Source: Candidatus Hydrogenedentota bacterium (lineage in GTDB: Bacteria > Hydrogenedentota > Hydrogenedentia > Hydrogenedentales > CAITNO01). From it: a stretch of 32,635 nt of DNA. Numbering within the stretch: the first letter of the stretch is position 1; the number at the start of each line of letters is the position of its first letter. The notes below the pieces were generated by a model, which searched no databases, was not told the DNA's origin, and saw only the letters and a program-made list of their open reading frames with translations. Location: contig JAAYBR010000008.1 in the NCBI GenBank assembly GCA_012730045.1, forward strand, positions 1 through 32,635, written 5' to 3'. Both the position numbers and the translations under genes were made by a program. Of this stretch, positions 1 through 32,635 are shown one piece after another.

Positions 1-1266
1 CGCCGCCGCCGCGGCCGCCGCGCCGTCCACGGGCTCGCGCGCCGCCGCGCACAGCCCCAGCGCCATGGCCCACGCCGCCGCGGCTTCCGGCGGCAGGCCC
101 GCCGGATCCGCCGCCGCCAGCCGCTGGATGGCCGCCGGGGCCGCCGCGCGCACCGCCCGGTCCAGTTCCGCGCCGCCGTAGTTCTTCCGGATGCGCCACT
201 GCACCCCCGTCCACGCCTCGGCCAGGAGGGCAAGAATCTCCGCATCCTCCGCGCCGGGGCCTGTCCACAGGGGGCCCGCGCCCGGCCCGTCAAAAAAGGC
301 CGACAGCCCGTCCACCGCCTTCGGCAGCGCCGTGTGCCACAGGTGGTCAAACGCCAGCGTCACCGGCGGCGTCTCCACCGTCTGGTCGCCCAGCGTGACC
401 CGGATGCGGAAATCGCCCTCCTGGTCGAACCCCGTGAACGCGCCCCGGTAGAAATGGCGGCCCCAGTCCGAGCCCCGCGCCCCCTGCATGCGCGCCTCCA
501 CTTCCAGGGGCTGCTCATACACCGTCCGGCCGTTCTGGTCCAGAATCTTGAACCCGCCCTCCGGCGAGCGAAAATTCGCCGACACCACCAAGCGCTTCGG
601 CGCGTACAGCTCATAGCCCGCCCGGCACCACAGCACCCGCATCTCCGGCGCGCGCTCCGCCGACGCCGCCAGCTCCGCCGCGTCCCACAGGCACGGCGCG
701 CCCTCCGCCGGGGCGCCCGCCAGGGCCAGCGACACCCGGGCCGCCCCCTCCGGCGGCGCCGACTCCGAAAGCGAGAACCGCGTCCACCCCTCCGGCGCCG
801 CCGGCGGAAACGCCGCCAGCGCGTCCTCCCGCAGTAGCGCCCCGTCCGCCCCCAGCCACCGCACCGACGCCGAAATCCCCGGCCCCCGGCCCATGACCAC
901 CGCCGTCACCGACGCCGTGTCCCCGTCCAGCGCCGACGGGTCCGATCCCGCCGTCACCGGCGCCCCGCCCTCCATCCGCAGCGCCGCCTTGCCGTGCAGC
1001 ACAGACTCCCCGTCCGTCCGCCAGACGCCCTCCCCCGCGATCAGCGACCAGGCCCGCGGCCGCGCCGGGGCCTCCCCCTCCGCCGCCGTTGACTCCTCAA
1101 AAGAGCCGTTCGCCAGCAGCTGCACCGTTTCCAAAATCCGCTCCGGCTCCGTCGCGGCCGCCGCCGGCGGATCCGCCTCCTGCGCCCCCGCCGGAACGCG
1201 CACCCAAGCCCCCCCCAGCAGGGCCGCCGCAACAACCAGGGCCAGAGGCCGTCCAAATGATCTCAT
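1..1266 (-). CDS. Secreted GH9-like glycoside hydrolase, N-terminal part (cut by window edge)
   Basis: The frame is open from an ATG at 1266 to base 1 (422 codons, no stop), so the 3' end lies outside the window. A Shine-Dalgarno-like GGGAAGG sits 9 bases before the ATG. Residues 1-28 look like a signal peptide (FGRPLALVVAAALLGGAW). Residues about 50-200 contain an LLANGSFEE start followed by beta-rich sequence, as in CBM4/9-like carbohydrate-binding domains. Residues about 210-300 (WCRAGYELYAPKRLVV, then a DQEGDFRIRV strand) resemble the Ig-like domain that precedes the catalytic barrel of family 9 cellulases. The alanine-rich helical sequence after it could be the start of an (alpha/alpha)6 barrel, but no catalytic residue is visible before the edge. 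The gene is well supported. The GH9 link is an inference from the Ig-like domain, and the substrate is unknown. Confidence 0.7.
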   Translation of the reverse strand, partial: MRSFGRPLALVVAAALLGGAWVRVPAGAQEADPPAAAATEPERILETVQLLANGSFEESTAAEGEAPARPRAWSLIAGEGVWRTDGESVLHGKAALRMEGGAPVTAGSDPSALDGDTASVTAVVMGRGPGISASVRWLGADGALLREDALAAFPPAAPEGWTRFSLSESAPPEGAARVSLALAGAPAEGAPCLWDAAELAASAERAPEMRVLWCRAGYELYAPKRLVVSANFRSPEGGFKILDQNGRTVYEQPLEVEARMQGARGSDWGRHFYRGAFTGFDQEGDFRIRVTLGDQTVETPPVTLAFDHLWHTALPKAVDGLSAFFDGPGAGPLWTGPGAEDAEILALLAEAWTGVQWRIRKNYGGAELDRAVRAAAPAAIQRLAAADPAGLPPEAAAAWAMALGLCAAAREPVDGAAAAAAA

Positions 1267-1335
1267 GCGCAAGAACCTTCCCGAAACCGGACCTTCCACG
1301 GGCGCGGCCCGCCGCCGCGCCTTTCCATGCAGGGT

Positions 1336-1341
1336 ATCATA
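1336..1341 (-). promoter_or_regulatory. Possible -10 element for the GH9-like gene
   Basis: TATGAT on the minus strand lies about 70 bases before the ATG at 1266. A poor TGAAAC lies 17 bases upstream as a possible -35. This is a weak call by eye. Confidence 0.3.
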
Positions 1342-1390
1342 CCGGGGCCGCCCCCGGGGTTTCATGCCCGGAAGCGCCGGAAGGGGCACG

Positions 1391-1553
1391 AAGAAGACAG
1401 GGCCAGCGGGACGCTGGCGCTACGGGCGCGAAGAAGACAAGGCCAGCGGGACGCTGGCGGTAGTGCGCATGAAGAAGACAAGGCCGCCGGGACGGCGGCG
1501 CTACGGACGTGGGCGTTTCCTCGTAGCGCCGGCGTCCCGCCGGCCTTGTCTTC
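1391..1553. repeat. Cluster of four covarying hairpin repeats (family A)
   Basis: Four copies of a unit reading AAGACAAGG, hairpin, GCTACGG. Hairpins lie at 1402-1418 and 1442-1458 (GCCAGCG-GGA-CGCTGGC), 1483-1499 (GCCGCCG-GGA-CGGCGGC) and, inverted, 1528-1544 (GCCGGCG-TCC-CGCCGGC). Stem bases change between copies but stay fully paired, and the GGA apex is fixed. The third and fourth units face each other, so 1471-1553 could also form one large cruciform. No gene is supported here. Short ORFs crossing the repeats encode the repeat sequence only. Confidence 0.85.
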
Positions 1554-1583
1554 TCTTTTCCTGTGCATCCTGTCCATCCATGT
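1471..1583. repeat. 113-bp direct duplication, copy 1
   Basis: Near-identical to 1815-1927, with about four substitutions. It contains a facing pair of family A hairpins and ends in TCCTGTCCATCCATGT, the family E phrase. The rest of the 1267-2033 gap holds only repeats, including GCGGGCAAGCCCGC near 1630-1645 and a TTTCACCACAAAGGCACAAA phrase near 1747-1766. Confidence 0.85.
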
Positions 1584-1706
1584 AAATAACCTCTTCGCCG
1601 GGCCGGGGTTCCTCCTGTGCGCGGGGCACGCGGGCAAGCCCGCGCGAAGAAAGGCGGCAGCAAGCTACCGCACTCCAAGGCGCGCTTCGCGCGCGGGGGC
1701 ATGTGA

Positions 1707-1732
1707 ACATGGATACACAGGATGGGCAGGAT
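1707..1732. repeat. Family E phrase (ACATGGATACACAGGAT type)
   Basis: ACATGGATACACAGGATGGG and the bases after it are the reverse-complement type of the phrases ending the two 113-bp copies (about 1562-1583 and 1906-1927). Similar GTCCAT phrases recur at 26169-26201. It is a short dispersed repeat of unknown role. Confidence 0.55.
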
Positions 1733-1773
1733 TTTTCCGGAAGAGTTTTCACCACAAAGGCACAAAGGGCACA

Positions 1774-1897
1774 AAGAAGACAAGGCCAGAGCGGGACGCT
1801 GGCGCTACGGGCATGAAGAAGACAAGGCCGCCGGGACGGCGGCGCTACGGACGTGGGCATTTCCTCGTCGCGCCGGCGTCCCGCCGGCCTTGTCTTC
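1774..1897. repeat. Second cluster of family A hairpin repeats
   Basis: Three more family A units. The first, near 1774-1810, has a 2-base AG insertion in the left stem arm. The second, 1815-1849, has the GCCGCCG/CGGCGGC stem. The third, about 1867-1897, is inverted with GCCGGCG/CGCCGGC. The last two belong to the second copy of the 113-bp duplication. Confidence 0.8.
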
Positions 1898-1927
1898 TCT
1901 TGTCCTGTGCATCCTGTCCATCCATGT
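1815..1927. repeat. 113-bp direct duplication, copy 2
   Basis: Same length as 1471-1583 and nearly the same sequence, including the CATCCTGTCCATCCATGT end. The spacing between copies is 344 bases. Confidence 0.85.
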
Positions 1928-1982
1928 GAGAACCTCTTCCTCCCCCTCTTTCTCCGCTGCGCGCGGGGGGGATGAAAAGGAA

Positions 1983-2015
1983 CCGGCCCGCGGCGGGGAT
2001 TCCGCCGCGGGCCGG
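1983..2015 (-). terminator. Strong terminator hairpin after the exported protein gene
   Basis: A perfect 14-bp stem (CCGGCCCGCGGCGG with its complement) and a 5-base loop lie 19 bases past the stop at 2034. On the minus strand it is followed by TTCCTTTTC. Confidence 0.75.
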
Positions 2016-2033
2016 GAGGGGTGCCGGGGTGTT

Positions 2034-3725
2034 TTACTGCGCGGGGGGCGCGGGCGCGGGTGCCGGAGCGGGTGCGGGCGCGGCTCCGCCGGGGGCGGCG
2101 GTGGCGGCGGCGGCCTGCTCCTGCATGGCCTGCTCGTAGCGGATCTTGGCGACCTTGGCCTCCTCCTTCTTGGTGGCGGCGAGCTCGACCAGCTTGTCCT
2201 TGTCCTCCTTGACGCTCTGGCGCTCGTCGTCGGGAATGACGCTGACGATGGTGGCGACCTGGTCGTATTTGGCGATGGCATCCTCGAAGCGGTTGGAGTC
2301 CTTGGACCGGTCGCCCTCGTCTATGGCGGCGCTGGCGGCGTCGAGGATGTCGTTGATCACGTCGCCGATGGCCTTGCGGAGGCGGCGGACGTTCTCTTTG
2401 GCGGTGTTCTCCTGCTCCTTGAACTCGCTGTCCACGGCCTCGAAGAAGCCGATGGCCTGGCGGTAGGTCTTGATGGCGTTGGCGTAGTCCTTGCGGTCGC
2501 GGAAGTTGTCGGCCTCGGCGCGGATCTTCTCGCCGTTGGCGATGATGTTGATGGTGGTCTCGAGGCGCTCGTTGCGGGCGATGATGGCCTTGTTGGTCTC
2601 CTCGATGAGGGTGGCGACCTCGGCGTTGGTGCGGTCGAAGTCGAGGCCGCGCTCGAAGGCGTTGAGGGCGTTGGGCAGGTCGGTGTCCTCGGCGCCGGGC
2701 TTGCCGGCCTTGTCGAGGAAGAAGCGGCCCTCGGTGATGAAGTGGGCGGAGAGTTTCTTGCCGACCTCCGACCGGCCGGGGCCGCCGAGGCTGTAGGCCT
2801 TCTGCCACTCGAGGACGCCGCGCTCGCGGGCCTCGCGGGAGGCGTGGGCGTAGAAGATGTCGCCGGCGCGGACGTAGCTCTCGGGAATGCGCGGGTTGAC
2901 CTTCTCGAAGTTCTCGTAGACGGCCTGGGCCTGGCGGACGCTGTCCTTGACGGCGACGAGGAACTCCATCTCGCTGACGAAGTACCAGGTGAGGGCGCGG
3001 TCGGAGGGGCGGGGCAGGGGCGAGGGGCAGACGGAGTCGTTGTTGAGGACGGTGTTCCACACGTCGGCGACGGCCTCGACGGTCTTGGTGAAGTAGGCGG
3101 GGCCGCCCTGGCGCAGGAAGCCCTCGTAGCCCCGGCCGAGCTGGTAGTCGTGGCGGATCATGGCCTTGTCCTCGTCGAGGAAGGACTGGCGGGTGCGGAA
3201 GTAGGCCTGGGCGTCGCAGAGGATCTGGAGGCGGCCGGTGGTGGGGGAGAAGCTGTAGCTGTTGATGTTTTTCTCAATGTCGGCCACCATGCGCTGGCGC
3301 AGGGCCTTGTCCTCCCCGGTCCACGCGAAGCCGAAGGGAAGCACGGCGTTGGCCGCAAGCGAGCCGAGCAGGCCCATGCGGTAGGCGAAGTAGGGCGTGG
3401 GGCCGTAGTCGCGCGCGGCGCGCAGCAGCGCGATCTCGTTGGCGATGGCCTCGACCACCTCGGCGTCGCTGCCCAGCGGCACGCTGTCGCCGAGTTTGCG
3501 GTAGCCGTCGCGCGCCCCCGCGAGCACGTCCTTCTCAAAGTTGGGGCCCACCGCGCCGCCGGGGCGGAACACGTCGGAATAGTCCCCCTTGAGCATCTGC
3601 ATGGCCATGGCGCCCACGGCCTGCATGGACTTGGTCTCCCAGGCGCCCGCGGGCGCGGAGACCGCCAGGGGAAGCGCGAGGAAGACGGCGAAGGTCGCGG
3701 CCAGACGTTTCGTTACCGGTTTCAT
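2034..3725 (-). CDS. Exported helical/TPR-like protein of unknown function
   Basis: A 563-residue protein. I chose the ATG at 3725 because GAGG sits 6 bases upstream and the product then begins with a clean signal peptide (MKPVTKRLAATFAVFLALPL, cleavage near APAGA-W). A longer frame to 3836 exists, but its extra residues are arginine-rich and look non-coding. After residues about 30-330, with many aromatic residues, the C-terminal half (about 350-540) is strongly helical, with NALNAFERGLDFD and NAIKTYRQAIGFF stretches that look like tetratricopeptide-type helix pairs, then charged coiled-coil sequence. It ends in an Ala-Pro repeat tail (PAPAPAPAPAPP). I do not recognise a catalytic motif. It probably acts in the envelope or periplasm. 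It has its own near-consensus promoter and a strong terminator, so it is probably a single-gene transcript. Confidence 0.85.
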   Translation of the reverse strand: MKPVTKRLAATFAVFLALPLAVSAPAGAWETKSMQAVGAMAMQMLKGDYSDVFRPGGAVGPNFEKDVLAGARDGYRKLGDSVPLGSDAEVVEAIANEIALLRAARDYGPTPYFAYRMGLLGSLAANAVLPFGFAWTGEDKALRQRMVADIEKNINSYSFSPTTGRLQILCDAQAYFRTRQSFLDEDKAMIRHDYQLGRGYEGFLRQGGPAYFTKTVEAVADVWNTVLNNDSVCPSPLPRPSDRALTWYFVSEMEFLVAVKDSVRQAQAVYENFEKVNPRIPESYVRAGDIFYAHASREARERGVLEWQKAYSLGGPGRSEVGKKLSAHFITEGRFFLDKAGKPGAEDTDLPNALNAFERGLDFDRTNAEVATLIEETNKAIIARNERLETTINIIANGEKIRAEADNFRDRKDYANAIKTYRQAIGFFEAVDSEFKEQENTAKENVRRLRKAIGDVINDILDAASAAIDEGDRSKDSNRFEDAIAKYDQVATIVSVIPDDERQSVKEDKDKLVELAATKKEEAKVAKIRYEQAMQEQAAAATAAPGGAAPAPAPAPAPAPPAQ

Positions 3726-3843
3726 TGCTATCCTCATTTCCTGTGTTCCGCCGGGAAATCCGGCCCGTGGGCGCACCCGCCGACGGGGGGCGCGGTCGCG
3801 CCGCCCCCGCGGCGTCCAGAATGCACACACTGCCACGCTTGAA

Positions 3844-3873
3844 AAACTAGCACAACACCCCCCGAAGTGTCAA
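3844..3873 (-). promoter_or_regulatory. Near-consensus sigma70-type promoter
   Basis: On the minus strand: TTGACA (3868-3873), 18-base spacer, then TAGTTT (3844-3849) preceded by TGC, an extended -10. It lies between the amidase stop and the start at 3725, and predicts a leader of about 110 bases. Confidence 0.75.
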
Positions 3874-3914
3874 TAGATTTCCCCGGCCGATTTTTTCGGG
3901 ACGGCGGCGGGCGG

Positions 3915-5654
3915 CTAGTTGTAGTGGCGGAGAAGGGCGTCCACAAAGGCGGCGGCGAAGGCCTCGCGCCAGGCGGGGTCGGCCAGGGCGGCCTGGTCCT
4001 GCGCGTTGAGCATGTTGGCCGCCTCGATGAGGACCTTGGTGGGGACGCAGCAGTTGCGGAGGACGGCGGGCACATAGGCGCGGCCGCCGCGCTGGCGGAT
4101 CACGTTGCGCACGGGGCTGCCCGCGGAGTGGACCTTGACCGGGGGCTTGCTTCCGCGCAGGGCGCCCAGGAAAGTTTCGGCGAAGGCGCGCGAGAGCGCC
4201 TCGTCCTTGCGCCGCTGCGAGGCGGTGCAGGTGGCGGTGGGGGCGCTGCGGGACTCCTTGTAGCGGCGGTAGAGGCTGCCCGCGGGGGTTTCCGAGTCGC
4301 GCCGGTAGTCGGCGCCGGGAACATAGACCATGGTGCCGCGCACGGAGTCGTTGTAGACGGCGTCGCAGTGGATGGAGGCGAAGATGACCTTGCGCTCCGG
4401 CACGCCCGCCGCGCGCTCGCGGCGGTAGAGGTCGTTGGCCAGGTACCACCGCAGGTTGGCCGAGGTCTTCGCGTCCTGGATGCGGTAGTTCGGCGTGACC
4501 AGCACCGCCTCGTCGTCGTCGTGCGTGAAACGGCGCGCCCCGCTCTCCCGGTGCTGCTGGTTCGGGTCGAGCACGGTCATGTGCACCTTCGCGCGGGTCT
4601 CCGACTCGAGAATGCGCTTGATCCGGCACGCGATGTCGTAGTTCAGCTCATCCTCGTAGAGCCCGAGTTTGGAAACGGCCGCCCCCTGATCCCGCCCGCC
4701 GTGGCCCGGGTCCAGAATCACCACCACGCCCTCCAGGCCGCTCGAGGTGACCTTCTCCGACCGGACGCGCTCAAGCTCGGCCCGCATTGCCTCGTAGTTG
4801 CCCCGCTGCGCCGTGCCCGCCGGCTGGTACGCGTCGGAAAGCATCTCCAGGGGGATGCGCACCCGCTGGCCCGCGCAGACTTTGCGGGCGTCGCGGATGC
4901 CGCTGCGCTTCTGGATGACGCCGCAGGCCTCCAGAATGTCGCGGTTCTCGTAGTAGTCCGTGAACCGCGCCACGGTCCGGTACAGCGTCTCCCCCTTCTG
5001 CAGCCGGTATTCCGCGTAGGCGCCCTGGCGGTCCTCGCCGTACTGGAGCACCCCGCCGGCCGCCGGCGGCAGGACGGAACCCGCCGCCTCGGGCGTCGCC
5101 GCCGGCTCGTGCCCCGGCGAGGGCGTCCGCATCGCCGGGAGCAGCAGCTCCCGCGGCACCAGCACCCGCTGCCCGCGCACCAGCGGGCTGTCCGGCGTGA
5201 TCTTCGTGTCGGCCGTGCGCAGCCGCGCCACGAGCGTGGCGTCGCCCGCCACCCACTCCGCCAGCGCCGCCAGGGACTCCGTGCCCGACGCGCCGTCATA
5301 CGCCACCGTGTGCCACCACCCGTCCCCGTCCACGTAGTCCCCGGGGAACAGGGCCTCCAGCATGCGCCGCCGCGCGGTGTCGCTGAGCCGGCCGCAGGGA
5401 ATCGCCACCATCTGGCGGTTGCGGTACTGCTTCCAGTCGTCCGCCGAGGAGAGGTACTGCCGCAGGAAAGCCTCCAGCTGCGCATCCCCCCGGGGCAGGG
5501 AGGCTTCCAGGTAAAGGATGCGCGCGGACCGCAGGGCGGCGGACACCCCGGCGTCCAGTTCTTTGCGGATGATCGTGTCCGCCCAGGCCCCCCCGGCGAG
5601 AAGCACCCCCAGCGCCAGCAGTCCCGCGATGTGCCTCGGCAGATAGGCTTTCAA
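3915..5654 (-). CDS. Exported LysM N-acetylmuramoyl-L-alanine amidase (Amidase_3)
   Basis: This enzyme cleaves the amide bond between N-acetylmuramic acid and the stem peptide of peptidoglycan. The frame has no ATG near a plausible start. I chose TTG at 5654 (579 aa) because GAGGAG lies 9 bases upstream and the product then starts with a signal peptide (LKAYLPRHIAGLLALGVLLA, cleavage near GGAWA). Two LysM-like segments lie at about residues 112-170 and 216-268 (QKGETLYRTVARFTDYYENR). The Amidase_3 domain starts near 310 with VVILDPGHGG. Zinc ligands are H318, E334 and H429 (ASIHCD), with catalytic E544 (TKVLIEAANMLN). All key residues are present, so it should be active in the periplasm in wall turnover or cell separation. 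The longer frame to 5828 runs through the promoter and is probably not translated. Confidence 0.9.
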   Translation of the reverse strand: MKAYLPRHIAGLLALGVLLAGGAWADTIIRKELDAGVSAALRSARILYLEASLPRGDAQLEAFLRQYLSSADDWKQYRNRQMVAIPCGRLSDTARRRMLEALFPGDYVDGDGWWHTVAYDGASGTESLAALAEWVAGDATLVARLRTADTKITPDSPLVRGQRVLVPRELLLPAMRTPSPGHEPAATPEAAGSVLPPAAGGVLQYGEDRQGAYAEYRLQKGETLYRTVARFTDYYENRDILEACGVIQKRSGIRDARKVCAGQRVRIPLEMLSDAYQPAGTAQRGNYEAMRAELERVRSEKVTSSGLEGVVVILDPGHGGRDQGAAVSKLGLYEDELNYDIACRIKRILESETRAKVHMTVLDPNQQHRESGARRFTHDDDEAVLVTPNYRIQDAKTSANLRWYLANDLYRRERAAGVPERKVIFASIHCDAVYNDSVRGTMVYVPGADYRRDSETPAGSLYRRYKESRSAPTATCTASQRRKDEALSRAFAETFLGALRGSKPPVKVHSAGSPVRNVIRQRGGRAYVPAVLRNCCVPTKVLIEAANMLNAQDQAALADPAWREAFAAAFVDALLRHYN

Positions 5655-5714
5655 CCCGGCGGACTCCTCATGATCTTGCGTGACCGACGGCACCGCAGCC
5701 GCCGCGCACCACAC

Positions 5715-5744
5715 AATATAGCATGAGGTTTGGCGAAAATACAA
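5715..5744 (-). promoter_or_regulatory. Promoter for the amidase
   Basis: On the minus strand: TTGTAT (5739-5744), 18-base spacer, TATATT (5715-5720) preceded by TGC. It sits in a clearly AT-richer patch upstream of the TTG start. Confidence 0.6.
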
Positions 5745-5846
5745 TATGTAGCGTGAGAAAAATGGCAGGGCGTCAAGAAACCCCACAAGTAGCGGTAAAC
5801 ACGCGCATGCCGCCAGGGAAGGGGCCAACGGCAGGGTACGCGCGGA

Positions 5847-6851
5847 CTAGTCCAGCGCCCGGTCCATCCGGGCCGCCCAGTCGCGCAGAAAGGCGGCGCG
5901 CCAGCGGTTGACGGTCTTCGCGCCCGGATAGCGTCCCTCGGCCAGCGCCGGGTCCGGCGAATCGGTCCAATAGTGCGGCCCGTGCTCCGTGGCGGTGAAA
6001 CTTCCGCCCCAGTGGGCGCCCGCCGGGTCGTCGGGATTGCCCGCGAGAAGATACAGCAGCGAGGGTGTGTCGCCCATCTTGATGTGCGCCATCTTGCCCA
6101 CGAGGAATTCGCCCAGGGCGCCGTGGCCGCGCGCATGGGCGTCCAGAAAGGCCCGGTTTTCGAGGTCGCCCGCCTGGTCGCCGCCGACATACATGCCGCG
6201 GAAGGTGCCGTCCGCCTCGATCCACCACAGGCCGGGGTGGCGCTCGAAAAGGTAGTCCCGCGCGGCGCGGTCCTGGCCGGTGTTCCACGAGCCGATGGCG
6301 TAGACGCGGATCCGGTCCACGATGTCGGGGGCGTCGTGGACCGCCTGGGCCACGTCGGTGATGGACCCCCACACGAGCACCCACAGCGGGCGCGGGTCTT
6401 TGGCGCGGGCGCGCTCCACGATCAGCCGGGACCCGTCGGTGGGGGCGCTGAAACCCTCCGGCGGCGCGGGGTCCGCCGCGCCCTGGCGCACCAGCGCGCG
6501 CAGCGCGTCCGGCGCGGGATAGCGGGGGCCGTGCCGGCGCAGGCGCGGATAGTCCTCCGCATACGCGGCGATCACCTCATGCCAGTGGGCGGCCCGGCCC
6601 TTGTCCGGCGGCGAGGAGACCAGCCCCTCCAGGTCGAGGACGTCGGCATAGAAAAGCAGGTGGACCGCCGACTGGAAGTCGTCGGGGTCGGAGCCGCCGA
6701 TGTCGGAGGAGACCAGCACGCGGGGCCGCTCCCCGGAGAGCGCGCCCCCGGCGGGGTCCGGCCCGGCGGCGCAGGCGCGGCAGAACATGCCCGAGGACAG
6801 GGTGAGGGCCGCGGCCGCGAGCAGGCAGAAAGAGGGCGGGCGCGGGCTCAT
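5847..6851 (-). CDS. DUF1593 nucleoside-hydrolase-like secreted protein
   Basis: A 334-aa protein with an N-terminal signal sequence (PPSFCLLAAAALTLSSGMF). The mature part opens with RVLVSSDIGGSDPDDFQSAV, an Asp-rich loop like the metal-binding DxDxxxDD loop of nucleoside hydrolases. WVLVWGSITDVAQAV and RVYAIGSWNTGQD follow. This is the pattern of DUF1593 proteins, often found in polysaccharide-utilisation regions. The substrate is not known; a ribosyl or glycosyl bond is a guess. The ATG overlaps the stop of the upstream sulfatase by 4 bases (ATGA, 6848-6851), so the two are translationally coupled and probably act on the same material outside the cytoplasm. Confidence 0.85.
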   Translation of the reverse strand: MSPRPPSFCLLAAAALTLSSGMFCRACAAGPDPAGGALSGERPRVLVSSDIGGSDPDDFQSAVHLLFYADVLDLEGLVSSPPDKGRAAHWHEVIAAYAEDYPRLRRHGPRYPAPDALRALVRQGAADPAPPEGFSAPTDGSRLIVERARAKDPRPLWVLVWGSITDVAQAVHDAPDIVDRIRVYAIGSWNTGQDRAARDYLFERHPGLWWIEADGTFRGMYVGGDQAGDLENRAFLDAHARGHGALGEFLVGKMAHIKMGDTPSLLYLLAGNPDDPAGAHWGGSFTATEHGPHYWTDSPDPALAEGRYPGAKTVNRWRAAFLRDWAARMDRALD

Positions 6852-8179
6852 GAGACCTGCCAGTCGGTCTTCTCAAAGGCCGCGAGCCGGGCCTCGAATT
6901 CCGCCACCTTTTCCGGATGGGTTTCGGCAAGATTGTTCCGCTCGCCCGGGTCGTCGCGGAGGTTGAACAGCAGCGCGCCGTGCTCCAGGGGCGCGCCGTA
7001 CACCGCTCCCTTGAACGGGCGCTTGTACTTCCAGTCGCCGCGCCGGACGGATTGGAGGTTGTCCGCGAGGAAATAAAAGAACTCCCGCTCCGCGGGCGGC
7101 GTCCCGTCGAGGAGCAGGGGCGAGACGTCCTGGCCGTCCAGCGTGACCCCCTCCGGCGGCGCGCCCCCGGCCAGGGCGAGGAAGGTGGGCAGGAGGTCGA
7201 GGGTGGAGGCGAAGGCCGTCTCCACGCGGGGCTTCAGCCGCCCCGGCCAGCAGAAGATGCCCGGCTCGCGCATGCCGCCCTCGAAGGTGGTGCCCTTCTG
7301 GCCGCGCAGGGGGCCGGGGCTGCCCCCGTGCTCCTTGTAGTGGGTCCAGGGGCCGTTGTCGCTCGTGAAGACCACCAGCGTGTTCTCCGCGACCCCCGCC
7401 TCCGCCAGGGCGTCCACGATCTGCCCGGCGCTCCAGTCAATCTCCTCGATCACATCGCCGTAGAGCCCGCCCGGCGACTTCCCCCGGAACGCGTCCGAAC
7501 AGTGGATCGGCACATGCGGCATGCTGTGCGGCACATACAGGAAGAACGGCCCGTCCTTCGACCGGCGGATGAAGTCCGCGGCCTCCTCCGTGTAGCGGCG
7601 CGTCAGGGTGTCCTGGTTGGCCGGCTGCTCCACAATCTCCCCGTTCCTCATCAGCGGCAGGGGCGGATCGCCGCGCTGGTTTTTCTCCATGTCGTTGCTG
7701 TACGGCAGCCCGAAATAATGGTCAAAGCCGTGGTTCATGGGGAGGAAGGGGGGCAGGTTGCCGAGGTGCCATTTGCCGATGCAGGCCGTGGCGTAGCCGC
7801 GCGCCTTGAGCAGCTCCGCGATGGTGCGCTCGCTGTCCGGCAGGCCGTTTTCCGACTGGGGGAAGAGCACCTTTGTGATGCCCGAGCGCACGGGGTAGCG
7901 CCCCGTGAGCAGGGCCGCCCGCGACGGCGAGCACACGGGCGCGGCGCTGCAGAAGTCCGTGAACCGGACCCCCGCCGCCGCCAGGGCGTCCAGCCGGGGC
8001 GTGCGGATCGTCGTGCTGCCGTAGCAGCCCAGGTCGCCGTAGCCCAGGTCGTCGCAGAAGATGACCACGAAGTTCGGGGGTTTTGGCGCGGCCGCGCGGC
8101 CCGCCCCGGCGGCGAGCAACCCGGCCCCGGCGGCCAGCCCCAGCCTGCCCAGCAGGTCCCTGCGGGTGATAGTGTCCAT
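6848..8179 (-). CDS. Tat-exported arylsulfatase-family sulfatase (canonical CxPSR)
   Basis: A 443-aa sulfatase. The N-terminus TRRDLLGRLGLAAGAGLLA is a twin-arginine signal, which fits export of a folded enzyme. FVVIFCDDLGYGDLGCYG gives the calcium-binding aspartates (D43, D44). PVCSPSRAALLTGR holds C83, the residue oxidised to formylglycine in the canonical C-x-P-S-R motif. KWHLG and FTSDNGPW supply further active-site residues. AAAGG-type spacing at the start is good: AAAGGAG lies 9 bases before the ATG. It hydrolyses sulfate esters, probably on a polysaccharide; the exact substrate cannot be read. First gene of a two-gene operon with the DUF1593 protein. A formylglycine-generating enzyme must be encoded elsewhere. 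Confidence 0.93.
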   Translation of the reverse strand: MDTITRRDLLGRLGLAAGAGLLAAGAGRAAAPKPPNFVVIFCDDLGYGDLGCYGSTTIRTPRLDALAAAGVRFTDFCSAAPVCSPSRAALLTGRYPVRSGITKVLFPQSENGLPDSERTIAELLKARGYATACIGKWHLGNLPPFLPMNHGFDHYFGLPYSNDMEKNQRGDPPLPLMRNGEIVEQPANQDTLTRRYTEEAADFIRRSKDGPFFLYVPHSMPHVPIHCSDAFRGKSPGGLYGDVIEEIDWSAGQIVDALAEAGVAENTLVVFTSDNGPWTHYKEHGGSPGPLRGQKGTTFEGGMREPGIFCWPGRLKPRVETAFASTLDLLPTFLALAGGAPPEGVTLDGQDVSPLLLDGTPPAEREFFYFLADNLQSVRRGDWKYKRPFKGAVYGAPLEHGALLFNLRDDPGERNNLAETHPEKVAEFEARLAAFEKTDWQVS

Positions 8180-8205
8180 GGTGTGCGGCTCCTTTTATGG
8201 GAGCC

Positions 8206-8234
8206 ATGATACCCGCACGGGCGCGCGCGGGCAA
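8206..8234 (-). promoter_or_regulatory. Promoter for the sulfatase/DUF1593 operon
   Basis: On the minus strand: TTGCCC (8229-8234), 17-base spacer, TATCAT (8206-8211). The predicted leader is about 20 bases. Confidence 0.5.
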
Positions 8235-8246
8235 CCGCGGCGGGCC

Positions 8247-8289
8247 AAAAAACATTGGGGGCGGCCCGCCCGTTGGACGAACCGCCCCC
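8247..8289 (-). terminator. Intrinsic terminator of the ammonium transporter gene
   Basis: The stem GGGGGCGG (8257-8264) pairs with CCGCCCCC (8282-8289). On the minus strand it is followed by AATGTTTTTTGG, with six T at 8247-8252. It lies 48 bases after the amt stop. Confidence 0.8.
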
Positions 8290-8336
8290 GCCTCACGCCG
8301 GGGATTCCCTGCCCCGACCAAAAACCGGAACGAGCC

Positions 8337-9692
8337 TCAGTAGTTGTAGCCCTGCTCGTTGTGCTGCGTAATGTCCAGACCATCCATCTCCTCCTGCGGT
8401 TTCACCCGCAGGCCGACGGTCGCGTCGAGGGCCTTCAGCAGGACCACCGACACCGCGCCGGACCACACCAGGGTGACCGCGATGCCCAGGAACTGCGCGC
8501 CGAGCTGCGAGCCGATGCCCAGCCCGTTCGGCGTGTAGCCGCCGAGGGCCTTCGCCGCAAAGACACCCGTCAGCACAGTGCCCAGCAGGCCGCCGACGCC
8601 GTGCACGCCGAAGGCGTCCAGCGAGTCGTCGTAGCCGAAATGCCGCTTGACCGACGTGGCGCAGACGAAGCACACGCCGCCCGCGGCGGCCCCGATAACG
8701 AGCGCGCCCAGGGGCCCGACAAAACCCGACGCGGGCGTCACCGTGGCCAGCCCGGCCACCGCGCCGGTGCAGATGCCCAGCACGCTGGGCTTGCCGTACT
8801 TCACCCACTCGATGCCCATCCACACGCAGGCCGCCGCCGCCGCCGCCAGGTGCGTCGCCATCATCGCCATGGCGGCCGTGCCGTTCGCCGCCACCGCGCT
8901 GCCCGCGTTAAACCCGAACCAGCCCACCCACAGCATGGACGTGCCGACGACGGCCAGCGTCAGGCTGTGCGGCGCCATCTGCACCTCGGGATAGCCCTGC
9001 CGTTTCCCCAGCATCACCGCGCACACCAGCGCCGCGACGCCCGCGTTCAGGTGGACGACGATGCCGCCCGCGAAGTCCAGCACGCCCCGGTCCGCCAGAA
9101 ACGCGCCCGCACCGCCCCAGACCATGTGGGCCACGGGGAAATAGGAGAACAGCGTCCACAGGCTCGTGAACAGCAGCATGGCCGAGAACTTCATGCGCTC
9201 GGCGAACGCGCCGATGATCAGCCCCGGCGTGATGATGGCGAAGGTGAGCTGGTAGCAGAAGAAGACCGGCTCCGGGATCGTCTGCGTCCCGTAGACGCTG
9301 TCCGGCGCCAGCCCCAGGCAGAACATCCGGTCCAGCCCGCCGATGAACGCGTTCAGCGTGATTTCGCCGGACACCATGCCCGCCGTGCTGAACGACAGGC
9401 TGTACCCCGCCACCGCCCACATCATCGTGACCACGCAGGTGATCACCAGGCACTGCATCAGCACCGACAGCACGTTCTTCGTGCGCACCAGGCCGCCGTA
9501 GAACAGCGCCAGCCCCGGCAGCGTCATGAACAGCACCAGCGCCATGGACGTCAGCATCCACGCCGTGTCCCCCGAGTCCACCGCCGAGACCGCCGCCTCT
9601 TCCGCCGCCGCGGACCCCGCTCCCGCCAGGGCCGCGAAAACCGCCGCCACCCACCGCAGACCTCTTCCCCGCGCCCAAACTGACCGATTCAT
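8337..9692 (-). CDS. amt: Ammonium transporter, Amt family
   Basis: A 451-aa membrane protein with an N-terminal signal-like segment (cleavage near GSAAA-EE) and about 11 hydrophobic helices, as in Amt/Mep/Rh channels. The twin pore histidines are visible: H214 in FAGGIVVHLNAG and H364 in DAFGVHGVGG. GLALFYGGLVRTKN and GAFAERMKFSAM are family signatures. AAGGAG lies 7 bases before the ATG. It moves ammonium/ammonia across the inner membrane. No glnK/glnB PII gene lies next to it in this window, although amt is commonly paired with one. It sits alone, with its own terminator, and an inverted repeat in its leader may be a control site. Confidence 0.95.
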   Translation of the reverse strand: MNRSVWARGRGLRWVAAVFAALAGAGSAAAEEAAVSAVDSGDTAWMLTSMALVLFMTLPGLALFYGGLVRTKNVLSVLMQCLVITCVVTMMWAVAGYSLSFSTAGMVSGEITLNAFIGGLDRMFCLGLAPDSVYGTQTIPEPVFFCYQLTFAIITPGLIIGAFAERMKFSAMLLFTSLWTLFSYFPVAHMVWGGAGAFLADRGVLDFAGGIVVHLNAGVAALVCAVMLGKRQGYPEVQMAPHSLTLAVVGTSMLWVGWFGFNAGSAVAANGTAAMAMMATHLAAAAAACVWMGIEWVKYGKPSVLGICTGAVAGLATVTPASGFVGPLGALVIGAAAGGVCFVCATSVKRHFGYDDSLDAFGVHGVGGLLGTVLTGVFAAKALGGYTPNGLGIGSQLGAQFLGIAVTLVWSGAVSVVLLKALDATVGLRVKPQEEMDGLDITQHNEQGYNY

Positions 9693-9713
9693 GCCGCCGC
9701 TCCTTGCGTTAAT

Positions 9714-9733
9714 TTCCTACGGAACTGTAGGAA
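9714..9733 (-). promoter_or_regulatory. Inverted repeat in the amt leader
   Basis: TTCCTAC-GGAACT-GTAGGAA is a 7-bp perfect palindrome about 20 bases before the amt start. It could be an operator or an RNA hairpin. No protein is suggested by the sequence. The rest of 9734-9970 shows nothing recognisable. Confidence 0.4.
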
Positions 9734-9970
9734 GTTTTCCGAATGGGTACGCGCCGGTGGCTCTCTCGAAGGGGCGGCAACGAGGAAACGCGGGGACACA
9801 ACTCTCCCGGAACCCGGCACTTTGTCCGGGTCTTGGCAATGTTTCCGCGGTGTTTTATGCTCCTCATGGTCTAGCCCAGACGCTTGGTGATGGACCCAAG
9901 AGAGCATGGGGCGTGCCAAGGGGCGCGGAACCGCACCCGGAAGCCGGGACGAGCCCCGGGGCGAGACGAC

Positions 9971-10084
9971 CCTGGGATCGCCAAGCTCCAGCTTGGCACC
10001 GCGCGCCCAAGCGCGCGCCCGCTCTTCTTCAGGCTACAGGCTTCAGACTTCAGGCTTCAGGAAGCAGGTTCCCGCCGTTCTCCG
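9971..10084. repeat. Hairpin repeat family B, copy 1 (left flank of orphan 1)
   Basis: Starts CCTGGGATC, then hairpin GCCAAGC-TCCA-GCTTGGC (9980-9997), a second hairpin GCGCGC-CCAA-GCGCGC (10001-10016), a CAGGCTTCAG-rich stretch, and ends GCAGGTTCCCGCCGTTCTCC. It is a direct repeat of 11536-11656; the first 76 bases differ at five positions. Confidence 0.8.
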
Positions 10085-10182
10085 TACCTCCGTGCGATAA
10101 CCCGCTTCCCCCTCTTCCTCTTGCCCTCTTTTCCTCCAGACTACAGACTACGGACTCCAGACGGCCCCATCCCCAGACCCTA

Positions 10183-10211
10183 TTGCATTCCCAAACCCCC
10201 TCCGCTATCAT
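10183..10211 (+). promoter_or_regulatory. Promoter in front of the orphan 1 cassette
   Basis: TTGCAT (10183-10188), 17-base spacer, TATCAT (10206-10211). The predicted start of transcription falls on or next to the ATG at 10218, so the first ORF could be leaderless. Confidence 0.5.
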
Positions 10212-10217
10212 AGACCC

Positions 10218-10382
10218 ATGCCCAGATACGCGACAGTCACCGCCCCCGGCATCGACCGGCTCTTCGGCGGGGAAGCCTTCGGTGAGCGCGTCAAGACGAC
10301 CCTCAGGAAACGTGTCCAACCCCTGTCCATCGGACAACAAAGAGGTTGGCGCGAGCACCCCAACGGAGACCAAGCGCTATGA
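10218..10382 (+). CDS. Small ORF (54 aa), possible leaderless gene or gene remnant
   Basis: Encodes 54 residues beginning MPRYATVTAPGIDRLFGGEA and ending GDQAL. It starts 6 bases past a TATCAT -10 element. Its stop overlaps the next start as ATGA (10379-10382), so translation could be coupled. It is GC-rich like the resident genes, unlike the AT-richer gene that follows, so it may instead be the 5' stub of a resident gene whose remainder was lost when the following DNA arrived. I do not recognise it. Evidence for expression is only positional. Confidence 0.4.
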   Translation: MPRYATVTAPGIDRLFGGEAFGERVKTTLRKRVQPLSIGQQRGWREHPNGDQAL

Positions 10383-11395
10383 GGAGGCAAGCCAACTGCA
10401 ACTGTTCCTGCGCATCGCACATATTGCCGCGGCCCAGTCGACGCTCTGTGTTGGGGTGTCTCTATGTTGCCATCGTCTTGTGCGGTTCCCAAGTATACGC
10501 ATCGCCCACCCCACCAAACCCAATTCAGGTTTCATATAGCCTTTCAAAGACGACCATAGTATCTGGCGAATTCGTAAGCATCATAATAACAGCGGTCAAC
10601 GCAGGAGATAAGACGCACTCACTTAGGATCGACGGCAATCATGTGTTTAAAACCGATGTGTTTAGCATAATAGTATCCGGAGCTGATGGCGCTGTAATTG
10701 GTGGTCACAAGAGAATACCGCCAATATATTCCAAAGCGCTAGTGAAGATGTTGCACTATCGCATCCGCACAAACGAATCCATTTCCATTTCATACCCTAT
10801 CCACCTTCAATGGGATACGCATTTTCCGGCAGGAGAATATATCGTTTGCATAGCGCCATTATCTATCACGGTGGGAGGCCAATGCTACACGATACCTAGC
10901 GCATCGATGAAGTTGAAGGTTGTCGGCGAGGACAACTCCTGCTTGATGGAGAAATATGACGAGTTGCTGCGATCAAATTTCGACAGAAAGGTTGTCCGCC
11001 GAGCCGAGTGGCGCAAAATTGACTTGATGGATATTCCGGCGGGATCTCTGGAGTTGCTGTGCGCCTATGGCAAGGAGGCCGTTGGCAGCCAAGTGCGTTT
11101 TCTCTATACGAAGAACTATGGGTTTGCATATTGGCCTGAAATAACAATCTATGCTTGGGACAATATCGCCCAATATGCAACATCGGAGGTGATCGAAGAG
11201 CTTATCTCTATTGTAGATGATCCGGAGTTTGCATACGGGGGCTTTCCTGGAAAGAATTACGACCCTGGAATCATATGGTGCCTTCATAGAATCTACGAAT
11301 GCAGCGATAGCAATGAGAGCGGGCGATTGCGTGAGATATGTGACATGATGCCAGAAAGGTGCAACTTCGAGGCGGCTCAGTATTCGAACGAATGA
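10379..11395 (+). CDS. Orphan exported protein of unknown function, AT-richer than its neighbours
   Basis: A 338-aa protein. I chose the ATG at 10379 (GGAG 10 bases upstream, ATGA overlap with the small ORF). The N-terminus has arginines followed by a hydrophobic stretch (SVLGCLYVAIVLCGSQVYAS), so it is probably exported. Residues about 45-195 are beta-rich (QVSYSLSKTTIVSGEFVSII, PAGEYIVCIAPLSITV), like an Ig-like or intracellular-proteinase-inhibitor-type sandwich. Residues about 200-338 look helical (TSEVIEELISIVDDPEF). Base composition and third-codon positions are clearly AT-richer than every neighbour. It is one of only two genes on the plus strand before 23259, and it lies between direct hairpin repeats. 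Likely acquired by transfer. Function unknown. Confidence 0.75.
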   Translation: MRRQANCNCSCASHILPRPSRRSVLGCLYVAIVLCGSQVYASPTPPNPIQVSYSLSKTTIVSGEFVSIIITAVNAGDKTHSLRIDGNHVFKTDVFSIIVSGADGAVIGGHKRIPPIYSKALVKMLHYRIRTNESISISYPIHLQWDTHFPAGEYIVCIAPLSITVGGQCYTIPSASMKLKVVGEDNSCLMEKYDELLRSNFDRKVVRRAEWRKIDLMDIPAGSLELLCAYGKEAVGSQVRFLYTKNYGFAYWPEITIYAWDNIAQYATSEVIEELISIVDDPEFAYGGFPGKNYDPGIIWCLHRIYECSDSNESGRLREICDMMPERCNFEAAQYSNE

Positions 11396-11535
11396 GTTCT
11401 TTGTTCGGACGATGATGTCGCCCTTCTGGAAAGCGGTGGCGGGGTGGAGATGATGGACATTATCGCCTTGGTGGACGGGTTTGTGCTCGTTCCCAAGTTT
11501 TGCTTGAAAACCAGGAAGGGCTGCGGACGGCGCCC

Positions 11536-11656
11536 CCTGGGATCGCCAGGCTCCAGCTTGGCACCGCGCGCCCAAGCGCGCACCCGCTCCTCCTCAGGCT
11601 TCAGGCTTCAGGAAGAAGACCTTAGACTTCAGGAGGCAGGTTCCCGCCGTTCTCCG
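11536..11656. repeat. Hairpin repeat family B, copy 2 (right flank of orphan 1)
   Basis: Same order and orientation as 9971-10084. The hairpin is GCCAGGC-TCCA-GCTTGGC (11545-11562), in which one pair is a G-T wobble. The GCGCGC-CCAA-GCGCGC hairpin, CAGGCTTCAG stretch and GCAGGTTCCCGCCGTTCTCC end all recur. A 77-codon ORF at 11444-11677 is mostly repeat sequence and is not called. Confidence 0.8.
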
Positions 11657-11730
11657 CGCCCCCGTGGCTCCGTGTGAGTCCCCTCTTCCTCCGGACTCAA
11701 GACGGACTTTCATTCCGCGCTTGGAAGACC

Positions 11731-11768
11731 AAGAGGCCAGGCTGGAGCCTGGCGATCCCAGGGGGCGC
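11731..11768. repeat. Hairpin repeat family B, copy 3 (inverted)
   Basis: GCCAGGC-TGGA-GCCTGGC (11736-11753) followed by GATCCCAGGGGGCGC. This is the reverse complement of the start of copy 2 and together they form a long inverted repeat across 11530-11768. Confidence 0.8.
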
Positions 11769-11826
11769 ATGGTTTGGGGACTGAAGGGGGCCGAAGCTGT
11801 TGCGGGAACCAATAGGAAAACCCCTG

Positions 11827-13683
11827 TCACTTCCCCGGGGCGGTCAGCTCCACGAACGCGGTCGCGCCGGGGCCCAGCTCCAGCGTGATGGGGTCTGGGG
11901 CGGGGAATGTCTTGCCGGAACGCCATTCGGTGGCGGAGGTCCAGGGCACGCGCGGGGTCAGGGTCACACGGGCGACGGCGGCCGGGTCGGTGACGGCGGG
12001 CTGGTCGGGCTTCTTGGCGACGCCGGCGTTGTTGACCAGCTCGACGACCCACCCGTCCGGCAGGCGGTTGACGGCGTACTGGACCGGATCCCCCGCCACG
12101 GCGACGGGCAGCAGCTCGTCGCGCAGGCGCGCGAGGCGGTCGTTGGCGATGGCGGCGGGGCGGCCTGTTTCGGGGTTTGTCCACGGCTCCAGCACCTCGA
12201 CCGCGCCCTGGCGGGCGACGCGTTCGAAGCCGTCGCCCAGGGCGTCGCGGTGGCGGGGCGCCATAAGCACGCGGCTGCCCCGGCGCAGGGCCTTTTCCAG
12301 TTCGGAGAGGAAGCCGTCGTCGAAGGTGATGTCCCCGGCGAGGAGGATGACCGGGTAGGCGGGCAGGACCTCCGGCGGCACGCTGGTCAGGAGCACGTCG
12401 AAGATCTCCCCGCAGGGCGTGGGCCGCAGGTAGCGGCCCTCGGGGTTGACGGGGTCCGGCGGGAAGTGGATGTGGTCCGCGTCCGGGAAAAGCTGGTGGT
12501 CGAAGAGGTCGCGGAGCTCCAAGTCGCCCGGCGTGGGCTCCAGAATGCCCCAGGGCTTCTCCATGTACCCGTTGTACCCGGCGAGGTGGTCGAGCACGAC
12601 GGCGACGGGGGTGTACGGCACGCCGCGGTTGTGGTCCCGCATGAACCGGAAGACCTCCGCCGCTTTGCGCCCGTGCTCCGTGAGCGTCCAGGGGGCCTCG
12701 GGTTTCTCGAAGAAGACGGCGATGCTGTTCTCGGGGGTGACCAGGGCCGCCCCGGCAAACCACGCGTGGAGCCACAGGCGCTCGTAGAGGCTGAGCGAGT
12801 GCCCGGCGTCGAGCCCGCGCGCGCCGCCCGGCTCGCGGCGCAGGGGGCCGCTGGTGGTGCACGCGCCGGAGAACCACGGGCTCACCTGGACGGAAAACGG
12901 CAGGTCCCACTGCCGCGCTGCGCCGCGCGCGAAGGCGATCTTGGACTGGGTGAACGCGATGTTCTCGCCCAGCTCCAGGCCGACGCAGCGCGCGCCCCAC
13001 TCGGCGGCGTAGGCCTCGTAGTGCGAGTGGCCGGTCACGCTCATGACGCGGCCCAGCAGGTCGCGGCTGCGGTTCATGAAATAGGCGCGCAGCGTGTCAT
13101 AGCACTCCCTTCGGGATTCGGGGCGGCGCTCATAGCCCGCCAGCCCCGGCGGGCGCATCCGGTGCCTGTACTTGTCGTAGTCCGCGCCGAAATTGCCGCG
13201 CCACCACGGCTCGTTGCACGACAGGTTGTGGAAGTAGTAGCCCCACTCGCCGAGCTGCACCGCCGTGAACACCCCGGCCGCGTCCATGGCGGCCAGGGCC
13301 GCCTCGTTCTCCGGGCCGGTGGTGCCGCGCCCGCCGACCACCTGCATGTCCCCGGCGGGATAGCAGACCACGGGCCACCCGACCGTCGCCAGAAAGTCAA
13401 AGAGCGGCTTCGCCCCGGGCACCGGCGACGGCCCCGGATCAAACCCGTTCCCCAGCCCCTGCTCCCTCATGACGGCAACCAGTTCCTTTAGCGTCTCCAG
13501 GTCGCCGGGCGTCCCGTACATGCTGAAGACCACCCCGTCCTGCCCCGGCAGCGGGCGCACCCGCAGCGGGCCCCCGGCCAGCGCGGCATGATCCGGAAAG
13601 GCGGTGTCCGCCCCGGCGGCGACACAAAGCAGGAACGCCCCAAGCCGGGCGGCGTTTCTCGTCCACAGGGGTGAAGAGGTCAC
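11827..13683 (-). CDS. Secreted glycosidase-like protein (TIM barrel plus GATase1-like domain)
   Basis: A 618-aa protein. The start is GTG at 13683 with AAGGAG 10 bases upstream, followed by a signal peptide (LGAFLLCVAAGADTAF). Residues about 45-390 read like a glycosidase barrel: VVFSMYGTPGDLETLKEL, WPVVCYPAGDMQVVGG, AVQLGEWGYYFHNLSCNEPW, VTGHSHYEAYAAEWGA and VQVSPWFSGACTT. Residues about 410-520 (PAYPVILLAGDITFDDGFLS) resemble the class-I glutamine-amidotransferase-like domain that follows the barrel in GH42-type enzymes. The C-terminal 90 residues are beta-rich. No family assignment is secure. Likely catalytic acids would be in LGEWGYY and AEWGA, which is inference. It stands alone between repeat regions with its own promoter. 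Confidence 0.75.
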   Translation of the reverse strand: MTSSPLWTRNAARLGAFLLCVAAGADTAFPDHAALAGGPLRVRPLPGQDGVVFSMYGTPGDLETLKELVAVMREQGLGNGFDPGPSPVPGAKPLFDFLATVGWPVVCYPAGDMQVVGGRGTTGPENEAALAAMDAAGVFTAVQLGEWGYYFHNLSCNEPWWRGNFGADYDKYRHRMRPPGLAGYERRPESRRECYDTLRAYFMNRSRDLLGRVMSVTGHSHYEAYAAEWGARCVGLELGENIAFTQSKIAFARGAARQWDLPFSVQVSPWFSGACTTSGPLRREPGGARGLDAGHSLSLYERLWLHAWFAGAALVTPENSIAVFFEKPEAPWTLTEHGRKAAEVFRFMRDHNRGVPYTPVAVVLDHLAGYNGYMEKPWGILEPTPGDLELRDLFDHQLFPDADHIHFPPDPVNPEGRYLRPTPCGEIFDVLLTSVPPEVLPAYPVILLAGDITFDDGFLSELEKALRRGSRVLMAPRHRDALGDGFERVARQGAVEVLEPWTNPETGRPAAIANDRLARLRDELLPVAVAGDPVQYAVNRLPDGWVVELVNNAGVAKKPDQPAVTDPAAVARVTLTPRVPWTSATEWRSGKTFPAPDPITLELGPGATAFVELTAPGK

Positions 13684-13710
13684 GGGATTAAAGCTCCTTG
13701 TTTGGAGACC

Positions 13711-13739
13711 ATCCTACCTGCCCGACGCCCGCCCGGCAA
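13711..13739 (-). promoter_or_regulatory. Promoter for the glycosidase-like gene
   Basis: On the minus strand: TTGCCG (13734-13739), 17-base spacer, TAGGAT (13711-13716). Confidence 0.5.
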
Positions 13740-13765
13740 CTCCATGCGGGATGGCCGAGAAGGTA

Positions 13766-13832
13766 GACGCGGCATCTTGCCGCGTTCTTCGGGTCAACGC
13801 GGAGCCCCAAGAACGCGGCAAGATGCCGCGTC
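13766..13832. repeat. 24-bp inverted repeat pair, each arm itself a hairpin (family C)
   Basis: The arms 13766-13789 and 13809-13832 are perfect reverse complements. Each arm also folds alone: ACGCGGCA-TCT-TGCCGCGT (13767-13785) and ACGCGGCA-AGA-TGCCGCGT (13813-13831), with 8-bp stems and 3-base loops. Confidence 0.85.
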
Positions 13833-13903
13833 CACTTTGCGGGCGGCCTCCCAGCTTGCTTCACTTGCAGCCCCAAACCGCCAGGGGCGCCGCCATGCCC
13901 CAG

Positions 13904-13941
13904 TCTCCCATGATTCCCCTGCTTCCCATAATTCCCATTCC
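13904..13941. repeat. Decamer-type repeat (TTCCCATAATTCCC family F)
   Basis: CTCCCATGATTCCCCTGCTT followed by CCCATAATTCCCATTCC. It is the same phrase as 23430-23466 and the reverse complement of 23321-23363. Confidence 0.7.
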
Positions 13942-13963
13942 GGACGAAACCGCGCCCCCCCCA

Positions 13964-14641
13964 TTACCCCGTCTTGCTCTTCGGGCGCAGGGTGAGGGCG
14001 CCGAGGGCGAAGAGGTTGCAGGAGAGGTAGTACAGGGGGTAGCAGAGGGTGCCGTTGATCGCGGCGCCGTCGCCGTAGCGCCAGCGGGCGACGAAGATGT
14101 CGGAGACGTAGAAGAGGACGGCCGCGACGAGGAACACGGGGGCGGCGTCGCGGGACGCGAAGGCGCTCACGACCATGAGGGAGATGACGGCGACGTAGGC
14201 AACGACGAGCACCGTCTCGCCGGGGGGCACGCCGGGCAGGAAGGCCCGCAGCAGCAGGGCCGCGGGCACCACGGCGGCCGCCGTCCCCGCCAGGGCGCGG
14301 CGGGGCCGGATCCCCGGGGCGGCGAACACGGCGGTGAACGCGACATGCGCCAGCAGGAAACTCAGCGCCCCGGCGACGAAGTGGCGGGAGCCGATCACAT
14401 CGCCGCCCCAGCACCCGGCCAGCCCGAGGAGAAGCCCCCGGCCGCGCCAGGTCTTGGGCGCGCCCGCCGCGGCGGCGGCGAGCACAAAGCCCGTGGACGC
14501 GCCGAGCACCAGCCGGACGAAGCCCACCGGCGCCGGCACGAACGGGTTCAGGGCCATCAGGGCGGCGCAGCCCAGCGACACGGCGCTGCACAGCGCGGCC
14601 AGAACGCTCCAGACGCGGGGGGAAACCAGGGGGGAAGACAT
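13964..14641 (-). CDS. YhhN-like (lysoplasmalogenase family) membrane protein
   Basis: A 225-aa protein with about eight hydrophobic helices. I chose the ATG at 14641 because AGGAG sits 6-7 bases upstream; a frame start at 14656 would contain that site. The pattern GGDVIGSRHFVAGALSFLLA, VAYVAVISLMVVSA, LFYVSDIFVARWR and YYLSCNLFALGAL matches the YhhN family, whose eukaryotic members (TMEM86) hydrolyse the vinyl-ether bond of lysoplasmalogens. The family aspartates (GD in helix 3, SD in helix 6) are present. The bacterial function is not established, so the enzymatic role is inference. It follows the isomerase-like gene by 90 bases, which include a terminator-like hairpin. Confidence 0.75.
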   Translation of the reverse strand: MSSPLVSPRVWSVLAALCSAVSLGCAALMALNPFVPAPVGFVRLVLGASTGFVLAAAAAGAPKTWRGRGLLLGLAGCWGGDVIGSRHFVAGALSFLLAHVAFTAVFAAPGIRPRRALAGTAAAVVPAALLLRAFLPGVPPGETVLVVAYVAVISLMVVSAFASRDAAPVFLVAAVLFYVSDIFVARWRYGDGAAINGTLCYPLYYLSCNLFALGALTLRPKSKTG

Positions 14642-14684
14642 CGAACGCTCCTGCAACGGGCCTCTCGGCGCGGTTCACGGGAAA

Positions 14685-14714
14685 CGCCCCCGCCCGCAGG
14701 GGCCGGGCGGGGCG
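14685..14714 (-). terminator. Possible terminator of the isomerase-like gene
   Basis: GC-rich stem: CGCCCC (14685-14690) with GGGGCG (14709-14714), and GCCCG (14692-14696) with CGGGC (14704-14708), with one bulged base. Only TTT follows on the minus strand, so termination may be incomplete. Confidence 0.45.
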
Positions 14715-14731
14715 CGGGATTACTGCGGGGC

Positions 14732-16303
14732 TCAGGCCTCCTCGCAGACCTTGTAGCCGAGGGCGTCGGCGAGGGCGAAGACGGGCTCGCGGAGGTCGCC
14801 GTAGGCGGTGACGCGGTGCCAGCCGTAGGTGTCCCACATGGTGAAGAGCTTCTCGATGTCGCCTTTGGGCTCGACGACAAGCTTGGTGCGGCAGGCGCGG
14901 TCGTCGGGGTCGTTGTCCACGGCGACGCCCTGGTGGAAGAGGAGCTCCTTGCGGTCGGGGCCGAGCTCGATGGTGGTGGTCATGTAGCCCGTGGGCAAAA
15001 CGGAGCGGACGGACGCGCCCTGCCGGTCCTCGGAGTGGGTGAGGATCTGGTAGGGGTTGGCCGGGCCGCCGGGGCCGAAGGCGCGGTTGGGCGCGACGCA
15101 GTGGGCGTAGATGATCGCGTTCTTGGACGTGTCCACGACGGGGTCGCTGATGAAGCCGGTGCGGCCGTTGGTGAGGGCGCTGAGGGCGACCATGGTGGAG
15201 GTGGAGCGGACGTCGCACTCGCAGGCGCCGACGATGCCCTCGTTGCACAGCTCGTGGAAGCCGAGGCAGGGGTAGGCGTGGATGTGTCCCCCGTAGAACC
15301 CGCCCAGGCAGTTGATGGTGACGGCGTTGGCGTCGTGACGCTTGAGCAGCTCCTTCATGCCGACGTACATGGCGGCGGCGGCCTGGATGGACTCGGGGGC
15401 CGCGCCCCCGACCACGGCGGCGTTCTTCACCCACCGCTCGGCGACGGCGGCCGTGGCGTCCTTGTCGGCCTTCTCCCAGGCGTCGTTCAGCTCGGCGAAG
15501 GGCAGGTAGACCACGGGCACGATCCCGTAGGGGGCCTCGGGCTTGGTGTTCTGGTCGAGGAAGGCGAGGATGCGCGAGGCCTTCATCTTCTCGACGCATT
15601 CGGCGGCGGAGACGGCCTTCACGTCGTCGGGCTGGACCGCGCCGGCGGCGGGCTTGGCGGTGTTTTCGCGGCGGACGCGGGCCGTGGCCTCGGCGAAGGT
15701 GCCGCCCTTGCCGGAGAGCGCCCCGGGGAAGCAGCGGACGGCGGCGAGGTGGTCCTCGATCTTCGAGGAGGCGACAAAGCCGACGTTGGGCCGGTTCTCG
15801 CGGAGGAAGGCGGCGGTGTAGACGAGGAAGCCGCCGCTGCCGCCGTACTGGAAGTCGGCGTAGAGCACGGGCTTGTCCGACGCGGCCAGGGTCTGGACGA
15901 TGCGGTTCCAGCAGTTGAGCTGGTAGACGATGTAGCCGTCGGGGCCGTCCTTCCCGGCCTTCTTGTCAGCCTCCAGGATGGCCTTGGCCTCGTCCTCGTT
16001 GGCGGCCATGGCGGTGGCGAACGCCATGTCCGGGAAGGCCTGCGAGAGGGCGTTGGTGAACTTCTCCATGACGGGGCGGAAGTCGAAGCCGACGTTGGGC
16101 CAGTCGGGTCCGGGCTGCACGGGGGCGTGGAGGGAGTAGACGACCTTGAGGCGCAGTTTTCCGGTGCTCCCGGCGGCGAAGGTTTTGCCCGCGAACAGGG
16201 CGGCGCCGGCCGCGCCCGCGCAGGCGCAGCCCGTCTTCAGGAAGCTCCGGCGGCTCATGGGGCAGCAGGCGCATCCGACCGGCAGGGACGTGTGGGGGTT
16301 CAT
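14732..16303 (-). CDS. Tat-exported L-fucose/L-arabinose-isomerase-like protein
   Basis: A 523-aa protein. I chose the ATG at 16303 (GAGGAG 6-7 bases upstream); the frame continues to 16357 without support. The N-terminus MSRRSFLKTGCACAGAAGAA is a clear twin-arginine signal. The body matches the fucose-isomerase fold: DGYIVYQLNCWNRIVQTLAA and PVLYADFQYGGSGGFLVY in the N-terminal lobe, then VTINCLGGFYGGHIHAYPCL and NEGIVGACECDVRSTSTM in the C-terminal lobe. The Glu and Asp of ACECDV are in the place of the usual metal ligands. FucI and AraA are normally cytoplasmic, so a Tat signal is odd and suggests a different periplasmic role, perhaps on released sugars. It has its own promoter. The reaction is unproven. 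Confidence 0.8.
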   Translation of the reverse strand: MNPHTSLPVGCACCPMSRRSFLKTGCACAGAAGAALFAGKTFAAGSTGKLRLKVVYSLHAPVQPGPDWPNVGFDFRPVMEKFTNALSQAFPDMAFATAMAANEDEAKAILEADKKAGKDGPDGYIVYQLNCWNRIVQTLAASDKPVLYADFQYGGSGGFLVYTAAFLRENRPNVGFVASSKIEDHLAAVRCFPGALSGKGGTFAEATARVRRENTAKPAAGAVQPDDVKAVSAAECVEKMKASRILAFLDQNTKPEAPYGIVPVVYLPFAELNDAWEKADKDATAAVAERWVKNAAVVGGAAPESIQAAAAMYVGMKELLKRHDANAVTINCLGGFYGGHIHAYPCLGFHELCNEGIVGACECDVRSTSTMVALSALTNGRTGFISDPVVDTSKNAIIYAHCVAPNRAFGPGGPANPYQILTHSEDRQGASVRSVLPTGYMTTTIELGPDRKELLFHQGVAVDNDPDDRACRTKLVVEPKGDIEKLFTMWDTYGWHRVTAYGDLREPVFALADALGYKVCEEA

Positions 16304-16347
16304 GGCAGGCTCCTCGCTGGCGCGGGTTGGTGAAAAGCGCCCGCACC

Positions 16348-16376
16348 AAGATAGCACAGCCCCCGGCGTTTGTCCA
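16348..16376 (-). promoter_or_regulatory. Promoter for the isomerase-like gene
   Basis: On the minus strand: TGGACA (16371-16376), 17-base spacer, TATCTT (16348-16353) preceded by TGC. Confidence 0.6.
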
Positions 16377-16417
16377 GCGGGTTTTGCGCCCCGGCCTGCC
16401 GGCCGGCGTTTCCCCGC

Positions 16418-17695
16418 CTACTCCGCCCAGACGAACCAAGTGAAGACCCCGGCCGACAGCACGGCGGCGGCGGTGAAGGGCACGCCGACGGCCATAAACT
16501 CGCGGAACGTCACGGTGTGCCCCTGTTTCTTGAGGATGCCGAGGGTCACCACGTTGGCCGAGGCGCCGATGGGGGTCAGGTTGCCGCCGAGACAGGCCCC
16601 GATGAGCAGGCCGAACATGAGCAGGGGCACGGGCGCGCCCATGAGGGTCGCCACCTTCTCGACCACGGGGATCATGACGAGCAGGAAGGGCACGTTGTCC
16701 ACAATTCCCGACACAACAACGGACAGCAGGACAATCGCCGCGAAGGCGAGGAACTGGCTGCCGCCGACGGAGCCCGCGATGCCCGAGGCGAGGGTGTCCA
16801 GCCAGCCCGACTCGCTGAGGGCCCCCACCACCACGAACACGCCCATAAGGAAGAAGGTCGTGTCCCAGTCCAGCCCGCGCAGGAAGGCGCGCGCGCTGCC
16901 CCACCGCGCGACGAGGCGGAACCACGCGAAGGCCGCGCCGCCCAGGGTCATGGTGAGCACGCCGGCGAACCACTTGAACTCGGGGTCGAAGGCCGTCGAG
17001 AAGGAGAGGCCGACGACCAGCAGGCAGAGCAGCACGGCGGGCACCCAGGACCGGGCGGCCTCCTGCGGGACAACGGCGATCCGCTGGGCGCTGCGGCGGA
17101 AGAGGAACCCCAGCACGGCCAGCGAGGCGAGCGCGCCGATCTGGACGGAGAAGAAGATGCCGGGGCGGCCGTGGTAGACGAAGAAGTCCCAGAACCCCAT
17201 GCGCATGTAGCCCGCGAGGATCATGCTGGGCGGGTCGCCGATCATGGTGGCGGTGCCCTGGAGGTTGCTGCTGACCGCGATGCCCACCAGCAGGGGCACG
17301 GGGTTGATCTTGAGCTTCGTCGAGAGGCTCAGGGCGACCGGGGCCACCAGCAGCACCACCGCCACGTTCTCGACGAACATGGAGATGAACCCGGACAGGG
17401 CGCAGAGGAACAGCATGGCGACGCGGGCGCTGGGCGCGCGGTCCACCAGCCACTCGGCAATCACGGCGGGCACGCGGGAGAGGGTGAACAGCTCGGCAAG
17501 GATCAGGGTGCCGAAGAAAAGGCCCATGACGTTCCAGTTGATCTTCACGAGGAGCGCGTCGTGCCAGTCGAGGGCGCCCGCGAGGATGAGGACGGCGCCC
17601 CCGGCGCACGCGACCAGCGCGCGCCGCGCGGGCAGCGCCACGAACAGGACGTAGCACAGGACAAAAACGGCCAGGGTGATCCAAGCGTCGGTCAA
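16418..17695 (-). CDS. ArsB/NhaD-superfamily (SLC13-type) permease
   Basis: A 425-aa membrane protein with about 11-12 hydrophobic helices. The start is TTG at 17695, with a GGAAGG-type site about 10 bases upstream. Paired signatures of the ArsB/NhaD/CitM superfamily are present: GFISMFVENVAVVLLVAPVA and SNLQGTATMIGDPPSMILAG in the first half, SGIVDNVPFLLVMIPVV and GNLTPIGASANVVTLGILKK in the second. These inverted hairpin pairs form the substrate site. The substrate (sodium/proton, arsenite or organic anion) cannot be decided from sequence. It starts only 16 bases after the stop of the WbpG-type gene, so the two are probably co-transcribed. A functional link to the glycan module is possible but unproven. 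Confidence 0.88.
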   Translation of the reverse strand: MTDAWITLAVFVLCYVLFVALPARRALVACAGGAVLILAGALDWHDALLVKINWNVMGLFFGTLILAELFTLSRVPAVIAEWLVDRAPSARVAMLFLCALSGFISMFVENVAVVLLVAPVALSLSTKLKINPVPLLVGIAVSSNLQGTATMIGDPPSMILAGYMRMGFWDFFVYHGRPGIFFSVQIGALASLAVLGFLFRRSAQRIAVVPQEAARSWVPAVLLCLLVVGLSFSTAFDPEFKWFAGVLTMTLGGAAFAWFRLVARWGSARAFLRGLDWDTTFFLMGVFVVVGALSESGWLDTLASGIAGSVGGSQFLAFAAIVLLSVVVSGIVDNVPFLLVMIPVVEKVATLMGAPVPLLMFGLLIGACLGGNLTPIGASANVVTLGILKKQGHTVTFREFMAVGVPFTAAAVLSAGVFTWFVWAE

Positions 17696-17711
17696 GGGGG
17701 CGGTTCCTTCC

Positions 17712-18872
17712 TTATACGGCCTCGAAAAACTTTTCGTACACGTGGGCGGGGAGCATGTGCCTGCGGCACATGAGCTTCACCGGCCAGCGGAACAGGCGCA
17801 GCAGGGGGTACCATGACGGGTAGTCGGTGAAGTACTTGTTCGGCGCCTTGAGCAGGGCGTCGTACTCCTCCCGGGGCATGCCCTGCTTCTTCAGGCAGTA
17901 GTCCACCATCTCGTCGGTCTCGAAGTAGGGCGGCGTCCGGAGCGCCTCCAGCGCTTCTCCGCGCGTGAGGACGCCGGTGCGCACCTTCGCCGACAGCTCC
18001 ACCACGCGCCAGTCGAACCCGAACTTGTGGCGGGAGTAGTGGTAGACCAGGGCGAACAGCTCGTTGTCCATGTGGTGCTGGCCCGTGTCCACCCAGCCGA
18101 ACTTCTCCTCCAGCAGGCGCTCCACCTTGTCGCCCGTGTCGTCGTAGTAGTTGGTGACGTTCACCACGCGGATGCCCTTTGCGAAGAGCCAGTAGAGCAT
18201 GTGGTGGATGTCCACGTTCTTGAAGTGGGGCAGGGGCTCGCGGGCGAAGCGGCGGATGAGCGCGCGGGTGTAGCGCCCGTCAATGTAGTTCCAGAGCAGC
18301 GGGGTGACGCCCTCCTCGCGGAAGGAGTGGCTCATGAGGATGTACTTCACGCCCTCCGCCGCCGCCGTGCGGAAGAGCGCGCCCGCGATGCCGATGTCGT
18401 CCGTCAGGTCTATGTACGGCACGCAGGCCCGGATGGTGCAGTTCGTCAGCTCGCGCGACGCGGGCCAGTCCATGATGACCGTGTGCAGCTCCACGTCCAG
18501 GGCGTCGCACAGCCGGGCCAGGTTCGTCTTCGCCGTGTCGGCGTCCCAGCCGTTGTCGAAATGCACCGCCAGCGGCCGCAGGCCCATGATTTCCTTGACG
18601 TAGTAGAGGCAGTAGGAGGTGTCGCGCCCGCCGCTTACGCCGACGACGCAGTCGTACTTCCGCCCGCGCCCCGCGCGGCGCATCTTCTCCGCCATCTCCC
18701 GCAGGATGCGCTCCCCCTCGGGGCCGCAGGGAAACTCCCGGTCCAGGCTGTCCTGCATGGCGCAGTAGTTGCACACGCCGTCCGCGCCGAAACGGATGCC
18801 GGGCACCGTCTCGTCCATCACGCAGCGCGCGCACATTCGCGGGGCCGCGGGGCTCTGTTCCGGGTGGGTCAT
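17712..18872 (-). CDS. wbpG: N-acetyl sugar amidotransferase (WbpG/PseA family)
   Basis: A 386-aa protein. Residues 14-37 hold two CxxC pairs (MCARCVMD and VCNYC), a likely zinc site. Residues 80-86, SGGRDTS, are the PP-loop that binds ATP in N-type ATP pyrophosphatases. This is the layout of WbpG, PseA and LegG, which use ATP and ammonia to turn an N-acetyl group on a nucleotide-linked sugar into an acetamidino group. Ammonia comes from the HisH2/HisF2 pair encoded just upstream at 19018-20458. The product would be part of an O-antigen, capsule or flagellin-type glycan, and the enzyme is cytoplasmic. No Leg, Pse or mannuronate pathway genes are seen in the window, so the sugar is unknown. 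A TACAAT -10 at 18917-18922 suggests its own promoter, in addition to read-through from hisH2. Confidence 0.92.
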   Translation of the reverse strand: MTHPEQSPAAPRMCARCVMDETVPGIRFGADGVCNYCAMQDSLDREFPCGPEGERILREMAEKMRRAGRGRKYDCVVGVSGGRDTSYCLYYVKEIMGLRPLAVHFDNGWDADTAKTNLARLCDALDVELHTVIMDWPASRELTNCTIRACVPYIDLTDDIGIAGALFRTAAAEGVKYILMSHSFREEGVTPLLWNYIDGRYTRALIRRFAREPLPHFKNVDIHHMLYWLFAKGIRVVNVTNYYDDTGDKVERLLEEKFGWVDTGQHHMDNELFALVYHYSRHKFGFDWRVVELSAKVRTGVLTRGEALEALRTPPYFETDEMVDYCLKKQGMPREEYDALLKAPNKYFTDYPSWYPLLRLFRWPVKLMCRRHMLPAHVYEKFFEAV

Positions 18873-18916
18873 GGGGTGTCCAATGCCGGTGGCGCGCCGA
18901 AGGCGCGGGAAGGTGA

Positions 18917-18922
18917 ATTGTA
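18917..18922 (-). promoter_or_regulatory. Possible -10 element for the WbpG-type gene
   Basis: TACAAT on the minus strand, 44 bases before the ATG at 18872. No convincing -35 is seen. Confidence 0.4.
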
Positions 18923-18960
18923 CCCTTCCCGGCGGCCCGATTTCACCGCCGGGCCGGGGG

Positions 18961-18992
18961 AAGACAAGGCCGGCGGGACGCCGGCGCTACGG
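18961..18992. repeat. Isolated family A hairpin repeat between hisF2 and the WbpG-type gene
   Basis: AAGACAAG followed by GCCGGCG-GGA-CGCCGGC (18969-18985) and GCTACGG. It is the same unit as at 1391-1553, 17 kb away, with a third stem version. Confidence 0.85.
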
Positions 18993-19017
18993 AACGGCAC
19001 CCGCCGCCGCGCCGGCG

Positions 19018-19839
19018 TCACCGCCGGGCCGCGTCCAGGGGCACCACCTCGGGCGTGTCCTTCGGCCGGATGTGCTCCGGCCGGAAGTGCTTCGCCAGGT
19101 CGCGGTCCGTCGGGTAGGTGATCAGCACGGTGCGGCGTTTCCCGAAAAACAGGAAAAACGCGCCCGCCGCCACCGCCGAGGCCCCGCCGTCGTAGACCGC
19201 CTCCGCGAGGTGCGCCACGGACCCCGCGCCGCCGCCCGCGATCACCGGGATGGACACGGCCTCCGACACGGCCCGCACCAGCGGGAGGTCGTAGCCCTCC
19301 ATCGTGCCGTCGCGGTCTATCGAGGTGATGAGAATCTCCCCCGCGCCCGCCTCCTCCATCTCGCGGGCCAGGGACACGGGGTCGCGGCCCGTGGGCCGCG
19401 TGCCCGCGTGGGTGACCGCCTCCCAGCCGCCGCCGGGGGTCCGGCGCGCGTCGAGGGACACCACCATGCACTGCCGCCCGAAGCGGTCGGCCCCCGCCGC
19501 CACCAGCTCGGGGCGCTCCACCGCCGCCGTGTTCAGCGCCACGCGGTCGGCCCCGCAGACCAGCAGGTCGCGCATCATCTCCACCGAGCGCACACCGCCG
19601 CCCACGGTGAAGGGCATGAAGGACTCCCGCGCGATCTCCCTCACGATGTCGTTCACCGGGCCGCGCCCCTCCACCGTCGCCCGCGTGTCCAGCAGCACCA
19701 GCTCGTCCACGTTGTGCCGGTTGAACACCCGCGCGGCGTTCACCGGGCACCCCACATACTTGAAGTCCGTGAAGCGGACCCCCTTCTCGAGCCCGCGCTC
19801 GCGCAGCAGCAGCACCGGGATCACGCGCACCTTATGCAT
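19018..19839 (-). CDS. hisF2: HisF2-type ammonia-channelling subunit (AglZ/HisF2 family)
   Basis: A 273-aa (beta/alpha)8 barrel clearly related to HisF: FTVGGGVRSVEMM, DRVALNTAAVERPELV, GEILITSIDRDGTMEGYDLP and IPVIAGGGAG. In true HisF, Asp11 and Asp130 are the catalytic acids for imidazole-glycerol-phosphate synthesis. Here D130 is kept (VVSLDARR), but position 11 is Leu in RVIPVLLLRERG. That replacement and the neighbouring WbpG-type gene mark it as the surface-glycan paralogue, which passes ammonia from HisH2 to the amidotransferase, and not a histidine enzyme. Its ATG overlaps the end of hisH2 by 8 bases (19832-19839), so the two subunits are made in step. The C-terminal 30 residues are longer than in standard HisF. 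Confidence 0.92.
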   Translation of the reverse strand: MHKVRVIPVLLLRERGLEKGVRFTDFKYVGCPVNAARVFNRHNVDELVLLDTRATVEGRGPVNDIVREIARESFMPFTVGGGVRSVEMMRDLLVCGADRVALNTAAVERPELVAAGADRFGRQCMVVSLDARRTPGGGWEAVTHAGTRPTGRDPVSLAREMEEAGAGEILITSIDRDGTMEGYDLPLVRAVSEAVSIPVIAGGGAGSVAHLAEAVYDGGASAVAAGAFFLFFGKRRTVLITYPTDRDLAKHFRPEHIRPKDTPEVVPLDAARR

Positions 19840-20458
19840 GGGCGGCGAGCCCCGCGAAATTGCGCAGCAGGCGCAGGCCGTTCAGGTAGCTCTTCTCCGG
19901 GTGGAACTGCGTGCCGAAGATGTTGCCCAGCCGCGCGCTGGACACGAAGGTCTCGCCGTACTCCGTGACCGTCGCCACGCATTCGGGCCGCGGGTCCGTC
20001 ACATGGTACGAATGGGCGAAATAGAAGCACGCCGCCGGGTCCAGCCCCTCAAAGAGCGGGTTGTCCGCCTGCCGCGGTGCCAGGTCGTTCCACCCCATGT
20101 GCGGGATCTTCGGCGCCGCCCCCTCCGGGAACCGGAACCTCCGCGTCACCCCGCCGATCCAGCCCAGGCCGTCCGCGTCCCCCTCCTCCCCGTGGTCCGA
20201 CATGAGCTGGAACCCCAGGCAGATGCCCAGCACCGGCGTCTTCTCCTCCAGCACCTTGCGGTGCAGCACCGGGAGCAGCCCGTCGTCCGCCAGGTTGCGC
20301 ATCGCCTGCGCGAAGGCCCCCACCCCCGGCAGCACCAGCCCCGACGCCGCCCCCACCGCCGCCGGGTCCGCCGACACGCACACCGGCGCGCCCACCCGCG
20401 TGAGCGCCCGCACCACGGAGTCCAGATTGCCCATCTTGTAGTCAACGATCACGATCAT
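19832..20458 (-). CDS. hisH2: HisH2-type glutamine amidotransferase subunit
   Basis: A 208-aa class-I glutaminase. The catalytic triad is complete: C80 in PVLGICLGFQLM, H186 and E188 in GTQFHPEKS. The start MIVIVDYKMGNLDSV is typical of HisH. It hydrolyses glutamine and hands ammonia to HisF2. Overlap with hisF2 and the nearby WbpG-type gene place it in acetamidino-sugar synthesis. An ordinary histidine role is unlikely because the partner lacks Asp11 and no his gene is nearby. Confidence 0.92.
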   Translation of the reverse strand: MIVIVDYKMGNLDSVVRALTRVGAPVCVSADPAAVGAASGLVLPGVGAFAQAMRNLADDGLLPVLHRKVLEEKTPVLGICLGFQLMSDHGEEGDADGLGWIGGVTRRFRFPEGAAPKIPHMGWNDLAPRQADNPLFEGLDPAACFYFAHSYHVTDPRPECVATVTEYGETFVSSARLGNIFGTQFHPEKSYLNGLRLLRNFAGLAAHA

Positions 20459-20521
20459 CGGCGGTTCCGTTGCCTTCTCAGAACACCGTCCGGGGAGAAA
20501 ACCCTTCCGCGCGGCCCCCCG

Positions 20522-20530
20522 ATTGTACCA
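20522..20530 (-). promoter_or_regulatory. Extended -10 for the hisH2-hisF2 operon
   Basis: TGGTACAAT on the minus strand, i.e. TACAAT at 20522-20527 preceded by TGG, 64 bases before the hisH2 start. No clear -35. Confidence 0.5.
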
Positions 20531-20578
20531 CCCCGCCCCCGCCGCAGGTCCCAGACAACACCCTGCGTTCCCGCCCCC

Positions 20579-20616
20579 TGGGATCGCCAGGCTTCCCCCT
20601 GGCCTTCCGGAAAACC
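20579..20616. repeat. Hairpin repeat family B, copy 4 (left flank of orphan 2)
   Basis: TGGGATC followed by GCCAGG-CTTCCC-CCTGGC (20586-20603) and CTTCCGGAAAACC. The 38-bp direct repeat at 21341-21378 differs at three positions. Confidence 0.8.
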
Positions 20617-20667
20617 AGCAAGAGGACCGTAACTGCAGGTCGGCTATGTGGTTTCCCAGAAGCGGCG

Positions 20668-20696
20668 TTGACGCCTTGAGGAGGCTCTGCTAGACT
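20668..20696 (+). promoter_or_regulatory. Promoter in front of orphan 2
   Basis: TTGACG (20668-20673), 17-base spacer, TAGACT (20691-20696) preceded by TGC, an extended -10. It is one of the best promoters in the window. Confidence 0.65.
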
Positions 20697-20791
20697 TTCC
20701 ACGAGACGGTGACTTGGAACCTTCTTCTTGGCAATGCGCGTCTCGTGAGAAATGCGGACCGACTCTTTCCGGAGGTCTCCGTCCAGACTCA

Positions 20792-21322
20792 ATGCCCTCG
20801 CCCCCCATTTGGAGGCGTCTTATAGAGGAAACGGCGATAGCCATGGAACATCTTAGGCCCGAGGACACTGATTGCGAAAAGCAGTTTGTGCTCTCCTTCA
20901 TTGAGAAGAGACGGCAGCCGCGCTACCTCGAAATGCTGGACAGGGGAAATCTGGAGAAGTTCCATTATGAACTGTCCGACAGAATGTGGGGACACCTCGA
21001 TCCTAACACAACCTTGCACTGCAAGTCAGGCATTGGAATTGATGACATTGCGCGGGTTTGTCCGGAAACGCTGGAGGTTGAGTGGTTCCATGTGATGAAC
21101 CGCCCCCCCGATTCCCTCTCTCGCATTCGAATGGCCGACCTGCCCACGGACCCAACCCTTTTGATGAGCGGCACCGCCATGGTCATCAGCATTCTCTCCG
21201 GAAGGCTGGCTCTATACTATTTGGAAGGGTACTTGGCGCTGTGTTATCGAATGGCGCACCTCACGGGCCCGCTTGCCGAATGCCCAAGGTTTTGCAGCGT
21301 GGTTGACCCATCTTGGCGCTAG
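20792..21322 (+). CDS. Orphan protein of unknown function
   Basis: The frame is open from 20714 (TTG); ATG codons at 20792 (176 aa, used here) and 20843 are alternatives. No start has a well-placed ribosome site. A GGAGG 16 bases before 20792 lies in a small hairpin (20770-20781). The product is cytoplasmic, with no signal or membrane segment. It contains KQFVLSFIEKRRQPRYLEML then KFHYELSDRMWGHLDPN, and a PTDPTLLMSGTAMVISILSG segment. I do not recognise a catalytic motif. It is less GC-biased than its neighbours and lies on the opposite strand to all of them except orphan 1. It has its own promoter and is bracketed by direct family B repeats. Probably acquired. Confidence 0.6.
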   Translation: MPSPPIWRRLIEETAIAMEHLRPEDTDCEKQFVLSFIEKRRQPRYLEMLDRGNLEKFHYELSDRMWGHLDPNTTLHCKSGIGIDDIARVCPETLEVEWFHVMNRPPDSLSRIRMADLPTDPTLLMSGTAMVISILSGRLALYYLEGYLALCYRMAHLTGPLAECPRFCSVVDPSWR

Positions 21323-21340
21323 CACTTTCTCTCCACTTGC

Positions 21341-21378
21341 TGGGAGCGCCAGGCTTCCCCCTGGCCTTACGGAAAATC
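21341..21378. repeat. Hairpin repeat family B, copy 5 (right flank of orphan 2)
   Basis: TGGGAGC followed by GCCAGG-CTTCCC-CCTGGC (21348-21365) and CTTACGGAAAATC. Same orientation as copy 4. Confidence 0.8.
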
Positions 21379-21478
21379 GGCGGTGTGGCGGCGGCGCCGG
21401 GAATGCCCCGCCTGCTTCTTGGGCTTCTTTGTGTTCGGAGTGCTCCGGTGGTAAGGTGTTTCGGAGGTTTTCACCACA

Positions 21479-21541
21479 AGCGGCTTCCAGCCGCTTTCTT
21501 TGGGCGCACACCACGGCCCAGGAACGCGCCTGGAAGGCGCG
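21479..21541. repeat. Two further triloop hairpins (family D)
   Basis: GCGGCT-TCC-AGCCGC (21479-21493) and ACGCGCCT-GGA-AGGCGCGT (21523-21541). The second is followed by CTACG, as in family A. The stems are unlike those of other families but the GGA/TCC apex is the same. Confidence 0.75.
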
Positions 21542-21567
21542 TCTACGCTGGCTGCCGGTGTCCGGGA

Positions 21568-23259
21568 TTACCCAACGCGCTCCACCCACACGCGCAATGC
21601 GCCGCGGCGCGCGCCGCCGGCCTCGTGGAAGGCTTCGAGGCGGCCGTCGGCGGCGGGGAGGACCAGGCCGGGGAGGGTGAGGCGGGTTTCGCCCGCCGGG
21701 AGGGTGCCCTCGGCGCCCGCACCAACCACGGTGAAGAGGATGCGGCGGTCCGTGTCGGCGGCGGGGAACTCCACGGTGGCGCGGTAGTCGCCGCCCTGCG
21801 CAATGCGGACCTCCCACCCGCCGTTGTCGGCGTCGCCCCAGCCCTTCGCGCCGCGCCAGTCCTGGCGGGTGAGGACGGAGGGGTTTTCCTGCGGCGCGCC
21901 GAGGACGATGCGGGGCGGGTCGTAGCCGCGCGTCGCGCCGACGTCGGCGAACCACGCCTCGTAGTCCGCGCGCAGGCGCCGGACGGTGTCCGGGTGGTCC
22001 GCGGCGACATCGGTGGTCTCGCCGGGGTCGGCCTCCAGGTCGTAGAGTTCGGCGCCGTTGACCAGCTTGAAGCGGCGCGTAACGACGGCGGCGTTGCGGA
22101 AGGGTTCGGGCGCGTCGCCCCGGTGCCACTGAAGGAAGAGCGTGCGGTCGGGCGCGCCGTCCGCGGTTCCGGCGAGGTGCGGCCAGAGGTTGACGCCGTC
22201 GAGGCGGGGCTCCTCCGGCGGGGTGAAGCCGCAGGCGTCGAGGAGCGTGGGCAGGACGTCAATGTGCGCGCCCATCGCGGCGATCTCGGCGCCCGGCGCG
22301 ATGTGTCCGGTCCACCGCGCGAAGAAGGGCACACGGATGCCGCCCTCGTAGACCGAGCCCTTGCCGTCGCGCAGGCCCGCGTTATACCGCGCGCCGTCGT
22401 TGAGGGCGGGGCCGTTGTCGGTCATGAAGCAGACGATCGTGTCCTCCGCGAGGCCAAGCCGGTCCAGCGCGTCGAGCACCTTCCCCACATTCTCGTCGAG
22501 GTTGGCGATCATGCCGTAGATGCGGGCGGTCTTCTCGTCCAGCCCCTTCTCCGCGAAGGGCTTCCAGTACGCCTCCGCCACGTCCAGCGGGTTGTGGGGG
22601 GCGTTCGTGGCGAGGTAGGCGAAGAAGGGGCGGTCCGCGTTCGCCTCGATGAAGGCCACGGCGGCGTCGGCGAAGACGTCGGTGCAGTAGCCCTTCGTGC
22701 GGGCGTCCTTCCCGTTGTGCGAGAGGACCGTGTCGAAATACGACGTGTTGTCCGGCTCCGACGGCTGGCAGATGCCGCCGCCCTTGTGGCACAGCGACTC
22801 GTCAAAGCCCTTGTCCACCGGACGCATGGGGTAATTGTCGCCGAGGTGCCACTTGCCGAAGAGGCCCGTGCGGTAGCCCCGCGCGCGCAGCATCTCCGCC
22901 AGCGTGACCTCCGCCGGGTCCATCATGGCGCGGCCGAGGTAGGTGTCAATGGCCCGCGTGCGGTGGTTGTAGCGCCCCGTCATGAGACAGGCCCGCGTCG
23001 GCGCGCACACGGGGCTTGCGTAGAAGCGGCGGATCCACGCGCCGTCCCGGCGCAGGGAGTCCATGCGCGGTGTTTTCAGGACCGGATTGCCCGTGCAGCC
23101 CAGGTCGCCGTAGCCCTGGTCGTCCGTGAGGATGAACACGACATTCGGCGGGCGCTTCGGCCCCGGCTCCGCGGCCCGCACCCCGCCGCCCGCGGACAGC
23201 AGCAGCGCGGACGCCGCCCCGGCCTGTTTCAGGAAACCTCTGCGGCTGGATGAGCGCAT
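21568..23259 (-). CDS. Tat-exported sulfatase with CAPTR active-site motif
   Basis: A 563-aa sulfatase with a very strong AAGGAGG 6 bases before the ATG. SSRRGFLKQAGAASALLLSA is a twin-arginine signal. VVFILTDDQGYGDLGC gives the metal-binding aspartates. C85 lies in PVCAPTRACLMTGR: the formylglycine motif is C-x-P-T-R in place of the common C-x-P-S-R, still within the C-x-P/A-x-R rule. KWHLGDNYPM, PHNPLDV and FMTDNGPAL are further active-site segments. Residues about 430-563 (NGGWEVRIAQGGDYRATVEF onward) form an extra beta-rich C-terminal domain, possibly carbohydrate-binding, that the first sulfatase (443 aa) lacks. Substrate unknown. Single gene with its own promoter. Confidence 0.93.
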   Translation of the reverse strand: MRSSSRRGFLKQAGAASALLLSAGGGVRAAEPGPKRPPNVVFILTDDQGYGDLGCTGNPVLKTPRMDSLRRDGAWIRRFYASPVCAPTRACLMTGRYNHRTRAIDTYLGRAMMDPAEVTLAEMLRARGYRTGLFGKWHLGDNYPMRPVDKGFDESLCHKGGGICQPSEPDNTSYFDTVLSHNGKDARTKGYCTDVFADAAVAFIEANADRPFFAYLATNAPHNPLDVAEAYWKPFAEKGLDEKTARIYGMIANLDENVGKVLDALDRLGLAEDTIVCFMTDNGPALNDGARYNAGLRDGKGSVYEGGIRVPFFARWTGHIAPGAEIAAMGAHIDVLPTLLDACGFTPPEEPRLDGVNLWPHLAGTADGAPDRTLFLQWHRGDAPEPFRNAAVVTRRFKLVNGAELYDLEADPGETTDVAADHPDTVRRLRADYEAWFADVGATRGYDPPRIVLGAPQENPSVLTRQDWRGAKGWGDADNGGWEVRIAQGGDYRATVEFPAADTDRRILFTVVGAGAEGTLPAGETRLTLPGLVLPAADGRLEAFHEAGGARRGALRVWVERVG

Positions 23260-23295
23260 GGGGGACCTCCTTGGCGGGGCGCCGTGCCCCCGGCG

Positions 23296-23304
23296 ATTCT
23301 AGCA
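23296..23304 (-). promoter_or_regulatory. Extended -10 for the second sulfatase
   Basis: TGCTAGAAT on the minus strand, 37 bases before the ATG. No -35 is visible at 17-18 bases. Confidence 0.5.
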
Positions 23305-23320
23305 GAACGGTCGCGGGGGC

Positions 23321-23363
23321 GGGAATGCATGGGAGTTATGGGAAGCAGGGGAAGTATGGGAGG
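23321..23363. repeat. Decamer-type repeat family F, left arm of an inverted pair
   Basis: GGGAATGCATGGGAGTTATG then GGAAGCAGGGGAAGTATGGG, an irregular run of ATGGGA/GGGGAA decamers. Bases 23337-23363 are the perfect 27-bp reverse complement of 23430-23456. Confidence 0.8.
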
Positions 23364-23429
23364 TTGGCAAAGGACGGTCTTGAGGGGGCATGCACCCGGC
23401 ACCCCGGAGAAACCTGTCTGTTCCCCCCC

Positions 23430-23466
23430 CCTCCCATACTTCCCCTGCTTCCCATACCTCCCATCC
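23430..23466. repeat. Decamer-type repeat family F, right arm
   Basis: CCTCCCATACTTCCCCTGCT then TCCCATACCTCCCATCCC. It pairs with 23337-23363 across a 66-base spacer, between the divergent sulfatase and aminotransferase genes. Confidence 0.8.
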
Positions 23467-23497
23467 CCCCACATGGCGCGCGGGAACCGGAAACGGC

Positions 23498-23503
23498 TAC
23501 ACT
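23498..23503 (+). promoter_or_regulatory. Possible -10 element for the aminotransferase
   Basis: GGCTACACT, with TACACT 60 bases before the ATG. No clear -35. Confidence 0.35.
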
Positions 23504-23562
23504 GGGGAGGGTGCCCCCGCCGGGGGGGCGCCGCCGCCTTCAACGACAAAAGGAGTCGCGCG

Positions 23563-24840
23563 ATGAACGAGACGCTTGCCCTGAACGGGGGCCCCAAGTC
23601 GGTGCCGGGGCCGCTGCCGCCCTGGCCCTGCCTGAACGAGGCGGCCATTGAGGATGTGGTGGCGACGCTGCGCAGCGGGAAGGTGAACTACTGGACCGGC
23701 GAGCGGGGCATGGAGTTTGAGCGGCGCTTCGCGGCGTGGCAGGGCTCGCTGTTCGCCGTGAGCACGAGCAACGGCACGAGCGCGCTCCACACGGCGCTGG
23801 CGGGGCTGGGCATCGGCCCGGGCGACGAGGTGATCGTCCCCAGCTACACCTTCATCGCCACGTCGTTCGCCGTGGTGCAGGCGGGCGCGGTGCCGCGCTT
23901 CGCCGACGTGAACCGCGACGACCACTGCATCAGCGTGGAGAGCGCGGCGAAGCTGGTGAACCGGCGCACGAAGGCCGTCATCGTGGTCCACCTCTACGGC
24001 AACGTGGCGGACATGGACCCGATCCGCGCCTTCGCCCGCGCGCACAACCTGTTCGTGGTGGAGGACAACGCGCAGGCCTTCGGCGGGGAGTACAAGGGGC
24101 GGAAGACGGGCACCCTCGGCGACATCGCGGCGTGCAGCTTCTGCCAGAACAAGACCTTCACCACGGGCGGCGAGGGCGGCATGGTCACGACGGACAACGA
24201 GGAGGCCGCCTGGCGCTGCCGCAGCTTCCGCGACCACGGCTACGACGTGCGCGAGCGCCTGCGCCTGCTGGAGATGGAGCAGAAGCTCCCGTACATCCAC
24301 ACCATGGCGGGGTTCAACTACCGCATGACGGAGATGCAGTCGGCCATCGGCCTCGCCGAGCTGGACCGCATGGACGCGTGGAACATGCCGCGCCGCCGCC
24401 GCAACGCGGGCATCCTGCTGGAGGCGCTGGCGGACGTGCCGCAGATCCTCCACCTGCCCGTCGAGACGCCGGAGCGGCGCAACGGCTGGTTCGTCTTTCC
24501 CGTCACCCTCGACATGGACCGCATGACCTGCGACATGGCCGGGTTCCTCGCGGCGCTCGGCGCCGAGGGCGCGCCCTGCTGGAACGTCTTCTGGCCCCAG
24601 TGCCACACCGAGGCCGCCTTCCAGAAGCACTGCGCCTACGGGAACTCCGGGTTCCCCTTCACGTCGAAGGAGTACGCCGACCCGGCGTCGGTGGACTACA
24701 CGCGCGTGGAGGTGCCCAACGCCGTCTGGCACCAGACCCGCACCTTCATCACCTTCGTGTTCCCCACCTACGAGGAGGAGCACATGCGCGGCATCGCCGC
24801 CGCCATCAAGAAGGTCATCGCCGCGTTCGCGAAACAATGA
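23563..24840 (+). CDS. DegT/DnrJ/EryC1-family PLP-dependent aminotransferase
   Basis: A 425-aa protein. I chose the ATG at 23563 because AAAAGGAG lies about 8 bases upstream and MNETLALNGGPKSVPGPLPP is a typical family start; the frame to 23284 runs through repeats. Family features: STSNGTSALHTALAGLGIGP, DEVIVPSYTFIAT, the PLP-ring Asp D168 (VVEDNAQAFGG), and the Schiff-base lysine K197 in CSFCQNKTFTTGGEGGMV. These enzymes move an amino group to a keto-sugar (surface glycans, antibiotics) or to aminocyclitol precursors; the exact substrate is not decidable. A Gfo/Idh/MocA dehydrogenase follows 167 bases downstream, the usual dehydrogenase-then-aminotransferase pairing, so the two may form an amino-sugar step. 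Linkage to the WbpG-type module 3 kb away is speculative. Confidence 0.92.
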   Translation: MNETLALNGGPKSVPGPLPPWPCLNEAAIEDVVATLRSGKVNYWTGERGMEFERRFAAWQGSLFAVSTSNGTSALHTALAGLGIGPGDEVIVPSYTFIATSFAVVQAGAVPRFADVNRDDHCISVESAAKLVNRRTKAVIVVHLYGNVADMDPIRAFARAHNLFVVEDNAQAFGGEYKGRKTGTLGDIAACSFCQNKTFTTGGEGGMVTTDNEEAAWRCRSFRDHGYDVRERLRLLEMEQKLPYIHTMAGFNYRMTEMQSAIGLAELDRMDAWNMPRRRRNAGILLEALADVPQILHLPVETPERRNGWFVFPVTLDMDRMTCDMAGFLAALGAEGAPCWNVFWPQCHTEAAFQKHCAYGNSGFPFTSKEYADPASVDYTRVEVPNAVWHQTRTFITFVFPTYEEEHMRGIAAAIKKVIAAFAKQ

Positions 24841-24891
24841 AGAATCGTCGTGACTGCCACACAAACCGCCATTCCCGCCACACAGACCGTC

Positions 24892-24972
24892 ATTCCCGCG
24901 CAGGCGGGAATCCATCTTGGGTCAGCGGTCATCGCCGCGCGCCAAAGACATGGACCCCCGCGTTCGCGGGGG
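24892..24972. repeat. REP-like pair of palindromes
   Basis: ATTCCCGC-GCAG-GCGGGAAT (24892-24911) and CCCCCGCG-TT-CGCGGGGG (24955-24972), with GTCATT and GTGACGG in flanking position as in the widespread GTCATTCCCGC repeat. It lies between the aminotransferase and the oxidoreductase and could also reduce read-through. Confidence 0.75.
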
Positions 24973-25006
24973 TGACGGACAGCAGGATGACAAAGGAGGA
25001 CAGGAA

Positions 25007-26044
25007 ATGAAAGCACGATGGGCGGTTCTGGGGTCCGCGGGCATCGCCCGCCGCCGAACCATCCCCGAGGGCATTGTGAAGGCGGACAACGCGGAGCTGG
25101 CCGCCGTCTTCGACGTGGACGCCGCGGCGAACGGGGCGGTCGCCGCCGAGTTCGGCGCGCGCGCCTGCGCCGGCGAGGACGAGCTGCTGGCGTCGGACGC
25201 GGACATCGTCTACATCGCCACCCCGGCGTGGCTCCACCACGGCCAGGTCCTGCGCGCGGCGGCCGCGGGCAAGCACGTCTTCTGCGAGAAGCCCCTCGGC
25301 ATGACCGTCGCCGAGGGGAAGGAAATGGTCGCCGCCTGCGCAAAGGCCGGCGTGAAACTCGGGGCCGGCCTCATGATGCGCTTCCACGCGCAGCACCAGG
25401 CCGCGCTGGCCCTCGTGCAGTCCGCCCGCCTCGGCGTGCCCGTCTTCGCGCGCGCCCAGCTCTCCTGCTGGTACCCGCCCATCGCGGGCGCGTGGCGGCA
25501 GGACCCCGCCCTCGGCGGCGGCGGCAGCCTCATGGACCTTGGCGGCCACTGCATAGACCTGCTGGAGATGTTCTTCGGCCCCGTCTCCGCCGTCCGCTGC
25601 GAGACCGGCAGCCTCGTCCAGGCCTACGCCTCCGAGGACACCGCCGTGGTCCTCCTCGACTTCGCCTGCGGCGCGAAGGGCGCCGTGGACTGCCTGTTCA
25701 ACGTGCCCGACGCCGCCTCGCGCAACCGCCTGGAGCTCTACGGCTCCCTCGGGAGCATCCTGGCCGAGGGCACCATCGGCCAGGGCGAGGCCGGGCGCAT
25801 GGAGGCCCTTCTCGAGGCCGCCCCCGGCGACTACGCCGCCGCCCAGGAGCGCACCGCCGAGGGCGGCATTCCCATCGCCCCGCCCCCCGTCAACATGTAC
25901 CGCGCCGAGGTCGAGGCCTTCTCCCGCGCCGTGCTGGAGGACACCCCGCCGCCCGTCCCCGGCGAGGACGGCCTCTGGAGCCAGAAGGTCCTCGCCGCCT
26001 GCTACGAAAGCGCCCGCACCGGCGCGAAGGTCGTGGTGCGGTAG
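25007..26044 (+). CDS. Gfo/Idh/MocA-family oxidoreductase (cytoplasmic)
   Basis: A 345-aa NAD(P)-dependent sugar or cyclitol dehydrogenase. The ATG at 25007 has AAAGGAGG about 8 bases upstream. The Rossmann start is MKARWAVLGSAGIARRRTIP. The cofactor-side EKP motif is at 94-96 (FCEKPLG, K95). DLGGHCIDLL gives the family catalytic Asp/His (D177, H181). There is no signal peptide, in contrast to the Tat-exported relative at 29399-30646. It probably oxidises or reduces a sugar ring carbon, perhaps feeding the aminotransferase upstream. Substrate unknown. Confidence 0.9.
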   Translation: MKARWAVLGSAGIARRRTIPEGIVKADNAELAAVFDVDAAANGAVAAEFGARACAGEDELLASDADIVYIATPAWLHHGQVLRAAAAGKHVFCEKPLGMTVAEGKEMVAACAKAGVKLGAGLMMRFHAQHQAALALVQSARLGVPVFARAQLSCWYPPIAGAWRQDPALGGGGSLMDLGGHCIDLLEMFFGPVSAVRCETGSLVQAYASEDTAVVLLDFACGAKGAVDCLFNVPDAASRNRLELYGSLGSILAEGTIGQGEAGRMEALLEAAPGDYAAAQERTAEGGIPIAPPPVNMYRAEVEAFSRAVLEDTPPPVPGEDGLWSQKVLAACYESARTGAKVVVR

Positions 26045-26049
26045 GCGGG

Positions 26050-26103
26050 ATGGACGACATGGACAGTATGGACGACATGGACAGTATGGACGACATGGAC
26101 AGT
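26050..26103. repeat. Tandem repeat, three perfect 18-bp units
   Basis: ATGGACGACATGGACAGT three times in a row, starting 6 bases after the oxidoreductase stop. Each unit is two related 9-mers. In one frame it would read MDDMDS repeated, but no start or coding context supports translation. Confidence 0.9.
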
Positions 26104-26168
26104 GCGGGCGAAGCGGACTACCGCAAGGGCGAATAGGAACCTGTGCGGGATGCTGTTCCCGTTCATAA

Positions 26169-26201
26169 CGTCCATGGGGTCCATTCCGTCCATTCTGTCC
26201 G
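26169..26201. repeat. GTCCAT-type phrase, inverted relative to 26050-26103
   Basis: CGTCCATGGGGTCCATTCCG then TCCATTCTGTCCG. GTCCAT units on this strand could pair with the ATGGAC units of the tandem repeat about 70-150 bases before it. Nothing else is seen in 26104-26257. Confidence 0.6.
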
Positions 26202-26257
26202 TGCGGGTCCGCGCCCGCGCGTCTTCTTAGAAAGCCCACGCCCCCGGAGAACCTGAA

Positions 26258-27427
26258 ATGAACACCACCCGCCCGAAGCCAAGCGCTCCGCCCACGGTCT
26301 TCCACCGGCTTCCTCTTCTCGTCTTCGGCATGTTCCTCCTGTCCACCGCCTCCGCCCTCGAACTCACCTTCCCCCGGGACGGGGACGTGGTGACGCGGCT
26401 GGACGGGGGGGAGACGGCGGAGGGGCTGGCGCTGGCGGTGCAGGGGACGGCCCCGGCGGGGGCGGCCGTGCGGGTGAACGGCGTGGCGGCGGCGCGGGAC
26501 GGGGAGGCGTTCTCGTGCACGGTGCCGGTGACGGGGCGGCGCGCGCGGATTGTGGCGGAGTCGGACGGGGCGCGGGCGGAGGCGCGCATCCTGTGGAACC
26601 GGGGGAGTTTCAAGCGCTACCGCTTCTCGGTGGACGACAACATCCAGTTTCTCAAGGACCTGGGCATGAACCCGAAGGCGTACCCCTCGCTCTTTGACCA
26701 CTGGTACCTGGCGTTCTGGCGGGAGATGCACCAGACCTACGGCGCGAAGATCCACCTGAACATCTACTACCAGACCGACGGCTTTGACCTGTCGCAGATG
26801 CCGGACACCTGGCGGGACGAGTGGCGCGCGAACGCGGACTGGCTCCGCCTGACCTTCCACGCGCTGCAGGACAAGCCGGACCGCCCCTACCGCAACGCGG
26901 GCCACGCGCAGGTCGCCCACGACTACGACCTGGTGACGGGGCACATCCGCCGCTTCACGGGGCAGGACACGCCGGGCTGCACGACGACGGTCCACTGGGC
27001 GGAGTGCCCGGCGGCGGGCGTGCGCGCCTTGCGCGACCGGGGCATCGAGAACCTCATCGGCATCTTCCACGTGAACAATGGCACCTGCACGACGGGGTAC
27101 TATCTCCCGCCGGAGCAGTGCGCCCGGGTTGACACGCGGCCCGCGTGGCACGACCACGCCACCGGCGTCACCTTCCTCCCCTGCGCGCTGGTGGTGAACA
27201 GCCCTCCGGTGGGGGAGATCGTGCCGCTGCTGGAACAGCGCGCGGCGTCGCCGCACACCTCGGAGCTGGTGGAGCTGCTCATCCACGAGCAGTACTTCCG
27301 CGAGGAGCTGGACCTCTACCAGCCGACGATCAAGGACAAGGTCCGCACGGCGCTGCAATGGGTCACGGAAAACGGCCACAAGCCCGTCTTCTGGAGCGAC
27401 GGCTTCCTGGGCGTTCCTGAGCCCTGA
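26258..27427 (+). CDS. Secreted polysaccharide-deacetylase-like protein
   Basis: A 389-aa protein with GGAG about 8 bases before the ATG and a signal peptide (LPLLVFGMFLLSTASA-LE). Residues about 36-115 are a beta-sandwich with LTFPRDGDVVTRL, VRVNGVAA and CTVPVTGRRARIVAES, the pattern of glucodextranase-B-like Ig domains. The rest looks like a (beta/alpha) barrel of the NodB or related type: KRYRFSVDDNIQFLKDLG has an Asp pair where NodB enzymes have the metal-binding Asp, and WLRLTFHALQDKPDRPYRNA could give histidine ligands. The full NodB motif set is not obvious, so deacetylase activity is a guess. It lies outside the cytoplasm and fits the polysaccharide-breakdown theme. It ends 19 bases from the convergent MntP-like gene. 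Confidence 0.75.
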   Translation: MNTTRPKPSAPPTVFHRLPLLVFGMFLLSTASALELTFPRDGDVVTRLDGGETAEGLALAVQGTAPAGAAVRVNGVAAARDGEAFSCTVPVTGRRARIVAESDGARAEARILWNRGSFKRYRFSVDDNIQFLKDLGMNPKAYPSLFDHWYLAFWREMHQTYGAKIHLNIYYQTDGFDLSQMPDTWRDEWRANADWLRLTFHALQDKPDRPYRNAGHAQVAHDYDLVTGHIRRFTGQDTPGCTTTVHWAECPAAGVRALRDRGIENLIGIFHVNNGTCTTGYYLPPEQCARVDTRPAWHDHATGVTFLPCALVVNSPPVGEIVPLLEQRAASPHTSELVELLIHEQYFREELDLYQPTIKDKVRTALQWVTENGHKPVFWSDGFLGVPEP

Positions 27428-27446
27428 CCGGAAGGCGCGGCCGCCG

Positions 27447-28025
27447 TCAGGAGAGGAGGTGCTCGAGGAGGATCTTGAAGCCGATCCCGAGCAGCACGAG
27501 GCCGCCGAAGACCTCCATGCCCTTGCCGAAGCGGCCGCCGAGCCGCGCACCGAAGTGCATGCCGGCCAGCGTGAGGGCGCCCGCGACCAGGCCGATGACC
27601 AGGGCCGGGTACCACACGGCGACGCCGAGCATGGCGAAGGTGATCCCCACGGCCAGGGCGTCTATGCTCGTGGCCACGGACAGCACCACGAGGCTCCACC
27701 CGCGCGTGGGGTCGGTGCGGGGCCGCGTTTCGCCGTCCTCCCCGTCCTTGCTGGAAAGCGCCTCGCGGAGGGCGCGGCCGCCGACATAGGCGAGGAGGAA
27801 GAAGGCGATCCAGTGGTCATAGTCGCGGATGTAATCGGCGGCGAGGGACCCCAGGGTCCAGCCGATGACGGGCATCAGGGCCTGGAACAGGCCGAAATGG
27901 AAGGACAGCCGGAACATCTGGTGCCCGTCCACCCGGCGCAGGAGGACGCTCGTGGCCACGGCCACCGCCAGGGCGTCCATGGAAAGCCCCACGGCGATGC
28001 CGAACAGTTCCAGTCTTCCAATCAT
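27447..28025 (-). CDS. mntP: MntP-like manganese efflux pump
   Basis: A 192-aa membrane protein with six hydrophobic helices in two repeats. Each repeat carries the family Asp motif: LSMDALAVAVATS in helix 1 and TSIDALAVGITFA in helix 4. I chose ATG at 28025 because it gives the usual length (about 190 aa) and GGGAA lies 6 bases upstream. The frame runs to 28064, but that ATG overlaps a TAAAAT -10-like element (28063-28068). It exports excess Mn2+. No yybP-ykoY-type riboswitch is visible, since the space to the divergent radical SAM gene is only about 110 bases. Confidence 0.85.
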   Translation of the reverse strand: MIGRLELFGIAVGLSMDALAVAVATSVLLRRVDGHQMFRLSFHFGLFQALMPVIGWTLGSLAADYIRDYDHWIAFFLLAYVGGRALREALSSKDGEDGETRPRTDPTRGWSLVVLSVATSIDALAVGITFAMLGVAVWYPALVIGLVAGALTLAGMHFGARLGGRFGKGMEVFGGLVLLGIGFKILLEHLLS

Positions 28026-28110
28026 CATGCGTTCCCGTGCCGGGTTTGCGGCCAAAGGCGGCATTTTAGCGGCCGGAGGCGGGCCGGGTCCAGCGCGCCG
28101 CGCGGGTTTG

Positions 28111-28119
28111 TGTTAGAAT
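28111..28119 (+). promoter_or_regulatory. Extended -10 for the radical SAM fragment
   Basis: TGTTAGAAT, i.e. TAGAAT preceded by TGT, 20 bases before the GTG at 28139. No clear -35. Confidence 0.45.
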
Positions 28120-28138
28120 CGCCTGCGGGGTCTGGGCG

Positions 28139-28510
28139 GTGTTGAACGCACAGGACACGGCTCCGCGCCGCGCGCGGGCCGCCGCGCTGGTGACCCTGGG
28201 CGTTGAGCCGGTCTTCGGCTGCAACCTCAAGTGCAACTACTGCTGGGGCGCGTTCGAGGAGGGGCTTGCGGGGACACGGCCCCGTCTCATGGAATGGGAT
28301 CTTTTCCGCAAGGCCATGGACGAGGCGCCGGACACGGTGGAGACCGTGACCTTCGGCAGCGTCGGGGAACCGCTGATGCATCCGCGCCTTTGCGAGATGA
28401 TTGCCTATGCCGCCGCCTCGGGACGGCGCACGGCCATGTACAGCAACGGCACCCTGCTTGCGGGGGAGCGCGCCGAGGCCTTGGCCGCCGCCGGCCGCGC
28501 CGCGCCCTGA
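28139..28510 (+). pseudogene. Radical SAM protein, 3'-truncated (123 aa)
   Basis: Starts at GTG 28139 or TTG 28142. Residues about 28-35, CNLKCNYC, are a correct CxxxCxxC iron-sulfur/S-adenosylmethionine motif. TFGSVGEPLMHPRLCEM is the GGE-like strand 2 region and AMYSNGTLL is strand 3. It stops at residue 123 (AGRAAP), about one third to one half of a normal radical SAM enzyme, so only the first half of the barrel is present. No matching continuation was found in the other frames before 28675. A GC-rich hairpin follows at once. It is most simply a truncated gene; a functional short radical SAM protein would be unprecedented. The surviving part has intact motifs, so the loss may be recent. 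Confidence 0.75.
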
Positions 28511-28522
28511 GCGCCGCCAAAG

Positions 28523-28546
28523 GGGGGCGGAAAACGCGCCGCCCCC
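28523..28546. terminator. Hairpin after the radical SAM fragment
   Basis: GGGGGCGG (28523-28530), 8-base loop, CCGCCCCC (28539-28546). TTCCCTTG follows on plus and CTTT on minus, so it may serve both converging transcripts. A short GTCCGATCGGTCCGAT repeat lies at about 28555-28582. Confidence 0.5.
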
Positions 28547-28674
28547 GTTCCCTTGTCCGACGGATCCGTCCGATCGGTCCGATGTTCCCCGGCCAACAGC
28601 GCCCCCCTGCAAACAACCGCGCCGCCGGGCCGGAGGGCCGCGGCGGCGCGGGGAGTTCTTGCCGGAGGCTTGTT

Positions 28675-29277
28675 TTACAGCACCGTGAAGTCGGCGCGGC
28701 CCGAGATGGCGGACTGGGCAGTGCGCGCGGTGGTCACGAGGGTGTAGGTGCCGGGGGGCGTGTTGGCCGGCATGCGGAAGGGCTGGCTGCTGACCCAGGT
28801 GCCGTCGGTGCGCTGGAAGGCCTGGCTGGAGATGTCGGCGACGACACGGTCGCCCTGCATGAGGGTGCGCTGCTCGCTGACCTGGACGCCGGGGCCCGTG
28901 CCGAGGAGGGCGTACTGGATGGTGCCCTCGATCTCCTCGCCGGGCCGCACGGAGGGCGGCAGCACCTCGGCGCGCTCGAACCGCATCAGCTCGCCCTGCG
29001 CGGGCGTGTAGTTGTAGACCTGCTGGGTCTCCTGGGCGCTCTTTTCCTTGCGCGCCTTGATGTCGTGGATGATCAGGCCCGTGAGGGCGCCCGCGGCCGC
29101 GCCGATGAGCGCGCCGGCCACGGCGTTGCCGGACTGGTGGCCGATGATGGCGCCGGCGCCCGCGCCGAGCGCGCCGCCGAGCCCGGCGGCCTCACCGTAG
29201 GTCTGGCACCCGGTCACACCGGCCAGGGCCAGGGCCACCACGGTCAAACAGCTCATCACCTTCATCGTTGTCGTCAT
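28675..29277 (-). CDS. Glycine-zipper outer-envelope lipoprotein
   Basis: A 200-aa protein with AAAGGAG 6-7 bases before the ATG. The signal ends in a lipobox (LAGVTGCQ), so it is probably lipidated at that Cys. Residues about 27-70 (GLGGALGAGAGAIIGHQSGN, GALIGAAAGALTGLII) are a glycine zipper, a GxxxG helix hairpin that packs in membranes, as in SlyB-type and OmpA-associated lipoproteins. Residues about 85-200 form a beta-rich domain (PPSVRPGEEIEGTIQYALL, PPGTYTLVTTARTAQS), resembling an extracytoplasmic Ig-like fold. Its role is probably structural in the envelope. It is a single gene. Confidence 0.85.
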   Translation of the reverse strand: MTTTMKVMSCLTVVALALAGVTGCQTYGEAAGLGGALGAGAGAIIGHQSGNAVAGALIGAAAGALTGLIIHDIKARKEKSAQETQQVYNYTPAQGELMRFERAEVLPPSVRPGEEIEGTIQYALLGTGPGVQVSEQRTLMQGDRVVADISSQAFQRTDGTWVSSQPFRMPANTPPGTYTLVTTARTAQSAISGRADFTVL

Positions 29278-29345
29278 CGCGCGCTCCTTTCAGCTGCGGA
29301 TAGTCTCCGTGTACCTAACGAAAATCCCGGCCCGGTTATTCATTC

Positions 29346-29381
29346 AAAAAGGCGGGGGGCGGTGGCCAGGCACCGCCCCCC
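29346..29381 (-). terminator. Intrinsic terminator of the Tat-exported Gfo/Idh/MocA gene
   Basis: GGGGGGCGGTG (29354-29364), 6-base loop, CACCGCCCCCC (29371-29381), a perfect 11-bp stem. On the minus strand it is followed by CGCCTTTTT. It lies 18 bases after the stop at 29399. Confidence 0.85.
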
Positions 29382-29398
29382 GGGGTTTCTGTCGTGGA

Positions 29399-30646
29399 TC
29401 AGGCCTGCCCCGGCACCGGGATCGGGCCGAGCGGATAGGCCTTGGCGAAGTCCAGCTCCTCGGGCACGAGGCTCAGGTCGCTCTTGAGCGCGTCGTCCCA
29501 GGAGACTTCCGCGCCCGTGTAGGCGGCCATGCGGCCCATGATGGCCGTCAGGCAGCTCTCGGCCACCTGGACGCCCTCGTTGAGGTAGGGGCCCGTGCCC
29601 CGGATGCTGGCGTAGAGGTCAATGTGCTCCTGCACGTAGGGGTCCGACGTCTCCTTGCCCAGGTTGCAGCAGCTGCTCTTTCCCTTGGTGCCCGTCACCT
29701 CCTCGAACACGGCGTTCTTGGAGTTTTCCCAGTGGCGCGACATGCTCAGGATGTGGACGCCGCCCGGGTACTCGTAGTCGCAGGTGAAGTTGTCCCAGAT
29801 GTCGCCGTAGCGCTCCTCGAAGGGCTTCCAGGCGCGGCCGCCGGACGCCACCACCCTCTCCGGGTGCGCGTTGAGCGCCCAGTTGATCACGTCGAGGTTG
29901 TGCACGTGCTGCTCGAGGATGTTGTCGCCGCAGGTCCAGATCTGGTTGTACCAGTTGCGCAGGCGGTACTCCAGGTCGCTCCATTCGGGCTTGCGCTCGT
30001 GGCTGAAGGGCAGGGTGCCGATCCAGTAGGCGCGGCCGGAGAGGATCTCGCCGATCTCGCCGCCGTGGATGCGCTTGACCGTCTCGACATACGGGGTCTG
30101 GTGGCGGCGCTGGGTGCCCGCGACCACCGACAGCTTGTTCGCCTCCGCCTTGCGGGCGGCCTCGATGAAGCGTCGGATGCCCACGGCGTCCACGGCCACG
30201 GGCTTCTCGGTGAAGATGTGCTTGCCCGCGTTGACGGCGGCCTCGAAGTGGACGGGGCGCGCGTAGGGCGGCGTGGCCAGGATGACGACCTGCACGTCGG
30301 TCTTGAGCAGCTTGTCAAAGGCGTCCATGCCCACGAAGACCTGCTCGTCCGTCACGGCGACCTTGGCCCTCAGCTTCGGGTCCTTGATCTTCTCCAGCTC
30401 GTGGCGGCAGTTCCGGACCTTGTCCTCGAACGCGTCGGCCAGCGCCGTGATCTTGACGTTGTCCACGCCGTCAATGAGGTTCTTGGCCGCGCCCGTGCCG
30501 CGCCCGCCGCAGCCGATCAGGCCGACCTTCAGCGCCTCGGCGCTGTCCTGCGCCCGCGCCGCGCCCGCGGCCAGAATGGAAAATCCCGCGAAAGCGGAGG
30601 CCTTCGCGAAGTCCCTGCGGCTCATGCCGCCGTTTCCGATGCCCAT
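29399..30646 (-). CDS. Tat-exported Gfo/Idh/MocA-family oxidoreductase
   Basis: A 415-aa protein. I chose the ATG at 30646 because AAGGAGG lies about 9 bases upstream; the frame to 30802 passes through the promoter. MSRRDFAKASAFAGFSILAA is a twin-arginine signal, so the enzyme is exported with its cofactor bound. LKVGLIGCGGRGTGAA is the Rossmann loop, EKP is at 147-149 (IFTEKPVAV), and GDNILEQHVHNLDVINW has the family His/Asp region. Proteins of this type are abundant in Planctomycetota-like genomes and are thought to process sugars in the periplasm; substrate unknown. It is divergent from the transketolase gene with closely packed promoters. Confidence 0.9.
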   Translation of the reverse strand: MGIGNGGMSRRDFAKASAFAGFSILAAGAARAQDSAEALKVGLIGCGGRGTGAAKNLIDGVDNVKITALADAFEDKVRNCRHELEKIKDPKLRAKVAVTDEQVFVGMDAFDKLLKTDVQVVILATPPYARPVHFEAAVNAGKHIFTEKPVAVDAVGIRRFIEAARKAEANKLSVVAGTQRRHQTPYVETVKRIHGGEIGEILSGRAYWIGTLPFSHERKPEWSDLEYRLRNWYNQIWTCGDNILEQHVHNLDVINWALNAHPERVVASGGRAWKPFEERYGDIWDNFTCDYEYPGGVHILSMSRHWENSKNAVFEEVTGTKGKSSCCNLGKETSDPYVQEHIDLYASIRGTGPYLNEGVQVAESCLTAIMGRMAAYTGAEVSWDDALKSDLSLVPEELDFAKAYPLGPIPVPGQA

Positions 30647-30719
30647 GACGAAAATCCTCCTTGCAGTGGTTGGTCCGCCCGTGCGCGGCCGGACACCGCC
30701 CGGCGCGCGCTTTCCCCCC

Positions 30720-30728
30720 ATGATAGCA
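30720..30728 (-). promoter_or_regulatory. Extended -10 for the Tat-exported oxidoreductase
   Basis: TGCTATCAT on the minus strand. Its expected -35 position overlaps the -10 of the opposite promoter at 30745-30753. Confidence 0.55.
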
Positions 30729-30744
30729 GAACGCCGCGGCCGCA

Positions 30745-30753
30745 TGATATACT
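30745..30753 (+). promoter_or_regulatory. Extended -10 for the transketolase gene
   Basis: TGATATACT, i.e. TATACT preceded by TGA. The predicted leader is about 66 bases. No -35 is visible. Confidence 0.55.
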
Positions 30754-30825
30754 TTTCCGGCCCGCGCGCCCCCCTGTTTTGCGCGGGTTTTCGCCCGTCC
30801 AAACCCCGAAAGAGAGGAGCACGCG

Positions 30826-32635
30826 ATGAGCTTCCCCCTGAACACCGCCGGCTTCAAGCCCGTGGCCTTCAACCCCTTCACCGACACCCTCACGGCGGAC
30901 CAGCGCGCCCAGCTGCTGTCCAACATCCAGACCGTCCGCGACACCATCATCTTCTTCACCGCCGTGGCGGGGGCCAAGGGCCTCGGCGGCCACACGGGCG
31001 GCGCCTACAGCATCGTCCCCGAGGTGGTCATCGCAGACGCCTTCATGAAGGGCTCCGACAAAATCTACCCCGTCTTCTTCGACGAGGGCGGCCACCGCGT
31101 CGCCATCCAGTACGCCATGTCCGCCTTCAACGGCGAGATGCCCATGGAGAAGCTGCTCCAGTACCGCGCGGCGGGCGAGGGCCTCTACGGCCACCCCGAG
31201 CTCGACCCCGAGCTGGGCGTGAAGTTCGCCTCCGGACGCCTCGGCCACCTGTGGCCCTTCGTCAACGGCGTTGCCAAGGCCAACCCGGACAAGGTGGTCT
31301 TCCTCTTCGGGTCCGACGGCTCGCAGATGGAGGGCGACGACGCCGAGGCCGCCCGCTTCGCCGTGGCGCACCGGGTCAATGTGAAGGTCGTCGTGGACGA
31401 CAACGACGTCACCATCTCCGGCCACCCGTCCAACTACCTGCCGGGCTACGACATCGGCCGCACGCTCGCGGGCCACGGCCTGCCCGTGGACACGGGGGAC
31501 GGCGAGGACTTTGACGCCCTCTTCGCCCGCATGGTCGCCGCCGTGAAGGCCGACGGCCCCGTCGCCCTCATCAACAAGCGCCCCATGGCCCCCGGCATCG
31601 AGGGGCTCGAGGGCAACCACGCCGGCCACGACGTCATCAAGAAGGAGCTCGGCGCCGCCTACCTCCAGGCCCGCGGCCACGCGGACGCCGTCGCCTACCT
31701 CGACACCGTGAAGAAAGTCACCGTCTCCGCGTCCTACCGCGGCTGCACCGCCGAAACCGCCAGCAACCGCACCGAGTTCGGCAACATCGTCAACGGCATC
31801 CTCGACGGCATGGATGAGGCCGCCCGCGTCGCCACGCTGCTCGTGGTGGACTCGGACCTCGAGGGCTCCACGGGCCTCAAGGGCATCCGCGTGAAGCACC
31901 CGGAAGTCTGCCTCAACGGCGGCGTTCAGGAGCGCGGCAACTTCTCCGCCGCCGCCGGCTTCGGCTTCAAGCCCGGGAAGCAGGGCATCTTCAGCACCTT
32001 CTCCGCCTTCCTCGAGATGATCATCTCCGAGCTGACCATGGCCCGCCTCAACGGCGCCAACGCGATCTGCCACTTCTCCCACGCCGGCATTGACGACATG
32101 GCCGACAACACCTGCCACTACGGCATCAACGTCATGCTCGCCGACTGCGGCATCGCCGAAAACGACGCCACCCGGCTCTACTTCCCGGCGGACGCGCTCC
32201 AGCTCAAGAGCGTCGTCGAGACCACCTGGAACGACCCCGGCGTCCGCTTCGTCTTCACCCTGCGCAGCAGCGTGCCGTTCATCCTCGACGCCAAGGGCGA
32301 AAAGATGTACGGCGGGGACTACACGTTTGTGCCCGGCAGGGACGAGATCGTGCGCGAGGGGTCGGCGGGCTACGTCGTCGCCTACGGCGACATGCTCTGC
32401 CGCGCCCTGGACGCCGTCGAGCGCGCCCGCGAGGCGGGGCTGGACGTCGGCCTGATCAACAAGCCGACGCTCAACACGCCCGACGAGGAGATGCTGGCGA
32501 AGGTGGGCAAGGCCCCCTTCGTCCTCGTGGCCGAGAGCCAGAACATCAAGACGGGCCTCGGCCTGCGCTACGGCACCTGGCTCCTCGAGCGCGGGTTCAG
32601 CCCCCGCTACGCCCACATCGGCGTCTCCAAGCCCG
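30826..32635 (+). CDS. Transketolase (divergent), C-terminus cut by window edge
   Basis: The frame is open from an ATG at 30826 (GAGGAG 7 bases upstream) to the right edge, 603 complete codons. It transfers two-carbon ketol units in the pentose phosphate pathway using thiamine diphosphate. Visible parts: VAGAKGLGGHTGGAYSIVPE, where most transketolases have GHPG; FASGRLGHLWPFVNGVAKAN; the TPP motif GSDGSQMEGDD (162-172) closing at N193 (VVDDNDVTIS); and the pyrimidine-domain glutamate in LNGGVQERGNFSAAAGFGF. The C-terminal domain begins at about DMLCRALDAVERAREAGLDV. The full protein would be about 640 residues. Residue differences at the N-terminal substrate loop suggest a distinct subfamily, so the exact substrate could differ. 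Confidence 0.9.
   Translation, partial: MSFPLNTAGFKPVAFNPFTDTLTADQRAQLLSNIQTVRDTIIFFTAVAGAKGLGGHTGGAYSIVPEVVIADAFMKGSDKIYPVFFDEGGHRVAIQYAMSAFNGEMPMEKLLQYRAAGEGLYGHPELDPELGVKFASGRLGHLWPFVNGVAKANPDKVVFLFGSDGSQMEGDDAEAARFAVAHRVNVKVVVDDNDVTISGHPSNYLPGYDIGRTLAGHGLPVDTGDGEDFDALFARMVAAVKADGPVALINKRPMAPGIEGLEGNHAGHDVIKKELGAAYLQARGHADAVAYLDTVKKVTVSASYRGCTAETASNRTEFGNIVNGILDGMDEAARVATLLVVDSDLEGSTGLKGIRVKHPEVCLNGGVQERGNFSAAAGFGFKPGKQGIFSTFSAFLEMIISELTMARLNGANAICHFSHAGIDDMADNTCHYGINVMLADCGIAENDATRLYFPADALQLKSVVETTWNDPGVRFVFTLRSSVPFILDAKGEKMYGGDYTFVPGRDEIVREGSAGYVVAYGDMLCRALDAVERAREAGLDVGLINKPTLNTPDEEMLAKVGKAPFVLVAESQNIKTGLGLRYGTWLLERGFSPRYAHIGVSKP

What the first reader, a model, noticed from the sequence alone, without database searches (positions are those of the whole stretch)
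9971..11656. Two AT-richer plus-strand orphan genes, each bracketed by direct hairpin repeats and each with its own promoter
From 1 to 23259 all confident genes run on minus, except orphan 1 (10379-11395) and orphan 2 (20792-21322). Both have a recognisable promoter (TTGCAT-17-TATCAT; TTGACG-17-TAGACT with TGC). Both are less GC-biased than their neighbours. Both lie between direct, same-orientation copies of hairpin family B (9971-10084 with 11536-11656; 20579-20616 with 21341-21378). The two proteins are unrelated. The shared architecture suggests that family B repeats mark or mediate insertion of self-contained single-gene cassettes, possibly by homologous or hairpin-directed recombination. 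This arrangement is not one I can assign to integrons, IS elements or RAYT/REP systems.
Basis: partly seen in the sequence, partly recalled or inferred. Interest (0 to 1): 0.75.

Follow-up and report, generated by a model that had tools for sequence, protein, structure and literature searches.

The report
RAYT-type hairpin repeats beside variable orphan genes
The hairpin repeats around these two odd genes are a roughly 100-copy, self-dispersing repeat family of a known kind (REP/RAYT-like) rather than cassette insertion sites, but one of the genes belongs to a small set of fast-changing secreted-protein genes wedged between the same broken transposon and the same fragment of a giant surface protein.

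Summary
Observation mostly right, interpretation mostly not. Both plus-strand, AT-richer orphans and their direct family B copies exist. Family B is a dispersed REP-like family (101 copies in a 4.46 Mb Hydrogenedentota MAG, control 1). Over half the copies lie in inverted doublets, nearly all 74 nt apart (REPIN-like), and one inverted pair encloses a RAYT transposase. Family B does not generally mark cassettes: outside this contig 1 of 12 sampled copies lies near an AT-rich island (13% expected), and some direct pairs flank ordinary GC-rich genes. No related genome held the predicted empty site with one repeat.

Orphan 1 is more interesting. Its left bracket is a ~200-nt repeat plus promoter and both termini of a collapsed Y1 transposase. 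Its right side is a relic of a giant LRR/InlB-repeat surface protein. This layout recurs at C138 and, with an unrelated orphan, at C143; another orphan 1 relative lies directly behind the giant protein at C95. Flanks keep 72-86% DNA identity, the orphans only 39-49% (29-36% protein). That suggests exchange of variable genes between conserved flanks, as in orphan modules of polymorphic-toxin loci. Orphan 2 shares none of this and sits at a REP-edged rearrangement breakpoint.

The parts
9970..10171 (+). Left long direct repeat: family B hairpin (9972-9997), second hairpin CGCGCGCCCAAGCGCGCG, heptamer tract (CTTCAGG/ACTCCAG type) and GGTTCCCGCCGTTCTCCG block
10183..10211 (+). Promoter-like TTGCAT-17-TATCAT, conserved with copies at G000:C138, C143, C111 and G001:C1045, C14
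   Evidence: not found by the generic scan
10218..10382 (+). Relic of an HVTQRGN-type Y1 transposase: N-terminus MPRYATVTAPG fused to C-terminal GGEAFGERVKTTLRKRVQPLSIGQQRGWR; stop overlaps orphan 1 ATG (ATGA)
   Evidence: phmmer E 6e-7 against the intact transposase of G007
10379..11395 (+). Orphan 1: predicted secreted protein, low-confidence model with N-terminal beta-sandwich and C-terminal helical half; relatives at G000:C138 and C95, one partial in G015
11405..11481 (+). Degenerate 3' module DDDVALLESGGGVEMMDIIALVDGF, fragment of the giant LRR/InlB-repeat protein (intact at G000:C44)
11535..11712 (+). Right long direct repeat (family B hairpin 11537-11562, second hairpin, heptamer tract)
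11736..11765 (-). Inverted family B copy; similarity to congener G001 contig C467 begins exactly at its edge (11764)
20578..20619 (+). Family B copy left of orphan 2, 34 nt from a synteny breakpoint (20544)
20668..20696 (+). Promoter-like TTGACG-17-TAGACT with TG
20792..21322 (+). Orphan 2, 176 aa, no relative in own genome or 59 others; no transposase relic, no 3' module
21340..21381 (+). Family B copy right of orphan 2

Best explanation
Family B is a REP/REPIN-like repeat family spread through intergenic DNA by a RAYT transposase (shown by anatomy; the movement itself is inferred). Orphan 1 belongs to a small mosaic gene set: AT-rich, fast-changing secreted-protein genes that originally sit behind the variable end of a giant LRR/InlB-repeat surface protein. 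Copies of such a gene, with a stub of the surface-protein gene behind it, have been displaced to other sites, where a collapsed REP-associated Y1 transposon lies in front and supplies promoter and start. Homologous recombination between the conserved flanks (transposon relic and repeat on the left, surface-protein module and repeat on the right) then swaps the gene in the middle. Orphan 2 is not such a cassette; it is a lineage-specific ORF between two REP copies at a rearrangement breakpoint. Shown: repeat family, RAYT association, relic, mosaic flanks, absence in relatives, breakpoints at repeats. Inferred: recombination as the cause, displacement direction, any effector/immunity role.
For: 101 family B copies, 51+/50-, one chance match in the control. 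Of 100 listed places, 56 lie in head-to-head doublets within 120 nt, 26 of 28 doublets spaced exactly 74 nt; 17 of 17 sampled copies outside called genes; RAYT at C96 between inverted copies 17366+ and 18047-. REPIN and RAYT definitions: PMC3116915, PMC2817692. Relic: N-terminal fragment 63-74% and C-terminal fragment 62-68% identical to intact Y1 transposases of the phylum. Mosaic: C8 against C138 similar at 10127-10390 and 11411-11703 (72-79% DNA), nothing over the gene; C138 against C95 86% over 489 nt beside orphans of 39% codon-aligned identity. C143 has 5' module, a different orphan and a 3' module fragment. These are the three deepest long AT-islands (1.4-1.6 kb, GC 0.51-0.53) in 812 kb. 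At C95 the relative follows the giant protein directly; G002:C36 repeats module, variable end, AT-rich orphan. G001 has MFS and GATase adjacent without REP; in G000 both broken ends carry a family B copy 31-34 nt away.
Against: Only three orphan 1 relatives (window copy included) and one unrelated cassette, all in one MAG. C138 lacks the family B hairpin itself, C143 lacks a right-hand copy, C95 lacks the transposase relic, so no single boundary set is common to all. Low identity of the orphans could reflect fast divergence in place rather than exchange. No toxin or immunity domain is recognised. Family B lacks the GT(A/G)G head of classical REPs. The 812 kb sample includes contigs chosen because they hold cassettes. 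Assembly errors cannot be checked without reads.
Confidence: 0.62

Rival explanations
1. One reading: family B pairs are ends of single-gene cassettes inserted by hairpin-directed or homologous recombination, and orphans 1 and 2 are two such cassettes.
For: Both orphans lie between direct copies; both are absent from G001, and the phylum holds only one partial hit for orphan 1; a further AT-rich ORF lies between copies at C96 16453-17223.
Against: Direct pairs at C84 and C29 enclose resident GC-rich genes; repeats are not enriched near AT-islands outside C8; no empty site with one copy in G001; C138 holds an orphan 1 relative with no family B copy.
Confidence: 0.12
2. Chance: REPs accumulate in intergenic DNA and at rearrangement junctions, so two poorly conserved AT-rich ORFs simply fall between copies. 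Low identity of orphan 1 relatives is ordinary divergence of an old duplicated segment (relic, gene, module).
For: REPs are intergenic; synteny with G001 breaks at repeats in several places; dead-transposon copies exist at unrelated sites (C111, G001:C1045).
Against: Non-coding flanks at 72-86% identity beside a gene at 39-49% is the reverse of ordinary divergence; C143 has the same flanks with an unrelated gene.
Confidence: 0.2
3. A Y1 (RAYT-like) transposon that carries the orphan as cargo: transposase plus secreted gene moved as one unit and later lost the transposase.
For: Relic stop overlaps orphan start at C8 and C138; in G007 an intact transposase is followed within about 40 nt by an AT-rich gene weakly similar to the C143 orphan (E 2e-4).
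Against: Intact G007 copies end in GGGACAGTC inverted ends that enclose only the transposase; the C95 relative has no transposase; other intact copies are followed by ordinary genes.
Confidence: 0.06

Closest known systems
REP/BIME and REPIN elements with RAYT transposases (IS200/IS605-related; PMC2817692, PMC3116915)
   Same: Short GC-rich palindromes, about 100 intergenic copies, inverted doublets with fixed spacing, RAYT between two inverted copies, separate RAYT per repeat family (C96/B, C62/A, C39/GTAGACGCG)
   Different: Family B starts CTGGG rather than GT(A/G)G; some copies carry a second hairpin and heptamer tracts; phylum Hydrogenedentota, where the library search found no REP paper
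Orphan cdiA-CT/cdiI modules of CDI and Rhs loci (PMC3150448)
   Same: Stub of a conserved giant secreted-protein gene next to a variable end and small downstream gene, tandem displaced modules, abrupt end of homology
   Different: LRR/InlB B-repeat protein, no CDI or Rhs domain found, no recognised toxin or immunity protein, displaced to distant sites behind a transposon relic; growth effect untested
HVTQRGN-type Y1 single-gene transposons (Pfam PF01797) in Hydrogenedentota
   Same: The relic upstream of orphan 1 is a deletion derivative of this transposase and its promoter
   Different: Intact copies in G007 have GGGACAGTC ends and no cargo; the copies here are dead and REP-associated

Membership tests
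REP/REPIN repeats with RAYT | Short imperfect palindrome able to fold as single strand | tested here: met
   6-7 bp stems in all five copies; left orphan 1 copy z -4.26, orphan 2 copies no better than shuffles overall
REP/REPIN repeats with RAYT | High abundance (about 100 copies or more per genome) | tested here: met
   101 copies against 1 in the reversed-pattern control
REP/REPIN repeats with RAYT | Extragenic location | tested here: met
   17 of 17 copies in 812 kb outside called genes
REP/REPIN repeats with RAYT | Inverted doublets with fixed spacing | tested here: met
   28 head-to-head doublets within 120 nt, 26 of them at 74 nt
REP/REPIN repeats with RAYT | RAYT gene flanked by two inverted copies | tested here: met
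   Y1_Tnp ORF at C96 between 17366+ and 18047-
REP/REPIN repeats with RAYT | GT(A/G)G head of classical REPs | tested here: not met
   family B begins CTGGGA; families A and C of the same genome do carry GTAG. Hence called a REP-like variant, not a classical REP
REP/REPIN repeats with RAYT | Mobilisation by the RAYT | not testable with these tools
   needs biochemistry or population resequencing
Orphan toxin/immunity module of a polymorphic toxin locus | Stub of the conserved main gene beside a variable gene, with loss of homology at a sharp border | tested here: met
Orphan toxin/immunity module of a polymorphic toxin locus | Recognisable toxin domain and cognate immunity gene | tested here: inconclusive
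   no domain; fold search only weak Ig-like hits (low-confidence model)
Orphan toxin/immunity module of a polymorphic toxin locus | Growth inhibition and neutralisation | not testable with these tools
   needs an assay
Y1 transposon with cargo gene | Transposase intact, cargo inside element ends | tested here: not met

The most novel reading that the evidence does not exclude
A dispersed gene-diversification system: variable secreted-protein genes held between a dead REP-associated Y1 transposon (promoter and start) and a module of a giant surface protein, with REP-like long repeats as recombination arms, allowing genes to be swapped between a main locus and distant silent or expressed sites.
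Probability: 0.2. Interest if true: 0.7.

Novelty: new variant of a known kind. Interest (0 to 1): 0.42.

Why it matters
It replaces a vague cassette idea with a testable structure. It shows a REPIN/RAYT-like system with several matched repeat and transposase families in Hydrogenedentota, shows that such repeats sit at rearrangement breakpoints between congeners, and points to a mosaic set of lineage-specific surface or secreted genes that could explain where some orphan genes come from.

Tried and rejected
Pfam and NCBIfam for both orphans: nothing. NCBIfam and plasmid search with the relic: nothing, probably because the remaining fragments are short. Extra 5' module hits at G001:C92, G002:C166 and C147 are chance. 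Orphan 1 profile in 84,980 species: no relative. Orphan 2 structure: mean pLDDT 41.8, unusable. Orphan 1 model is weak (64.5); PDB hits are partial Ig-like domains (RbmA, ApaG, TRAP, IPI) with TM-scores of at most 0.27 by query length, so only a beta-sandwich is inferred. The cargo-transposon idea was set aside because of the multi-copy boundaries in G007. Paper searches on REP-mediated breakpoints and InlB diversification returned nothing on point.

Full report
What was checked. The window is contig C8 of a 4.46 Mb, 155-contig MAG; named relatives of a phylum transposase place the phylum as Candidatus Hydrogenedentota. The direct repeats are present as stated. The first pair is longer than described: about 170 aligned bases at 87.6% identity, made of the family B hairpin, a second hairpin, heptamer tracts and a GGTTCCCGCCGTTCTCCG block. 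A third, inverted copy lies at 11736-11761.

What family B is. A whole-genome pattern search gives 101 copies, evenly on both strands, against one in the reversed control. Of the 100 listed places, 56 form head-to-head doublets within 120 nt, and 26 of these 28 doublets are spaced exactly 74 nt. All 17 copies in the 812 kb examined lie outside called genes. A Y1_Tnp ORF of the RAYT type (PHWHSRGYLPHFD, MPNHVH) at C96:17395-18025 starts just after copy 17366+ and is followed by copy 18047-. These are the features by which RAYTs and REPINs were defined (PMC2817692, PMC3116915). The one feature not met is the GT(A/G)G head: family B begins CTGGGA. Two other RAYTs in the genome (C62, C39) are followed by the two GTAG-type repeat families that also occur in this window.

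Does it mark cassettes? Six direct neighbours 0.4-4 kb apart are listed. Two are the orphans. C84 and C29 enclose GC-rich resident genes (GC3 0.92 and 0.85). C45 uses a divergent subfamily copy and encloses mixed content. The C147 partner is a doubtful two-mismatch hit. In 812 kb, 6 of 17 copies lie near an AT-island with 14% expected (p 0.02), but without the discovery contig it is 1 of 12 with 13% expected. The general cassette claim therefore fails.

What orphan 1 is. Between its left repeat and its ATG lies an open frame (10218-10382) that is the N-terminus and C-terminus of an HVTQRGN-type Y1 transposase with the middle missing. The better-preserved C138 copy is 63-74% (N) and 62-68% (C, E 3e-14) identical to intact transposases of the phylum, and the window copy scores E 6e-7. 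The relic's stop overlaps the orphan's start. After the orphan, 11405-11481 encodes a decayed piece of DDAALVGSGGVVEMTDDIALVAGF. This is part of a giant protein, seen at C44, with LRRs and eight divergent InlB B-repeat domains.

Recurrence. C138 has relic, orphan 1 relative (35%) and a longer 3' module. C95 has an orphan 1 relative (34%) directly behind the variable end of the giant protein and followed by another module copy, without the relic. C143 has family B, promoter, a very short relic, an unrelated AT-rich secreted ORF and a 3' module fragment. DNA similarity between sites stops at the gene borders: C8 and C138 match at 10127-10390 and 11411-11703 only; C138 and C95 match at 86% over 489 nt downstream, while their orphans keep 39% codon-aligned identity (29% protein). 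C8, C138 and C143 are the three longest and deepest AT-islands in the sampled DNA, though these contigs were in the sample because they hold cassettes. A family member in another genus (G002:C36) shows tandem module, variable end, AT-rich orphan units. Orphan 1 relatives are otherwise limited to one partial hit in 67 other phylum genomes, and none was found in the 84,980-species scan.

Comparison with the congener. In G001 the gene right of orphan 1 lies beside a gene that reads as carbamoyl-phosphate synthase small subunit (my reading of the sequence, not searched); similarity to the window begins at 11764, the edge of the inverted family B copy. In G001 the gene left of orphan 2 abuts an MFS-like gene with a 3-nt gap and no repeat. 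In G000 that MFS gene is on C108, and both broken ends carry a plus-oriented family B copy 31-34 nt from the break. So the orphans are absent in G001, but the sites are rearrangement junctions rather than clean empty sites. At C111/G001:C14 the same locus has one copy in G001 and two in G000 upstream of the same gene.

Mechanism offered. REP-like repeats spread by a RAYT and serve as places where chromosomes rearrange (inferred). Variable genes from behind the giant surface protein have been displaced and now sit behind a dead transposon; conserved flanks on both sides could let them be exchanged by homologous recombination (inferred from the mosaic). This works like the orphan modules of CDI/Rhs loci (PMC3150448), but no toxin, immunity or delivery feature was found, so membership is not claimed. 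Orphan 2 has no relic, no module and no relative, and is most simply a lineage-specific ORF at a junction.

Limits. One MAG, no reads, one fragmented congener, few cassette copies, weak structure models, and a transposase linkage in G007 that rests on a weak protein match (E 2e-4).

Noticed in passing
window 1365-1550, 1759-1927, 18932-18991: GTAG-tagged REP family A (GTAGCGCCGGCGTCCCGCCGGCCTTGTCTTC); similar copies follow the RAYT gene at G000:C62:546-884, suggesting a second RAYT/REP pair.
   Followed up: partly
window 13760-13838: Third repeat family (GTAGACGCGGCATCTTGCCGCGTTC, inverted pair); similar copies follow the RAYT at G000:C39:242-487.
   Followed up: partly
window 23329-23467 and 13898-13941: ATGGGAGTTATGGGAAGCAGGGG-type repeats; synteny with G001:C987 breaks at 23324, right at this repeat, continuing on G000:C108.
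   Followed up: partly
window 26032-26118: 18-nt tandem repeat ATGGACGACATGGACAGT.
   Followed up: no
G000:C96:16453-17223 (L094): AT-rich ORF of about 257 aa between family B copies, next to the RAYT; nature unknown.
   Followed up: no
G000:C111:53600-54320 (L086) and G001:C14:9550-9740 (L089): Same promoter and family B copy in front of a hydratase-like gene in two species; G000 has an extra tandem repeat copy and a transposase relic there.
   Followed up: partly
G002:C36:1-9300 (L091): Two very AT-rich secreted ORFs (about 35-38% GC) alternate with copies of the giant InlB-repeat gene module, like tandem displaced modules.
   Followed up: partly
L195-L197, L208, L210 (AlinenLipids bin-3554): Intact multi-copy single-gene Y1 transposon with GGGACAGTCACC / GGCGACTGTCCC ends.
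   Followed up: partly
G000 contig ends C2, C54, C56, C64, C77, C98, C110, C115, C126, C154 and others: Many contigs begin or end within nearly identical family B doublets and their flanks, so the assembly probably breaks at recent copies of this repeat.
   Followed up: no
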